64,000 nucleotides of DNA from Thermodesulfovibrio sp. (lineage in GTDB: Bacteria; Nitrospirota; Thermodesulfovibrionia; Thermodesulfovibrionales; Thermodesulfovibrionaceae), in NCBI GenBank assembly GCA_020725335.1, contig DYFF01000018.1, positions 62,001 through 126,000 of the forward strand, given 5' to 3'. The notes beneath the pieces are model-generated. The model was not told the DNA's origin and did no database searches. It saw only the letters and a list, made by a program, of their open reading frames with translations. How positions within the stretch are numbered: the first letter of the stretch is position 1; each line of letters starts with the position of its first letter. A program made the position numbers and the translations under genes. This document shows positions 1-64,000 of the stretch, in pieces.

Positions 1-777
1 ATTTTGATCAAAAACTAAAATAGTTGCTCCCATATCCATTGCTTTTATTATTAACTCCTTGAGCTTACCTTCTCCAAGAATATATTTAGGATTTATCTGT
101 TTTACTCTCTGAATAATTTTGTCTATCACTACTAAATCCGTAGATTCCGCAAGTTCCTCTAACTCTTCCATATGTTCTTCGAGGATATACTTTGGGACAT
201 TAGAAACACTGATTAGAATAGCTCTCTCTCTATTATCAGAAGTATCAATAGCCCTTATTCTATCCATTTCCGATTCAAGATTATGAATGAATTCTCGGAA
301 ATTAAATTTAAAATTAATAAAACTTGAAGATAAAATTTCAAACTGTTTATCCTTACCAAAAGGTAGAAGATGAACTATATGTATATCCTTTGGTATTCCA
401 TGTTCTTGAGTAATAACTGCAAGAAGATCAAATCTAAGAAGTCTTAAATCTGCTATATCTTCCCTATCAGGTAACTCTTTATTTAGATGGGTATGAATAT
501 ATCGCAAGCCCCTTAATGGTTTTTTACCAAGAGGGAAACTATCAAGTTCTGGGATTAAAATTGAATGGACATTGCCAACTATTAAATGAGTTATATTACC
601 CGCTCTGTCAATCAATAAACCAATCTGTCTATTAATCTCATGAGATAAAGAACAAACTGACCTTGCTAACTCAGGCGTTATGATAAATTCAAAAGGCTGT
701 TTTTTTCTATAAAGTTTCTCTAATTGATGAATTACACTCTTTTTTAATCCTGTTATATTTCCGTAAATCTTAGCTAT
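1..777 (-). CDS. hflX: GTPase HflX, N-terminal part (runs off the window edge)
   Basis: HflX is a ribosome-associated GTPase that acts on stalled ribosomes. The 259 codons present read without a stop and begin IAKIYGNITGLKKS, which matches the N-terminus of the long HflX form. The later segment around VDKIIQRVKQINPKYILGEG is the conserved start of the HflX domain; the GTPase domain itself lies beyond base 1. No ATG, GTG or TTG is available at the expected start. The frame is closed upstream by TAG, and the codon at the conserved N-terminus is ATA (777-775), preceded by AGAGG at a good distance. It follows purE with one base between stop and proposed start. Identity is firm; the start codon is inferred. 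Confidence 0.85.
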   Translation of the reverse strand, partial: MAKIYGNITGLKKSVIHQLEKLYRKKQPFEFIITPELARSVCSLSHEINRQIGLLIDRAGNITHLIVGNVHSILIPELDSFPLGKKPLRGLRYIHTHLNKELPDREDIADLRLLRFDLLAVITQEHGIPKDIHIVHLLPFGKDKQFEILSSSFINFKFNFREFIHNLESEMDRIRAIDTSDNRERAILISVSNVPKYILEEHMEELEELAESTDLVVIDKIIQRVKQINPKYILGEGKLKELIIKAMDMGATILVFDQN

Positions 778-778
778 G

Positions 779-1276
779 TTATTTAACCTCTACTTCTTTT
801 CTTATCTTTTCAGATTTTTCCAGTACTTTATTGTACATCTCTTTTCTTTTTATCTTTAATTTTTCTCTTATATCTGGATATTTTATAGATAAAATCTCAC
901 ATGCAAGCCAGCCTGCATTTTCAGCTCCATTTATTGCAACTGTTGCTACTGGAATACCAGTCGGCATTTGAACTGTAGAAAGTAAAGCATCAAAACCATT
1001 TAGAGCTCCACTTGCCACAGGAACACCTATAACAGGTAACGTTGTGTGTGCTGCTATGAATCCTGCAAGATGTGCTGCCATACCTGCTGCAGCTATTATT
1101 ACCTCTATTCCTCTTTCTTCAGCTTCTTCTGCATATTTTTTTGCTCTGTCCGGTGTTCTATGAGCAGAACAAACATCAAGTTCAAAAGGTATGTTTAAAT
1201 CTTTTAAAACTTTAGCTGACTTTTTCATTATCTCAAAATCACTGTCACTTCCCATCAAAATCAATACCTTTGCCAT
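779..1276 (-). CDS. purE: N5-carboxyaminoimidazole ribonucleotide mutase
   Basis: PurE converts N5-CAIR to 4-carboxy-AIR in de novo purine synthesis in the cytoplasm. The 165-residue protein has the class I signature: GSDSDFEIM near the N-terminus and SAHRTPDR with the catalytic-region histidine. Length is normal for the single-domain bacterial enzyme. Its ATG shares one base with the htpX stop (TAATG), so the two are probably translationally coupled. No purK is seen beside it. hflX follows directly. Confidence 0.97.
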
Positions 1277-2130
1277 TAGTATTTCCTCCTTGACATATTT
1301 TCAAGTCTTTCAATTCTCTCTTCAATTGGTGGATGAGTACTTAAAAGCTTCATTAGAGTCTTTCCTGAAAGAGGATTTACAATAAACATATGAGCTGTTC
1401 CAGGATTTGCATCCATAGGAATTGCCTGTGAGGCATAATGAAGCTTTTTCAAAGCATTAGATAGATATAAAGGATTCCCTGCAATTTCTGCTCCCTCTTC
1501 GTCCGCAGCATACTCTCTTGCCCTACTTATTGCAAGTTGTATAATCATTGCTACAATAGGAGCAACTATCATCATAAGAAGAGCTACAATAGGATGTCCA
1601 CCTTCATCATCGTCGTGTCTACCAAAAATATTTGACCACATTGCCATCTGAGCGATGTATGATATAGCACCAGCAATAGTTGCAGCTATGGTGCTAATAA
1701 GAATATCTCTGTTCTTAATATGGGCAAGTTCATGTCCTATTACACCTTCGAGTTCTTCTCTTGAAAGTATTCTCATTATACCTGTTGTAACAGCAACAAC
1801 ACCATGCTTAGGGGACCTTCCTGTAGCAAAAGCATTGGGTTGGTCTGATTCCATTATATATACTTTTGGCATGGGTAACCCTGCCTTATTGGCAAGTCTC
1901 CTAACAATGCTGTATAATTCCGGAGCTTCTGCTTCTGTTACTTCCCTTGCTCCATACATAGAAAGGACAATTTTATGACTAAAGAAATAGGCAAAAAAGT
2001 TCATACCCAGCGCCATTAAAAGAGCAATGGTTGCACCTTGCTTTCCGCCTATTAATGAACCTGCAAAAATAAAGAATAATGTAAGAAAAACCATTAAAAC
2101 AAGCGTTTTAACTGTATGCATAATTTCCAC
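1276..2130 (-). CDS. htpX: HtpX-type membrane zinc protease (M48)
   Basis: Integral membrane metalloprotease for quality control of membrane proteins. The 284 residues show two N-terminal membrane segments (about 9-28 and 32-52), the zinc motif HELAH (H133, E134, H137), two more hydrophobic segments and the third-ligand region [10 protein letters not shown]. The start is set by AGGAGG a few bases upstream of the ATG at 2130. A promoter is proposed at 2157-2186. It is first in an htpX-purE-hflX run. Confidence 0.96.
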
Positions 2131-2136
2131 CTCCTT

Positions 2137-2280
2137 TTAGTTATACCTTTTAATAAAATATAACATGAAATTTATAAATTCGGCAAACAACTTGGCTAAA
2201 AGATACTCTTCAGATAAAAATGCACCGACCAATAGAGGATGGGTTTCAAAGCAAAGATAAAGACTATCCTCCCCTGCATT
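2137..2280 (-). pseudogene. Unrecognised coding-like fragment upstream of htpX
   Basis: An open stretch of 47 codons plus stop on the minus strand. Its translation looks protein-like, including ETHPLLVGAFLSEEYLLAKL and ending FIKRYN. An in-frame TAA precedes it at 2283-2281, and no ATG or GTG lies in the first half. It does not match a family I recognise. It could be the C-terminal remnant of a lost gene, in keeping with the other decayed sequence just upstream. Chance openness cannot be excluded. Confidence 0.35.
2157..2186 (-). promoter_or_regulatory. Putative promoter of htpX-purE-hflX
   Basis: On the minus strand TTGCCG (2186-2181) is followed after 18 bases by TATATT (2162-2157), placing the transcription start about 20 bases ahead of htpX. 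It lies inside an open, coding-like fragment (2137-2280) that appears to be decayed sequence. Confidence 0.4.
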
Positions 2281-2300
2281 TTACAGGACACATTAGGTTT

Positions 2301-2751
2301 TTATAGTATTTCCGACAACTTCTGAAAAAGACTAAAACAATTTCCTCTGTTCCAATTGAATTCAAAACCTGTTGCCATTATTCCATTATTTTGAGCTTTT
2401 TGGAGGGAATGGGGAGACTTATCAACTATAATATGGCAATTACAGAATAAATCTGTTTTATCAGGACTAATATAAAGCTCATCAAAAGGCAGCCTGTGTT
2501 TAATCAGCCATTTAACTGCGGATAATCTGCTTTCTTCTTCTCTATGCCTTGAAATAATAAGTTTACAGCCATAGTTTTTCAAATTTTTAATAAATTGCCA
2601 TGTATCGAGATAAACTCCGAAGATGTCCTATATGAGATGAATTTTTAATTATCTCATAATAAGTTTTAGCCTCAAGATAATCTATCCAGAAATCCCATTT
2701 ATGCTAATCCTTATACTTTGTATGAATAATCTTTTAAACATCTTTACCGCC
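2301..2751 (-). pseudogene. Decayed HAD-type 5'-nucleotidase-like gene
   Basis: The last 93 codons (2582-2301) are intact and resemble the C-terminal half of the NT5C-like HAD phosphatases: a CKLIISRHREEESRL segment (motif II region), a lysine at ISPDKTDL and an IIVDKSPHSL acidic motif. Reading upstream, the homology-like reading continues through GVYLDTWQFIKNL. It then needs a shift near 2625-2632 into another frame reading KWDFWIDYLEAKTYYEII, with in-frame stops at 2706-2704 and 2736-2734. The DxD nucleophile motif expected at the N-terminus is not found. At least two stops and one frameshift indicate a dead gene. Family assignment is from motif memory only. Confidence 0.65.
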
Positions 2752-2943
2752 TTTTTTAAAAATTATAGCTATTAATTAGTAAAAATTTCTCTCAAAAATG
2801 TTCCTGATTTTTATACACTCCCTTTTAATTAATCTTGATGTATCTTAATGAAAACAAGTAAGACCTTCAGAAATATATTAAATGTATAAAGACTCTTTAA
2901 AAAAAGATTGCTTTGTAAAGCTTATTTTAATGATTAACGCAGG

Positions 2944-3171
2944 GTGAAGATAGTATTACGTAAAAGAGAAATGTAAGATTAAATATTTCTTGTCCAGTTG
3001 ATGAAATATCTATCACTGCAATGGCTATGATTAATGGTGTATTCTGAGCTTTTGGTTTAGGGAATTAAGAAAGTCAAAAAAGACGGAAAAGTAATCGGCA
3101 TAGAAAAACTTTATGTTAGTAAAACCTCAGGTATCAGTAAATCAATTCATGTTGATATAGTATTAGCCTAA
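2944..3171 (+). pseudogene. Frameshifted coding remnant, family not recognised
   Basis: Three short segments in alternating frames read as protein-like: VKIVLRKREM (2944-2973), NVRLNISCPVDEISIT onward (2970-3044) and KKVKKDGKVIGIEKLYVSKT to a stop at 3171. Joining them requires two frame changes and skipping internal stops, so no intact product exists. I do not recognise the family. It lies in the 668-base gap between the decayed nucleotidase and ppsA, where no intact gene is visible. Confidence 0.4.
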
Positions 3172-3250
3172 AATAAAGGGAAATTTCAGACAAAAGTCTT
3201 GACTAATACATTACACAAAAATATTGACATTATACCTAACTAACTATATT

Positions 3251-5671
3251 TTATTTATTTAACAGACTTTTTTCCTTTTCAGCAATTAATAACCTTGTTT
3301 TTAATACAGTATCCGGAATTAAACTTATTGAATCAATTCCACATTCAACTAAAAATTCAGCAAACTCCGGAAAATCACTCGGTGCTTGCCCACATATTCC
3401 TATTTTTCTTCCATTTTTTTTCGCAATATCAATTACTTGTCTAACAAGCTTTTTTACTGCTTCATTTCTTTCATCATAAATATGTGAAACAAGTGCACTA
3501 TCTCTGTCAAGTCCTAAGGTAAGTTGAGTAAGATCATTTGAGCCTATAGAAAATCCATCAAAAATTTTTGCAAATTCTTCAGCTAATATTACATTACTTG
3601 GAATTTCACACATCACATATATCTCAAGTCCATTTTTACCCTGTTTTAATCCATATTTTTTCATTACTTCTATTACCTTTTTACCTTCCTCAACAGTACG
3701 ACAGAAAGGAATCATAACCTTTACATTTCTTAATCCTTTGTCTTCCCTTACCTTTTTTATTGCTAAACACTCCAGAGCAAAGGCTGGTTCAAATTTTGGG
3801 TCATAGTATCTACTCGCACCGCGCCAGCCAATCATCGGATTTGATTCAACAGGTTCATAAAGCTCTCCACCAATAAGATTCGCATATTCATTTGTTTTAA
3901 AATCTGAGAATCTAACTATGACATCATTTGGATAAAATGCAGCCCCTATCATCGCAATTCCTTGAGCAAGTTTATCCACATAAAAGTCTGATTTTTTATC
4001 ATACATAGGTGTTCTTTTTTCTATCTCTTTTATTATTTTTTTGATTTTAGGATTATCTTCTGCTTTTAACTTTAATGAAGGATAATCAATCAATGCAAGT
4101 GGATGAATGCCAATATGAGACCCTATTATAAATTCAATCCTTGCGAGTCCAACACCATCATTCGGAATTTGTCCTTGAGCAAAGGCCTGTTCTGGAATTC
4201 CCACATTCATCATTATTTTTGTCTTTGTTTTTGGCAACACAGACAAATCAATCCTCTTAACATCATAAGAGATTTTGCCTTCAAGTACATAACCTTCTTC
4301 ACCTTTTGAACAATCAATAGTTATATCAATTCCAGAAGGAATAACTTCTGTAGCATTACCAGCACCAACAATACATGGGATACCAAGTTCACGAGATACT
4401 ATAGCTGCATGACAAGTTCTTCCACCTCTATTAGTAACAATTGCACCAGCTGATTTCATTATAGGTTCCCAGTCTGGATCTGTCATTTCAGTGACAAGAA
4501 CTTCTCCTGGTTTAAACATATGAATATTTGAAGCATCTTTAATAATACAAGCCTTTCCCTGCCCTATTTTATTACCTACTGCTAAACCTTTACAAAGAAT
4601 TTTACCTTTTTCTTTAAGTTGATATACTTCATAATAGTTTTCCTTTTTTAAAGAATGAACTGTTTCAGGCCTTGCCTGTACAATGAAAAGTTCTCCTGTT
4701 CCTATGCTTACACCATCACCATCTTTTGCCCACTCAATATCCATTGGTTTCCCATAATGTTCTTCTATTAATATAGCCCAGTGGGCAAGCTTTAAAATCT
4801 CTTCATCATTCAAAACAAATCTTTGTCTTTCTGCTAAAGGTGTTTTTATTCCAACAGTTGGGTTTTTAGCATCATTACTATAGATAAGTTTTTGCTGTTT
4901 TGCCCCAAGTCGTTTTGATATAATTGATTTATAGCCTTTTTTAAGTGTTGGTTTAAAAACATAAAATTCATCAGGATTGACTATTCCTTGAACAACATAC
5001 TCTCCTAAACCCCATGAGCCAGTAATATAAACAACGTCATTAAAGCCTGTTTCTGTATCTAATGTGAACATTACTCCTGAAGAAGCTTTATCAGAGCGTA
5101 CCATCTTTTGTACCGCAGCAGATAGATAAACTGTGAAATGATCAAATCCTTTATCTATCCTATAAGAAATAGCTCTATCTGTAAAAAGCGAAGCAAAACA
5201 TTTTTTCACTGCCTCAACAACATTGTTAGCACCTCTAATGTTTAAGTATGTCTCCTGCTGGCCTGCAAAAGATGCATCAGGGAGGTCTTCCGCAGTAGCA
5301 GATGAACGTATAGCCACATCAACATCTTTACCATATTTTTTTTCCATTTCTAAATATGCCTTTTTTATAGCGTCAACAAGATCATTAGGAAGGCTGGCTT
5401 TTAAAATTAAGTTTCTTATCTTTTTACCTCTCTTTTTCAATTCATTTACGTCTGATTTATCGAGATCTGATAGAAGTGTCTTTATAGGATCTAAAAGATT
5501 ATTATGTTTTATAAAATATCTATAAGCATCAGCTGTTACAGCAAAACCATCTGGAATATTAATACCTTTTGGAGTCAACTTTTGTAACATTTCACCAAGG
5601 GAGGCATTTTTACCACCAACAATTGCTATGTCCCTTATCCCTATTTCATTAAACCATAATATTAAGGACAT
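3251..5671 (-). CDS. ppsA: Phosphoenolpyruvate synthase
   Basis: Makes PEP from pyruvate, ATP and water (AMP and phosphate released), the entry to gluconeogenesis. The 806 residues follow the family order: an N-terminal ATP-binding domain (GGKNASLGEM, AIRSSATAEDLPDASFAGQQE), the swivelling phosphohistidine domain with GGRTCHAAI (catalytic His421), and the C-terminal PEP/pyruvate barrel with MCEIPSN and SIGSNDLTQL. Length fits PpsA rather than the longer pyruvate phosphate dikinase. A strong AGGAGG sets the start. It probably has its own promoter in the 68-base gap after pheT. Confidence 0.95.
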   Translation of the reverse strand: MSLILWFNEIGIRDIAIVGGKNASLGEMLQKLTPKGINIPDGFAVTADAYRYFIKHNNLLDPIKTLLSDLDKSDVNELKKRGKKIRNLILKASLPNDLVDAIKKAYLEMEKKYGKDVDVAIRSSATAEDLPDASFAGQQETYLNIRGANNVVEAVKKCFASLFTDRAISYRIDKGFDHFTVYLSAAVQKMVRSDKASSGVMFTLDTETGFNDVVYITGSWGLGEYVVQGIVNPDEFYVFKPTLKKGYKSIISKRLGAKQQKLIYSNDAKNPTVGIKTPLAERQRFVLNDEEILKLAHWAILIEEHYGKPMDIEWAKDGDGVSIGTGELFIVQARPETVHSLKKENYYEVYQLKEKGKILCKGLAVGNKIGQGKACIIKDASNIHMFKPGEVLVTEMTDPDWEPIMKSAGAIVTNRGGRTCHAAIVSRELGIPCIVGAGNATEVIPSGIDITIDCSKGEEGYVLEGKISYDVKRIDLSVLPKTKTKIMMNVGIPEQAFAQGQIPNDGVGLARIEFIIGSHIGIHPLALIDYPSLKLKAEDNPKIKKIIKEIEKRTPMYDKKSDFYVDKLAQGIAMIGAAFYPNDVIVRFSDFKTNEYANLIGGELYEPVESNPMIGWRGASRYYDPKFEPAFALECLAIKKVREDKGLRNVKVMIPFCRTVEEGKKVIEVMKKYGLKQGKNGLEIYVMCEIPSNVILAEEFAKIFDGFSIGSNDLTQLTLGLDRDSALVSHIYDERNEAVKKLVRQVIDIAKKNGRKIGICGQAPSDFPEFAEFLVECGIDSISLIPDTVLKTRLLIAEKEKSLLNK

Positions 5672-5701
5672 CTTAAAAAACCTCCTTTCTTTTTTGGGAG
5701 T

Positions 5702-5731
5702 ATTATAGCAGAATTTATGATATGAGTTAAA
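5702..5731 (-). promoter_or_regulatory. Putative ppsA promoter
   Basis: Minus-strand TTTAAC (5731-5726), 18-base spacer, perfect TATAAT (5707-5702). This gives a leader of about 25 bases containing the AGGAGG site of ppsA. It sits in the short gap downstream of pheT. Confidence 0.6.
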
Positions 5732-5739
5732 GTTTTTTA

Positions 5740-7824
5740 TTAAATTCTTAATTCAGAACCTGTCTCTAAAATTATTTTTTCAACTAATTTTGAATGAATA
5801 GAGTCTACTTCCTCTGAGGTAAGTGTTCTGTCAAAGGCTCTATAAGTAACTCGAAAGGCTATGCTCATTTTACCCTCTGGAATGCCTTTTCCTTTATAAA
5901 CATCAAAGATGTAAATATCTTCTATTAATTCATTCCCATGGAGTTTAACTATATCAAAAATTTTCTGTGACTCAAAATCTGTTGATACCAAAATTGCTGT
6001 GTCTCTTTTTATAGGTGGATAGTTTGAAAAAGGCTTGTAAGGGATTGCAGACTGAGAGCTGAATATTTTAAACAAGTTTTCAAGGTTAATTTCTCCAATG
6101 CATATATATGGTTTTGTCTTAAAATCAAATTTTGCGAGTATCTTTGGGGATAGGACTCCAATAAAACCTATTTTTTCATTATTTATATAAATATCTGCAG
6201 ACTGACCTAAATGCAAAAATGGTTCAGAAGACCTTTTAAAATAAAAATTATCAAACTTAAAATGTTTTAATAATCCTTCAACAACACCCTTTAATGCGTA
6301 AAAATCGTAGGGGTCTTCATTAAAAGTAGATTTAAAATCCTCTTTTTTCGAAACTATTCCAATATAAATCGGTTCATTAGGCAATAGACTGCCTTTTTCT
6401 AAAATGAATACTCTTCCAATCTCAAATAATTTAAGAGATTCTATCCCTCTGGAAGTATTGCTTTCAACGTTTCTTAGAAGCGAAGGGGTAAGCATTGTCC
6501 GCATAACTGATTCTTCCTGTCTTAATGGATTCATGAGTGATACAAAGTGTCTTCTTGTATCATCTGCGAGGATTTCAAAAAGATTTAAATCTTCTGGTGA
6601 CATAAAACTCATATTTACCGCTTCACTAAAACCAAGAGCAATCATGTATTCTCTGATTTTATATAAAAATTTCCTCTTGTTAGCAATTTCATAATTTTCC
6701 ATAACCGGTTTAAAACTCTGAGGAAGCTCTGAAGGGACTCTGTCATATCCATAAATTCTTGCTATTTCTTCAGCAATATCTTCTTCAATTGTAAGATCTT
6801 GTCTGTGAGTAGGAACTTTTGCAATATATGATTCTCTGTCTTTTCTTGTCTCTATCTCAAGTGAATGAAGAATATCTATCATATCTTCATCTTTAATATT
6901 AATTCCTATAAAATTACGTATGTTTTCTGTTTTGAAAGATATATATCTCTCTGGAATTTTTGTTGGATAAGCATCAATAACCTCATAAACATCTCCCCCT
7001 GCCATTTCCAGAATAAGAGATGCTGCTCTGTCAAGAGCTTTTTTTAAATTTTCTATATCTGTTCCTCTTTCAAATCTGTATGAAGCCTCTGTTGAAAGCC
7101 CCAATCTCTTTGATGTTTTCCTAATTGATTCTGGTTTAAAGTAGGCACTTTCAAGAAGTATATTTACAGTGCTTTCAGTAACCTCTGTATTTGCACCACC
7201 CATAACCCCTGCAATTGCTACTGGTCGTCTTCCGTCCCATATTAAAAGATCTTCAGGTCCTACTATTCTCTTTATTCCATCAAGGGTTTCTATCTCTTCA
7301 TTTTCCTTATCTGAAATGCTCTTAGAAGTTCCAACTCTTATACAATATCCTTCAAGAAGGTCAAGGTCAAAAGCATGAAGAGGATGTCCATATTCAAGTA
7401 AAACATAATTAGTAATATCAACCACATTATTTATTGAACGAATTCCTGCTCTCTCAAGTTTCACTCGGAGACTTTCTGGGGATTTTGTGACCTTTACTCC
7501 CTTTATAATTCTTCCTGCATATCTATAACAAAGTTCAGGATTGGCTATTAAAATTTTAAATTTATCATCTTTAAGTTCTTTCTGAATTTTAAATATGGGT
7601 TTTTTTACTCTACAGTTGAAAATAGCTCTAATCTCTCTGGCGATTCCAAGAATACTTAAACAATCTGCCCTATTAGGGGTTATTTCAATATCAAATACAA
7701 CATCACCATCTAATTCCTCTATACTGCCCACTTCAAGTCCAGCCATTGTAAGAGAGTCTGCCAGTTTTTGAGGCTCAAGTTCACATTCAATGTATTCTTT
7801 TAGCCAACTTATCGGAATTCTCAT
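5740..7824 (-). CDS. pheT: Phenylalanyl-tRNA synthetase beta subunit, short form
   Basis: Beta chain of the alpha2beta2 enzyme that charges tRNA-Phe. The 694 residues include the N-terminal MRIPISWLKEYIE block, then almost at once VVFDIEITPNRADCLSILG. The roughly 100-residue EMAP-II-like tRNA-binding domain that lies between these blocks in typical enzymes (about 790-800 residues) is absent. The B3/B4 editing region, B5 and C-terminal ferredoxin-fold anticodon domain (DVYKGKGIPEGKMSIAFR) are present. Its ATG overlaps the pheS stop by one base (TGATG), implying coupling. Confidence 0.96.
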   Translation of the reverse strand: MRIPISWLKEYIECELEPQKLADSLTMAGLEVGSIEELDGDVVFDIEITPNRADCLSILGIAREIRAIFNCRVKKPIFKIQKELKDDKFKILIANPELCYRYAGRIIKGVKVTKSPESLRVKLERAGIRSINNVVDITNYVLLEYGHPLHAFDLDLLEGYCIRVGTSKSISDKENEEIETLDGIKRIVGPEDLLIWDGRRPVAIAGVMGGANTEVTESTVNILLESAYFKPESIRKTSKRLGLSTEASYRFERGTDIENLKKALDRAASLILEMAGGDVYEVIDAYPTKIPERYISFKTENIRNFIGINIKDEDMIDILHSLEIETRKDRESYIAKVPTHRQDLTIEEDIAEEIARIYGYDRVPSELPQSFKPVMENYEIANKRKFLYKIREYMIALGFSEAVNMSFMSPEDLNLFEILADDTRRHFVSLMNPLRQEESVMRTMLTPSLLRNVESNTSRGIESLKLFEIGRVFILEKGSLLPNEPIYIGIVSKKEDFKSTFNEDPYDFYALKGVVEGLLKHFKFDNFYFKRSSEPFLHLGQSADIYINNEKIGFIGVLSPKILAKFDFKTKPYICIGEINLENLFKIFSSQSAIPYKPFSNYPPIKRDTAILVSTDFESQKIFDIVKLHGNELIEDIYIFDVYKGKGIPEGKMSIAFRVTYRAFDRTLTSEEVDSIHSKLVEKIILETGSELRI

Positions 7825-8831
7825 CAGAACTGCCTCAGAAATCTTATGTCATTTTCAAAAAATAATCTTATATCATCAATTCCATATTTGAGCATAGTAA
7901 GCCTTTCAACACCCATTCCAAAAGCAAAACCTGTAAATTTACCTTCAGGATAGCCTGCAAATTTAAAAACATTAGGATGAACCATCCCCGCACCAAGAAC
8001 CTCAAGCCATCCTGTTCCCTTACAAACCCTACAACCTTTAGCTCCGCATATAATACAGCCTATATCTATCTCAGTTGAAGGCTCAGTAAATGGGAAAAAA
8101 CTTGGTCTAAATCTTACTGGAATGTTTTCACCAAAGAGTCTCTGAAGGAAAAATACAAGAACTCCTTTAAGATGAGAAAATGCTATGTTTTCGTCAACCA
8201 TAAGCCCTTCTACCTGATGAAACATAGGGGTGTGAGTTATGTCAGAATCACATCTATAAACTTTACCAGGAGAGATAAACCTTAAAGGAGGCTTTTTCTT
8301 TTCCATAACTCTAACCTGAACAGGAGAAGTGTGAGTTCTTAAAACAATATCTTCACTTACATAAAAAGTATCCTGCATATCTCTGGCAGGATGATTTTTT
8401 GGAATGTTTAAAGCTTCGAAATTATAGTAGTCAAGCTCTACTTCTGGTCCTTCTTCAACTGTAAAACCAATTTCTCTAAATATATCTATTATTTCATAAA
8501 GCGTTTTATTTACAGGATGGCAACCGCCAAAATAATAATCTTTTCCTGGAAGAGTAATATCTATAATCTCCTTTTTTAAGGACTCTGATATCTCCTTCTG
8601 CTTGAGCTCTATCTCTTTATTTTTTATTTTTTCTTCAATGAAGTTTTTAAGTTCATTGAGAGCTTTGCCTTGAATTTTTCTTTCTTCAGATGATAGTCTA
8701 CCAAGATTTTTAATCTTTTCTGTTAAAAGACCCTTTTTACCTACATATTTAGCTTTCAGATTGATAAGGTCTTGAAAGGAAACAATATTATCTATTTCTT
8801 TAAGAAAAGACTGTTTAAGAGGATCGTCCAT
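7824..8831 (-). CDS. pheS: Phenylalanyl-tRNA synthetase alpha subunit
   Basis: Catalytic subunit of the Phe-tRNA synthetase. The 335 residues comprise an N-terminal coiled-coil (about 1-90) and the class II core, with TSPVQVRVM (motif 2 region), FHQVEGLMVD and the motif 3 region FAFGMGVERLTML. A CIICGAKGCRVC cysteine cluster, seen in many family members, is present. It starts one base after the rplT stop and overlaps pheT, giving an rplT-pheS-pheT unit. Confidence 0.97.
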   Translation of the reverse strand: MDDPLKQSFLKEIDNIVSFQDLINLKAKYVGKKGLLTEKIKNLGRLSSEERKIQGKALNELKNFIEEKIKNKEIELKQKEISESLKKEIIDITLPGKDYYFGGCHPVNKTLYEIIDIFREIGFTVEEGPEVELDYYNFEALNIPKNHPARDMQDTFYVSEDIVLRTHTSPVQVRVMEKKKPPLRFISPGKVYRCDSDITHTPMFHQVEGLMVDENIAFSHLKGVLVFFLQRLFGENIPVRFRPSFFPFTEPSTEIDIGCIICGAKGCRVCKGTGWLEVLGAGMVHPNVFKFAGYPEGKFTGFAFGMGVERLTMLKYGIDDIRLFFENDIRFLRQF

Positions 8832-9194
8832 TTATGCAACTTTCACAAAGGGTTTTACCTTATCAACAATTTCCTTAAAGGCATTAATATCATTATGGGC
8901 AATGTCTGCAAGAGCTTTCCTATTAAGAGAAATGTTAGCTTTCTTAAGAGCATTTATGAATTGATTATAGGTCAAACCAAACATTCTAACTGCTGCATTT
9001 ATTCTTGTAATCCAGAGAGCTCTGAAATCCCTCTTTTTGAGCCTCCTATCTTTATAAGAATGCTCTAATGCTTTTTCAACAGCCTTTGCTGCTACCTTAT
9101 AACTACGACGTCTACCGCTGTAGTAACCCTTTGCCATTGAAAGAACTTTTTTATGATATCTTCTTGTCTTAGGTCCACCTTTTACTCTTGGCAT
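8832..9194 (-). CDS. rplT: 50S ribosomal protein L20
   Basis: Early-assembly 23S rRNA-binding protein, 120 residues, with the family opening MPRVKGG and the [15 protein letters not shown] block. It normally follows infC-rpmI, but here the gene just upstream is tRNA-Asn. The classical leader for L20 autoregulation over rpmI is therefore not in this place. pheS follows immediately. Confidence 0.97.
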
Positions 9195-9227
9195 TATTTT
9201 CCTCCCTGTATCTTTATAAAATTTAAA

Positions 9228-9300
9228 CTCCTGGGGAGGGATTCGAACCCCCGACCAAGTGGTTAACAGCCACCCGCTCTGCCGGCTGAGCTACCCAGGA
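9228..9300 (-). tRNA. tRNA-Asn (anticodon GTT)
   Basis: A 73-base cloverleaf on the minus strand. A 7-bp acceptor stem TCCTGGG/CCCAGGA, D arm with AGCTCAG, anticodon loop CTGTTAA with GTT at 9267-9265, and T loop TTCGAAT are all present; discriminator base G. The 3' CCA is not encoded. It sits 33 bases ahead of rplT and directly behind a good promoter, so it may be co-transcribed with rplT-pheST. Confidence 0.97.
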
Positions 9301-9308
9301 ATTATTTA

Positions 9309-9338
9309 AAAATATCAAATTTAAGAATTTTCTGTCAA
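9309..9338 (-). promoter_or_regulatory. Putative promoter of tRNA-Asn (and rplT-pheST)
   Basis: Perfect TTGACA (9338-9333), 18-base spacer and TATTTT (9314-9309) on the minus strand. The predicted start falls only a few bases before the tRNA 5' end at 9300. Confidence 0.6.
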
Positions 9339-9345
9339 ATTAATA

Positions 9346-9388
9346 TTAAAAAATAAGAGAGAATTAGCTCAAGAAAGCCAATTACTCT
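9346..9388 (-). terminator. Intrinsic terminator of the ribosomal protein cluster
   Basis: The minus-strand RNA folds AGAGUAAUUGGCU against AGCUAAUUCUCU (one bulged base, one G-U pair) and is followed by UUAUUUUUU. The 5' arm overlaps the rplQ stop codon. It closes the long run that begins at rpsL. Confidence 0.6.
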
Positions 9389-9792
9389 GACTTTTTCTCT
9401 TCTTTTTTGGTTTCTTTATCGGACTTAGAATAATCAACAAATTCAAGTATTGCCATAGGAGCACTATCTTTTATTCTGAAGCTTGTTCTTATAACTCTAA
9501 CATAGCCACCATTTCTATCAACAAAACGAGGAGCTATTTCAGTAAAAAGTTTTCTAACAAGCTCTTTATCAGGCAAATAAGATAGGGCTACCCTTCTTGA
9601 ATGGAGGTCACCCTTTTTCCCGAAAGTAACAAGTCTGTCTGCTAACTCTTTAACTGCCTTTGCTTTTGCAACAGTTGTTTCAATCCTCTCATATTTAATC
9701 AAAGAAGCTAATAATCCTCTTAAAAGAGCCTTCCTCTGATTTGCAGTTCTTCCGAAATGTCTTCCATCAACTCTATGTCTCATTAAGACCAC
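9382..9792 (-). CDS. rplQ: 50S ribosomal protein L17
   Basis: L17, 136 residues, with the standard opening [20 protein letters not shown] and the [12 protein letters not shown] block. The charged tail ([13 protein letters not shown]) is an ordinary variable extension. Its start overlaps the end of rpoA by 10 bases. It is the last gene of the alpha-operon part of the cluster. Confidence 0.97.
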
Positions 9793-10817
9793 CCCCTCTG
9801 GGATTTTTCATTTAATTTCTCAAGAAGTGCTGGTTCTAATCTCATTCCTAACTTTAGTCCCTGCCTGTTTAATACTTCCTTTATCTCTTCGAGAGATCTC
9901 CTACCAAAATTTTTAGTTTTTAGAAGTTCACCTTCTGTCTTCTGAATCAATTCAGCAATTAAATTTATTCCAGCACTTTTAAGGCAATTATATGCTCTTA
10001 CTGATAGTTCAAGGTCTTCTATTGGCTTTAAAACATTTTCATTTAATTTGTCATAAATAAAAGATTTTCCTTCACCTTCTTCTAAATCTCTTTTTTCTCC
10101 TAAATCTTCATTAGATGCAGTAAACTTTAGTATTTCAAGATGTTTAATCAAGATATCTGAAGCTTCTGAGATAGCCTTTTCTGGAGTTATACTACCATCT
10201 GTCCACAACTCAAGAACTAATCTATCATAATCTGTCAATTCTCCAACTCTTGTTTTTTCAACACGGAAATTAACTTTCTTAATTGGACTGAATATGGCAT
10301 CCACAGAAATTGCATCTACTGGTAAATCTTCATCTTTTATTATTTCCGAGGGAATATAACCTCTTCCTTTTCTAAGATAAAGATACATCTCTAATTCTAT
10401 ATCTTGATCTAATGAACATATATATTGGTCTTTATTTAAAATCTCATAAGTTCCATCAGTTGTTATATCCTTTGCATATACCTCACCAGGGCCTTTAATC
10501 TTTATAATCGCTATTTTATTATCTGCCTCTTGAGTAAGATATTTGATTCTGATTTTCTTTACATTTAAAATAATATCTATTACGTCTTCCTTTACTCCAG
10601 GGATAGAACTTATTTCGTGTAAAACTCCATTTATTCTTATAGCGTAAACGGCTGCTCCTTCTATAGATGAGAGCAGTATCCTTCTCAGAGAATTTCCAAG
10701 TGTAATTCCATATCCTCTCTCAAGAGGTTCTATAATCAATTTGCCATAAGTATCAGTTAGACTTTCTCTGTCAAAATCTACCCTTTTGGGCATTTGAAAT
10801 TCTTTATAAAAACTCAT
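9783..10817 (-). CDS. rpoA: RNA polymerase alpha subunit
   Basis: Alpha subunit, 344 residues. The N-terminal assembly domain carries [20 protein letters not shown]. After an acidic linker the C-terminal domain has [14 protein letters not shown] and [15 protein letters not shown], the helices that contact UP elements and activators. The start is supported by GGAGGC upstream of the ATG at 10817. It lies between rpsD and rplQ, the usual order. Confidence 0.98.
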
Positions 10818-10849
10818 TGGATGCCTCCGATTTAAAATAAAATTAACAA

Positions 10850-11476
10850 CTATTTGGAATAAAACTCAACAATTAACTGCTCATGGACCGGTAATTGGAT
10901 TTCATCTCTTTCAGGAACTCTTACAAATTTACCTTTCATCTCTTCCACAACAACTTCTGTCCAAACAGGAAACCCTCTTTGCTCTGCTAAAGCTAAATTT
11001 TCCTTTATTACTTCTTTTTCTTTCCCGTCATTGACCACCTCTATTATATCTCCAGGCTTTACTAAGTATGAGGGAATATCAATTTTTTTACCATTAATTA
11101 AAAAGAACCCATGTCTTACTAATTGTCTTGCCTGTCTCCTATTAATGGCAAAGCCCATTCTATAGACAACATTATCAAACCTTCTTTCAAGAAGTTTTAA
11201 AAGATTTTCGCCCGTAACTCCTTTCATCTTTGTTGCTTTTTCAAAATAATTCTTAAACTGCTTTTCCATAATTCCATATATTCTTCTAACCTTCTGCTTT
11301 TCCCTTAACTGAAGGCCATAATCAGATAATTTTGCTCTATTATGTCCATGATGACCTGGAGGATACTTCCTTCTCTCAAAAGCGCATTTTTCAGTATAAC
11401 ATCTTGTACCTTTTAGGAATAATTTCATACCCTCTCTTCTACATAATCTACATAATGCTTCTGTATATCTTGCCAT
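10850..11476 (-). CDS. rpsD: 30S ribosomal protein S4, zinc (C+) form
   Basis: S4 nucleates 30S assembly. The 208 residues include four N-terminal cysteines (C9, C12, C26, C31) in the zinc-binding arrangement, followed by the S4 RNA-binding domain with [13 protein letters not shown] and [14 protein letters not shown]. It begins directly after the rpsK stop with no gap. Confidence 0.97.
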
Positions 11477-11863
11477 TTATACCCTCCTTCTTTTAGGAGG
11501 TCTGCACCCGTTATGAGGCACAGGGGTTACATCCTTAATTAAATTTATTTCTAATCCAGCTGCTTGTAATGCCCTTATAGCTGTTTCTCTTCCTGAACCT
11601 GGACCTTTTACTAACACATCTATTTGTTTCATTCCCATCTCAGTTGCTTTCTTAGCTACTGTTTCAGCAGCTATTTGAGCTGCATAAGGCGTTCCTTTTC
11701 TTGAACCTTTAAATCCGCAACTTCCAGATGATGCCCATGCAATAACATTTCCGTTAGGATCTGTAATTGTTATGATAGTATTATTAAAAGTCGTTTGTAC
11801 ATGTGCAACCCCATGAGGAACATTTTTTTTAACTTTCTTTATGCCTTTTCTTTTCTGTGCCAT
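11477..11863 (-). CDS. rpsK: 30S ribosomal protein S11
   Basis: Platform protein of the small subunit, 128 residues. It shows the conserved [15 protein letters not shown], the [11 protein letters not shown] block and the C-terminal [18 protein letters not shown]. It sits between rpsM and rpsD as in the standard alpha operon. Confidence 0.98.
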
Positions 11864-11884
11864 TAATCTATATAACCTCCTTAA

Positions 11885-12250
11885 TTATTTTTTCTTTATT
11901 AATTTTCTTCTCGGGCCTTTGCGAGTTCTGGCATTCGTTTTTGTTCTCTGTCCTCTAACAGGCAAATTAGAAGTATGTCTTAATCCTTTATAACAACCTA
12001 TATCTACCAATCTTTTTATATTCATTGAAATTTCTTTTCTTAATTCACCTTCTACTTTATAATTCTTTTCTATCTCGTTTCTAATTTTGACTATCTCTTC
12101 ATCCGTTAAATCTTTCACTCTTTTATTTAAATCTATGCCTGTTTCTTTAAGAATATTCTTCGAGAGGCTTCTTCCAATACCAAAAATCCTCGTTAAGCCT
12201 ATCTCTATTCTCTCGTTTTTAGGTATGTCTACACCTGCTATTCTTGCCAT
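11885..12250 (-). CDS. rpsM: 30S ribosomal protein S13
   Basis: Head protein of the small subunit, contacting the P-site tRNA and the inter-subunit bridge. The 121 residues have [21 protein letters not shown] and the C-terminal [20 protein letters not shown]. rpmJ lies 16 bases upstream. Confidence 0.98.
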
Positions 12251-12266
12251 AATTTAATCTCCTTCC

Positions 12267-12380
12267 TTACCCCTGTCTCTGTTTGTGTTTTGGATTTTCA
12301 CAAATAATTCTTACAGTCCCTTTTCTTTTTATAATCTTGCATTTAGAACAAACCCTCTTAACTGATGCTCTTACTTTCAA
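12267..12380 (-). CDS. rpmJ: 50S ribosomal protein L36 (TTG start)
   Basis: A 37-residue protein opening [15 protein letters not shown] and ending KHKQRQG, with the C-C-C-H zinc ligand set (CSKC, CENPKH). The start is TTG at 12380, set by GGAGGTG seven bases upstream and by the universal N-terminus. It lies in the standard slot between infA and rpsM. Confidence 0.96.
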
Positions 12381-12390
12381 CTTACACCTC

Positions 12391-12609
12391 CTATTTAAAT
12401 CTGTAAATTATTCTACCCTTTGTTAGGTCATAAGGAGACATCTCTACAAGAACTTTATCTCCCGGTAAAATTTTTATAAAATGCATCCTCATCTTCCCTG
12501 AAACATAAGCAAGAATCAAATGACCATTATCAAGCCTCACCCTAAACATAGCATTCGGTAAGGCTTCTTCTATGGTTCCTTGCATTTCTATATGATCTTC
12601 TTTTGGCAT
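12391..12609 (-). CDS. infA: Translation initiation factor IF-1
   Basis: A single OB-fold protein of 72 residues that binds the A site during initiation. It shows [27 protein letters not shown] and the C-terminal [13 protein letters not shown]. It lies between map and rpmJ, the typical bacterial order. Confidence 0.98.
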
Positions 12610-12635
12610 ATTAACTTGTTAATATAGCTATTATT

Positions 12636-13385
12636 TTATAATTTAGTCAAGATTTCTGGCTCATTTTCAGTAATAACTATGGTATGCTCAAAATGAGCAG
12701 AAAGTGAACCATCCTTTGTAACGGCTGTCCAGCCATCTGAAAGCATAACTACTTCATGGGTACCTGCATTTACCATTGGCTCTATTGCTAAAGTCATGCC
12801 TTTTTTCAGTTTTGGACCCATTCCTCTTTTTCCAAAATTTGGTATTTGAGGGTCTTCATGTAAAGACCTACCTATTCCATGACCAACAAAAGCTCTTACT
12901 ACGGAAAATCCATTAGATTCAACATGATTCTGAATAGCCTCAGATATATCACCAATTCTATTGCCAACAACTGCTTTTTCGATTCCTTTATACAATGATT
13001 CCTCTGTTACTTTTAACAATCTCTGAGTTTCTTCTGAAACTTCACCTACCCCATAAGTATAAGCGGCGTCACCATAGAATCCGTCAAATATTACTCCTAC
13101 ATCAATACTAACAATATCTCCAGATTCTATGTATACTTTATCTGAGGGTATTCCATGAACAACTTGGGAATTTATAGAAATACAAACACTCGCAGGATAT
13201 CCTCTGTATCCCTTAAAAGCTGGTATACCACCCATTTTAAGTATTAAGTTTTCAATGAACAACTCTATAGTTTTTGTTGTTATTCCTTCTTTTATATAAG
13301 ACCTTAACTCATCAAGTACTTTAGCTACTATTTTAGATGCTTTTTTTATCTTTTTAATTTCTTCAGAATTTTTTATTATTATCAC
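12636..13385 (-). CDS. map: Methionine aminopeptidase type I
   Basis: Removes the initiator Met from nascent proteins. The 249 residues carry the five metal ligands of the family: the two aspartates in DVGVIFDGFYGDAAY, His in VGHGIGRSLHE, Glu in AIEPM and Glu in FEHTI. It follows secY by 7 bases. The adenylate kinase gene that commonly separates secY and map is absent. Confidence 0.97.
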   Translation of the reverse strand: MIIIKNSEEIKKIKKASKIVAKVLDELRSYIKEGITTKTIELFIENLILKMGGIPAFKGYRGYPASVCISINSQVVHGIPSDKVYIESGDIVSIDVGVIFDGFYGDAAYTYGVGEVSEETQRLLKVTEESLYKGIEKAVVGNRIGDISEAIQNHVESNGFSVVRAFVGHGIGRSLHEDPQIPNFGKRGMGPKLKKGMTLAIEPMVNAGTHEVVMLSDGWTAVTKDGSLSAHFEHTIVITENEPEILTKL

Positions 13386-13392
13386 TAATTAA

Positions 13393-14700
13393 TTAGTCCT
13401 TTCTACCCTTGATCCTGAATTTCTTGAAGAATCCATCGTATGACCTGCTAATCATATGCGTTTCAATCTGAGATACGGTATCAAGGGCAACACCAACAGC
13501 AATTAATAATGATGTTCCACCAAAATAAAATGGCACTTTGAATTGAGAAATTAAAATTTCAGGTAGAACACAAACAGCACTCAAGTATAAAGCACCGATA
13601 AAAGTTAATCTCGATAAAACTCTATAAATATATTCAGATGTTTTTTGCCCTGGTCTCACACCTGTGATAAAGCCACCATTTTTCTGTAAATTATCAGCTA
13701 TCTCTACCGGATTGTATATTACAGCAGTGTAAAAATACGTGAAAAATATTATCAAACCAACATAGAAAATTATATGCAAGAAGCTACCTGGAGCAAGCTG
13801 TTTTGATAGTGCTTGAACCCACGGAATTGCTATAAATCCAGCTATTGTTGCGGGAAACATTAGAACTGATGAGGCGAAAATGGGTGGTATAACACCCGCA
13901 GAATTAACTTTTAATGGTAAATAGGTAGTATACCCTCCGTACATTTTCCTTCCTACAAGTCTCTTAGCATACTGTATAGGAATTCTTCTCTGACCCCTTT
14001 CAATAAATATAATCCCTGCCACAACTGCCAACATTACGACAATTAGAGCAAATACAAAAAAGACTGATAATTCACCAGTTTTAACAAGGCTATAAGTATA
14101 AAAAATTGCCTCTGGGAATCTTGCAACAATTCCAGCAAAAATAATCAATGATATTCCATTACCAATTCCTCGTTCTGTTATCTGTTCACCAAGCCACATT
14201 AGAAAAGCTGTTCCAGCAGTAAGTGTAATCATAGTAACTAATCTGAATGACCAACCTGGTTCCTGAATAAACTGTCCACCTCCCATTGTTTCAAGACCTA
14301 TAGCTATTCCAAAACCTTGTATAGCAGCAATAACTATTGTGGCGTAACGGGTATATCGTGCAATCGTTTTTCTCCCCTCTTCACCTTCTTTTGCGAGTTT
14401 TTGTAATGCAGGTATTACAACTGTTAAAAGCTGAAATATGATTGATGCACTAATATATGGCATTACTCCGAGAGCAAATATGGTAACCTTTGACAAAGCT
14501 CCACCAGTAAATATATCAAAAAATCCCATTACAGCGCCGCCACGTTCCATAAGAAATTTACTAAGTGCCTCTCCATCAATTCCAGGAGTAGGGATATGCG
14601 CACCTATCCTAAATACAGCAAGCATGGCAAGAGTAAATAAGACTCTTGCCCTTAGTTCTGGTATTTTGAAAATATTTCTAAAGGCTGTTACAAGTCCCAC
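13393..14700 (-). CDS. secY: Preprotein translocase subunit SecY
   Basis: Channel subunit of the Sec translocon in the cytoplasmic membrane. The 435 residues have about ten membrane segments, the plug-region sequence IPTPGIDGEAL and the family blocks GIGNGISLIIFAGI and ERGQRRIPIQYAKR. Its ATG shares one base with the rplO stop, so membrane insertion machinery is coupled to ribosomal protein synthesis. Confidence 0.98.
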   Translation of the reverse strand: MGLVTAFRNIFKIPELRARVLFTLAMLAVFRIGAHIPTPGIDGEALSKFLMERGGAVMGFFDIFTGGALSKVTIFALGVMPYISASIIFQLLTVVIPALQKLAKEGEEGRKTIARYTRYATIVIAAIQGFGIAIGLETMGGGQFIQEPGWSFRLVTMITLTAGTAFLMWLGEQITERGIGNGISLIIFAGIVARFPEAIFYTYSLVKTGELSVFFVFALIVVMLAVVAGIIFIERGQRRIPIQYAKRLVGRKMYGGYTTYLPLKVNSAGVIPPIFASSVLMFPATIAGFIAIPWVQALSKQLAPGSFLHIIFYVGLIIFFTYFYTAVIYNPVEIADNLQKNGGFITGVRPGQKTSEYIYRVLSRLTFIGALYLSAVCVLPEILISQFKVPFYFGGTSLLIAVGVALDTVSQIETHMISRSYDGFFKKFRIKGRKD

Positions 14701-15146
14701 TATAAGACCTCTACCTTACCACCTTTGGCTTCGATTTTCTGACGGGCTGTTTTACTTATAGCATGAGTTTTAATTGTAATTGGCTTATTTATATCTCCAT
14801 TACCAAGGACTTTTAATCCATCTTTAAGTTTTTTTATAACACCTTTTTCAATAAGAATGTCAGGATTAATTGTATCTACCTTATCTGCGATTTTATTTAT
14901 ATCATCAAGATTAACAATTGCATACTCTTTCTTGAAAGGAGCATTTGAAAAACCACGTTTTGGGAGTCTTCTTTGAAGCGGCATCTGTCCGCCTTCAAAG
15001 CCAGGGCCTTTAGTACCCCCTGAGCGAGATTTCTGACCCTTATGACCTTTTGTAGAGGTTCTGCCATGCCCTGAACCAAGCCCTCTTCCTACCCTTTTTG
15101 GTCTCCTTTTGCTTCCTTCTGCTGGCTTTAATTCATTTATTTTCAT
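14700..15146 (-). CDS. rplO: 50S ribosomal protein L15
   Basis: L15, 148 residues, opening [20 protein letters not shown] with the glycine-rich [17 protein letters not shown] arm. It overlaps the rpsE stop by 4 bases. The L30 gene (rpmD) that normally lies between rpsE and rplO has no room here. Confidence 0.97.
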
Positions 15147-15685
15147 GAAACCTTCTCCTCCTGCTGAATTTGATTTTCTTCAGTTTGCTCAATTTCTGTT
15201 GCTTTTGTTCTTAATTTTATTACTGATGAAGGATCTTTTAAACTATTAAGAGCACCAATTGTTGCATTAACAGAATTAAATGGATTATGACTTCCTAAGA
15301 CTTTAGCTACTACATCCTGAACTCCAGCAACTTCAAAAACTGCTCTCGCAGGTCCACCTGCTATTATTCCAGTCCCTTTCGGAGCAGGATTAATTACTAT
15401 TTTTGTTGCTCCATATTTAAATTCAACTCTATGAGGAATGGTAGTATCTTTAAGGGGAAAACTTATTAAGTTTTTCTTTGCCCTATCTATAGCTTTTCTT
15501 ATTGCGTCGGGAACTTCTGCTGCTTTTCCTTTTCCAAAACCGACAACTCCGGCTTCATTCCCTACTACCACAAGGGCGCTAAAAGAAAATCTTCTTCCTC
15601 CCTTTACTACTTTAGCAACTCTATTTATAAAAACAACTTTATCTTTTAAATTGAACTCTTCTGCATTGATTCTTTCCCCTTTCAT
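15143..15685 (-). CDS. rpsE: 30S ribosomal protein S5
   Basis: S5, involved in decoding fidelity, 180 residues. It shows [34 protein letters not shown] and the [13 protein letters not shown] block. The ATG at 15685 is preferred over the GTG three bases earlier because AAGGAGG lies only one base from the GTG. It is followed directly by rplO. Confidence 0.96.
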
Positions 15686-15694
15686 CACTCCTCC

Positions 15695-16054
15695 TTAGAA
15701 TTGAAGACCTTTTTCCCTTGCAGCATCTGCAAGAGCTTTAATACAACCGTGATACTTATATCCAGCTCTATCAAATACTATCTTTGTTATTCCTGCCTGC
15801 AATGCTCTTTCAGCAATGAGCTCTCCTACCTTTTTAGCAAAACTGATATTACTCTTATTTCCTGGCAACTCCCTTAATTCTTTGTCTAAGGTCGAAGCAG
15901 AGACAATAGTATGACCCTTTGAATCATCAATTATTTGAGCATATATATGATTAAGGCTTTTAAATACACATAATCTTGGTCGTTCTGATGTGCCAAGCAC
16001 TCTTTTTCTTATCCTTTTATGTCTTCTTTCTTTTAATTCTTTTCTGTCTCGCAA
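15695..16054 (-). CDS. rplR: 50S ribosomal protein L18
   Basis: 5S rRNA-binding protein of 119 residues with [26 protein letters not shown] and the C-terminal [20 protein letters not shown]. Standard position between rplF and rpsE. Confidence 0.98.
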
Positions 16055-16065
16055 AGCCTTCCTCC

Positions 16066-16608
16066 TTATTTCTTTCCAGTCTTACCAGGTTTAAGCTTTA
16101 AAACTTCATCTGAATATCTGATACCTTTACCTTTGTATGCATCTGGAGGTCTAATTGACCTGATATTAGCAGCTACCTGTCCTAATAGTTGTTTATCTAT
16201 CCCTTGCAAAGTAATTGTAGTTTGCTTTTCATCTACTACCGCCTTAATTCCTTCTGGTAATTTAAATTCTACTGGATGGGAATAACCAACATTTAAAATT
16301 AATTTATCACCACTTACCTGAGCCCTATAACCAACACCATAAATCTGGAGAGTTCTTGTAAATCCCTGAGAAACTCCTGTAATCATATTGGAAAGCAAAC
16401 TTCTTGTGAGTCCATGCATTGCCTTTTGTTTTTTGTCATCGCTTTCTCTCATAACAATTAACGTCTTATCTTCCAAATTTAAACCTATACCATTAGGCAA
16501 AGTATAAGTTAACTGACCTTTTGGTCCTTTTACATATACATCATTACTTTCAATCTTCACTTCAACACCATCTGGAATTTGAATTGGCTTTCTTCCTATT
16601 CTTGACAT
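16066..16608 (-). CDS. rplF: 50S ribosomal protein L6
   Basis: L6, 180 residues, two related domains. It starts [15 protein letters not shown] and ends with the conserved [14 protein letters not shown] and KPGKTGKK. A longer in-frame reading up to 16668 exists but would overlap rpsH and lacks homology-like sequence. The ATG at 16608, with AGAGGTG just before it, is the sensible start. Confidence 0.97.
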
Positions 16609-16619
16609 TCTATCACCTC

Positions 16620-17015
16620 TTACCAAACATAACATATAACTTCTCCGCCTACGCCCTTCTGGCGGCATTCTTTATCTGTCATAATTCCCTGTGAAGTGGT
16701 TAATATAGCAAGTCCAAGTCCGCCCATCACATGAGGAATTTCCTCTTTCCCTACATATACTCTTCTACCTGGTTTACTAACCCTCTTTAAGTTGGATATT
16801 ACAGAATCCCCTTCCGGCGTATACTTAAGATTTATTCTAACAATACCTTGTTTTTTATCTTTTATAATTTTATATGACTTAATAAAACCTTCCTCTTTTA
16901 GAATCTTTGCAATCTCTATCTTTAATCTTGATGCTGGAATATCTACTTTATCAGCCTTTACAATAATTGCATTTCTAATTCGAGTTAGCATATCTGAAAT
17001 TACATCTGTCATCAT
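16620..17015 (-). CDS. rpsH: 30S ribosomal protein S8
   Basis: S8 binds the central domain of 16S rRNA and in enterobacteria also controls the spc operon. The 131-residue product has [27 protein letters not shown] and the terminal [16 protein letters not shown] lies eight bases before the ATG at 17015; the longer in-frame extension to 17105 would run into rpsN and is not used. Confidence 0.97.
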
Positions 17016-17028
17016 AGTTATCACTCCT

Positions 17029-17214
17029 TTACCAACTTGACTTAACAACTCCAGGAATCTTCCCAGAGTTTGCCAAAAATCTAAAACATATTCTACATAA
17101 CCCAAACTGTCTCAAGTAGCCTCTTGAACGTCCACACACCTTACAACGATTTCTCTCACGCACCTTAAATTTTGGTGGGTATTTTACTTTTTCTATTTTA
17201 CTTTTCCTTGCCAC
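17029..17214 (-). CDS. rpsN: 30S ribosomal protein S14, zinc-binding type Z
   Basis: A 61-residue S14 of the short zinc class: C24, C27, C40 and C43 in [12 protein letters not shown] and LCRICFR, with the C-terminal [11 protein letters not shown]. Position between rplE and rpsH is standard. Confidence 0.98.
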
Positions 17215-17223
17215 AACCCCTCC

Positions 17224-17790
17224 TTATCTTCTGTATGGCATGCCGAATTCTTTCAATAATTCTCTTGCTTCCTGGTCACTTTTAGCAGTTGTACATATAG
17301 TAATATCCAGTCCGTGAATCATTTCCACTTTGTCATAATCTATCTCTGGGAATATAAATTGCTCTTTTATTCCAAAAGAATAATTACCTCTGCCGTCAAA
17401 AGATTTTGAAGATATTCCCTTGAAATCCCTGATTCTTGGCAATGCTAAGGATATCAATCTATCAAGAAACTCATACATTCTCTCTTTTCTCAACGTTACT
17501 TTACAACCTATAGGCATTCCCTTTTTAAGCTTAAAAGCTGCAAGAGGTTTTTTTGCTTTTGTGATGATAGGTTTTTGCCCTGTTATCTGTGCAAGCTCTT
17601 TTTCTGCAGCGTCAAGTAGTTTTATATTTTGAATTGCCTCTCCAAGCGTCACATGAACTACTACTTTTTCTATTTTTGGCACTTCCATTATGTTCTTATA
17701 GTTAAATTTTTTCATTAATGCAGGAATTATCTCTTTGTAGTATTTTTCTCTTAATCTCGGTATGTATTTTGCCTTTTTTTCTTCACTCAT
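17224..17790 (-). CDS. rplE: 50S ribosomal protein L5
   Basis: 5S rRNA-binding protein of the central protuberance, 188 residues. It shows [50 protein letters not shown] and FPEIDYD. Its ATG overlaps the rplX stop by one base. Confidence 0.98.
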
Positions 17791-18107
17791 TAATCAATAA
17801 CCTCCTTGCACTTCTTACAAACTCTAACCTTCCTGCCATCTTCAAGAATATTAGCACCAATTCTTGTTGGTTTATCACATTTTGGACATATGAGCATCAC
17901 TTTACAAATAGGAATAGAGTTTTCCTTTTCAATAATTCCGCCCTGTGGATATTTTCGAGTCGGTTTCTGATGCTTTTTTACAATATTTACTCCCTCTACT
18001 ATAATCCTATCTTTTTTAGTTAGAACAGATATTACTCTACCCTTTTTATCCCTATCTTTACCAGACAATACGATTACATTATCTCCTTTTTTAATCCTTA
18101 AACTCAC
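17790..18107 (-). CDS. rplX: 50S ribosomal protein L24 (GTG start)
   Basis: Assembly-initiating 23S rRNA protein with a KOW motif, [20 protein letters not shown], and [14 protein letters not shown]-terminal CPKC...CKKC four-cysteine set could bind zinc. The start is GTG at 18107, supported by a GGAGGAAGG tract upstream. 105 residues. Confidence 0.97.
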
Positions 18108-18121
18108 TTCCTTCCTCCATC

Positions 18122-18490
18122 CTATATGACTTCAGGCGCAAGGGATACAATTTTTGTAAATTCTTTCCATCTTAATTCCCTTGCAACTGGACCAAAAATT
18201 CTTGTACCTATAGGTTCAAGTTGATTATTCACTATAACAACAGCATTCTGATCAAATCTTATATAAGAACCATCAATTCTTCTTACACTTCTTCTAAGCC
18301 TAACAATTACCGCCTTGGCTACAGATCCCTTCTTTATATTACTATCAGGCAAAGCTTCTTTAACACTCACAATTATTACATCTCCCAATGTTGCATATCT
18401 CCTATTTGAACCACCAAGAACTCTAATGCACTGAACCTTTTTAGCTCCAGAATTATCAGCAACTTCAAGAATACTTCTCGGCTGTATCAT
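18122..18490 (-). CDS. rplN: 50S ribosomal protein L14
   Basis: L14, 122 residues, starting [18 protein letters not shown] and containing [16 protein letters not shown] and [13 protein letters not shown]. The start overlaps the rpsQ stop by 4 bases. Confidence 0.98.
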
Positions 18491-18738
18491 GTTCCCTCAC
18501 CCTCCTTTAGTATTCTCAAAACTTTCCATCTTTTAGTTTTACTTATAGGTCTGCTTTCAATAATCTCGACTCTATCTCCAATCTTGCATCTATTATCTTC
18601 ATCGTGAGCTTTATACTTCTTTCTACTTTTAATTGTCTTTTTATAATATGGGTCTTGAAAAGCTCTTTCTATAGAGACAACAACGGTTTTATCCATTTTA
18701 TCGCTAATAACTGTACCTTTTAATATCTTCTTAGGCAT
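18487..18738 (-). CDS. rpsQ: 30S ribosomal protein S17
   Basis: OB-fold 16S rRNA protein of 83 residues with [36 protein letters not shown] and the terminal [12 protein letters not shown]. Standard place between rpmC and rplN. Confidence 0.98.
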
Positions 18739-18750
18739 ATCCTTAACTCC

Positions 18751-18951
18751 TTATGAATCTTTCTTTTTATTCTTTTCTGTTATTATGGTCAAAATTTTTG
18801 CTATATCCTTTTTAACTATTCGGATTCTTCTAACATTTTGCAACTCGCCTTTGGCCAATTGAAATCTTAAATTGAACAATTCTCTTCTCAAATCTTTTTC
18901 CTTTTTCTTTAACTCATCTATTGAGAGGTTCCTTAATTCTGTAGATTTCAT
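18751..18951 (-). CDS. rpmC: 50S ribosomal protein L29
   Basis: A 66-residue helical protein near the exit tunnel. It shows [35 protein letters not shown] and [13 protein letters not shown]. Start overlaps the rplP stop by 4 bases. Confidence 0.97.
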
Positions 18952-19367
18952 ACAAAACTCTCCTGTCTCTTAACAAACTTAGTTTTTATTGGAAGCTTAT
19001 GAGAAGCAAGCTCAAAGGCTTCTTTAGCAATATCTTCAGGAACTCCTGAAATTTCAAACATTATTCTGCCTGGTTTTACAACAGCTACCCAAAATTCTGG
19101 ATTACCCTTTCCCTTACCCATTCTTGTTTCCGCTGGTTTTCTTGTAATAGGCTTATCTGGAAAAATTCTAATCCACAGTTTACAGCCCTTTTTTGCATGT
19201 CTCATTATGGCTACTCTTGCTGCTTCTATCTGTCGAGAAGTAATCCATGCTGGCTCTAATGCTTTAAGGCCATAATCTCCAAAAGATATATAACTACCTC
19301 TGTAGGCAATTCCCTTCATCCTACCCTTTTGCATTTTACGAAACTTTACTTTTTTAGGAGCTAACAT
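18948..19367 (-). CDS. rplP: 50S ribosomal protein L16
   Basis: L16, near the A-site tRNA elbow, 139 residues. It opens [19 protein letters not shown] and contains [20 protein letters not shown] and [19 protein letters not shown]. Lies between rpsC and rpmC. Confidence 0.98.
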
Positions 19368-19387
19368 AACTCGTACCTCACCCTATT

Positions 19388-20038
19388 TTAATAGTTATAA
19401 TTTATATATTGGCCTGGCTGAACTTCACCCTTAAATATCCACACCTTAACCCCAATGATACCATATGTAGTTTTTGCCTCAGCAAAACCATAATCAATGT
19501 CTGCTCTAAATGTGCTTAATGGCACTCTTCCTTCTCTATACCATTCAGTTCTTGCTATTTCAGCACCTGCAAGTCTGCCTGCGCATGAAACTCTTATACC
19601 TTTAGCACCGAACCTCAATGCAGAGGATACAGCTCTTTTCATCGCTCTTCTATAGGCAACTCTTTTTTCTATTTGAAGCGCGATGTTTTCAGCAACAAGT
19701 TGCGCATCCAATTCAGGCCTTCTTACTTCCTTTATCTCAATATTTGCTACTTTCTTCGTCATCTCTTCAACTTCTTTTTTTAATTTTTCTACTTCTGCAC
19801 CCTTTTTACCTATAATTATTCCGGGGCGTGCTGCAAATACTATTATTTTTACTTTTTCACCAACTCTTTCTATCTCTATTCTTGAGATACCAGCATGAAA
19901 GAGTTTTTCCTTTAATATTTTCCTTAAATTTAGGTCTTCAACGAGACGATTAGAATAATCTTTTTTAGCAAACCATCTGCTTTCCCATGTTCTTATTATC
20001 CCCAACCTATTACCTATAGGATTTGTTTTTTGACCCAA
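19388..20038 (-). CDS. rpsC: 30S ribosomal protein S3 (TTG start)
   Basis: S3 of the mRNA entry site, 216 residues. It opens [20 protein letters not shown] and has the KH-domain sequence [17 protein letters not shown] and [20 protein letters not shown]. The start codon is TTG at 20038 with GGGGGTG five bases before it; the universal N-terminus leaves no alternative. Confidence 0.97.
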
Positions 20039-20052
20039 TTGAACACCCCCGT

Positions 20053-20394
20053 TTAATTTTCTTCGGTAGCAACATATATTGTTATGTGAGAAGTTTTTTT
20101 CTTAATTATATTTGCTCTTCCCATAGCCCTATGCTCTATTCTTCTCATCATTGGCCCTTGATCAACATATGCTTTCGTAATCTTTAAAGAATCAATATCA
20201 AGCCTTGGATTTTTCTGCTCTGCATTTGCTAATGCTGATCTTAAAACCTTTTCAATAATTCTTGCACCCCTATGAGGCATGTATTTTAAAGTTAACAGAG
20301 CCTCTCCAGCTTTTTTCCCTCTTATCAAATTAATAACTCTTCTTGCTTTTGTTGGAGTTATACGAGCATATTTAAGTATAGCCCTTGATTCCAT
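20053..20394 (-). CDS. rplV: 50S ribosomal protein L22
   Basis: Exit-tunnel protein of 113 residues with [32 protein letters not shown] and the tunnel-loop region [16 protein letters not shown]. It begins 2 bases after the rpsS stop. Confidence 0.98.
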
Positions 20395-20396
20395 AT

Positions 20397-20684
20397 TTAT
20401 TTCCCCTTAGCCTTTTTCTTTTCTTCGGAGCCTGCATGCCCCTTAAAAGTTCTTGTGGGAGCAAACTCTCCTAATTTATGCCCAACCATATTCTCTGTAA
20501 TATATACAGGAATAAATTTTTTCCCGTTATGAACTGCAAATGTCAATCCAATAAACTCCGGAACAATAGTAGATCTTCTTGACCATGTTTTAATAGGTTT
20601 TTTATCTCCACTCTCTATTGACTTTTTTACCTTTTCCATTAACTTTTCATCGACAAAGGGACCCTTTTTTAATGATCTTGCCAC
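20397..20684 (-). CDS. rpsS: 30S ribosomal protein S19
   Basis: Head protein, 95 residues: [39 protein letters not shown] and [15 protein letters not shown] are all conserved. Standard place between rplB and rplV. Confidence 0.98.
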
Positions 20685-20695
20685 TTTCTACCCCC

Positions 20696-21514
20696 TCATT
20701 TCCTGCGCTTTACTATAAATTTATCAGTTTTTTTATTCTTTCTTGTTTTTATACCTTCAGGTTTACCCCATGGAGAGCATGCAGGTCTTCCACCAGAAGA
20801 TTTCCCTTCACCTCCGCCCAACGGATGATCAACAGGATTCATTGCTACACCTCTGACAGAAGGTCTTTTACCCATATGACGCATTCTTCCTGCCTTTCCA
20901 ATAACTATATTTTCATTATCCACATTACTTACTTGTCCTACTGTGGCAAGGCAATTTACATTGATTAATCTTACCTCTCCAGAAGGCAATTTTACATGTG
21001 CATATTTACCCTCTTTCGCCATCAACTGAGCAGCTGTACCAGCGCCTCTTACAAGTTTGCCTCCTCCCCCTGGAAATAACTCTATGTTATGAATCATAGT
21101 TCCTAAAGGTATTTCTTTCAATGGCAGGGAGTTACCAACCTTCACATCAGCTCCTGAACCGCTCATTAGCGTATCTCCAACTTGTAGCTTGTCAGGAGCA
21201 AGAATATACCTAAACTCTCCATCAAGATATTTTAAAAGAGCTATCCTTGCTGTTCTGTTAGGATCATACTCGATACTCACAACCTTTGCAGGAATGCCGT
21301 GTTTATTTCGCTTAAAGTCAATAATTCTGTATAGCTTGCGATTCCCTCCACCTTTTAACCATGAAGTAACTCTTCCAAGATTATTTCTCCCCTTGCGTTT
21401 TTTTATACAAACCGTAAGAGGTTTATAAGGCTTATCTGTAGTAATATCATTAAAATCTGAGTATGTTACAAATCTTCTACCTGCTGATGTTGGTTTGCAT
21501 CTTTTTATTCCCAT
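20696..21514 (-). CDS. rplB: 50S ribosomal protein L2
   Basis: L2, needed for subunit joining and peptidyl transfer, 272 residues. It shows [30 protein letters not shown] and the C-terminal [18 protein letters not shown], which includes the functionally important histidine. It directly follows rplW with no intergenic base. Confidence 0.98.
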
Positions 21515-21802
21515 TTAGATACCCTCTATCAGATCTAATTTTTCCCCTTCTTTAAGGGTAATTATTGCTTTCTTAAATTTATTAGTCTTTGTAAAATGAA
21601 GTCCCGCTCTTTTTAAACGAGGCTTAATATTTATTACTGCTACATTATCTACCTTAACCTTAAAACACTCTTCAAAGGCCTTTTTAATTTGAACTTTGTT
21701 TGCCCTTGGATGAACTTCAACAACTATTTTGTTTTCACCCTCTTTTAAATTCATTGCCTTTTCTGTAAAAATTGGTCTTCTTATGATTTCAAAAATATCC
21801 AT
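21515..21802 (-). CDS. rplW: 50S ribosomal protein L23
   Basis: L23, docking site for trigger factor and SRP at the tunnel exit. The 95 residues include IIRRPIFTEKAMNL, VEVHPRANKVQIKKAFEE and VDNVAVINIKPRLKR. Start overlaps the rplD stop by one base. Confidence 0.97.
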   Translation of the reverse strand: MDIFEIIRRPIFTEKAMNLKEGENKIVVEVHPRANKVQIKKAFEECFKVKVDNVAVINIKPRLKRAGLHFTKTNKFKKAIITLKEGEKLDLIEGI

Positions 21803-22437
21803 TAGGAGGTCACCCCCTTAACTGTTAATAGCCTGTCAAGCCCTGATACGGTAAAAACAACATTATCAAAAAGAGAGACATAATAAGCATTTAAATCACT
21901 TGCTCTTACTACATCTACATAAGGAATGTTTCTCACAGAAAGCAAAACATTTTCATCCTTATCAGCCAATACAAAAAGTATTGATTTATCTTGAATTTTT
22001 AAATTCTTCAATATATCTATGATATCTTTTGTTTTTGGTCTTATTAGTTCTAATTTGTCAAGGAGTAATATTTCATTATCCCTGTATTTCATAGTAAGAG
22101 CCTTAAATAAGGCCGTGTCCTTCATTTTCTTAGGAAGCTTTATATAATAATCTCTTGGTTGTGGCCCAAAAACTATACCACCTTTCCTCCACAAAGGAGA
22201 CCTGATACTACCATGTCTTGCCCTTCCAGTATGCTTTTGTCTCCAAGGTTTTTTACCACCACCTGAAACCATTGCTCTTGTTTTTGTAGCATGAGTACCC
22301 TGCCTCTGATTTGCCAGATAAGCCACAACAGCTGAATGGACAACTGATTCAGATGCGGTATTATTAAAAACAGTATCTGGAACTTCTTTTTTCCCTATAA
22401 TGTTATTATGAATATCTCTTATCTCTATCTCTATCAT
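21802..22437 (-). CDS. rplD: 50S ribosomal protein L4
   Basis: L4, 211 residues, a tunnel protein; in E. coli it represses its own operon. It contains ATKTRAMVSGGGKKPWRQKH, GRARHGSIRSPLWRKGG and FGPQPRDYY. A reading from 22452 would overlap rplC and has no ribosome site. The ATG at 22437, two bases after the rplC stop and preceded by GGAAGG, is preferred. Confidence 0.97.
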   Translation of the reverse strand: MIEIEIRDIHNNIIGKKEVPDTVFNNTASESVVHSAVVAYLANQRQGTHATKTRAMVSGGGKKPWRQKHTGRARHGSIRSPLWRKGGIVFGPQPRDYYIKLPKKMKDTALFKALTMKYRDNEILLLDKLELIRPKTKDIIDILKNLKIQDKSILFVLADKDENVLLSVRNIPYVDVVRASDLNAYYVSLFDNVVFTVSGLDRLLTVKGVTS

Positions 22438-22439
22438 AC

Positions 22440-23051
22440 CTATACCTTCCATATTTCTAATATTCCATTCTCTCCTCCCGGAACAGCACCCTTAACTAAA
22501 ATAAGATTCTGCTCGGGAATTACATCTATTACTTTTATATTTTTTACTGTAACACTCTCATTTCCCATATGACCTGCCATACCCTTACCTTTCCATACTC
22601 TTGACGGAAAAGAACTTGCTCCTATTGACCCTGGCGCTCTATTAAACATGGAACCATGAGTATCAGGTCCACCCTTAAAATTGTGTCTTTTCATTACTCC
22701 CTGATATCCTTTTCCTTTTGAAACACCTGATACGCTCACTATATCACCCTTCGAAAAGATATCTACTGTAACCTTATCACCTACATTAAAACCTGTCATT
22801 TTAAACTCTCTAAGGACCTTGCAGGGCGGGATACCTGCTTTTTTAAATATTCCTAAAATAGGCTTAGATAAATTCTTTTCTTTTTTTACTTCCTGAAAGC
22901 CAAGTTGAACAGCTTCATAACCGTCCTTTTCCTTGCTTCTAATCTGAACAACCCAGCAAGGTCCGGCTTCAATAACAGTGACAGGAATAATTCTTCCATC
23001 CTCACCGAAAATTTGTGTCATCCCAACTTTTCTTCCTAATATTGCTCTCAT
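22440..23051 (-). CDS. rplC: 50S ribosomal protein L3
   Basis: L3, 203 residues, reaching the peptidyl transferase centre. It opens [20 protein letters not shown] and has [15 protein letters not shown]-like sequence (here [19 protein letters not shown]) and [20 protein letters not shown]. Overlaps the rpsJ stop by 4 bases. Confidence 0.98.
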
Positions 23052-23353
23052 AGCTTTATCTCCACGTCTACCCCGGCAGCAAGCTCTAACTTAGAAAGAG
23101 CCTCTACTGTTTCGGGGGTGGGATCGTGTATATCAATTAATCTCTTGTGTATTCTGATTTCAAATTGCTCTCTTGATTTCTTATCCTGATTTGTTGATCT
23201 TAAAACCGTATATCTACTAATTTTTGTTGGCAAAGGAACAGGACCAGCTATTCTGGCACCTGTTCTCTTCACGGTATCAACTATTTCCTTGACTGACTGG
23301 TCAAGCACTCTATAATCGTAAGCTTTTAATTTTATTCTTATCTTTTGGTCCAT
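23048..23353 (-). CDS. rpsJ: 30S ribosomal protein S10 (NusE)
   Basis: S10, also the NusE factor linking transcription and translation. The 101 residues start [20 protein letters not shown] and include [18 protein letters not shown] and [11 protein letters not shown]. The ATG at 23353 lies one base after the tuf stop and has GGAG just upstream within the tuf end; the longer reading into tuf is rejected. Confidence 0.97.
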
Positions 23354-23354
23354 T

Positions 23355-24554
23355 TTACTCCAACACCTCTGTAACAACTCCTGCACCTACTGTTCTTCCA
23401 CCCTCCCTTATTGCAAACCTCAATCCATCTTCCATCGCTATCGGCGCTATCAGCTCCACTGTTATGTTCACATTGTCTCCAGGCATTATCATCTCTACCC
23501 CTTCAGGTAACTTTATCACTCCTGTTACATCTGTCGTCCTAAAGTAAAACTGCGGCCTGTATCCATTAAAAAACGGTGTGTGCCTCCCACCTTCCTCTTT
23601 CGTAAGTACATATACCTCTGCCTTAAACTTAGTATGCGGTGTTATACTTCCAGGCTTCGCCAATACCATACCTCTTTCCACTTCATCCTTTCCTACTCCC
23701 CTCAACAATACTCCTATATTATCCCCCGCTCTTCCCTCATCAAGTATCTTCCTGAACATCTCTACTCCAGTGGCTACTGTCTTACGGGTCTCCCTTAATC
23801 CTACTATCTCTACTTCATCTCCTACCTTTATTATTCCCCTCTCTACTCTTCCTGTTACCACTGTTCCTCTTCCAGATATGGTAAATACATCCTCTATCGG
23901 CATTAAAAATGGCTTGTCTATCGGCCTCTCAGGCTCAGGTATGTAACTATCAAGCGCATCCATTAACTCCTGGATAGGCTTGTACTCCTCAGCATTTGGA
24001 TCCTTTGACCCACTCTCCAATGCCTTTAATGCACTGCCCCTTACTACAGGTATCTCATCACCAGGAAATCCATACTTGCTCAAAAGCTCCCTCACCTCAA
24101 GCTCTACTAAGTCCAATAACTCAGGATCATCTACCATGTCTACTTTGTTCATGAATACCACTATGTACGGCACCCCTACCTGACGCGCAAGCAGTATGTG
24201 CTCCCTCGTCTGCGGCATCGGCCCATCATTGGCTGCTACCACCAGTATCGCTCCATCCATCTGCGCAGCTCCTGTTATCATGTTCTTTATATAGTCCGCA
24301 TGACCAGGACAATCTACATGCGCATAATGCCTCTTGTCTGTCTCATACTCTACATGTGCCGTGTTTATCGTTATTCCTCTGGCCTTCTCCTCAGGTGCAT
24401 TGTCTATCTGATCATAACTCTTAAACTGCGCCATACCCTTCAAATTCAAATACTTCGTTATCGCTGCTGTTAAAGTGGTCTTACCATGATCAATATGCCC
24501 TATTGTCCCCACATTTACATGCGGCTTCTTCCTCTCAAACTTTTCCTTTCCCAT
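23355..24554 (-). CDS. tuf: Elongation factor Tu
   Basis: GTPase that brings aminoacyl-tRNA to the ribosome. The 399 residues show G1 [11 protein letters not shown]3 [13 protein letters not shown]4 NKVD, the domain 2 region [12 protein letters not shown] and the C-terminal [11 protein letters not shown]. Base composition differs from its neighbours: two sampled 60-base lines are about 45% and 52% GC against about 33% in a sample of fusA. This suggests strong codon selection or exchange with another tuf copy. Confidence 0.98.
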
Positions 24555-24581
24555 CTCTTCCTCCTTAAAATCTCTAAACTT

Positions 24582-26666
24582 TTATTTTGTATTTCCCTTT
24601 ATCTTTGCAATAATCTGCTCTGTAAGATTCTTTGGAACTTCATCATAATGGGAAAACTGCATTGTATATGTGCCTCTACCCTGTGTTTTTGATCTTAAAT
24701 CAGTGGCATAGCCAAACATTTCTGCAAGAGGAACCATCGCTCTAATGACCTGCGCCTTCCCTCTCTTCTCCATTGACTGAACTCTACCACGCCTTGAATT
24801 TAAATCTCCTATTACTTCACCCATATAATCTTCTGGTGTCACAACTTCTACATTCATGATAGGCTCAAGAAGAACAATCTCAGCTTTCTTACAACCTTCT
24901 TTTAATGCCATTGAGCCTGCAATCTTGAATGCCATTTCTGATGAGTCTACCTCATGATAAGAACCATCAAACAATGTCACCTTTACATCAACTAATGGAT
25001 AACCTGCAAGAACTCCTCCCTCCATAGCCTCTACAATACCCTTTTCTACAGCTGGTATATATTCTCTGGGAATTGTCCCCCCTACTATTTTGTTAATAAA
25101 TTCGAAACCTTTACCTCTTTCCATCGGCTCGATTTCAATCCAAACATGACCATACTGACCACGGCCACCAGTTTGTCTTATAAATTTACCCTCTGCCTTA
25201 GCTGGCACTTTAATAGTTTCTTTATAAGCAACTTGAGGCTTTCCTACATTAGCTCCTACTCTAAACTCTCTTGTAAGTCTATCTACAATAATTTCAAGGT
25301 GTAATTCTCCCATTCCTGAAATAATAGTTTGCCCTGTTTCTTCATTGTAGGAAACCCTAAATGAGGGGTCTTCCTGAGAAATTTTTTGTAATGCTAAAGA
25401 CAATTTTTCCTGATCTGCCTTTGTCTTTGGTTCGATAGCTACTGATATTACAGGCTCGGGGAATTCTATCGATTCGAGTATAATCGGATTTGATTCATCA
25501 CATATCGTATCACCCGTAAATGTATTCTTCAAACCAACTACTGCAGCTATATCACCAGCACAAATTTCTTTTATCTCCTCTCTATGATTAGCATGCATTC
25601 TAAATATTCTCGCTACTCTCTCTTTTATATTCCTTGTTGCATTATAAATATAAGAACCTGATGTTATTACCCCTGAATAAACCCTAACATAGGTCAAACT
25701 ACCCATATATGGGTCCGCCATAATTTTAAAAGCTAAGGCTGATAGAGGTTCTTCAACATTAGGCTTTCTTTCCAGCTCAGACCCATCCAAAGGATTAATC
25801 CCTCTTACTGGCGGAACGTCAAGAGGGGACGGCAAATAATAAACAATGGCATCCAGTAGCATCTGAACACCCTTATTTTTAAAAGCAGAACCGCATAAAA
25901 CAGGAGTTATCTTTAGTTCAACCGTTCCTTTTCTCAGAGCTTTTCTTATTTCTTCTGCCGTTATTTCTTCACCAGCAAGGTATTTATCCATTAAATTATC
26001 ATCTATATCACATAATGCTTCTATCATTTTTTCTCTATACTTTTTTGCCTGCTCAAGATAATCCTGAGGAACTTCATCCTCAACAAATTTTGCTCCTAAT
26101 GTTTCGTCATCAAAATAGTATACTTTCATTTCAACAAGATCAATGGGTCCCCTAAAAGTATCTTCTTTACCTATAGGAATCTGGACTGGAACAGGATTTG
26201 CACCAAGTTTTTCAATCATACTTTCAACAGCCATATTAAAATCTGCTCCGAGTTTATCCATTTTGTTCATAAAAGCAATTCTTGGCACTCTGTATTTATC
26301 TGCTTGTCTCCATACAGTTTCACTTTGAGGTTCGACTCCCGCTGAAGCATCAAAAACTGCTACCGCTCCATCAAGAACTCTCAGAGATCTTTCGACCTCA
26401 ATAGTAAAATCTACGTGACCAGGAGTATCTATTATATTTATTTTGTGATCTTTCCATTCACAACTTGTTGCAGCAGCGGTGATTGTAATGCCCCGCTCTT
26501 GCTCCTGAGGCATCCAATCCATAACTGCTGTACCCTCATGGACCTCACCAATTTTATAGGTGACGCCAGTATAATAGAGAATGCGCTCAGTAGTTGTTGT
26601 TTTACCTGCATCTATGTGAGCCATAATACCAATATTTCTTGTTTTTTCTAAGGGAAATCTACTCAT
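24582..26666 (-). CDS. fusA: Elongation factor G
   Basis: Translocation GTPase, 694 residues. It has G1 AHIDAGKTT (from residue 16), the switch region [16 protein letters not shown]3 DTPGHVDFT and G4 NKMDKLG. Domains IV-V follow, with [15 protein letters not shown] and the C-terminal [15 protein letters not shown]. Order rpsL-rpsG-fusA-tuf is the classical str operon. Confidence 0.98.
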
Positions 26667-26679
26667 ATCCTCCTCTAAA

Positions 26680-27150
26680 TTACCACCTATAATGAGCGAA
26701 CGCTCTGTTGGCTTCAGCCATTTTGTGGGTTTCTTCTCTCTTCTTTATTGAAGAACCTACATTGTTATAGGCATCTAATATTTCACCTGCTAATCTTTCT
26801 TTCATTGTTTTCTCTTTACGCTGTCTAGAATAAGTTGTAAGCCATCTTAAAGCAAGACTTAATCTTCTATTTGGTCTTACTTCCATTGGTACCTGATAGG
26901 TTGCACCACCCACTCTTCTGGGTCTTACTTCAAGAATTGGCTTTATATTCTCCATTGCCTGTTTGAAAACTTTAAGTGGATCCATTCCGGTTTTTTCTCT
27001 GATTATCTCAAAGGCACCGTAACAAATCCTCTCACTCGTTGATTTCTTTCCATCCTGCATAATTACATTTATAAGCTTTGAAACAAGCTTACTTTGATAT
27101 TTTGGGTCTGGTAATACTTCTCTTTTTGGAACGTAACCTCTCCTAGGCAT
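26680..27150 (-). CDS. rpsG: 30S ribosomal protein S7
   Basis: S7, primary binder of the 3' major domain of 16S rRNA, 156 residues. It shows [37 protein letters not shown] and the terminal [10 protein letters not shown]. Between rpsL and fusA. Confidence 0.98.
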
Positions 27151-27164
27151 CCCTTACTCCCCGA

Positions 27165-27536
27165 TTATTTTGGTCTTTTTGTTCCATATTTGGAACGACT
27201 TTTTCTTCTATTGTTAACACCAGCACAGTCCAATGTACCCCTAACTATGTGATATCTGACACCTGGTAAATCTTTTACTCTTCCACCCCTTACCAACACA
27301 ATTGAATGTTCCTGCAAATTATGTCCTTCACCTGGAATATATGCTATAACTTCAACCCCATTTGTCAGCCTTACCTTTGCAACTTTTCTCAAAGCTGAGT
27401 TTGGTTTCTTTGGCGTAGTTGTATAAACTCTTACACAAACACCTCTTCTTTGAGGGCATGATTGCAAAGCAGGTGATTTTGTTTTTCTTTCAACCTTCTC
27501 TCTTCCCTTTTTTACTAATTGAGCTATTGTTGGCAC
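27165..27536 (-). CDS. rpsL: 30S ribosomal protein S12
   Basis: Decoding-centre protein of 123 residues. It contains the streptomycin-site blocks [19 protein letters not shown] and [17 protein letters not shown], with the usual lysines (KKPN, here the sensitive-type sequence). First gene of the long ribosomal cluster and preceded by a strong promoter. Confidence 0.98.
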
Positions 27537-27607
27537 TTTTTCACCTCATTTTAAATAGGCTAATTTTATTTTTAACAAATACTTAACATTTATAGTCAAG
27601 ACTTTTT

Positions 27608-27636
27608 AGTTTATCAAAAAACAAAAAAAGTGTCAA
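27608..27636 (-). promoter_or_regulatory. Main promoter of the str-S10-spc-alpha cluster
   Basis: Perfect TTGACA (27636-27631), 17-base spacer and TAAACT (27613-27608) on the minus strand, about 70 bases ahead of rpsL. A second TTGACT lies just downstream (around 27594-27599) and could act as an additional weaker promoter. Confidence 0.75.
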
Positions 27637-27891
27637 GACAAAAATACATTCTCCCAACTTGTATATAGAAAATTTTATGATTTCTCTTTAGTTTCCCTTA
27701 ATGAACTAACAATATATAATTTATAACTTGATAGTTAAATTTTGCAAGAGAACTACTATTAAAATTAATATAACAAAAATCAATTTAAAAAGAAAAGAAA
27801 AAATCGCCACTCTGAAATCTATTCTCCTTTTTATATCAATAAAAAATGCTTAAAATTAATATCTAAATTAAACTGTAACTATATAAATTTT
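27637..27891 (-). other. Intergenic region between the rpsL promoter and thiC
   Basis: About 255 very AT-rich bases between the rpsL promoter and the thiC stop. I see no intact coding frame, no RNA gene and no convincing hairpin terminator for the thi operon. Upstream elements of the ribosomal promoter may lie here. Confidence 0.5.
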
Positions 27892-29175
27892 TTATTCTTC
27901 TAAGGCTTTTCTTGAAACCTTTATTGCACAGAATTCTCCGCACATGCTACATACCTTTTCATCCTCAATAGGTGGCCTTTCCGAACGCATTGAGTGAACT
28001 TTTTCGGTGTCAAAGGACAGCTGAATCTGTTTTTGCCAATCAAAGTTTCTTCTGGCAAATGCCATTTCTTTATCTTTCTCCCATGCTTTTTTATAACCCT
28101 TAGCAAGGTCTGCTGCATGAGCTGCTATTTTTGAGGCAATGACTCCCTCTTTTACATCTTCTTTATCAGGAAGTCTTATATGTTCTGAAGGAGTAACATA
28201 ACATAAAAAATCTGCGCCATACATTCCAGCTAAAGCACCACCTATTGCTGCAGCAATGTGATCGTAACCCATTGCACAGTCTGTTACAAGAGGACCTAAT
28301 ACATAAAAGGGAGCCTCTTTACATATGCTTTTCTGAAGCTTAATATTTGTATACACATGATTAAGAGGAAGATGACCAGGTCCTTCAATTATGCATTGAA
28401 CTCCTTCTGATACGGCAATATCTTTAAGTTTACCAATTGTTATAAGTTCAATTAGTTGATATTTGTCCGTAGCATCAAGCAGACAACCAGGTCTCAATCC
28501 ATCTCCAAGACTTAATGTAAGGTCATACTTTTTAGCAATCTCAATAAGTCTATCATAATACTCATAGAGGGGATTTTCTTTGCCATGATAACATATCCAA
28601 TCTGCAAGAATTGAGCCACCTCTGCTTACTATTGGTAGAACTCTTTCATTGGACTTTAACATTTCCACTATTTTCATCGTAACACCGCAGTGAACAGTTA
28701 CAAAATCAACTCCATCCTTGGCATGTTCTTCAATAACCTCAAAGATATCATCTATAGTCATGTTTACAAAACTTCCATACTTCTCTTGGGCTCTCACAGC
28801 TGCTTCGTAAATTGGGACTGTGCCAATACTCACGGGAGAGTTTCTAATAATTGCTTTGCGCATCTCCTTAAGAGGACCTCCCGTGGAAAGGTCCATTACT
28901 GCATCTGCTCCAAATTTCACTGCGATTTGGAGTTTCTCGAGTTCCTCTTCTATATTAGTTTTGTCTCTTGATGTGCCAATATTTGCATTAATTTTTGTTC
29001 CTAATCCCTTGCCTATTCCAAGAGGTTTTATGTTTCTCAAGACGTTTTTTGTTATAACAGCCTTCCCTTCAGCTATGTTTTCTGACAGTTCTTCAGGAGA
29101 AATCCCCTCCTCTTGAGCTACTTGTCTTACTTCATCACTTATTATTCCTTTTTTTGCTAATTGTATTCTTGTCAT
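27892..29175 (-). CDS. thiC: Phosphomethylpyrimidine synthase ThiC
   Basis: Radical SAM enzyme that rearranges AIR to the thiamine pyrimidine HMP-P. The 427 residues lack the N-terminal domain of the longer proteobacterial form. The barrel contains ANIGTSRDKTNIEEE, MDLSTGGPL and GPGHLPLNHV, and the C-terminus holds the cluster motif CSMCGEFC. It overlaps the thiE stop by 4 bases and is last in thiS-thiG-thiE-thiC. Confidence 0.97.
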   Translation of the reverse strand: MTRIQLAKKGIISDEVRQVAQEEGISPEELSENIAEGKAVITKNVLRNIKPLGIGKGLGTKINANIGTSRDKTNIEEELEKLQIAVKFGADAVMDLSTGGPLKEMRKAIIRNSPVSIGTVPIYEAAVRAQEKYGSFVNMTIDDIFEVIEEHAKDGVDFVTVHCGVTMKIVEMLKSNERVLPIVSRGGSILADWICYHGKENPLYEYYDRLIEIAKKYDLTLSLGDGLRPGCLLDATDKYQLIELITIGKLKDIAVSEGVQCIIEGPGHLPLNHVYTNIKLQKSICKEAPFYVLGPLVTDCAMGYDHIAAAIGGALAGMYGADFLCYVTPSEHIRLPDKEDVKEGVIASKIAAHAADLAKGYKKAWEKDKEMAFARRNFDWQKQIQLSFDTEKVHSMRSERPPIEDEKVCSMCGEFCAIKVSRKALEE

Positions 29176-29792
29176 AAACTGTCTCCTAATATGTCATTAA
29201 ATTTTTTTACTGTCTCTTCTATATTTTTTTTAGATAAAATCCCGCTTATCATAGCAATTCCATCACAATATGGAATAACTTCATGGAAATTATTAAGATT
29301 GATTCCTCCGAGAGCAAACACCTTACATTTAACAGAATTTCTTATCTCTTTTAATTTTTCGACTCCCTGGGGTTTTCCGTATATTTCCTTTGAAGGAGTA
29401 TAAAAAATTGGGCTAAAAGTAATGAAATCAGCCCATTCTGATGATTCTCTTGCCTCCTCAATTGAGTGAGTAGAAACACCGATGATAAATCTATTATTCC
29501 ATACTTTCCTAACTATGTGAGCGGGGAATCCACTTTGAGGCAGATGAACACCGTCTGCATCTACTGCAAGAGCAATATCAATTCTATCATTTATAAAAAG
29601 CAATGCATCATTTTTTCTTGTTATTTCCCTCACTTTTTTTGCAAGGTAATAAAGTTCTTTTGCAGTTAAGTCTTTTTCTCTCAATTGAAAAGCACTTATA
29701 CCTGCAGATAAAGCAACATCAACTGCATTCAAGAAAGCTTCCTCATTTGGGAATAACTTTCTATCACCTATAAGATAAAGCTTATACTTCAT
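29172..29792 (-). CDS. thiE: Thiamine-phosphate synthase
   Basis: Joins HMP-PP and the thiazole phosphate to thiamine phosphate. The 206-residue TIM barrel has [35 protein letters not shown] and [13 protein letters not shown], where PSKE is a variant of the usual TxTK region. ATGA overlaps join it to thiG and thiC. It could alternatively serve as a TenI-type enzyme, since those look similar, but the HMP-PP-binding QLREK and ND residues favour ThiE. Confidence 0.9.
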
Positions 29793-30562
29793 GTGAGCAT
29801 TCCTTCTATTGGCGAACTCGCAGTGGCATATAGTTTCCTCGGTATTCTTCCTGCTTTATAGGCAAGTCTTCCTGCTATACAGGCATATTTAAGTGCCTCT
29901 GCCATCATTATGGGTTCCTTTGCACCAGCGATTGCTGTGTTGACAAGTACTGCATCACAGCCAAGTTCCATGGCAATTGATACATCTGATGCAGTACCTA
30001 CTCCCGCATCAACAATTACCGGTATATTTACAGTTTCAAGGATTATTTTGATGTTATAAGGATTTCTAATTCCGAGCCCGGAACCAATTGGTGCACCAAG
30101 AGGCATTACCGCAGCAGCACCCGCATCAACAAGTCTCTTTGCAGTGATGGGATCATCATTCGTGTATGGAAAAACAATAAATCCTTCCTTTGCCAAAATT
30201 TCAGTTGCCTTCAGAAGACCGCATACATCTGGAAAAAGAGTTTTTTCATCACCTATAACCTCAAGTTTGACCATATCTGAAATACCAGCTTCTCTTGCTA
30301 ATCTTGCATATCTTAAAGCATCTTCTACTGTATAACAACCTGCGGTGTTAGGTAAGATTTTATACTTTTTGGGGTCAACGTAATCAAGAAGATTTTCCTT
30401 TTTCCTGTCTATAATATTTACTCTTCTAACAGCAACGGTAACTACATCTGTTCCAGAAGCTTCAATAGCTTTTGCTGTCTCTTCGAAGTCCTTGTATTTC
30501 CCTGTCCCAACCCATAGCCTTGACTTAAACTCAATACCTTTGATTATTAATGAATCATTCAT
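29789..30562 (-). CDS. thiG: Thiazole synthase
   Basis: Forms thiazole phosphate from DXP, dehydroglycine and the ThiS thiocarboxylate. The 257-residue barrel shows [52 protein letters not shown] (Schiff-base lysine) and [12 protein letters not shown]. The ATG at 30562 lies one base after the thiS stop, with GGAGGAGG just before it. The longer reading to 30580 would overlap thiS. Confidence 0.97.
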
Positions 30563-30563
30563 C

Positions 30564-30761
30564 TTATCCTCCTCCAACAAAATTGACGATTTCTATTGAA
30601 TCGCCTTCTTTTATTTTATATTCAGAAAATCTATCTCTCTTTATGATCTCAAGATTTACCTCAACCACAACTCTTTGTGGATTGATATCAAGTTCCTGAA
30701 GTAACTCCATCAGTGTGGATGCCTTAACATCCATGTTTGAACCGTTAACTGTAACCTTCAT
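30564..30761 (-). CDS. thiS: Sulfur carrier protein ThiS
   Basis: Ubiquitin-fold sulfur carrier of 65 residues ending in VGGG, the C-terminus that becomes thiocarboxylated. It lies immediately after the riboswitch terminator, with AGGAGG between the T tract and the ATG. No thiF-type activating enzyme is in the window, so its partner must be elsewhere. Confidence 0.95.
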
Positions 30762-30771
30762 AATTCCTCCT

Positions 30772-30806
30772 AAAATAAAAAGCCCCTATCCCTGAGGATA
30801 GAGGCT
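30772..30806 (-). terminator. Riboswitch-controlled terminator ahead of thiS
   Basis: The minus-strand RNA forms an 11-bp stem AGCCUCUAUCC/GGAUAGGGGCU (one U-G pair) with loop UCAG, followed by UUUUUAUUUU. It lies 23 bases after the aptamer and directly before the thiS ribosome site, so ligand-dependent termination is the likely output. Confidence 0.85.
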
Positions 30807-30828
30807 GATATCTGTCAGTCTCTCCCTT

Positions 30829-30913
30829 TCCCTCCGCCGGTATTATCCGGATCAGGTTCAAGGGGTCTTCCCGCAATGGGAACTCTCAGGTCTTAAAAGA
30901 CCTCCCCCAGGGA
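30829..30913 (-). ncRNA. TPP riboswitch aptamer (THI element)
   Basis: Minus-strand RNA contains the conserved core: CUGAGA near 30890, GACCCCUUGAACCUGAUC and GGAUAAUACCGGCGGAGGGA. P1 can form from UCCCU (30913-30909) and AGGGA (30833-30829). It controls thiS-thiG-thiE-thiC through the adjoining terminator. Binding of thiamine pyrophosphate is known for this family. Confidence 0.97.
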
Positions 30914-30920
30914 TTAGTAA

Positions 30921-30950
30921 ATTATACAAATCAATATGTAAATTAGTCAA
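30921..30950 (-). promoter_or_regulatory. Promoter of the thi operon
   Basis: TTGACT (30950-30945), 18-base spacer and perfect TATAAT (30926-30921). The -35 element overlaps the stop codon of the upstream dehydrogenase gene, and transcription would begin a few bases before the riboswitch P1. Confidence 0.7.
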
Positions 30951-31975
30951 ATAACCAAAACTTTAGCGCCCCTGATTTTTCTGCTTTTTATATCAATAAT
31001 AGCTTTATTTGCCTCATTGAAATGATATTCCTCTACTTCTGGTTTTATAGAATATTTTGATGCAATACTTAAAAATTCCGAGATATCACTTCTCGTTATA
31101 TTTGTTACAGTTTTAATTTCCTTTTCTTGCCACAAATCATTTTTATAGTCAATTTTCATAAGGCTCTCTTTGTCTGTTTCCTCTTTTCTTATTGCATTGA
31201 TGATTAATCTCCCAACTGGTTTAAGATATTTCAATACAGTTAAGGGTGGATTCCAAACTGGAGTTGTATCAATGGCTGCATTTAATCTATGTGGTGGAGT
31301 TTCCTCAAAATCACCAGCCCAGTAAGCTCCCAGTTCTATTGCAAATTGTCTTTCTCTTTCAGTCCTTGAGAAGACAAATATCTTCGAATCTGGAAAGAGA
31401 TTTTTAATTATCTTTAATACAAAATGACCTGAAGCTCCAAATCCAACAAGCCCAATGTTGTCTCCTTTTTTAATTTTTGCTAATTTTAAAGCTCTATAAC
31501 CTATTGCTCCAGCACAGAAAAGAGGAGCACACTCCTCAAATTTAAGATTTTCAGGCAGAGAGAATGCAAAGTCTTCATGAATTTTAAAATACTCTGCATA
31601 ACCGCCATGGACATCTTTACCTGTAGCTTTGAAATTTTCACATAAGTTCTCAAGTCCTTTTAAGCAAAACTCACATCTACCACATGATGAATAAATCCAT
31701 CCAGCACCTACTCTATCTCCAATCTCGAATTTCTCAACTAATTTACCAACCTCTATTACCTCTCCAGCAATCTGATGTCCGGGAATTATAGGCAAAAAAG
31801 CTGGAGTTGCCCTACCCTCTATTTCATCAATCTCTGTATGACAAACTCCGCAGGCGTGTACTTTTATTAAAATTTCCCTTTCAAATAATTCAGGAGTTTC
31901 TAATTCCACAAGTTCCATGGAGTTTATCTCGCTTGTTATTTCATCTACTATTTTTGAAATTACCCAGGCTTTCAT
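30947..31975 (-). CDS. Zinc-dependent alcohol dehydrogenase (GHQ subgroup)
   Basis: NAD(P)-dependent medium-chain dehydrogenase of 342 residues. Catalytic zinc residues are visible in ACGVCHTE (C45 with the HT relay) and PGHQIAGEV (H67). Q replaces the usual E of GHE, as in the CAD2-like subgroup. The structural zinc set is CGRCEFCLKGLENLC. The nucleotide fold has GLVGFGASGHF. Substrate unknown; it may reduce aldehydes. Its promoter lies inside the peroxiredoxin terminator, and the ATG has no ribosome site, suggesting a leaderless message. Confidence 0.92.
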   Translation of the reverse strand: MKAWVISKIVDEITSEINSMELVELETPELFEREILIKVHACGVCHTEIDEIEGRATPAFLPIIPGHQIAGEVIEVGKLVEKFEIGDRVGAGWIYSSCGRCEFCLKGLENLCENFKATGKDVHGGYAEYFKIHEDFAFSLPENLKFEECAPLFCAGAIGYRALKLAKIKKGDNIGLVGFGASGHFVLKIIKNLFPDSKIFVFSRTERERQFAIELGAYWAGDFEETPPHRLNAAIDTTPVWNPPLTVLKYLKPVGRLIINAIRKEETDKESLMKIDYKNDLWQEKEIKTVTNITRSDISEFLSIASKYSIKPEVEEYHFNEANKAIIDIKSRKIRGAKVLVI

Positions 31976-31983
31976 TAAGTCTA

Positions 31984-32012
31984 ATTATAACAAAAGCAAA
32001 GCCCTCTACCAA
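31984..32012 (-). promoter_or_regulatory. Putative dehydrogenase promoter
   Basis: TTGGTA (32012-32007), 17-base spacer and perfect TATAAT (31989-31984) on the minus strand, only 8 bases before the ATG at 31975. The -35 falls in the loop of the terminator hairpin at 31996-32027. Confidence 0.6.
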
Positions 32013-32027
32013 AAAAGAGGGCTTTGC
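31991..32027 (-). terminator. Intrinsic terminator of the peroxiredoxin gene
   Basis: Perfect 12-bp stem GCAAAGCCCTCT/AGAGGGCTTTGC with an 8-base T-rich loop, followed on the minus strand by TTTTG. It lies 15 bases beyond the peroxiredoxin stop. The stem is symmetric, but the T tract favours the minus strand. Confidence 0.85.
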
Positions 32028-32041
32028 GATAAAAATATTTT

Positions 32042-32683
32042 TTATAATTTCTTATAGCAAAACCACCAATCGTAACATTCATACTGTTTTGGTCTTTCCT
32101 GGGCTGTTTTTACATCTGCTGCAGGAGGAACTATAACCTTGTCACCCAATAATTCATTATTTGGCCAACCGGCAGGAATTGCAACTTTGTTTGCATCTGA
32201 TGTCTGTAATGCCTTAACAACCCTAACAATTTCATCAATATTTCTACCAATCTCTTGAGGATAATATAGTATAATTCTCAATACTCCATTCGGATCAATA
32301 ATAAATACTGCTCTTATTGTATTAGTTCCTTTTGCTGGACTTATCATTCCAAAGTATTTTGCTATCTCTCCCATGTCATCTGCAATTATTGGGAAAGTAA
32401 TCTCTACTCCAAGCTTTTCCTTGATCCATTCAACCCATTTAATGTGAGCAAATACTTGATCGATGGAAAGACCTATTAATTCACAGTTAAGGGCTTTAAA
32501 ATCTTCGATTCTTTTTTGAAATGCTACAAATTCAGTTGTGCATACGGGAGTAAAGTCAGCAGGATGACTAAACAAAACTACCCACTTGCCAGCATACTCA
32601 CTTGGAAAATTGATGATACCATGAGTTGTTTTTACCTTTCTGTCTTCAATCTTTTCTCCTAATAATGGCATTCTTCCTTCCAT
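32042..32683 (-). CDS. Peroxiredoxin, Prx6/archaeal thioredoxin-peroxidase type
   Basis: Thiol peroxidase of 213 residues that reduces hydrogen peroxide and organic peroxides. [12 protein letters not shown] carries the peroxidatic C48. The long C-terminal domain ends [13 protein letters not shown] with C203 and C209, the paired cysteines seen in archaeal enzymes. GGAGG seven bases before the ATG at 32683 sets the start. A PerR-type box covers its -10 region, and the superoxide reductase gene is transcribed away from it. Confidence 0.95.
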
Positions 32684-32705
32684 AAACACCTCCTTAAAAA
32701 TTATT

Positions 32706-32720
32706 TTATAATTATTATAA
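32706..32720. promoter_or_regulatory. PerR-type operator, perfect consensus
   Basis: TTATAATTATTATAA is a perfect 7-1-7 inverted repeat identical to the PerR box consensus TTATAATNATTATAA. It overlaps the -10 of the peroxiredoxin promoter, where a peroxide-sensing Fur-family repressor would block transcription. No perR gene lies in the window. Confidence 0.7.
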
Positions 32721-32742
32721 AATAAAAATAAATAAAAGTCAA
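32714..32742 (-). promoter_or_regulatory. Promoter of the peroxiredoxin gene
   Basis: TTGACT (32742-32737), 17-base spacer and perfect TATAAT (32719-32714). The -10 hexamer is part of the PerR-type inverted repeat. Confidence 0.75.
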
Positions 32743-32744
32743 GA

Positions 32745-32774
32745 TTGATTTAAATAGAATTTTTTCAATATAAT
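32745..32774 (+). promoter_or_regulatory. Promoter of superoxide reductase-rubredoxin
   Basis: TTGATT (32745-32750), 18-base spacer and perfect TATAAT (32769-32774), giving a leader of about 22 bases with TTGGAGGTG before the ATG at 32804. It is back to back with the peroxiredoxin promoter. Confidence 0.65.
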
Positions 32775-32803
32775 AAAGTTAGAAAAAAATTTGGAGGTGT
32801 TGT

Positions 32804-33178
32804 ATGACTCAAAAACTACAAATCTACAAGTGTGAAAAATGTGGAAACATTGTAGAAGTTTTGCATGAAGGAGTAGGTCAATTAGTATGCTGTGGTCAAC
32901 CTATGAAACTTTTTACAGAAAATACAGTTGATGCGGCTTTAGAAAAACACGTTCCAGTTATTGAAAAAGTAGATGAAGGGTTTAAAGTAAAAGTCGGAAG
33001 TGTTGCTCATCCTATGGAAGAAAAACATTATATTGAATGGATTGAAATCATAGCTGATGGTAAGGTTTATAGAGAATTTTTAACTCCTGGTCAGTCACCT
33101 GAAGCTACCTTCTGTGTAAAAGCCAATCAAGTTACAGCAAGAGAATATTGTAATATACATGGCCTTTGGAAAGCTTAA
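32804..33178 (+). CDS. dfx: Superoxide reductase (2Fe desulfoferrodoxin)
   Basis: Reduces superoxide to peroxide without making oxygen, a defence typical of anaerobes. The 124 residues hold an N-terminal desulforedoxin centre (C10, C13, C29, C30). The SOR site has K48, H49, H69, H75, C116 and H119, all present. Rubredoxin, the usual electron donor, follows 14 bases later, and the peroxide-removing peroxiredoxin is divergent, so the locus covers both steps. Confidence 0.96.
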
Positions 33179-33192
33179 TTTGGAGAAATATT

Positions 33193-33375
33193 ATGTCAGA
33201 AGATAAAAAAGAGCAGCCTTGGGTATGTGGTAGATGCGGATATATATATGATCCTAAAAAGGGAGATAAAAAAGGAAAAATTACTCCTGGAATTCCATTT
33301 GAAGAATTGGCAGAAGAATGGGTTTGTCCCCTATGCGGAGCATCAAAAAAAATATTTAAACCCATGCTTGGATAA
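33193..33375 (+). CDS. Rubredoxin
   Basis: One-iron electron carrier of 60 residues with the two CxxC knuckles WVCGRCGYIYDP and WVCPLCGASKKIF. GGAG seven bases before the ATG at 33193 sets the start; the longer in-frame reading overlaps the superoxide reductase end. The region between the knuckles (KKGDKKGKITPGIPFEELAEE) is of normal rubredoxin length. Likely donor to the superoxide reductase. Confidence 0.95.
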   Translation: MSEDKKEQPWVCGRCGYIYDPKKGDKKGKITPGIPFEELAEEWVCPLCGASKKIFKPMLG

Positions 33376-33385
33376 GATGAATAAA

Positions 33386-33420
33386 GAGGTGGGAGATACT
33401 TCTCCCACCTCCACTATTTT
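33386..33420 (+). terminator. Hairpin after rubredoxin
   Basis: Perfect 11-bp stem GAGGTGGGAGA/TCTCCCACCTC with loop TACT, followed by CACTATTTT. The T tract is broken, but the stem is very GC-rich for this genome. It separates rubredoxin from tilS. Confidence 0.7.
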
Positions 33421-33463
33421 GATAAAGTATTCAATTTATTTCAAATTTTGTTAAAATTCATAA

Positions 33464-34849
33464 ATGCGCCAATTTATTAATAAAGTAATTGATACGATAG
33501 AAAAATATAATATGTTGTCCTTTAGTGACCACGTTCTCGTAGGATTATCTGGTGGTCCTGATTCTGTATGTCTTCTATTAACATTAAATAAATTGAAATC
33601 TAAGTATAATCTAAGAATATCTGCCATTTATATAGATCACAGGTTGAGACCGAACGATATTCCAAAAGAAATAGAGTTTTGTAAAAAATTGTGTGATGAT
33701 TTAAATGTAACTTTTTACACCCATTCAATAAATGTGAAAGAGTTTGCATTAAAAGAGAAGATTAACTTGCAAGAAGCAGCAAGAATTTTAAGATATGCAA
33801 CTTTTGATCAGATAAGTATCAATATAAAAGCTGGCAAAATTGCTTTAGGTCACAATGCAGATGATCAAGCAGAAACAGTAATAATGAGATTACTAAGAGG
33901 AGCAGGGCCTGCAGGTTTAGGCGGAATTCCTCCAGTAAGAAAAAAGATAATAAGACCTTTGATAGAAGTTGAAAGAACAGAAATAGAAGAGTTTCTCAAT
34001 AAAAATAAAGTCAACTTTATGTTTGATTTTTCCAATGTAAATACTGAGTATATGCGAAACAAAATAAGACATATTCTAATGCCAGCTATTAAAAAAATCT
34101 CACCTCAAGCAACAAAAATAATATCAAAAACCGCAGATATAATCCGAGAAGAAAATGACTATATAAACGTATCTGTGACAAAAGCTTTAATGAGATTAAT
34201 GAGTAGAAAGACTGATCAGAGAGTAGAACTATTCTGTAATCCGATGGAAGTTCTTAATATCGTAATTTTAAGGAGAGCTTTAAGGGTTGCTATTGATAGT
34301 GTTAGAGATTTAAAAGGCATAGAATTTAATCATATAGAAGAAATAATTAGATTAATAAAAAAAGGTAAACCAGGAGACAGAATTTACTTGCCAAAAGGAA
34401 TAAGAGCTATAAAAGGTTATTCAACTATCATAATTACATCGGAACCTCCCCAAAAGCTTTCAATTTATCAAATAGATATCCCTAAGCCTGTATATCTAAA
34501 AGAAAATTCGATGACTGTTGATATCAAAGAAATCTCCATAGAGGATATACAGGATTACGGAAACGGTAAAAATTTAATTTATATTGACGCTGATAAAATA
34601 AAATTTCCCTTAATAATTAGACCAAGGAAAGAGGGTGATTATTTTTATCCCTTTGGTTTTGGAAAGAAGAAAAAACTTCAGGACTTTTTTGTAGATGAAA
34701 AAATTCCAAGAGACGAAAGAGATTTGATACCAATAATTGAAAGTGAGGGTAATATAGTTTGTATAGTAGGTTATAGACTTGACGACAGATATAAAATTGA
34801 TCATAATACTACAAGATGTTTACAAATAAAGGTCATACCGAAACTTTAA
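33464..34849 (+). CDS. tilS: tRNA(Ile)-lysidine synthase
   Basis: Converts C34 of tRNA-Ile(CAU) to lysidine so that it reads AUA. The 461 residues have the PP-loop SGGPDS (29-34), the conserved GHNADDQAETVIMRLLRG and a C-terminal domain with RPRKEGDYFYPFG and KKKLQDFFVDEKIPRDERD. No ribosome site precedes the ATG; TAAAAT lies six bases before it, so it might be leaderless. Its end overlaps the next gene by 34 bases. Confidence 0.96.
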   Translation: MRQFINKVIDTIEKYNMLSFSDHVLVGLSGGPDSVCLLLTLNKLKSKYNLRISAIYIDHRLRPNDIPKEIEFCKKLCDDLNVTFYTHSINVKEFALKEKINLQEAARILRYATFDQISINIKAGKIALGHNADDQAETVIMRLLRGAGPAGLGGIPPVRKKIIRPLIEVERTEIEEFLNKNKVNFMFDFSNVNTEYMRNKIRHILMPAIKKISPQATKIISKTADIIREENDYINVSVTKALMRLMSRKTDQRVELFCNPMEVLNIVILRRALRVAIDSVRDLKGIEFNHIEEIIRLIKKGKPGDRIYLPKGIRAIKGYSTIIITSEPPQKLSIYQIDIPKPVYLKENSMTVDIKEISIEDIQDYGNGKNLIYIDADKIKFPLIIRPRKEGDYFYPFGFGKKKKLQDFFVDEKIPRDERDLIPIIESEGNIVCIVGYRLDDRYKIDHNTTRCLQIKVIPKL

Positions 34850-35976
34850 TATTTTTTTTATTTTCAATATTTATTTTCTTATTTTTCCCTCTCTTATCCT
34901 TCGGAAGTGATGATTTAGAGAAGACTTTAAAATCCAAAATAGAAGAAATAAATAAAAAATTTCTTCCTTCTTTAATTCCTCTTGAAAATGGTATTGCTGT
35001 ATCTTTTTTTAAAGATGTAGCATTAGCTCCTTCATCAATTATAGAGGATAATAAAAAAATTTTAGCTATCGATTCTAAACTTAAAATATCTCTATTTAAA
35101 ACTGAAGATATAACAAAGGGAGTAGAATTCAAAAATCCCGATAAAAATGCAGATATATTTTTTCTTTTAACATATGATGACTCTTTTAAAATATTATTAG
35201 TAGATGGAAAAATTGAGGAAAATTCAATAAAAATCTCGGGCAAACACAACTTAGGTTCCATGTTGGTTTCCATAGATTTAAACCCCTTAGGAATTGTAGT
35301 AACAAATGATGACAACTTATCTGAAGTCCTAATAATTAAATCATTCGAGCAAGAAATAATGAAATTAATCAACAGAAAATCTGGATGGATTGGTATTCAA
35401 GGACAAACTGTTACAGATGATTTGAAAAAAATTTTATTTACTAATTACGGGGTTGTAGTGACTAATGTTTATCAGGGTGGACCTGCCTATAAAGCTGGTA
35501 TTAAAAGAGGCGATGTAATAATTGAAGCAGATATGTTAACAATTAAAGATATTAAAGATTTGCAAAATCTCCTCAGTACAAAATTTTCAGGAGAAAATAT
35601 TCAACTTATAATTTTGAGAAGTGGTACAAGAACAGAAGTCAGTTTAACTCTGGAAGACCCTCCCGAAATGATAACTAATGTAAAAACTCAACCTTTAGCA
35701 ATACCTGGTTTAGAACTTACAGAAATTCCTCCTAATTTCAAGCAATCTCTTAGGGAAAATATCAAGGGTGTTTTTGTTAATAATATCACAGAAAACAGTC
35801 CTGTGCTTGGGATTTTAAAAAAAGGTGATATTATTATTGAGTTAAACAAAAGAGAAATTAATAATATTCAAGATTTTTATGAAGTCCTATCAAAATCAAC
35901 GGGTGATTTACTCATACTTGTTTACAGACAGAACAATTTTCAATATGTAATAATACCTTCGCAAAAATTTCGTTAG
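34816..35976 (+). CDS. Exported HtrA-like protein with two PDZ domains and no catalytic triad
   Basis: A 386-residue protein with a signal peptide (about 1-30, LIFFLFSIFIFLFFPLLSFG). Residues about 35-185 look like a degenerate trypsin fold. VALAPSSIIED aligns with the HtrA TNNHV site but has Ser for His. ADIFFLL fits the Asp site. HNLGSMLVSIDLNPLGIVV fits GNSGGPLV with Leu for the catalytic Ser. PDZ1 (about 190-280) contains VYQGGPAYKAGIKRGDVII; PDZ2 (about 297-386) contains SPVLGILKKGDIIIELN. The HtrA alignment is my own by eye. If right, this is a periplasmic binding or regulatory protein rather than a protease. Its 3' end overlaps hemW by 65 bases. Confidence 0.75.
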   Translation: MFTNKGHTETLIFFLFSIFIFLFFPLLSFGSDDLEKTLKSKIEEINKKFLPSLIPLENGIAVSFFKDVALAPSSIIEDNKKILAIDSKLKISLFKTEDITKGVEFKNPDKNADIFFLLTYDDSFKILLVDGKIEENSIKISGKHNLGSMLVSIDLNPLGIVVTNDDNLSEVLIIKSFEQEIMKLINRKSGWIGIQGQTVTDDLKKILFTNYGVVVTNVYQGGPAYKAGIKRGDVIIEADMLTIKDIKDLQNLLSTKFSGENIQLIILRSGTRTEVSLTLEDPPEMITNVKTQPLAIPGLELTEIPPNFKQSLRENIKGVFVNNITENSPVLGILKKGDIIIELNKREINNIQDFYEVLSKSTGDLLILVYRQNNFQYVIIPSQKFR

Positions 35977-37051
35977 AAAGTAGCATTCCCTTATCAGTTA
36001 GAGATACTTTATTACCATTAATCCTTGTTAACTTTAATTTTTCAAGCTCTTCAAAAAAATTAATAAGACATAAACTATCTAATGTTATTCCTTGTTTCAT
36101 TCTTAATCCCAATATAATCTTTTCTTTTAATTCTTCGATACCTTTAATTTCATATTCTCTAATCCATGGTAATTTATTTTTACTCAAGTATTTAAAGTAT
36201 AAAGAAATATTTCCAGGGTTATAAAATCTCCAACCATTTAAATAGGAAAAGGCAGCAGGTCCTAAACCAAGATAAGCCATTCTTTGCCAATATGCAATAT
36301 TATGTAAACTTTCGTAATTTTGTCTGGCAAAATTAGAAATCTCATATTTATAAAAACCTTTTTCATCCAAAAATTCAGAGGCAAAAAGGTACATTTGTTC
36401 AATAGCATCGTCATTCAAAAGATTTATTTTTCCATTTTTGAGATTCTTTTCCATTGGTGTTCCTCTCTCAATCGTAAGTTCATAAATGGAAATATGCTTA
36501 ATTTCTAATGAAGTAGCTGCTTTTAGTGAAAACTTAAAATTGTCCAAAGTTTGTTTAGGTATTCCATATATCAAATCGACTGATATATTTTCTATACCGG
36601 AATTTTTTATTATATGAGCCGTTTTAATTATATCCTTAACATTGTGAATTCTTCCTAAAATTTTTAATTCTGAATCTAAGAATGATTGAGCTCCTATGCT
36701 TATTCTGTTAATACCATAGGATTTAAATAAATTAATTTTCTCTTGTGTAATTGTTCCTGGATTAACTTCTATTGTAAACTCAATATCTTTGTCAATTTTG
36801 TAATTTTTCAAAAGAGTTTGAAGAATTATCTCTAAATACTTAACCGGAAGACAACTTGGTGTTCCTCCTCCAATATATATAGTTTTTATAAGATGAGGCA
36901 AATTTCTTGTTAATTCTATTTCCTTTAAAATAGCTGAAATAAAAAGTTTTACTCTCTCTTCACGGTATGGTAAAGAATAAAATCCACAATAATTACATTT
37001 TTTTATACAGAAAGGAATATGTAAGTAGAGGGATGAAAAATTCTTTGGCAT
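35912..37051 (-). CDS. hemW: Heme chaperone HemW (radical SAM)
   Basis: Oxygen-independent coproporphyrinogen oxidase family member of the HemW branch, thought to deliver heme. The 379 residues have YLHIPFCIKKCNYCGFYS with CxxxCxxC. The final C of the HemN-type CxxCxC motif is replaced by F, as in HemW. IYIGGGTPSCLP, EVNPGTI and RISIGAQS follow. The last codons run 65 bases into the opposing HtrA-like gene. Its ATG is 17 bases from the divergent radical SAM gene. Confidence 0.93.
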   Translation of the reverse strand: MPKNFSSLYLHIPFCIKKCNYCGFYSLPYREERVKLFISAILKEIELTRNLPHLIKTIYIGGGTPSCLPVKYLEIILQTLLKNYKIDKDIEFTIEVNPGTITQEKINLFKSYGINRISIGAQSFLDSELKILGRIHNVKDIIKTAHIIKNSGIENISVDLIYGIPKQTLDNFKFSLKAATSLEIKHISIYELTIERGTPMEKNLKNGKINLLNDDAIEQMYLFASEFLDEKGFYKYEISNFARQNYESLHNIAYWQRMAYLGLGPAAFSYLNGWRFYNPGNISLYFKYLSKNKLPWIREYEIKGIEELKEKIILGLRMKQGITLDSLCLINFFEELEKLKLTRINGNKVSLTDKGMLLSNEIFAKVLLHIENCSVCKQV

Positions 37052-37055
37052 TCTC

Positions 37056-37062
37056 TATAATA
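37056..37062. promoter_or_regulatory. Overlapping divergent -10 elements between hemW and the radical SAM gene
   Basis: TATAAT (37056-37061) lies 7 bases before the plus-strand ATG at 37069, and TATTAT (37062-37057 on the minus strand) lies 5 bases before the hemW ATG at 37051. No good -35 is obvious on either side. Both messages would start at or next to the start codons. Confidence 0.4.
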
Positions 37063-37068
37063 ACTTAA

Positions 37069-38049
37069 ATGAATATATTGGAAAAATTATTTTTTCCTAA
37101 GTTAAATTGGGTTCAACTCGAAATTTCAGGGCTTTGTAATGCCAGATGTTTCTACTGTCCCCATACAATTTACAGAAAAGATTGGAGAAGTAGGAATTTC
37201 TCATTTGGAGAATTTTTAAAACTTGCTCCTTATTTTGAAAAAATTAAACTATTATATTTACAAGGATGGGGAGAGCCTTTTTGTAATCCTGAATTTTTTA
37301 ATATTTTAAAATTTGCAAAAGAAAAAAACTGCGTAGTTGGTACAACAACAAATGGGATGCTATTAGAAGATATCCAATTAGAAAGAATAGTTAATTTAAA
37401 ACTTGATATAATTGCCTTTTCTCTAACTGGAATAGAAAAAAATGATGTATTAAGAGAAGGAACAAAAATTGAAAGAATCTTTCAGGTGATAAAAGAATTG
37501 AATTCTATAAAAACAAGAAAAAGAACGCTTTATCCCAAGATTAACATAGCATACATGTTACTTAAATCTAACATAGAAGAGTTAGACGAGATTCCATTTA
37601 TATTCAAGGACAAAGGAATTAATGATATTATAATAAGCTTATTAGATTTTATTCCTGAAGATAAGTTAACTAATGAATCAATTGTCCCAAAAACAGAAGT
37701 GGAATACGAAGAATTTAAAAATAAATTTTTAAAAATTAAAAATTTAGGGATACAAAATAATCTAAATATCTATTTCAACCTATCCCATCCCTATAAAAAA
37801 AGAGACATATGTTCAGAACAGCCAAACAATTCTTTATTTATCAACTCCCTTGGTTATGTTGCACCATGTGTATTCAAGGGTATCCCATTGGAAAGAAAAG
37901 ATAATTTATATTTCGGTAATATAAATGAAAAAACACTCTTTAAAATATGGAATGATAAAGATTATAAAAATTTCAGAAAAATCTTCTATTCAGGCAAAAT
38001 TCCTTACGCATGCGAGGCTTGTAATAAATTAAGAATATGGGAATATTAG
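37069..38049 (+). CDS. Radical SAM protein with SPASM-like C-terminus
   Basis: A 326-residue enzyme of unknown substrate. The 4Fe-4S/SAM motif is ISGLCNARCFYCPH; LYLQGWGEPFCNPEF follows as the GGEP-like SAM-binding segment. The C-terminal part has cysteines in RDICSEQ, YVAPCVF and YACEACNKLRIW, typical of a SPASM or twitch auxiliary cluster, with NINEKTLFKIWND as in that family. No precursor peptide gene is adjacent, so a peptide-modifying role is possible but unsupported. It converges on the phosphoesterase gene with 3 bases between stops. Confidence 0.85.
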   Translation: MNILEKLFFPKLNWVQLEISGLCNARCFYCPHTIYRKDWRSRNFSFGEFLKLAPYFEKIKLLYLQGWGEPFCNPEFFNILKFAKEKNCVVGTTTNGMLLEDIQLERIVNLKLDIIAFSLTGIEKNDVLREGTKIERIFQVIKELNSIKTRKRTLYPKINIAYMLLKSNIEELDEIPFIFKDKGINDIIISLLDFIPEDKLTNESIVPKTEVEYEEFKNKFLKIKNLGIQNNLNIYFNLSHPYKKRDICSEQPNNSLFINSLGYVAPCVFKGIPLERKDNLYFGNINEKTLFKIWNDKDYKNFRKIFYSGKIPYACEACNKLRIWEY

Positions 38050-38052
38050 AAA

Positions 38053-39174
38053 TTAATCTTTCCTTATTTCAATAACCGTTATCTCTGGCTTTGCAAATAT
38101 TCTTATAGGTGGGCCCCAAGTTCCTGTACCTCTGCTAATATATAAGTAACAGTTATCAGAATTTACAAAGCAACCTGCCTGTTTAGGATAATAAAGTTCC
38201 GTGATAATACTAAATGGGAAAAACTGCCCTTTATGTGTATGCCCTGAAAGTTGAAGATCAAATAAGCCTTGTGAGTTACTATCAATAATTGGCCTATGTT
38301 TAAGTAAGAGAATAAAACCTTTGTTTTTGAATTTTTCCAAGAGTTCATGTTCTGAAATATTAAAAAATTGTCCAAATCTTTTTGCTTCAGGATCGTCTAC
38401 TCCAATAATGCTTAAATTTAAATTCTCAAAGTATATGCCTTCATATCTTAAAATTGTAAATCCTGATTTTTCAATAAATGATAGAGACTGTTTTAAATCT
38501 GCATAAAATTCATGATTACCTGTTATTGCATATTTACCATAAGTTGGTTTCAAGCTGTCTAAAATTGCCGCAACTTTATCTAATTTGTCTATTTGTCTAT
38601 CTACAAGATCACCCGTAGAAACAACGATATCTGGCTTGATTTCATTGATTTTGTCTACAATTGCCTTTACTTGTTTTTCTCTTATTAGTAAGCCGATATG
38701 AACATCAGAAATCTGAACTATTTTAATGTTTTTAGTTATTTTATCCGTTTTAATTAAAAATCTTTCTATCTCAATATGTTTGGCTTCAAAGTAACCGTAA
38801 ATAACTAATAATATTGATATAATCAAGGGAAAGAAAAAACAAATTTTTCTTGATATAATAAATTCTTTTGTGAAATTTTTGTTTAAAAAGGACAATAAAA
38901 GCCTTATAAAATCAGTTATAAGCCCAAAGAATAAAAAAAGAAGTATAAATGCCATCCATAAATATCCTATCCATGACAGAGAAACTGCGAAAGTTTCAAA
39001 TCCCTGTTTTTCAGAATATCTTATTATTGCTGGAGAAAAAATCATTAATGTTAGAAAAGACATTAAGATAAATTTAGCAATAATACCAAAACTAACTATT
39101 GATTTTAACTTTAAATAAAAGTAAATATTAATCAAGCCATATAAAGTGAAAAAAACAATAAAAAATAATCTCAT
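38053..39174 (-). CDS. Membrane-anchored metallophosphoesterase
   Basis: A 373-residue protein with about four N-terminal membrane segments (2-21, 29-51, 62-97, 111-128) and a calcineurin-like domain: VQISDVHIG, STGDLVDRQ, ITGNHEFY, LLLKHRP and LSGHTHKGQ supply the dimetal ligands. This layout resembles YaeI/YkuE-type enzymes, some of which act on lipid phosphates; the substrate here is unknown. No ribosome site precedes the ATG; TAAAAT lies 6 bases upstream. Confidence 0.88.
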   Translation of the reverse strand: MRLFFIVFFTLYGLINIYFYLKLKSIVSFGIIAKFILMSFLTLMIFSPAIIRYSEKQGFETFAVSLSWIGYLWMAFILLFLFFGLITDFIRLLLSFLNKNFTKEFIISRKICFFFPLIISILLVIYGYFEAKHIEIERFLIKTDKITKNIKIVQISDVHIGLLIREKQVKAIVDKINEIKPDIVVSTGDLVDRQIDKLDKVAAILDSLKPTYGKYAITGNHEFYADLKQSLSFIEKSGFTILRYEGIYFENLNLSIIGVDDPEAKRFGQFFNISEHELLEKFKNKGFILLLKHRPIIDSNSQGLFDLQLSGHTHKGQFFPFSIITELYYPKQAGCFVNSDNCYLYISRGTGTWGPPIRIFAKPEITVIEIRKD

Positions 39175-39254
39175 TAAAATATTTTAAAAAAAATTGTTAC
39201 AAAATTGCTTATTTTATTGTAGAATTATAAAAAAAACAATTTCGGGGGTGTTCT

Positions 39255-39494
39255 ATGAGAGAAGAAGAGATCATCGAGATTCTTAAAAAAGAAAACGAGG
39301 AATTTAGAAAACTTTATGAAGAACACAGACAGCTTGACAGTATGCTTGATGAGATGAACAAGAAACATTATTTAACTCCTGAGGAGGAGATAGAGAAAAA
39401 AAGAATGCAAAAAGAAAAACTTTACAAAAAAGATAAAATGGCAGAGATGATCCGGCAGTATAAACTATCACATTCTAAGGAGGCATCTAAATGA
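39255..39494 (+). CDS. DUF465 (YdcH-like) coiled-coil protein
   Basis: A 79-residue, highly charged helical protein with the family pattern [19 protein letters not shown] and [21 protein letters not shown]. Function of the family is unknown. GGGGGTG precedes the ATG, and its TGA overlaps the ilvD ATG (ATGA), so the two are coupled in one message. No convincing promoter pair is visible upstream. Confidence 0.85.
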
Positions 39495-41143
39495 GAAGTA
39501 ATGTTATCAAAAAGGGAATTGAGAGAACTCCACATAGAGCTTTACTATTAGCCACAGGAATACCAAAAAGCCAAATGGATAAACCATTTATAGGAGTTGC
39601 CACCAGTTTTACAGATATAATTCCTGGCCACATATCAATGGACGAACTTGGGCGTTTTATAGAAAAAGGAATTCATAGTGGAGGTGGTTATCCATTCTTT
39701 TTTGGGATACCAGGGATTTGTGATGGCATAGCTATGGGACATAAAGGTATGAAATTTTCTCTCCCTTCAAGAGAATTGATAGCTGACATAATAGAGTGCA
39801 TAGTAGAAGCACATCAACTTGATGGATTAGTTTTATTGACTAATTGCGATAAGATTACACCGGGAATGCTCATGGCTGCTGCAAGGATTGACATACCTTC
39901 TATAGTATTAACTGCTGGGCCCATGCTCGCGGGATACTATAAGGGGCAAAGGAGAAATCTAACAACAGATACATTTGAGGCAGTGGGAAAATTTAAGAAA
40001 GGATTATTAACTCAAAAAGACATGGAAGCTTTAGAAATGTGTGCATGCCCTTCAGCTGGTTCTTGTCAAGGGATGTATACAGCAAATACAATGGCATGTG
40101 TAACAGAAGCTCTCGGGATGAGCCTGCCTGGTGTAGCGGCAACCCCTGCTGTAATGAGCGAAAAAAGAAGACTTGCTTTTGAGACAGGTTACAAAATCGT
40201 TGAACTTGTAAAAAAACAAATCAACCCAAAAAAAATACTAACAAAAGAGGCTTTTTATAATGCCATTACTATTGATATGGCACTTGGAGGCTCAACAAAC
40301 ACAGTACTTCACATAAAAGCAATTGCAAAAGAAGCTGGAATTGATTTGCCTCTGGAAATATTTGATGAAATAAGCAAAAAAACACCCCATATTGTAAACA
40401 TTATACCCTCCGGTGAACACTATATGGAAGATTTATATAGAGCAGGTGGTATTCCAGCAGTTTTGAATAGATTTAAAGATAAAATTTATTCGAACTTAAC
40501 AGTTGCTGGTTATGACATAAAAGAAATAGCCAAAAAAGCAGAAATTTACGATGAAGAAGTCATTCGCCCATTAAAGAAGGCTTATCATAAAGAAGGTGGG
40601 ATCGCTATTTTAAAAGGGAATCTTGCACCTGATGGAGCAGTTGTAAAACAAACTGCTGTTTCATCAAATATGTTGAAATTTGAAGGAACTGCTAAGTGCT
40701 TTAATTCTGAAGAAGATGCTATGAAAGCAATCTTAAATGGAAAAATAGAAAAGGGTGATGTGGTCATAATAAGATATGAAGGTCCTTCAGGAAGTCCTGG
40801 AATGAGAGAAATGCTTTCACCTACTTCTGCAATTACTGGAATGGGACTTAATGAATCAGTTGCTTTAATAACAGATGGTAGATTTTCTGGTGGTACAAGA
40901 GGACCTTGTATTGGTCATGTTTCTCCTGAAGCTGCTAAGGGTGGTCCGATTGCTATTGTTAAAGATGGTGATAAAATTCTTATTGATATACCTAAAAGAA
41001 AACTTGAATTGCTAATCTCAAAATCAGAGTTTAATAAAAGAATTAAAAATTGGAAACCTGTTAAACCTAAAATTGAAAGCGGTTATCTTAGTAGATACAG
41101 TAAACTGGTTAGCTCTGCTGATAAAGGTGCAATAATGGAATGA
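39491..41143 (+). CDS. ilvD: Dihydroxy-acid dehydratase
   Basis: Iron-sulfur dehydratase of branched-chain amino acid synthesis, acting on dihydroxyisovalerate and dihydroxymethylvalerate. The 550 residues include the cluster cysteines in [13 protein letters not shown] and [18 protein letters not shown], plus [20 protein letters not shown]. Length is normal. Overlaps of 4 bases on both sides link it to the DUF465 and amidase genes. No other ilv or leu genes are in the window. Confidence 0.97.
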
Positions 41144-41910
41144 AAGTTGGCATCATTCAATTAGATATAATCTGGGAGGAAAAGGAACAAAATTTTCTTA
41201 AAGTAGAAAAATTAATTAATAAGAGGAAGGATTATGATCTAATTGTGTTACCTGAGATGTTTAATACGGGATTTTCTATGAACCCCGCTTTAGCAGAAAA
41301 AAAAGGAGGCAAGACAGAACGATTTCTTTCTGGACTTGCCTCTTCATTAAAAACTCCAATTCTTGCAAGCTATATGATTAAAAAAAATAGAAAGTGTAGA
41401 AATATAGCAAATCTTTTTTCCGAAGAGGGGAAAATCATTGCAACCTACACAAAAATTCACCTTTTTAGTCTTTTAAAGGAAGATTTAGTATTAGAAAGTG
41501 GTGATTCACCAATTACTTTCCATGTAAATAACATTCCTTGTAGTGTTTTTATCTGTTATGATTTAAGATTTCCTGAAATCTTTAGAGCTATCGCTAAAAA
41601 GGTATATGCTATATTTATATTAGCTAATTGGCCTTCATCCCGTGCTGACCATTGGAGAGCTCTTTTAAAAGCAAGAGCTATAGAAAATCAACTTTATATT
41701 GTTGGCGTTAATAGAACAGGGTTTGATGGAAATGAAATACATTACATTGGTAATTCAACTGTTTGTGACCCTTGGGGAAAAGAAATTATAATAGCCGATG
41801 AGAAAGAACAGCTCATAGAGTTTACATTAGATATAGAGTATGTCAAAAAAATAAGAGAAAAGTATCCATTTTTAAATGATTCAAAAATGATAGATAAGCC
41901 TTTACCCTAA
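41140..41910 (+). CDS. Nitrilase-superfamily amidase (omega-amidase/YafV-like)
   Basis: A 256-residue carbon-nitrogen hydrolase with the Glu-Lys-Cys triad visible in [19 protein letters not shown] and [11 protein letters not shown]. The sequence style ([21 protein letters not shown]) is that of omega-amidases hydrolysing 2-oxoglutaramate-type amides; the substrate is inferred. It follows ilvD with an ATGA overlap and ends just before the convergent HD-GYP gene (4-base overlap). Confidence 0.9.
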
Positions 41911-42812
41911 ACCACTCTTTTAAATGCTTCTACTACGTCAGGATCAAATAATTCGCCTGCTTTCGAGGTAATAAATGTAATAGCAACATCTTTATCGAAA
42001 TGAAGTCTATGAGGTCTATCAGATGTTAATGCTGTGTAAACATCGCTTACTGCGATAATTTTTGCAACATATGGAATATTTTTACTTATACCTCTTAAAT
42101 ACCCTTGTCCATTTAATCTTTCATGGTGGAACCCTATAGATTCTCTTAAGACATCATTACCTCCATTAGGTGAGAGTTTTTCAAATAAGACTTCACCCCA
42201 TAAAACATGCAGTTGAAAAATTTTAATTTTTTCATCATTAAAATTTCGGTCAGAAAATAAAATGCTTGCAGGAATGCAAATTTTACCTATATCATGGATA
42301 AATCCTGCAAGTTTAATATCTTCACTTTTTTCATCAATCATAGTAGCAATTCTATAACTCATTTCTGCTACATTAGTTGAATGCTGTTTTATTACTGCTC
42401 TTTCACTTTCAGTTTCAGCATTTTCTATTATTCCTTTAATAGCTGTTATTAAACCAGCAGACTCTCTGATAATTAACATTTTTCTGAGAAAATAAAAAAC
42501 ATCATCTGATATACAATACAGTAGCACTCTGTGGGATGCTAATTTCATAGCAAGAGAAGAAAATTCCTCTATACTCTGATAAAATCTCCGAGTGAAATAA
42601 ATTGTAAAATAATTAGCTCTGTCTTTTATACTGTATAAGGCTTCATAGTTGTAATCTTCGCTCTCCAAAATCCAAATATCGGGATTCTTAAAATCTCTCT
42701 GAAAACTTATTTCAAGCCCCGGAATTCGAATATTTCTTAATGATATAAGATTGCGGTTGTCTAAGTCCCAATTAACTGTAAGATTAGTTCCTTTGTATAA
42801 CTTCTTTTCCAC
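41907..42812 (-). CDS. HD-GYP domain protein
   Basis: A 301-residue protein. The C-terminal domain (about 135-301) is an HD-GYP phosphodiesterase fold with FIHDIGKICIP, FHHERLNGQGYL and DVYTALTSDRPHR; the GYP proline is Leu. Cyclic-di-GMP hydrolysis is the usual activity but is not certain here. The N-terminal 130 residues match nothing I know. The start is GTG at 42812 without a ribosome site; TATACT lies 7 bases upstream, suggesting a leaderless message. Confidence 0.85.
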   Translation of the reverse strand: MEKKLYKGTNLTVNWDLDNRNLISLRNIRIPGLEISFQRDFKNPDIWILESEDYNYEALYSIKDRANYFTIYFTRRFYQSIEEFSSLAMKLASHRVLLYCISDDVFYFLRKMLIIRESAGLITAIKGIIENAETESERAVIKQHSTNVAEMSYRIATMIDEKSEDIKLAGFIHDIGKICIPASILFSDRNFNDEKIKIFQLHVLWGEVLFEKLSPNGGNDVLRESIGFHHERLNGQGYLRGISKNIPYVAKIIAVSDVYTALTSDRPHRLHFDKDVAITFITSKAGELFDPDVVEAFKRVV

Positions 42813-42921
42813 TATTTTTAGTATATAAAATAAATAACGATTTTGACTAATTATATTAAAATTATTAACAAAGAAATATAAAATTAGAAAGACTCAAATT
42901 AGAAGTTATCGAGATAATTAC

Positions 42922-43125
42922 CTATAAACCCTTCTTTCTTCTGTCTGTAACAGTTTCCCCTCCAATTCCCCAATTATCTGTATCAACTTCATCAATAACA
43001 ATAACTGTGGTTTGAGGATTCTTACCTAAAAGTGTCTGAAGTAATTCTGTCACTCCCTTAATTAAGGCCGATTTCTTCTCAGGAGTTAATCCTTCTTTAG
43101 TTATCTTGATATTAACGTAGGGCAT
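42922..43125 (-). CDS. 4-oxalocrotonate tautomerase family protein
   Basis: A 67-residue tautomerase. Pro2 follows the initiator Met (MPYVNIKIT) and becomes the N-terminal catalytic base. VIVIDEVDTDNWGIGGETVTD is the family C-terminal half. The natural substrate cannot be read from sequence. It stands alone between HD-GYP and nth, both on the same strand. Confidence 0.93.
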   Translation of the reverse strand: MPYVNIKITKEGLTPEKKSALIKGVTELLQTLLGKNPQTTVIVIDEVDTDNWGIGGETVTDRRKKGL

Positions 43126-43189
43126 ACAAAGTTCTCCTTTTCAAAATCATATTAGTAATATTAATAATGATGGAAATGTCCTAATAAAA

Positions 43190-43822
43190 TTAAATTTTAC
43201 TACTTGGGCATATGTCATTAAGAGGGCATTTATCATGTTTAGGTTTTTTAGCATTACATATTTCTCTACCAAGCATTATGAGTAAATGAGTTAACCTACC
43301 CCATTCCTCTTTGGGTGTTAGTTTAATTAAATCTTGTTCAATTTTATTTGGATCAGTATTTTCTGTTAAACCTAATAGCTTTGAGATTCTCTTTACATGT
43401 GTGTCTACGGCAATTCCTTCATTTTTGCCGAAGGCATTCCATAAAACTATATTAGCTGTTTTTCTGCCAACACCGGGTAACTTGACCAAATCCTCCATTG
43501 TTGAAGGTACTTGTCCATGGAATTTTTCAACCAAGTTTTGAGCGAGATTTTTGATAAAAATGGCTTTATTTTTGTAAAAATTTATAGATCTTATATCACT
43601 CTGTAATTCTTCAACAGATACCTTCGCATAGTCTTCTGCAGTTTTATACTTTTTAAAAATTTTTTCTGTTACTTTGTTTACATTAACATCTGTTGTCTGA
43701 GCAGAAAGAATTGTAGCAACAAGTAAATCCATGGGCGTATAAAAATTAAGAGCAGTTTTCACTTGAGGATATCGTTTACTTAATCTCTTAATTATCTCTA
43801 ATACTTTTTCTTCGTTAGTCAT
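43190..43822 (-). CDS. nth: Endonuclease III with His in the Fe-S loop
   Basis: DNA glycosylase/AP lyase for oxidised pyrimidines, 210 residues. It has the helix-hairpin-helix LPGVGRKTANIVL, the catalytic Lys in the SAQTTD/HhH core and VDTHVKRIS with the catalytic Asp. The C-terminal cluster loop reads CNAKKPKHDKCPLNDIC, i.e. C-x6-H-x2-C-x5-C; the second of the four usual cysteines is His. The codon is CAT in the read. The mscL gene lies 9 bases upstream. Confidence 0.95.
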   Translation of the reverse strand: MTNEEKVLEIIKRLSKRYPQVKTALNFYTPMDLLVATILSAQTTDVNVNKVTEKIFKKYKTAEDYAKVSVEELQSDIRSINFYKNKAIFIKNLAQNLVEKFHGQVPSTMEDLVKLPGVGRKTANIVLWNAFGKNEGIAVDTHVKRISKLLGLTENTDPNKIEQDLIKLTPKEEWGRLTHLLIMLGREICNAKKPKHDKCPLNDICPSSKI

Positions 43823-43831
43823 TTTATAGAC

Positions 43832-44137
43832 TTATATTTTTTCTACTTTCTCAGCTTTCATAACTTTTTTTGCTATCATAAAAACAACAAATGCAATGAT
43901 AATAAAGTTTATCAACTCACCCAGAAAAGCACCATAATTTATTACGATAGGACCTATTGATAAAGTAGCAGTTTTCCAAGAACCCGCGGGCATAAAGGGG
44001 GTAATTAATGGCATTATTATATTATCTACCAGTGATTTAACTAATGAAGTAGAAGCAGCACCCATTATAAATGCTACAGCTAATGCAATTACCTTATACT
44101 CTTTTAAAAAATCTAAAAATTCTCTAATCATTCCCAT
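43832..44137 (-). CDS. mscL: Large-conductance mechanosensitive channel
   Basis: Pentameric safety valve for hypo-osmotic shock. The 101 residues start MGMIREFLDFLKEYKVI and have two membrane helices, about 14-45 (ending SLVDNIIMPLI) and 65-90. It is shorter than the E. coli protein at the loop and tail. GGAGGG before the ATG at 44137 sets the start; a longer reading to 44188 would begin inside the promoter region. Confidence 0.92.
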   Translation of the reverse strand: MGMIREFLDFLKEYKVIALAVAFIMGAASTSLVKSLVDNIIMPLITPFMPAGSWKTATLSIGPIVINYGAFLGELINFIIIAFVVFMIAKKVMKAEKVEKI

Positions 44138-44165
44138 TTTACAACCCTCCTTTTTAATTTTTCTG

Positions 44166-44195
44166 ATTATAAAAAAATGTATATACATTTTACAA
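44166..44195 (-). promoter_or_regulatory. mscL promoter with palindromic spacer
   Basis: TTGTAA (44195-44190), 18-base spacer and perfect TATAAT (44171-44166). The spacer contains most of the 18-base perfect palindrome AAAATGTATATACATTTT at 44174-44191, a likely operator of unknown regulator. Confidence 0.6.
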
Positions 44196-44320
44196 TAAAA
44201 ATAAAGTGAAGATGAGTAGTGAATTATCTCATGTAAAAATCTAAATAAAAAAATAATCTTTACTTAAAATTTAAAAAATTTACAACAGAAATAAAAGACC
44301 TAAAAATAGAAGGAGAGATT

Positions 44321-44404
44321 ATGTTAAATCAACACAGACCTAAAAAAAATTATGTTAAAATAATGACTAATGAAAATTGCTATTACAGCAGATGTTCATC
44401 TTAA
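44321..44404 (+). CDS. Possible 27-codon leader ORF
   Basis: ATG at 44321 is preceded by AGAAGGAGAGATT, a better ribosome site than that of the following gene. The frame reads 27 codons (starting MLNQHRPKKNYVKIM) and stops at 44404, 35 bases inside the phosphoesterase gene in another frame. It may aid reinitiation at the ATG of 44370. The peptide itself resembles nothing I recognise and may be meaningless. Confidence 0.3.
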   Translation: MLNQHRPKKNYVKIMTNENCYYSRCSS

Positions 44405-45431
44405 AACAAGAGAGGAAACTCCTGAAAGATATAAAGCCTTAGAAAATATTTTTTACCAGCTAAACACCAAAGAAATAGATAATCTATTTATTGCTGGAGA
44501 CTTATTTGACAAAGATTTATCTAATTACACCGACTTTGATATGCTATGTAAAAATTTTCCTTATATTAAAGTAACTATTATCAAAGGAAATCACGATTAT
44601 AAAATTAATAGTAGATTTTTTACTGCCTCAAACTTGGAAATAATAGACGATATTCAAATTAAGGAATTAGAAGGTCTTGCCATAGTTTTTATTCCATATG
44701 ATGCTGCAAAATCAATAGACGAGATTTTATCTGAATACAATCACGTACAAAACTTACCTGACAGATGGATTTTAATAGCACACGGAGACTATCTTACAGG
44801 CAATAGAGATTTAAATACTTATGAACCAGGCATTTACATGCCACTGACCACTAAATCTATAATTAGATATAATCCGTTAAAAGTGTTTTTAGGCCATATT
44901 CATAAGCCTTCTAATTTTGGAAGGGTGTTCTATCCCGGTTCTCCATGTAGTTTGGACATTACAGAAACAGGCAAAAGAAAATTTCTCATATATGACACAA
45001 AGTTAGATTCTATAGATGACGTTTTTGTCTATACAGAAAAAATTTATTTTGATGAGTCTATTATAATGCTACCATTTGAGGAAGAAGATGTATTTTTAAG
45101 AAGAAAATTTGATGACATGATTAAAAATTGGGGAATAAAGAGAGATGAGTTAAATAAGGTGGTATTACGTTTATCTGTCAAGGGATATGTAAGTGATTTA
45201 AAGAAAACAATGAATATTCTGCTAAAAATAATTTCACTTTTAGGAATTAATTTATACGATAAAGAGGGTTTAGACTTATCCGGAATAAAAATATTAAAGG
45301 AGTTAGAAGAGGACAAACTTTATCTTTTAGAAAGGATACGTGAAAAAATTGAAAACCTCAATATAAGTAATTTTTGTGTTTCAAAAGAGAAAATTTTAGA
45401 AAAATCAATGGAACTTATTTTTAGCGATTAG
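44370..45431 (+). CDS. SbcD/Mre11-like DNA repair phosphoesterase (YhaO-like)
   Basis: A 353-residue nuclease-type metallophosphoesterase. All motif sets are visible: ITADVHLK, IAGDLFDKD, IKGNHDYK, IAHGDY and LGHIHKPSNFG, followed by YPGSPCSLDITETGKRKF, the Mre11/SbcD-type cap region. It is followed one base later by an SbcC-like ATPase, as in yhaO-yhaN and sbcDC pairs. No ribosome site precedes the ATG; an overlapping upstream ORF might feed ribosomes to it. Confidence 0.9.
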   Translation: MKIAITADVHLKTREETPERYKALENIFYQLNTKEIDNLFIAGDLFDKDLSNYTDFDMLCKNFPYIKVTIIKGNHDYKINSRFFTASNLEIIDDIQIKELEGLAIVFIPYDAAKSIDEILSEYNHVQNLPDRWILIAHGDYLTGNRDLNTYEPGIYMPLTTKSIIRYNPLKVFLGHIHKPSNFGRVFYPGSPCSLDITETGKRKFLIYDTKLDSIDDVFVYTEKIYFDESIIMLPFEEEDVFLRRKFDDMIKNWGIKRDELNKVVLRLSVKGYVSDLKKTMNILLKIISLLGINLYDKEGLDLSGIKILKELEEDKLYLLERIREKIENLNISNFCVSKEKILEKSMELIFSD

Positions 45432-45432
45432 C

Positions 45433-48102
45433 ATGTCAATCAGAATAGAAAAAATTTCAGTTAAAAATTGTGGCCCTTTGAATAACTTCAGTACTGAATT
45501 AACTGATTTGAACCTTATTTATAGTGAAAATGAAAGGGGTAAATCTTATCTTGTTGAATTCATAATACACAGCCTATTTAAAAATAAAAATTACTGGAAA
45601 GATTTGAGACAGCCTGGACAGGGAAGAGTTATATTATCCGGACTTGAGAATAAATATATAGAGTTTTCACCTTCAACAAGAAAGAAAATAGAGGACTATC
45701 TTGAAAAACAGCAAAAAGGGCTGCCGCCAGCAATTTGTAATTTGCTAATTGTTAAGGAGGGAGAGACTGAAATAGTGAAAAATGCCTACGGAGTCGACAA
45801 AAGTGTTTTTAAAGCAATACTCTCACCCAGAAGGATACTTGACGAAATAGATTTGAAAATATCTGCTACTTTAAAGGGAGCAAAACTTGAAGAAGGAGAA
45901 ATAAACATTAAAAAACAAGGGGAAGGTAAGGATTATATTGAACTAAAAGAAAAGATTGCTAAAATTGAGGATTTAATTAAACAGATCGTTAGCGAATACG
46001 AGCAAGGAGAAATTAACGATTTAAGAATAAAAAAGCAAATACTTCTAAAAGAAAAAGAACTTCTATTAAAAGCAAAAAGGCATAAAGCATACCTTTTATC
46101 CAAAGAACTTAAAAATCTAAGAACCAAACAAGAAAAGATATCTCAAAGTGTATTAGAGGAACTAAAAAAACTTATAAACGATTATGTAAGACTAATTGAC
46201 AGTATTAAAAGATTAAACCTTGAAATCACCTCATTAAAAAAACAAACTGAAAAAATGCCCGAATTAATTGACAGGAAAGAAATGATTTTAAGAGCAAAAA
46301 GACATGAAGCTTATAATATATCAAAAGAATTAGAACACATAGAAAAACAGCTAAACAAATTTTCCGAAGAAGATATTTTTCAAATCCAACAGAATATTAC
46401 CAAGTATGCTGATAAATCTTCTGAAAAAGAAGAAAAAAATAAAATTATAAATCAGTTAAAAGAAAAATCCAAGGATTACTTATGGCTCAAGTCAGCAAAA
46501 GAAAATTACGATAGATTTATCTCTGCAGATTTAAATACTGAAACTAAAATCTCTTTTATTGCTTATATTTCAAGTTTTTTACTGATTTTAGGGCTTATAC
46601 TTATCTTTCTCGAACAAAAACTCTTGGGAATTATGCTTATTCTTTTATCAGCGTTAGGTGCATCATATTATGTGTTAAAATTGAGAAAATCTTTTATAAA
46701 TTACAAAGAAAAGGAAGAACTAAAAAATATAAGAGAAGAATTTTTTAATAGATTTGGAATAAAACTTGAAAATTTATTTAACTTGGAGAAACTTCTTAAA
46801 GAACAAGAAAAAAACTACTACAGTTTAGAAACATATGAAAAAGAAATTGACAGGTTAAATATAGAGATAAAATCAATAAAAAGGAATATAGAGGAAGCTT
46901 TTAAACGCATAGGGACTCAGGAAATAAATGAGGCCAATTGGCATGAGCAATTACTTGAAATTAAAAATCGCAGAAAACTTTTATTAGACCAATACCAAAA
47001 TTTGAAGAGAAAGTTAGAAGAACTTGAGGTGGAAGAGAGAGATTACGAATTAAACGACCCTGGAATTAAGTTTAGTAAAAAGGAAATGGAAGAACTAAAA
47101 TCAGAAATTGCGGACATAGAAAGATTAAGCATTCAGCAAACAAATAAAGAAAACGAAAAAAAGTACTTAGAGATTGAGTTTTCAGAAAATAGAAAAAGAA
47201 TAAATGAAATTTTTAAAAATATTCTTGGTGTTGAATTAGAAGAGTCTAAATGGATAGCGAAGTCAGATGAAATAGAAAAAGAGCAAAACCTTATTAAAAA
47301 TGATATAAAGAAATTAGAAGGGCTCCTTGAAGGATTAGGTGTTCAAGAGGTTGAATATGAAAGAGAAGACCCACAAAAAGTTTTTTCTCAACATGAGCTG
47401 GAAAAAATTGAAAGAGAATTATGCTTAATTGAAAATAAAATTAAAGAAAAAGATGAAGAACTTGCAAGGCTGAGAGATAAAATAATTCAACTAACAGGGA
47501 TAGATTTTTCAACTAACTGGAATGAAATGATAGCACAAGTTTACTTAAAAAGAAAAGAAATTCAAGAAAAATTAGAAGATTATGAAGCTAAAATAATATC
47601 TGGAATATTAATTCATGAAACAATAAGGGAACTCAATCAACAAGAAGATGAAAAACTTTTAGAAAAAATTAATTCGCCTGAAATAACAAGACTAATTGAA
47701 AAATTGACAGGAAGGTATAAATCTTTGAGTTTTGCTTTTCCATCTCAAGAGACAGCTTCTAAGTTTGATGAAAACGAGATAATAATCTCAGATGAATATT
47801 CCAGCTTTAAACTCAGAGATTTAAGCACGGGAGCCAAAGAACAGGTAATGATAGCTCTACGGATAGGTTTTGCTAAAAGTCTTTTAAAAGGAGAAACTGC
47901 TTTTTTAATACTTGATGATGCGTTTCAACATTCAGACTACAAAAAAAGACCTCTTCTAATTAACACTCTTTTTGAGTTATCGAAAGATGGTTGGCAGATA
48001 ATATATCTTACAATGGATGACCATCTTAGAGATTTATTTAGAGAAAAAAGCCATATTATTTCAGAAAGATTCAAGGAGATTTGCCTACCCTATGGAAAAT
48101 AG
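45433..48102 (+). CDS. SbcC/Rad50-like ATPase with internal membrane segments (YhaN-like)
   Basis: An 889-residue ABC-type coiled-coil ATPase. The P-loop is SENERGKS (Ser replaces the first Gly); the signature is STGAKEQVMIALRIG; Walker B is FLILDDAF. Mid-protein residues about 373-415 form a hydrophobic hairpin (YISSFLLILGLILIF and LLGIMLILLSALGA) where Rad50/SbcC have the CxxC zinc hook, and no CxxC is present. The coiled coils carry internal repeats (213 and 287 onward; about 484, 588 and 682 onward). This is the YhaN architecture of Bacillus. It probably forms a complex with the upstream phosphoesterase at the membrane. 5'-neighbour spacing is 1 base. Confidence 0.88.
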   Translation: MSIRIEKISVKNCGPLNNFSTELTDLNLIYSENERGKSYLVEFIIHSLFKNKNYWKDLRQPGQGRVILSGLENKYIEFSPSTRKKIEDYLEKQQKGLPPAICNLLIVKEGETEIVKNAYGVDKSVFKAILSPRRILDEIDLKISATLKGAKLEEGEINIKKQGEGKDYIELKEKIAKIEDLIKQIVSEYEQGEINDLRIKKQILLKEKELLLKAKRHKAYLLSKELKNLRTKQEKISQSVLEELKKLINDYVRLIDSIKRLNLEITSLKKQTEKMPELIDRKEMILRAKRHEAYNISKELEHIEKQLNKFSEEDIFQIQQNITKYADKSSEKEEKNKIINQLKEKSKDYLWLKSAKENYDRFISADLNTETKISFIAYISSFLLILGLILIFLEQKLLGIMLILLSALGASYYVLKLRKSFINYKEKEELKNIREEFFNRFGIKLENLFNLEKLLKEQEKNYYSLETYEKEIDRLNIEIKSIKRNIEEAFKRIGTQEINEANWHEQLLEIKNRRKLLLDQYQNLKRKLEELEVEERDYELNDPGIKFSKKEMEELKSEIADIERLSIQQTNKENEKKYLEIEFSENRKRINEIFKNILGVELEESKWIAKSDEIEKEQNLIKNDIKKLEGLLEGLGVQEVEYEREDPQKVFSQHELEKIERELCLIENKIKEKDEELARLRDKIIQLTGIDFSTNWNEMIAQVYLKRKEIQEKLEDYEAKIISGILIHETIRELNQQEDEKLLEKINSPEITRLIEKLTGRYKSLSFAFPSQETASKFDENEIIISDEYSSFKLRDLSTGAKEQVMIALRIGFAKSLLKGETAFLILDDAFQHSDYKKRPLLINTLFELSKDGWQIIYLTMDDHLRDLFREKSHIISERFKEICLPYGK

Positions 48103-49216
48103 TAAAAAAATAACAATTATTTTTTCTGATGAAGTAAGAGGTTATGATTTTGGAATAGGACACCCCTTTAGGGGAAGTCGTTATAAGATATTTTTTAAAT
48201 TTTTAGAGGAGAAATTCAGAAATAAATTTAACTATCAAATTTTAAAAGCAGAACCTGTATCAGAAGAAGATTTACTTTTAATCTGTTCGCAAGAATATGT
48301 AGAATATGTAAAAAATTTTTATGAATCAGCCTATGAGGGCGAGATTGATTATCTTGTAGCACTTTCAAGTAATTTTCTTAGTATAGATAATATACCTGGA
48401 GAAAATCCAGGTAATATTGAAAAGTCAGCACGATTTATTCTTGGTCAAATGAAAAAAGCCTGTGACTTGGTTCAAGAAGGTAAAATAAAAAAAGTTATAT
48501 CAATTGGTGGTGGACTCCACCATGCAAAGCCTTCTTATGGTGAAGGTTTTTGTGTTTATAATGACATTGCTTTCGGAGCAAAATATTTGATGGAGAAATA
48601 TTCATTAAAAAAAATTCTCATTTTGGACACAGATGCCCATGCAGGAAATGGTACAATGGAATATTTTTATGAAGATCCGAGAGTTTTGTTCATAGATATT
48701 CACCAAGATCCTCAAACAATTTATCCAGGAACAGGTTTCACATGGCAGATTGGTGAAGGAGAGGGGAAAGGTTTCACCATCAACTGTCCTTTGAAGCCAA
48801 ATGCTTGTTGGGATTCATATCAGTATGTTTTTGAAAATATAATTTTCCCAATAACTGAAGAATTTAAACCTGAAATAATTATAAGATATGGAGGAACAGA
48901 CCCCTATTGGAACGACTCCCTAACTTATCTTGGACTTATAATTAGAGACTTTAGAAGAATAGGAGAGCATACAAGGCAACTGTCTAATATATGTGATGGC
49001 AGAGTTATAGATACAATTGCTTCTGGATATAATGAAAAAGCTATAGGACCAGGCTGGCTTTCATTAATATGCGGGCTTGAAGGAATCGAGATAGAGATAG
49101 AAGAGCCTGAGCAGATTCCTGAAGAAATTAGAAATGATGCTGCATATGAAGCTACTAAGTCAATGGTGGCAGAGCTTAAGGGATATCTTAAAAATTACTG
49201 GAAATCTATGAGATAA
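48092..49216 (+). CDS. Histone deacetylase-fold amidohydrolase (AcuC/HDAC-like)
   Basis: A zinc deacetylase-family protein of 374 residues. It shows GHPFRGSRYKIF, the His pair in GGGLHHAKPSYGEGFCVYND, metal ligands in LDTDAHAGNGTMEYF, the third Asp region YGGTDPYWNDSL and the C-terminal ASGYNEKAIGPGW. The ATG at 48092 (MENSKKITII) is inside the end of the ATPase gene (11-base overlap); a longer reading to 48017 is possible but not family-like. Substrate unknown: acetyl-lysine, acetoin-related or acetylpolyamine. Coupling to the SbcCD-like pair suggests a shared message. Confidence 0.9.
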   Translation: MENSKKITIIFSDEVRGYDFGIGHPFRGSRYKIFFKFLEEKFRNKFNYQILKAEPVSEEDLLLICSQEYVEYVKNFYESAYEGEIDYLVALSSNFLSIDNIPGENPGNIEKSARFILGQMKKACDLVQEGKIKKVISIGGGLHHAKPSYGEGFCVYNDIAFGAKYLMEKYSLKKILILDTDAHAGNGTMEYFYEDPRVLFIDIHQDPQTIYPGTGFTWQIGEGEGKGFTINCPLKPNACWDSYQYVFENIIFPITEEFKPEIIIRYGGTDPYWNDSLTYLGLIIRDFRRIGEHTRQLSNICDGRVIDTIASGYNEKAIGPGWLSLICGLEGIEIEIEEPEQIPEEIRNDAAYEATKSMVAELKGYLKNYWKSMR

Positions 49217-49311
49217 ATTGTATAGTCAAAGTTAAATTGTTATAGTCAAGATTACATCTGACATTTCAAAAGATATATGTTGACTATTGAAATATTTGTA
49301 ATATCAATTAC
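49217..49311. repeat. Short repeats of TATAGTCAA
   Basis: TATAGTCAA occurs directly repeated at 49221-49229 and 49241-49249, with the inverted form TTGACTAT at 49280-49287. They lie between convergent genes. No clear terminator hairpin was found; the repeats may be chance or a small protein-binding cluster. Confidence 0.3.
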
Positions 49312-50049
49312 TTATTTCTTCTCAACACATAAATATTTTACGTATGCCTTTACTGTAACTGTTTTATCCTCTCTCTTTGGTTCAGGTGCTTCAATTGTTT
49401 TTTCCGCAGCCATATCTGATAATGCTGATTTATAGGCTATCGGTCTTTCCAAATAGAAACGCTTGATATCATAATCTATACTTGAGATAAAACATTGTCT
49501 CCCGATTTTTTCACTTACTTTATTAGAAAACTTTATTAAAGTATCTATGATTTCTATTTTCAATGCATTCTCTACTTCTTTGTATTTTTTCTCTGTTATT
49601 ATCCATTGAGGATTTGATACTGAATATGCTATGTTCTCCCCAAACTGTTCTTTAATTTCTTCTATCGACTCTAATATTTTATTTTGCTCTTTTGAATCTT
49701 TTAATTTGAAATCATAAATTAAATCTCCTTTGTATCCTGAACACTTCAACTTATTCTTTTCCCACCAGCAATTTTTATAAACCGAATAATTACCCCCTGT
49801 ATATTCTATCTTAAGATTTCTTATTGCCTTATCAATACTACCAAGAATGTTAATTACCTCAACTTCTTTCTGAGCTTTAGCAGTTACTGAAAAATTCATG
49901 TTAAGAATATCAGGCGATAATTCCTTTTTTTCTTCAAGAGTAATTGAAATTCTCGTTAATTCATGTTCTTTTATTTTATCATCAGCGTAAATCGACGAAA
50001 AACTAATAAATAAAATAATCATTGTAAATAAAGTAATAAATTTCCTCAT
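49312..50049 (-). CDS. Exported SIMPL-domain (DUF541) protein
   Basis: A 245-residue protein with a signal peptide (about 1-22, ending SIYADDK) and a SIMPL domain: ITLEEKKELSPDILNMNFSV, the YSVYKNCWWEKNKLKC segment and the C-terminal KTVTVKAYVKYLC. SIMPL proteins are periplasmic and of unclear role. It lies 29 bases downstream of the M16 pair on the same strand and is probably co-transcribed. Confidence 0.85.
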   Translation of the reverse strand: MRKFITLFTMIILFISFSSIYADDKIKEHELTRISITLEEKKELSPDILNMNFSVTAKAQKEVEVINILGSIDKAIRNLKIEYTGGNYSVYKNCWWEKNKLKCSGYKGDLIYDFKLKDSKEQNKILESIEEIKEQFGENIAYSVSNPQWIITEKKYKEVENALKIEIIDTLIKFSNKVSEKIGRQCFISSIDYDIKRFYLERPIAYKSALSDMAAEKTIEAPEPKREDKTVTVKAYVKYLCVEKK

Positions 50050-50078
50050 CTCTTGCCCTCCAAAATATTTACATATAT

Positions 50079-51392
50079 TTATTGTGGCCCAACAACAACG
50101 ACAATGTAATTCTGATTTAAAATCCTTTTTGCAATTTTCAGAATATCCTGACTACTTACATTATCGATATAAGTAGCATATTTAATAAAATAATCATCCC
50201 CCAGTTCATAAAAATCTAAAAGAGGTAGAAATTCAGTAATTTTTCGCATTGTGTCAATTCTCAGAGGTAAACTTCCGATCAAGAATAATTTAGCCTCTTT
50301 CAATTCCTCATCTGTCACACTCTTTGAAGATATTTCTCTTATTTCATCAATAATAATTTTTATAACATTCATTGTGTTTTCCGCCTTGGTTTTGGCTTCT
50401 ATATAAAATGGACCTGGGAATAAAGAATGCGAAAAGGTGCTATACACAGAATAAGCAAGCCCTTGTTCTTCCCTTACTTTTTTTGCCAATCTGGATGTAA
50501 GTCCGCCTCCACCTAAAATATAATTCATAACGCTGAATGCATAAAAATCAGGGTCTTTTCTGCTAATTCCCTCATAGCCAAAGGCGATCGTAGATTGAGC
50601 AAAATCTTCCCTTTTAATTTTAATCTCCAATGGTTTATCTCTCATTTGAAACTGTGGAGGAGTTATTTTTCTTTCAGTACTTTTACCTATCCAGTTCTCT
50701 AAAAAATTACTCTTTAACTCGTTAAGCTCTTTTTCATTTATATCGCCAACGAAGGAAAAAATCATTTTGTCAGGCTTATAAAATCTATCATAAAAGTCTA
50801 TCAAATCTTGCCTCTGAAGATTTCTTAAACTTTCTGGTTCTCCTTCTACGGGTCTGCCATAGGGATGTTCACCAAAAAGACTTCTTAATAGTTTTTTATT
50901 TGCTATGAAGGAAGGGTCTTCTTCCATTTGTTTTAGAGATTTCTCAAGAATGGAAACCTCTTTATTAAATTCTTCTTCAGGAAATATAGGATTTTTTAAT
51001 ATATCAAAGAAAAGTTCAACCGCCTCTTTTAAGTGTCTCTTCGTGGTAGATAGAGTTAGCATTGTATAATCATTAGTAATTTTCTTTTCAATTGATATTG
51101 CTAAAAAATCTATTTCATCTTCAATCTGCCTTGCTGAACGATTTTTTGTTCCGTGAGTAAGCATGTGAGCTGTAAGATATGCCTGGGAAGGTTTGGTTTC
51201 GTCTAAAGTAGATGCGGGAATTAGTACAGTAATATAAACAATAGGAATGCTATCACGATAGAGATGTTTTATCTTTGCACCATTGTTTAATCGTATTGTT
51301 TTAAAGTCCATCTTAGCAGCTCCTACAAGGGTATAGTTTGATAATAAAAATAAAGAACTCAAAAAAAATAAAATTATGAATTTTATTCTCAT
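50079..51392 (-). CDS. M16 peptidase family, non-catalytic subunit
   Basis: A 437-residue exported M16 protein (signal peptide about 1-25). The zinc motif HxxEH is degraded to HMLTH in LTAHMLTHGTKNRS, so the catalytic Glu is lost. The substrate-positioning REEQGLAYSVYS region is kept, as in the partner subunit of heterodimeric M16 proteases. It overlaps the catalytic partner gene by 4 bases. Confidence 0.92.
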   Translation of the reverse strand: MRIKFIILFFLSSLFLLSNYTLVGAAKMDFKTIRLNNGAKIKHLYRDSIPIVYITVLIPASTLDETKPSQAYLTAHMLTHGTKNRSARQIEDEIDFLAISIEKKITNDYTMLTLSTTKRHLKEAVELFFDILKNPIFPEEEFNKEVSILEKSLKQMEEDPSFIANKKLLRSLFGEHPYGRPVEGEPESLRNLQRQDLIDFYDRFYKPDKMIFSFVGDINEKELNELKSNFLENWIGKSTERKITPPQFQMRDKPLEIKIKREDFAQSTIAFGYEGISRKDPDFYAFSVMNYILGGGGLTSRLAKKVREEQGLAYSVYSTFSHSLFPGPFYIEAKTKAENTMNVIKIIIDEIREISSKSVTDEELKEAKLFLIGSLPLRIDTMRKITEFLPLLDFYELGDDYFIKYATYIDNVSSQDILKIAKRILNQNYIVVVVGPQ

Positions 51393-52687
51393 TTCGGCAG
51401 TAAAACTCCTACTGTTAAATTATCTTCATTAAGATATTTTTTAGCTACCTCTTGAACATCTTGTTTTGAAATTTTAATGATATCCTCTCTATATTCATTT
51501 ATCAGTTTCCAGCTGCCTAAAATTTCAAATTTACCTAAGATTAAAGCATGTCCAAACACAGAATCTTGACTAAATAAAAAAGAAGCTTCTACTTGATTTT
51601 TAGCTTTTTCTATTTCCACTTCTGAGGATAACTCATTCTTTATTTTGTCAATTTCTTCTCTTATTATCTTTTCAACCTCATCAATCTTTGCTTTGTCCTT
51701 TATTGAAGCTAAAATGAAAAACAAAAAACCGTCCCTGCTTAGAGGTGAATTAGAAGTTCCTATATCAACAACTAAACCTTTTTCATTAACAAGTTTTCTA
51801 TATAGTCTTGAACTTTTCCCTTCACCTAAAATAGTACTCAATATTTCGAGAGAGAGACTGTCTCTATTGGGATAAGCTGGCACTTTATAAGCCATCACAA
51901 GCATGGGAAGATGGGTTTGTTTTTTTAGAATAATTTTTCTCTCTCCGTATTGTTTTGTTTCATAGAGTTGTTTTTTTTCTTGTTTATTTTCACACGAAGG
52001 GATTCCCTCAAAACTTTCTCTAATTTGATCAATAATTTTCTCTTTTTTAATATCTCCAGCAATAATTATAAAGGCATTATTAGGACAGTAAAACTTTTTA
52101 TAATGCTCTTTTATATCATCAAAAGTTATTGATTGTATGTCTTCAGTCCAACCAATTATTGGTCTTCGATAGGGATGGGATTTAAATGCTATTCCTATCA
52201 CTTCTTCTACTATAAGATTTTCAGGAGAATCTTCATATCTTTGTCTTCTTTCTTCAAGAACAATTCTCTTTTCAAGTTCAAAATCTTCTTTTTGTAGAAG
52301 AAGATTTGCCATCCTATCTGATTCAAGGTCAATAGAAATATTTAATTTTGATGGGGCAAGCTTCTGAAAATATACTGTGTAGTCTTTGGTTGTAAAAGCA
52401 TTATCTACTCCACCATGAGATTGGACAATTTTTGAAAAAACATTACCCGGATACTTCTTGCTTCCCCTAAACATTAAATGTTCGAGTAAATGGCTGATTC
52501 CGGATTTGCCTTCAGACTCATCAATAGAGCCTACTTTATACCACACTTGAAAAGTTGCTATAGGTGAAGAATGGTCTTCTATGATAATTATTTTAAGACC
52601 ATTTTTTAATTTTTCCTCTGTTATTTCACAGTTACCCATAAGTGGAAATATTAAAATAAAAAAGAAGGTTAGGGCAAATTTTTTCAT
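51389..52687 (-). CDS. M16 zinc peptidase, catalytic subunit
   Basis: A 432-residue exported protease (signal peptide about 1-20, ending MGNCEITE; the Cys could be a lipidation site). GISHLLEHLMFRGSKKYP holds HLLEH, and the third ligand region EERRQRYEDSPENLIVEE follows. It should pair with the non-catalytic subunit encoded next. ATGA-type overlaps link it to the upstream response regulator and to its partner. Confidence 0.94.
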   Translation of the reverse strand: MKKFALTFFFILIFPLMGNCEITEEKLKNGLKIIIIEDHSSPIATFQVWYKVGSIDESEGKSGISHLLEHLMFRGSKKYPGNVFSKIVQSHGGVDNAFTTKDYTVYFQKLAPSKLNISIDLESDRMANLLLQKEDFELEKRIVLEERRQRYEDSPENLIVEEVIGIAFKSHPYRRPIIGWTEDIQSITFDDIKEHYKKFYCPNNAFIIIAGDIKKEKIIDQIRESFEGIPSCENKQEKKQLYETKQYGERKIILKKQTHLPMLVMAYKVPAYPNRDSLSLEILSTILGEGKSSRLYRKLVNEKGLVVDIGTSNSPLSRDGFLFFILASIKDKAKIDEVEKIIREEIDKIKNELSSEVEIEKAKNQVEASFLFSQDSVFGHALILGKFEILGSWKLINEYREDIIKISKQDVQEVAKKYLNEDNLTVGVLLPK

Positions 52688-53043
52688 TTTATCCCTAATT
52701 TTTGAGCTATCTGTCTAATGGTTTCTTTTAGAGGTCCTAAATCAGAGGACTTGACAACATATGCATCAGATGCCCATACTGAGAAGTCATCTCTATAATC
52801 ATAAGCAGTAAGCATAATTACAGGTACATTAGGATTTTTTTCTTTAAGTTGTCTTAGAACTTGAATACCGTCAATATCAGGCATCATTATATCAAGAGTG
52901 ACTAAATCTGGTTTTTCTCTATCAAATAATTCTAAAGCTTCTTTCCCTGAATTAGCTGCTACAACTTCATATCCTTCATCTTCGAGTTCTGATTGATAAA
53001 GCATCAAGATATTTTTTTCATCATCCACCACCATTATTTTCAT
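52684..53043 (-). CDS. Single-domain response regulator
   Basis: A 119-residue CheY-like receiver with no output domain: acidic pair in KIMVVDDEKNIL, phospho-acceptor Asp in LVTLDIMMPDIDG, Thr in VPVIMLTAYD and Lys in YVVKSSD. Its start overlaps the histidine kinase end by 23 bases, so it is that kinase's likely partner. Its own target is unclear. Confidence 0.95.
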   Translation of the reverse strand: MKIMVVDDEKNILMLYQSELEDEGYEVVAANSGKEALELFDREKPDLVTLDIMMPDIDGIQVLRQLKEKNPNVPVIMLTAYDYRDDFSVWASDAYVVKSSDLGPLKETIRQIAQKLGIK

Positions 53044-55630
53044 TATTTATACCTCCCTCCTTGTAAATTGGCAAATAAATCTTAAAAACTGTACCCTTAT
53101 TTTCTTCACTTTCTACTTTAATTATACCACCGTGTTCATCTATAATCTTTTTTGATATGGCAAGCCCTAAACCTGTTCCATTTATTTTTGTAGTAAAAAA
53201 GGGATTGAAAATTTTCTTTAAATTTTCCTTAGATATACCACAGCCTGTATCTTCAATCTCAATAACACAAAATTCTTCCTCTAAATTTTCCTCTTTAATT
53301 TGATCTATAAGTTTTTTTAATCTTATAGTAATAGTTCCATTCTTCGTTGCTTCGTTAGCATTTGTTATTAAATTGAGCATGACCTCTTTTAGCTTATCGT
53401 AACTGCCTGAAATTATAACATCATCCTCTGATTCAATAAATAATTTATTATTACTATTTTTTAAACTTGACTCCGTAAGATTTGCTATATCGTATATTAA
53501 TTTATTAATATTAAAGGGAATTTTAGTTGAAGGCTGAGGTCTCACAAAACTAAGGGTCTCATTCAATATTCTTTCAAGTCTTCTTGTCTCATCAATAATT
53601 ACTTTAACGTAACCTTTTAATTTATCATCTTCTATTTCCTTATCAAGTCTCTTTGCAAAGCCACCGATCGCAAGAAGAGGATTTCTTATTTCATGAGCAA
53701 CCTTTGCAGCCATTTCACCTAAAGCAGCCATTTTTTCCATGGATGATATCTTTTCTCTTAAATCTCTTATTTCTGTGATATCTCTTGCAAGATTAATAGT
53801 ACCCTTTAAATTGCCATCTCTGTCAAAAATTGGTGAACTTGATACCAAATATATGCCATCAAGATAATTTTCCTCTATTTCTCCTACTTTTTCCCTCTTA
53901 CTTTCTATCGCCTCTCTATGGGGACAATTTTTCAATGGATGATCTGTGTTATGGATGAGCTGAAAGCATTTTTTATTGATAACGTCTTTTTCTTCCTTAC
54001 CAATCTTTTTTAAAAAGGCTCTATTAACCTTTTTAATTGAATAAAATTCATCTGTGTAATATAACAAATCCGTTATGGAATCGAATAACATCTCCATTTC
54101 TTTTTCTGCTTGCTCTACCTTTTCAAATATCCAAGCATTCTCAATAGCTCCTGCAACCTGATCAGCAAAGCCTTTTAAAAAATTAATGTCCTGTTCTGAT
54201 ATGGGCTTCCGAGTATAAAGATTATCAACCCAAATAACTCCTATGGTTTTACCTTTAGATATTAGAGGAACAATAGCATATGCAATACTGCCGAGTTGTT
54301 GAATAATTAACGGATCTGATTCTTCTTTATGAACATCTTGTATATTAAAAACTTTTTTTTCTTTAACAGCTTTTACTATCGGGGTATTACTATTATCCAA
54401 AGAGATTGAAAGATTTTTACAAAGTCTATCAAAAAAGGAATCTTCCTCTAATTCCTTTTTACTTAATTCTTCTAAAACCTCATAAAGACTTTTTTTGCTT
54501 TTTGACAAACTTGACCATATCTGCCACGCTTCTTCATAATTGGAAGGACCAACCGCCATTTTACCTCTCAAGGTATTACTTTCTTCATCTAAAAGAAAAA
54601 GCACAGCTCTATTAAAGCCTAACCCTTCCCCCATAGTAATAACTGTTAAAATCATTCTTAACAATTTATTCAAGGACAAGGTGCTTCTTACTACTGAACT
54701 AACAAAAAGAATTTTAGTAAGTTCTTCGTTTCTTCTTATTAGTTCTCTCTCAAGCTTCTTTTTTTCTGTAATATCTCTCGCAATTCTGCTTACTCCTACT
54801 ATCTCACCTGCTATATTTCTTATGGGAGAAACTGTAAGGCTTATTTCGATTATTCTGTGGTCCTTTGTAACTCTAACTGTTTCAATATCTTTCAATGTTT
54901 CTCCCTGTTTAATTTTTTCTAAATAAAATTTCTCTACTTCAACCAAAAAATCAGGTATAACAGGTAATGGTTTACCTATAACTTCTTGTCTTTTATATCC
55001 AAATATTGTCTCAGCCCCCTTATTCCAGGCTGTTACGATGTTATTAAGATCCGTTGCAACAATTGCATCAGCTGAGCTTTGTATTAAGCTCTCAAGATAA
55101 CTTTTTAGTTCGTTTAATTCTCTGTAGTGAATTGACTTTTGTATTATTAAAGACGCAACAGATGAAAAAATTTCTCCAAGCTTTATGTCATCTTCTGTAA
55201 ATTCTCCCATACCTTCTTCTGAATCAATTTTATTGTAAACGATTATTGTCCCTATAATTTGTTCTTCTACTTTTAACTTATCTTCTTTGAATGGACCTGT
55301 TTTTTTTATGATAAGAGGCAGACAAATTGCAGAATATGCGGGCATATCAAGTTCTGCCGTCTCAAGTTGTTCTTTATTAAAAATTTTTACTGTTCCTTCT
55401 CTAATTACTTCTCCACATAAACCCTCATCTATATTTATTTCAGGTTTATATTGTGTTAAATTAAAAGTTGCAGCTACATATAATTTTTTATCCCTTATGA
55501 GTCTTAAAACTGCAGATTGAGCATTCATTAGTTCTGTAATATGAAAAATTAATCTTTCCAGTAACACATCGGTGTCGTCGGATACTTCAAGCAAGTGTAT
55601 TAGTTCATAAAGTGCCTTTAATTCTTTCAT
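53021..55630 (-). CDS. Soluble sensor histidine kinase, GAF-PAS-GAF-PAS
   Basis: An 869-residue kinase with no membrane segment. Order: GAF (about 1-165), PAS (about 175-300), GAF (about 310-505), PAS (about 515-620, DGNLKGTINLARDITE), HisKA with AHEIRNPL (phospho-site H646), then HATPase with NLITNANEATKNG, DTGCGIS and GTGLGLAI. It likely senses a cytoplasmic signal; the ligand is unknown. It overlaps the receiver gene, and glgA lies directly upstream. Confidence 0.93.
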   Translation of the reverse strand: MKELKALYELIHLLEVSDDTDVLLERLIFHITELMNAQSAVLRLIRDKKLYVAATFNLTQYKPEINIDEGLCGEVIREGTVKIFNKEQLETAELDMPAYSAICLPLIIKKTGPFKEDKLKVEEQIIGTIIVYNKIDSEEGMGEFTEDDIKLGEIFSSVASLIIQKSIHYRELNELKSYLESLIQSSADAIVATDLNNIVTAWNKGAETIFGYKRQEVIGKPLPVIPDFLVEVEKFYLEKIKQGETLKDIETVRVTKDHRIIEISLTVSPIRNIAGEIVGVSRIARDITEKKKLERELIRRNEELTKILFVSSVVRSTLSLNKLLRMILTVITMGEGLGFNRAVLFLLDEESNTLRGKMAVGPSNYEEAWQIWSSLSKSKKSLYEVLEELSKKELEEDSFFDRLCKNLSISLDNSNTPIVKAVKEKKVFNIQDVHKEESDPLIIQQLGSIAYAIVPLISKGKTIGVIWVDNLYTRKPISEQDINFLKGFADQVAGAIENAWIFEKVEQAEKEMEMLFDSITDLLYYTDEFYSIKKVNRAFLKKIGKEEKDVINKKCFQLIHNTDHPLKNCPHREAIESKREKVGEIEENYLDGIYLVSSSPIFDRDGNLKGTINLARDITEIRDLREKISSMEKMAALGEMAAKVAHEIRNPLLAIGGFAKRLDKEIEDDKLKGYVKVIIDETRRLERILNETLSFVRPQPSTKIPFNINKLIYDIANLTESSLKNSNNKLFIESEDDVIISGSYDKLKEVMLNLITNANEATKNGTITIRLKKLIDQIKEENLEEEFCVIEIEDTGCGISKENLKKIFNPFFTTKINGTGLGLAISKKIIDEHGGIIKVESEENKGTVFKIYLPIYKEGGINNENNGGG

Positions 55631-57096
55631 AAAATTCTAACCTTATCGTATAATTTAATATAATCTTTACACATATTTGACCATGAAAAATCTTTTTGCA
55701 TTGCAGAAATTATCATTTTGTTAAATTTTTCTTTATTCCTATATGCTTCAATAAATCTTTCCACTGACGAGATTAACGATGGAGAATCAAATTTTTCAAA
55801 TAAAAAACCTGTTATCTCATCTTCTACCGTATCTACAAAACCTCCAGTCTTTCTGCATATAGGAATAGTACCATATCTCATAGCAATCAATTGACTTAAA
55901 CCGCAAGGTTCATATTTAGATGGTAAAATTATACCGTCCACACTAGCATAAATTTTATGGGCTAAAATCTCATCGAAAACAATAAAAGCATGGACTTTTG
56001 AAGGAAATTGTTGCTGAATTTCTCTTACTTTATTTTCATAGAAAACTTCACCTGTGCCTTCAAAAATAAATCTAACTCCCTTATCAATCAATGTTGGCAA
56101 AGAGTCTATGAGTATATCTATCCCTTTTTGAGACGCCATCCTACCAATAAATGCTAAAAGAGGATTATCAATGCTACAGTCAAGTTCTATCATCCTTATT
56201 AAAGCTTCTTTGTTTTTATTTTTCCCAAAGAGGCTCTCTATCCCATAATTTTCAAAAATGTATGGGTCACTCTGCGGATTCCATATTTTGTAATCAATTC
56301 CATTTAATATGCCTATTAACCGATCTTGCCTCTTTCTTAAAACTCCATCAAGTCCAAAACCATATTCTGGTGTCAATATCTCCTTTGCATAGGTAGGGCT
56401 TACAGTAGTAACAATGTCAGCATTAAAGATACCTCCCTTTAAAAAATTTACCATACCGTAAAATTCTAAACAGTCAATATGAAACATCTCCCAGCCAAAG
56501 CCTGTTAATTCAAGTTTTTGTCTTGGGAAAACACCTTGATATCCTAAATTATGAATAGTAAGAATAGTTCTACTTGTCTCAAAACACATGCATTCTCTAT
56601 ATAAAGTTTTAAGATAGAGAGGAATAATGGCTGTGTGCCAATCATGGCAATGGATTACATCAAATTTAAAATTTAAAATTTTACAAACTTCAAGTACGGC
56701 TCTGGAGAAAAAGATAAATCTTTCAGCATTGTCAAGATAGTCACCAAAGCTTGTTCCATAAAGCATCTCTCTATCAAAAAAATCATTATGTTCAATAAAA
56801 AATATATTACCCCTCTTATCTGGTTTAATAGTTAAATTCCCTTCGCTGTCAACAGTAGCTTTTGCAGCTCTAATTGTCCCGAAATTTTTATCCATTCCTA
56901 TTTGAACTCCATAGACTATATCTGTACCTTCTACCGCATTACCAACCTTTTCTTTTGTTACTCTATAGTAAGGCAAAAATAGGTTAACATCGATTCCTGC
57001 CTTGATGAGTTCTTTAAATAGAGCACCAACTACATCTCCCAATCCACCAGTCTTAGAAAAAGGATAAGCTTCTGCTGAGATTAAAGCTACTTTCAT
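55627..57096 (-). CDS. glgA: Glycogen synthase
   Basis: ADP-glucose-type starch/glycogen synthase of the GT5 family, 489 residues. It starts MKVALISAEAYPFSKTGGLG, where K15-T-G-G binds the nucleotide sugar, and contains HCHDWHTAI, ILTIHNLGYQG and the C-terminal EPCGLSQLIAMRYG. The ATG at 57096 overlaps the galT stop (ATGA) and has GGAGG before it; a longer reading to 57168 lies in galT. Its 3' end overlaps the kinase start by 4 bases. Confidence 0.95.
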   Translation of the reverse strand: MKVALISAEAYPFSKTGGLGDVVGALFKELIKAGIDVNLFLPYYRVTKEKVGNAVEGTDIVYGVQIGMDKNFGTIRAAKATVDSEGNLTIKPDKRGNIFFIEHNDFFDREMLYGTSFGDYLDNAERFIFFSRAVLEVCKILNFKFDVIHCHDWHTAIIPLYLKTLYRECMCFETSRTILTIHNLGYQGVFPRQKLELTGFGWEMFHIDCLEFYGMVNFLKGGIFNADIVTTVSPTYAKEILTPEYGFGLDGVLRKRQDRLIGILNGIDYKIWNPQSDPYIFENYGIESLFGKNKNKEALIRMIELDCSIDNPLLAFIGRMASQKGIDILIDSLPTLIDKGVRFIFEGTGEVFYENKVREIQQQFPSKVHAFIVFDEILAHKIYASVDGIILPSKYEPCGLSQLIAMRYGTIPICRKTGGFVDTVEDEITGFLFEKFDSPSLISSVERFIEAYRNKEKFNKMIISAMQKDFSWSNMCKDYIKLYDKVRIL

Positions 57097-58091
57097 GTTT
57101 TTGCCTCCCTCATAAATCGAGCAGCTTCCTCTGGTGGTGTAGGATTTATAAAAAATCCTGAGCCCCACTCAAAACCAGCAGTTTTTGTAAGTTTTGGAAT
57201 TATTTCAATATGCCAGTGATAGTAGTCATTTATCTCATCATGAAAGGGAGAAGTATGAAGAACATAGTTATAGGGTGGAGTCTCAAGCACAGCATCAAGC
57301 TTTTTCAGCGTAGTTTGTAAAGCCTCAGCAAGGAGTGCAAAACTCTTTTCTTTTGGCTCAAATTTTGACTCATGTCTTTTAGGTAATATCCATGTTTCAA
57401 AGGGCTCTCTTGGTGCAAAAGGTGCGACAACGATATAAGAATCATTTTGATATATAACTCTTTTGTCTGTTTCAAGTTCCTGTGCAATTATATCGCAAAA
57501 AATGCATCTATCTCTTAATTCATAATACTTTTTAGAAGAATTCATCTCTTCTGTTACATGATGAGGAACTACAGGTAAAGCTATAAGTTGGCTGTGAGAA
57601 TGCTCAATTGTAGCTCCTGCTACTTCTCCTTCATTTTTAAAAATCAAAACGTATTTAAATCTTACATCCTTTTTCAAATCTGTAATTCTAAAATAATAAG
57701 CCCATAGTACATCTTCCACAGCCTTTTGTGTCATAGTAGATAAGGATGCGAGATGTTCAGGTGTTTCAATGATTACTTCATGGGCACCTATTCCATTCAT
57801 CTTATCATAAACTCCTTCTCCTCTTTTATTAAGTTCCCCATGAATCTGAAGAGCAGGGAATTTGTTTGGAACAACTCTCAATGTCCACCCCGGAGAATTG
57901 GGAGCTGTATTCGGAGGTCTAAAAGCAATAATTTCATTGGGAGCAGTATATTCATTACCAGGACAAAAAGGGCAAAAACCCTTAATTTTTCTTTTTTGAC
58001 TGACAGAGGTAAAATCAGAAGGTCTTTTCCCTCTCTCAACAGCAATTATAACCCATCTTCCTGATATAGGATCTCTTCTTAATTCAGACAT
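57093..58091 (-). CDS. galT: Galactose-1-phosphate uridylyltransferase
   Basis: Exchanges UMP between UDP-glucose and galactose-1-phosphate. The 332 residues carry the active-site HSHSQ in IEHSHSQLIALP, the zinc-type cysteines in FCPFCPGNE and CIFCDI, and YYHWHIEIIPK. Together with glgA this points to sugar storage and interconversion. GGAGGAG precedes the ATG. Confidence 0.94.
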   Translation of the reverse strand: MSELRRDPISGRWVIIAVERGKRPSDFTSVSQKRKIKGFCPFCPGNEYTAPNEIIAFRPPNTAPNSPGWTLRVVPNKFPALQIHGELNKRGEGVYDKMNGIGAHEVIIETPEHLASLSTMTQKAVEDVLWAYYFRITDLKKDVRFKYVLIFKNEGEVAGATIEHSHSQLIALPVVPHHVTEEMNSSKKYYELRDRCIFCDIIAQELETDKRVIYQNDSYIVVAPFAPREPFETWILPKRHESKFEPKEKSFALLAEALQTTLKKLDAVLETPPYNYVLHTSPFHDEINDYYHWHIEIIPKLTKTAGFEWGSGFFINPTPPEEAARFMREAKT

Positions 58092-58128
58092 AGACTCCTC
58101 CAGTTAATAAAATCTCACCTTAATTTTG

Positions 58129-58138
58129 TATAATTATA
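58129..58138. promoter_or_regulatory. Overlapping divergent -10 elements, galT against RNase Z-like gene
   Basis: The palindrome GTATAATTATAC (58128-58139) provides TATAAT on the plus strand (58129-58134) and on the minus strand (58138-58133). The plus-strand start would fall at the GTG of 58144, and the minus-strand start gives galT a leader of about 35 bases. Confidence 0.5.
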
Positions 58139-58143
58139 CCATT

Positions 58144-59172
58144 GTGGCAAGACTTTTTCATTATAAAATAATAAACAATGCTTTTGGGGATCCCTGTGTT
58201 TTAATACAACTTTTAAGAGAAAAAAGAGCATTACTTTTAGATGTTGGCGACATTAGAAGAATTCCTTTTAATGAGATTATTAAAGTTAGTGATATTTTTG
58301 TTACTCATACTCACATAGACCATTTTATAGGCTTTGATCAAGTATTAAGAGCTATACTAAGGAGGCATGAACCTCTTAGAATTTATGGGCCTGAAAACAT
58401 TATTGAATGTGTCCACGGAAAACTCAGAGGATATACCTGGAATCTTGTTGCAGACTATCCCTTACAGATTGAAGCTTATGCGATAAAAAATAATAAAGAA
58501 ATAGCCTTTGCAAAATTTGTAGCATCAAAGGGATTTAAAATAGAAGATATGGGTATTTTACAATTAAAAAATAACATCATACTTAATGAGCCTCTTTTTA
58601 AGGTTAAAACAATAGTGCTATCCCACGGCATCCCTGTTATAGCTTATTCAATAGAAGAAGATTTCCACATAAATATCAACAAAGTAGAATTAGAGAGAGC
58701 TGGTTTTCAGATTGGACCTTGGCTGGGAGAGCTTAAAAAATTAATTAAAATCTATTACAATTATGACCCCATAAAATTTTTAAAACCTAAAAGGAAAATT
58801 TCATGCATAAAAGTAGACACTCCGAAAGGTAAATTAAATATAGAGGAACTCTTCCCTATTCTCAAAATTACAAAGGGAGAAAAGATTTCATACGTTATGG
58901 ATATAGCACCAACTGAAGATAATATCAAAAAAATAGTTCAATTTGTAAAAGATTCAGATATACTCTTTTGTGAAGCCTATTTTCTTAATAGAGATAAGGA
59001 TAGAGCAATTGAGAGAAATCATCTTACTGCTAAGATTACTGGTGAAATCGCAAAAAAAGCAAATGTTGGTGAAATAAGAATCCTTCATATTTCTCCTAAA
59101 TATATAGAAAATCCTCAGGAAGTATATAGTGAGGTGGAACTATCAAGAAAAGGAATTTTGGCTCAATCATAA
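58144..59172 (+). CDS. RNase Z-like metallo-beta-lactamase-fold hydrolase (GTG start)
   Basis: A 342-residue MBL-fold protein with THTHIDHFIGFD, the metal-site regions SHGIPVIAY and MDIAPTEDN, and NHLTAKITGEIA plus LHISPKY, which match the tRNase Z pattern. It is longer than typical bacterial RNase Z, with an insert before the last third, so 3' tRNA processing is probable but not certain. GTG at 58144 is chosen over TTG at 58126 because TATAAT sits between them. The end overlaps the next kinase gene. Confidence 0.85.
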   Translation: MARLFHYKIINNAFGDPCVLIQLLREKRALLLDVGDIRRIPFNEIIKVSDIFVTHTHIDHFIGFDQVLRAILRRHEPLRIYGPENIIECVHGKLRGYTWNLVADYPLQIEAYAIKNNKEIAFAKFVASKGFKIEDMGILQLKNNIILNEPLFKVKTIVLSHGIPVIAYSIEEDFHININKVELERAGFQIGPWLGELKKLIKIYYNYDPIKFLKPKRKISCIKVDTPKGKLNIEELFPILKITKGEKISYVMDIAPTEDNIKKIVQFVKDSDILFCEAYFLNRDKDRAIERNHLTAKITGEIAKKANVGEIRILHISPKYIENPQEVYSEVELSRKGILAQS

Positions 59173-60395
59173 TCATTTTAGTAATTGTCTTTATTTCCAC
59201 ACTAAGCTTGTCAGTGAGTGGATATTTCCTATATGAAAATGCCATTAAGGCAACAGAGGAAGCTTTAAAAATGCAAGCCTTAGGAATTACCATAACCCTA
59301 AATAGTTTTATTCAAAACTTAAGCATTGAAAGATTACAACTTGAAGGAAGCGATATAATGTCTAAAATGCTTCTTGATGAAAGGTGGGAGGGGATTGCTT
59401 TTCTCGCTCTTTATGATAAAAACGGTACCGTAATACTCCACTCTAATCCAGCTTTGATAGGTAAAATCTTTGAAGATATAAAGGAAATTAAAAATAAGGA
59501 AAATCCTTTTTATCATACTCTCAAGCTTGGAACAGGGGAAGAAGTTTTTGTCTCCGATACGATTATAGAAATTGCAAATAATCAATTGATAATCAGGGTT
59601 GCTCTACATACTTATCCTGCAGAAACACTTCTCAGGGCAGCAAAAACTCACCTTATTTTCATGGGCTTTTCAATTTTATTGATAATTTTTGCAGGAATAT
59701 TAGCAATATTCGTAATTGGAAAAATAGAAAGAATGCAAACAAAGATGAAAGAACTCGAGAATTTATCCATACTTTCAAAAGTATTAGCACATGAGATAAG
59801 AAATCCTCTTGGGAGTATAAAGGGATTCTCCCAGTATTTAATTAAGAAAGTTACAGATCCTTCCTTGATAGAATATCTTGATATAATTCTAAAGGAAAGC
59901 CTCAGACTTGAAAGGCTTAGTGATGAACTTTCCCACTATGCAAACCCTCATAAAATAAACATAACAAATTTCAACCTTAAAGACCTATTCCATGAAATAA
60001 TATTAACCTTTTCAAATCAGAAGGATATAACAATTAAATCGCATATTGACGATATATCAGTAAAGACTGATAGAGACAAACTAAAACAAATAATCATGAA
60101 CATAATGCAGAACGCAGTTGATGCCTTATCAGAGGCAAATGAGAAAAAGATAACTATAATGGCTAAAACAACCAATGGTAAAATAAAAATTGAAATAACA
60201 GATACTGGCGAAGGCATGGATACAGATACTTTAAAAATGGCAAAGGAAGCCTTTTTCACAACAAAACCTAAAGGTACAGGCTTAGGACTTGCAATTGTAA
60301 GTAAACTTTGTGAGAGTTTAAAAATTGAATTTAAAATCATTAGCAAGAAAGGTAGAGGTACAACCGTATGGCTAATAATGCCAAAATACTTATAG
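59142..60395 (+). CDS. Membrane sensor histidine kinase (apparent ATC start)
   Basis: A 417-residue kinase: TM1 (SIIIILVIVFISTLSLSV), an extracytoplasmic sensor domain of about 130 residues, TM2 (LIFMGFSILLIIFAGILAIF), HisKA with LAHEIRNPLG, and HATPase with NIMQNAVDAL, DTGEGMD and GTGLGLAIV. The first ordinary start codon is TTG at 59208, which would cut TM1 in half and has no ribosome site. ATC at 59142 gives KKRNFG ahead of TM1 and has GAGGTGG five bases upstream. The frame closes just before it with TGA. It forms a pair with the sigma-54 activator that follows. Confidence 0.88.
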   Translation: MKKRNFGSIIIILVIVFISTLSLSVSGYFLYENAIKATEEALKMQALGITITLNSFIQNLSIERLQLEGSDIMSKMLLDERWEGIAFLALYDKNGTVILHSNPALIGKIFEDIKEIKNKENPFYHTLKLGTGEEVFVSDTIIEIANNQLIIRVALHTYPAETLLRAAKTHLIFMGFSILLIIFAGILAIFVIGKIERMQTKMKELENLSILSKVLAHEIRNPLGSIKGFSQYLIKKVTDPSLIEYLDIILKESLRLERLSDELSHYANPHKINITNFNLKDLFHEIILTFSNQKDITIKSHIDDISVKTDRDKLKQIIMNIMQNAVDALSEANEKKITIMAKTTNGKIKIEITDTGEGMDTDTLKMAKEAFFTTKPKGTGLGLAIVSKLCESLKIEFKIISKKGRGTTVWLIMPKYL

Positions 60396-61696
60396 TTGAA
60401 GACGACATTTCGTTCGCATCATTTCTAAGGACAATTCTTGAAGAAGAAGGTCATGTTGTAAAAGTTTTCTATGATCCTGAGGTTGCCCTAAAAGCTCTCA
60501 TTGATTTTTCTCCCCATCTCATTATTTCAGACTTAAAAATGCCTAAAATGGATGGAATAATTTTCATTGAAAAAGCAAAAAAAATATTACCTAACAGCGC
60601 GTTTATTATTATAACTGCCTTTGGTAGTATCCCTTCTGCTGTAGAGGCAATCAAAAAAGGAGCACTTGATTACATAACAAAACCTATACCCTCACCTGAA
60701 GAATTTTTAGAAATGGTTAAAAGCATACTTATTTCTCAAAGAGATGAAACCTCTATTAGGGAAAGGAAAATCGAATCTGAAGAAATACCTTATGATATAT
60801 TGTTTGCAGGAATGGAAGATGTATATAAAGTAATTCAAGAAGTGGCAAAAACTGATACAACTTTAATACTTTACGGTGAAACTGGCACAGGAAAATCAGC
60901 CATTGCTAAGGCAATCCATAAAATGAGTGAAAGGAAAGGCGAATTTATAGAGATAAACTGTGCCTCCATTCCCGAGTCACTCATTGAATCCGAACTATTT
61001 GGATATGAAAAGGGTGCATTTTCAGGTGCAATAAAACAAAAACCAGGCAAAATAGAGATTGCTAAAGATGGAACCCTTTTTCTCGACGAAATTGGAGAAC
61101 TTACCCCCTCTGTACAAGCTAAGTTTTTAAAAGTTTTACAGAATAAAAGCTTTGAAAGATTAGGTGGACTTGAAATTTTAAAGACTAATGCGAGATTTAT
61201 AACAGCCACTAACAAAGATTTAAAACAAATGGTCAAGGATGGAAAATTCAGAGAAGACCTCTATTTTAGGTTAAATGTTTTCCCTATAAAATTACCCTCT
61301 TTAAGAGATAGAAGAAATTCCATACTAAAGATAGCAGAATATCTTATAAACAAAATTTCCCTTAGACTCGGAAAAGAAATTAAAAAATTAGATGAGAAAT
61401 CATTGCAAATAATAAAAACTTATTCTTTCCCTGGTAATATAAGAGAACTGGAAAACATGCTCGAGAGAGCTATTATTTTATCAAATTCTAAAGAAATCGA
61501 AATAAAATCAGATATCCTTAATGAAACAGAATTTAATGACCTTAAATCCTTAGAGAAAAAGGCAATCATTGAAGCTTTAAAAAATGCTGGAGGTAATAAG
61601 AAGCAAGCAGCCAATATTCTTGGGATATCTTTGAGAGCTCTTTATTATAAAATCAAAGAGTACAAAATAGAAGAAAATAATTTTTCAGATATTTGA
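60368..61696 (+). CDS. Sigma-54-dependent response regulator (NtrC family)
   Basis: A 442-residue activator: receiver domain (Asp in IISDLKMPKMDG), AAA+ domain with GETGTGKS, GAFSGA in place of GAFTGA, LFLDEIGEL and the arginine-rich FREDLYFRLNVFP, then a Fis-type HTH (GGNKKQAANILGISLRALYY). It overlaps its partner kinase by 28 bases. It predicts sigma-54 promoters elsewhere; none was recognised here. The end overlaps the convergent hemC by 12 bases. Confidence 0.95.
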   Translation: MANNAKILIVEDDISFASFLRTILEEEGHVVKVFYDPEVALKALIDFSPHLIISDLKMPKMDGIIFIEKAKKILPNSAFIIITAFGSIPSAVEAIKKGALDYITKPIPSPEEFLEMVKSILISQRDETSIRERKIESEEIPYDILFAGMEDVYKVIQEVAKTDTTLILYGETGTGKSAIAKAIHKMSERKGEFIEINCASIPESLIESELFGYEKGAFSGAIKQKPGKIEIAKDGTLFLDEIGELTPSVQAKFLKVLQNKSFERLGGLEILKTNARFITATNKDLKQMVKDGKFREDLYFRLNVFPIKLPSLRDRRNSILKIAEYLINKISLRLGKEIKKLDEKSLQIIKTYSFPGNIRELENMLERAIILSNSKEIEIKSDILNETEFNDLKSLEKKAIIEALKNAGGNKKQAANILGISLRALYYKIKEYKIEENNFSDI

Positions 61697-62641
61697 GTAA
61701 ATCCTTGAAAGTATCTCTTTACCTCCCCTTTGTAATAAATCAGCCGCAAGTTCTTCACCAACTTTCATAGCTTCTTTCAAAATTGATGATTCAGAGCTAA
61801 ATTTGCATTGTCTCATACCTTTTATTAAATCAATATTTTCCTCAGGGTCTCCTATCATGCCAAACACTTTTAAAGAATTATTCTCTAATTTTGCATGACA
61901 GGCAAGAGGCACTTGACACCCTCCTCCCATAAGTGATAAAAAAGCTCTTTCTGCAACAATACAAATTACTGTATCAGTATGGTTTAAGGGCTTTATTAAT
62001 TCATTTACAAAATCATCATCAACTCTTGTTTCTATTCCAATTGCACCCTGTCCTATTGCTGGGATCATCGTTTGTTCAGAAAAAACTTCCGTTACCATGT
62101 TCCCATATCCCATGCGTTTTATCCCTGCCATAGCAAGAACAATGGCATCAAATTCCCCTTCTTTAAGTTTTCTGATTCTAGTATCTACATTCCCCCGCAA
62201 AGGTTTTATAATTAAGTTTCTTTTTAATGCTCTTAATTGAACAGTCCTTCTCAAACTGCTTGTTCCTATGATTGAAGCATCTGAAAGCTCATTTAACAAC
62301 TTACCATCTTTACTTATAAAAACATCTCTGGGGTCTTCTCTCTCACAAATAGCATGAATGTTTAATCCTTCAGGAATTTCCGTAGGAACATCTTTCATGC
62401 TATGAACTGCTAAATCAATTTTTTTTGATATCAAAGCTTCTTCAATTTCTTTAACAAACAAACCCTTGCCACCAATTTTTGCCAAGGGAGCATCAAGAAT
62501 TTTATCTCCTGTTGTTTTTATTTTTTCTATTTCAATCAGCAAATTAGGGTAGATTGAACTCAGTTTTTCCTTAACCCAATTTGCCTGCCATAAAGCGAGC
62601 TTGCTACCTCTTGTTCCAATTACAATTTTATTCTTCCTCAT
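61685..62641 (-). CDS. hemC: Hydroxymethylbilane synthase (porphobilinogen deaminase)
   Basis: Polymerises four porphobilinogens to hydroxymethylbilane. The 318 residues show KIVIGTRGSKLALWQA, HSMKDVPTEIPEG, GTSSLRR and the dipyrromethane cofactor Cys in GGGCQVPLACHAK. The ATG at 62641 overlaps the hemA end by 14 bases; an upstream TTG at 62653 is less likely. It follows hemA as in many tetrapyrrole operons. Confidence 0.95.
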   Translation of the reverse strand: MRKNKIVIGTRGSKLALWQANWVKEKLSSIYPNLLIEIEKIKTTGDKILDAPLAKIGGKGLFVKEIEEALISKKIDLAVHSMKDVPTEIPEGLNIHAICEREDPRDVFISKDGKLLNELSDASIIGTSSLRRTVQLRALKRNLIIKPLRGNVDTRIRKLKEGEFDAIVLAMAGIKRMGYGNMVTEVFSEQTMIPAIGQGAIGIETRVDDDFVNELIKPLNHTDTVICIVAERAFLSLMGGGCQVPLACHAKLENNSLKVFGMIGDPEENIDLIKGMRQCKFSSESSILKEAMKVGEELAADLLQRGGKEILSRIYSNI

Positions 62642-63929
62642 TATCAAGTCCAAATAACCTCCTTGCTGCTAAAATTAATGTTTCCTTCATGTCACAATTA
62701 TTCTTAAGAGCAACTGTTGGTTCATGCATTATTTTATTTATTATGCTTTGAGTTAGATAATCAATAGAATTCAAAATATCAGGAGATAAGTCTTTAAATT
62801 TACCCTTAAATTTCTCTAATTCCTCTTGTCTAATATGTTCTGCCTTATTTCTAAGAGAAACAATTACAGGAACGCTATTAAGAGATTCCAACCATTGGAA
62901 AAATTTATCTGTTTCTTCATAAACAATTTCTAAAGCCTTGTCTGCTTCCTTCCTACGTTCAAGAATATTAGAATCAACAACATCCTGAAGGTCATCAATA
63001 TTGTATAGATATACGTTATCAAGATTATCACAAGCAGGGTCAATATTTCGGGGTACGGATATATCTATTAAAAATATGGGTTTATACTTCCTTAAAAACA
63101 TTACTTCCTTTAACATTTTCTCATCTATTACATAATGAGGAGCACCAGTGGAACAAATAACAATGTCTGTTTTTATTAGATTTTCTTTTAATTTTTCAAA
63201 AGCAGTTGCTTTTCCATTAAACAAACTCGCTAATTCTTCAGCTCGCTGTAATGTTCTGTTTGTAACATAAATTTCTTTAATTCCACTTCCAATCAAATGT
63301 CTTATTGCAAGTTCTGCCATTTCACCAGCACCCACAAGAAGAACTGATTTTTTTGAGAGGTCATCAAAAACTTTTTTGATAAGTCCGACTGCTGCATAAC
63401 TTACAGACACAGGATTTTCCCCTATCCTGGTTTCCTTTCTTACTCTCTTTGCAGTAAAAAGAGCTCTATTCATGAGGTAATTTAATATCAAAGACGTTGT
63501 TTTTTCCGATAAAGCGATTTCGTATGCTTCCTTTACTTGTCCTGTTATCTGAGGTTCTCCTATTATCATTGAGTCAAGGCTTGATGCAACTTTAAAAAGA
63601 TGTTCTACAGCTTGCCTATCTTTATGAATATATAAATATTTTTCAAATTCTCTCTGATCAATTTTATGGAAATCAGACAGGAAGTTTTTAATCAATTCCT
63701 CTAAAGCGCGTCCGTTTTCTGGTACGCTTTCAATATTGCAGGAAATCGATGTATATACGTATATTTCAACTCTATTACAGGTAGAAAAAATTAATGCTTC
63801 GTTCACTCCAAGCTTATTTATTAAATACTTTAAACCCTCTCTAATAGATTCCTTACTATTGAAAGCTAACCTTTCTCTTATTTCAACAGGTGCTGTTTTA
63901 TGATTAACTCCAACAACAATTAAACTCAT
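62628..63929 (-). CDS. hemA: Glutamyl-tRNA reductase
   Basis: First committed step of C5-pathway tetrapyrrole synthesis. The 433 residues have the catalytic C51 in STCNRVEIY, EPQITGQVKEAY, the NADP fold VLLVGAGEMAELAIRHL and a C-terminal dimerisation helix. Its ATG overlaps the stop of the upstream membrane gene (ATGA). Heme or siroheme production fits an organism with cytochromes or sulfite-type reductases. Confidence 0.97.
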   Translation of the reverse strand: MSLIVVGVNHKTAPVEIRERLAFNSKESIREGLKYLINKLGVNEALIFSTCNRVEIYVYTSISCNIESVPENGRALEELIKNFLSDFHKIDQREFEKYLYIHKDRQAVEHLFKVASSLDSMIIGEPQITGQVKEAYEIALSEKTTSLILNYLMNRALFTAKRVRKETRIGENPVSVSYAAVGLIKKVFDDLSKKSVLLVGAGEMAELAIRHLIGSGIKEIYVTNRTLQRAEELASLFNGKATAFEKLKENLIKTDIVICSTGAPHYVIDEKMLKEVMFLRKYKPIFLIDISVPRNIDPACDNLDNVYLYNIDDLQDVVDSNILERRKEADKALEIVYEETDKFFQWLESLNSVPVIVSLRNKAEHIRQEELEKFKGKFKDLSPDILNSIDYLTQSIINKIMHEPTVALKNNCDMKETLILAARRLFGLDNEEE

Positions 63930-64000
63930 AACGGTTTATGAAAACTCTCTGTTAATAAGTTTATGCCAAAAAAGCCGACAATCATAAGAAGAAAAGCAAA
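63926..64000 (-). CDS. Cytochrome c assembly (CcsA/HemX-type) protein, C-terminal end
   Basis: The last 24 codons of a gene entering from beyond the window: a hydrophobic helix FAFLLMIVGFFGINLLTESF followed by HKPL and TGA. The end-pattern GxN-L-x-x-S-x-H and the location just ahead of hemA are typical of CcsA/HemX-type membrane proteins. Only this tail is visible. Confidence 0.55.
   Translation of the reverse strand, partial: FAFLLMIVGFFGINLLTESFHKPL

Follow-up and report, generated by a model that had tools for sequence, protein, structure and literature searches.

The locus described here is composed of three plus-strand genes within positions 44370-49216 of a 64,000-nucleotide stretch of DNA (the window), taken from the 1.8 Mb genome of a Thermodesulfovibrio (Nitrospirota), a heat-loving bacterium. 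According to the ORF listing of the window, a nuclease-like gene is followed by the gene of an ATPase and by that of a deacylase, with the following features.

44370..45431, plus strand: Mre11/SbcD-like metallophosphoesterase, 353 aa (Pfam Metallophos, Foldseek, invariant metal motifs)
45433..48102, plus strand: Rad50/SMC-like ABC ATPase with coiled-coil arms, 889 aa (Foldseek, weak NCBIfam Rad50_Sulf match, invariant motifs)
45523..45546, plus strand: P-loop SENERGKS of the Walker A type, residues 31-38 (seen in the sequence; N33, E34, G36 and K37 invariant)
46027..46407, plus strand: N-terminal arm, two related units, residues 199-251 and 268-325 (self-alignment, DNA repeat D1)
46543..46683, plus strand: hydrophobic two-helix hairpin, residues 371-417, predicted membrane anchor (hydropathy, model helices)
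46921..47517, plus strand: C-terminal arm, two related units, residues 497-586 and 601-695 (local self-alignment)
47821..47928, plus strand: ABC signature LSTGAKEQ (797-804) and the Walker B motif ILDDAFQ (826-832), both with little or no variation among nine orthologues
48092..49216, plus strand: zinc-dependent deacylase of the HDAC/AcuC superfamily, 374 aa (PF00850, catalytic residues, AcuC-like motifs and tree)

The first two ORFs are separated by 1 base. For the deacylase the ATG at 48092 is the most likely start, in preference to the mechanical ORF start at 48017: AAGGAGA is found upstream at 48073-48079, and the orthologous deacylases begin at or near the equivalent position. With this start the gene overlaps that of the ATPase by 11 bases, and the spacing given in an earlier note on this DNA agrees with the coordinates. 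The neighbours of the trio in the window, mscL, nth, SIMPL and M16 peptidases, are housekeeping genes; acetate or acetoin genes (acu, acsA) do not adjoin the deacylase within the window, and promoter scans gave fewer matches than in shuffled sequence. Elsewhere in the window two minus-strand genes (5740-8831) match PHROG families without assigned function (E 3e-173 and 3e-145); the region of PHROG-matching genes also has translation elongation factor genes at 23355-26666.

The nuclease matches Pfam Metallophos (calcineurin-like phosphoesterase) at E 9.4e-13. All five metallophosphoesterase motifs (D8xH10, GDxxD, GNHD, H138G and GHIH) are present and invariant or nearly so among nine orthologues, and the metal ligands D8/H10, D44, N74-H75, H138 and H176/H178 are invariant in all nine. 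The AlphaFold2 model (pLDDT 85.7) has the nuclease and capping-domain fold, the top 50 Foldseek matches being all Mre11/SbcD proteins (E 7e-13 to 1e-9). Its score against NCBIfam SbcD TIGR00619 is 31.4 bits, far below the curated cut-off of 77.65, so that it is best described as a protein of the Mre11/SbcD fold and not as a standard SbcD. One genome search with TIGR00619 was silent even on the nuclease of the window and is thus a weak guide to the absence of a canonical SbcD from this genome. The pair formed with the ATPase is probably active as a nuclease.

On the ATPase of the window no Pfam model reaches its cut-off, and NCBIfam Rad50_Sulf matches at E 2.3e-4, under the cut-off. With its model (pLDDT 76, pTM 0.41) Foldseek returned Rad50 first, then structures of Smc5/6, condensin and MukB, and the P-loop, the signature and the Walker B motif ILDDAF are mostly invariant in nine orthologues. 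A CxxC zinc hook was not found in any of the nine, and all nine have the hydrophobic hairpin in the same place, including those from two other genera of the order (G028 and G167, 41% and 30% identity). In the window protein the maximum 19-residue Kyte-Doolittle mean of the hairpin is 2.75, the model helices are at 376-392 and 396-441, and in every orthologue of this kind of pair, here called type A, the hydropathy is well over the usual membrane threshold. From hydropathy only, the coiled-coil arms are predicted to end in a membrane anchor replacing the zinc hook, and the pair would thus be located at the membrane. Both arms contain related units, with local self-alignment scores of 99 for the N-terminal arm (shuffle maximum 64) and 107 for the C-terminal arm (shuffle maximum 77). 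In G028 the ATPase is shorter, each arm having about one unit fewer, as would be expected if the arms pair.

The third protein carries the HDAC domain PF00850 (233 bits in one search, E 9.5e-69 in another) with a complete zinc and catalytic set, H143, H144, D179, D181, H183, D270 and Y313 being invariant in eight orthologues. It has the AcuC motifs GGGLHH, GFC-YND and DTDAH, groups with Anoxybacillus AcuC with support 100/98 in a tree with that single AcuC reference and a long branch, and is distinct from the widespread class II-like HDAC of the genus, which has the motif RPPGHH. The gatekeeper position reads D275-S276-L277, with L277 invariant, and a polyamine deacetylase was set aside, as the gatekeeper motifs of these enzymes are PIS (bacterial, cluster 4) or PEG (HDAC10) (PMC11532494). 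Judged by its sequence, the enzyme appears to be a lysine deacylase of the AcuC type which was recruited within this genus. What the earlier note had read in the three proteins, namely an Mre11/SbcD-like nuclease with complete metal motifs, a Rad50-like ATPase with a hydrophobic hairpin in place of CxxC and an HDAC-fold enzyme, is borne out by motifs, fold matches and profile scores; its membrane tethering of the pair gains support from a hairpin retained in nine of nine orthologues down to the most distant one.

The distribution of the genes was surveyed in 16 genomes of Thermodesulfovibrio, 176 of the order and 295 of Nitrospirota. The type A pair is present in seven of the 16 (G000, G003, G004, G007, G008, G010 and G013) and the deacylase in eight, these seven and G006, which gives seven of seven genomes with the pair versus one of nine others. 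It adjoins the pair in six of the seven and in each of these either follows after 1 base or overlaps by 1-11 bases; in G004 it is on another contig than the pair, and in G006 it stands alone. About 7 kb from the lone gene of G006 two genes read like an AbiEii/AbiEi toxin-antitoxin pair (L056:1386-2629). The outer flanks of the trio belong to at least three unrelated neighbourhoods, the gene names outside the window being read off translations and not from profile searches: mscL/nth and SIMPL in G000 and G010, argS and ahcY in G003, flagellar motor genes and PilZ with argS about 3 kb away in G008 and G013 (transketolase on the other side in G008), and a potassium-channel-like gene in G007.

Outside the genus the picture is different. 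The type A nuclease is found in only nine of the 176 genomes of the order, and the pairs of G028 and G167 have no deacylase. Downstream of the pair in G167 (L077:11664-18999) are genes reading like a PLD-nuclease/helicase/DNA-methylase cluster, possibly a defence island. No deacylase of the trio type was found outside the genus in the 295 Nitrospirota genomes at E 1e-60, save a weak partial match in G175, and a contig search with one trio protein returned only the SKW306 Thermodesulfovibrio genome. Searches of viral contigs with the two alignments and of plasmids with the ATPase found no relatives; phages gave two weak ATPase matches with 25% coverage. Literature searches on YhaN/YhaO and on SbcC together with a histone deacetylase brought up nothing on this arrangement. 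Since the deacylase also occurs alone and is absent beside the other pairs, it is not a general requirement of the pair. Between G003 and G004 the deacylase is 84.8% identical versus 78.9% for PNPase, which suggests that the gene may move by itself, and these identities suggest its horizontal transfer to G004 and G006; in the deacylase tree vertical descent was not rejected (p-AU 0.35). The trio is a genuine unit which Thermodesulfovibrio conserves, and so far it has been found only in this genus. The three-gene system of the earlier note thus stands within the genus, by co-occurrence and adjacency, and is weakened as a broad claim by its confinement to this genus among the Nitrospirota searched, by the pairs of G028 and G167 and by the separate deacylases of G004 and G006.

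A second SbcD/SbcC-like pair (type B), only distantly related to type A, consists of a nuclease of about 377-391 aa and an ATPase of 669-681 aa which, by hydropathy, also has a hydrophobic hairpin. It is located as follows.

L103:4947-8154, type B pair
L104:5491-8641, type B pair
L105:7379-10514, type B pair
L106:7256-10412, type B pair
L107:3925-7087, type B pair
L108:3683-6839, type B pair
L109:2406-5608, type B pair

Type B was found in seven further genomes of the genus, no more, and none of these has type A. The counts are not independent and few events lie behind them, since in the PNPase tree all type B genomes group in a single clade, and a second one unites five of the six type A genomes that were placed, with G004 outside this main type A clade. 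In most genomes type B lies between HU and rpsO-pnp (G014 showing the HU side only and G015 the rpsO side only), and in G004, a type A genome, this site is empty, HU directly adjoining rpsO. A third SbcD/SbcC-like pair, without hydrophobic hairpin or CxxC, is present in G011 (L078:3558-6936), and no SbcD/SbcC-like pair was found in G005, a genome 72% complete. The simplest reading is that one pair has replaced the other. The alternation of the two suggests a function which the genus retains rather than disposable defence cargo, and we regard the pair as a housekeeping complex for DNA processing which can be interchanged, and not as phage defence.

The reading which we prefer, and to which we give an even chance, is that of a membrane-anchored, Mre11-Rad50-like housekeeping complex together with an AcuC-type deacylase which tunes the complex or a partner bound to DNA. 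The ATPase heads would bind DNA and open on it, the nuclease would cut ends or secondary structures, and the transmembrane hairpin at the tips of the arms would tether the complex to the membrane on its inner side. Such a DNA-processing complex would alternate in the genus with the second, distantly related membrane-hairpin pair. The deacylase, whose translation would in one clade be coupled to that of the pair, would deacylate the complex or its DNA-bound partner, these being its most likely substrates. In the best-supported picture the deacylase gene joined the operon of the pair within Thermodesulfovibrio; coupled translation and retention through several relocations suggest a role shared with the pair. 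A stricter version, in which the deacylase is a dedicated regulator and the acylation state of lysines, for example in the ATPase, the nuclease or the nucleoid protein HU, acts as a switch for membrane-bound DNA processing, is a tentative proposal which we consider rather unlikely.

Alternatively, the deacylase would be a passenger which is co-transcribed with a membrane-anchored SbcCD-like pair, plays no part in the complex and acts on a metabolic protein or a small molecule, such as acetyl-CoA synthetase or an acetylated amine. This explanation is possible, if somewhat doubtful. It would account for the deacylases without an adjacent pair in G004 and G006, for the pairs of G028 and G167, and for the grouping with AcuC and the GGGLHH and GFC-YND motifs in common, the AcuC of B. 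subtilis acting on AcsA (PMC11532494). It is less easily reconciled with a deacylase present in every genome with the pair and coupled to it in at least three neighbourhoods, with both being held by G004 in spite of its place in the PNPase tree, and with the missing acetate and acetoin genes beside the deacylase in the window.

The hydrophobic segment could also be a buried dimerisation apex replacing the zinc hook in a soluble complex, as it is short (about 46 residues) and lies between the arms where Rad50 has its hook, but its high hydropathy in all type A orthologues and again in the distant type B makes this improbable. Still less probable is that the trio is an anti-phage SMC-nuclease system of the Lamassu type with the deacylase as effector or regulator, a defence-type role which the earlier note had raised and which is not favoured by our data. 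PADLOC does match LmuB to the ATPase (in six of nine orthologues, with E 3.5e-7 for that of the window), the distribution is patchy over several genomic sites, and the G167 pair adjoins the helicase/PLD/methylase-like cluster, read from translations. However, these LmuB matches are weak and fall on the coiled coil and P-loop common to many SMC-like proteins, there is neither an LmuA-type effector nor LmuC, the genes flanking the trio in the window are housekeeping ones, viral contigs and plasmids are without relatives and the phage match is poor, and the pair alternates exclusively with another SbcCD-like pair. The deacylase had no PADLOC match.

To our knowledge little has been described on SbcCD-like complexes with membrane hairpins, and the alternation of two such pairs in one genus suggests a common function that has been retained. 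Lysine acylation has been linked to the control of Mre11-Rad50 in eukaryotes; no description of such control in bacteria was found in the literature searched, and should the deacylase act on the complex, lysine acylation would be tied to the control of a bacterial Mre11-Rad50. Thermodesulfovibrio is small enough as a genus for direct testing.

With AcuC (cluster 2, PMC11532494) the deacylase shares GGGLHH, GFC-YND and DTDAH, and it differs by its long branch, by SGYN for GGGYD and DAHAG/DAHGG for DAHHG, and by its linkage to a nuclease-ATPase pair with acu genes absent nearby. The likeness to Lamassu LmuB is a distant coiled-coil and P-loop similarity of the ATPase; LmuA and LmuC are missing here and the partner nuclease is an Mre11-like phosphoesterase. 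SbcCD and Mre11-Rad50 have in common with the pair a nuclease and an ABC ATPase in one operon, the metal motifs, the capping region and Rad50-like heads, whereas the pair described here has a hydrophobic hairpin instead of CxxC, stays far under the curated SbcD and Rad50 cut-offs and is followed by a deacylase gene. In Bacillus, YhaO-YhaN is composed of an SbcD-like protein and an SbcC-like ATPase said to have a central hydrophobic segment, and yhaO-yhaN is presumably followed by the gene of the exoribonuclease YhaM, in whose place the deacylase is found here. Pfam AAA_27, which we take to be the YhaN domain family, matched two of eight ATPase orthologues weakly (best E 0.065, not above gathering). 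The two systems are alike in the central hydrophobic segment of the coiled-coil region, seen here by hydropathy only and said to be present in YhaN.
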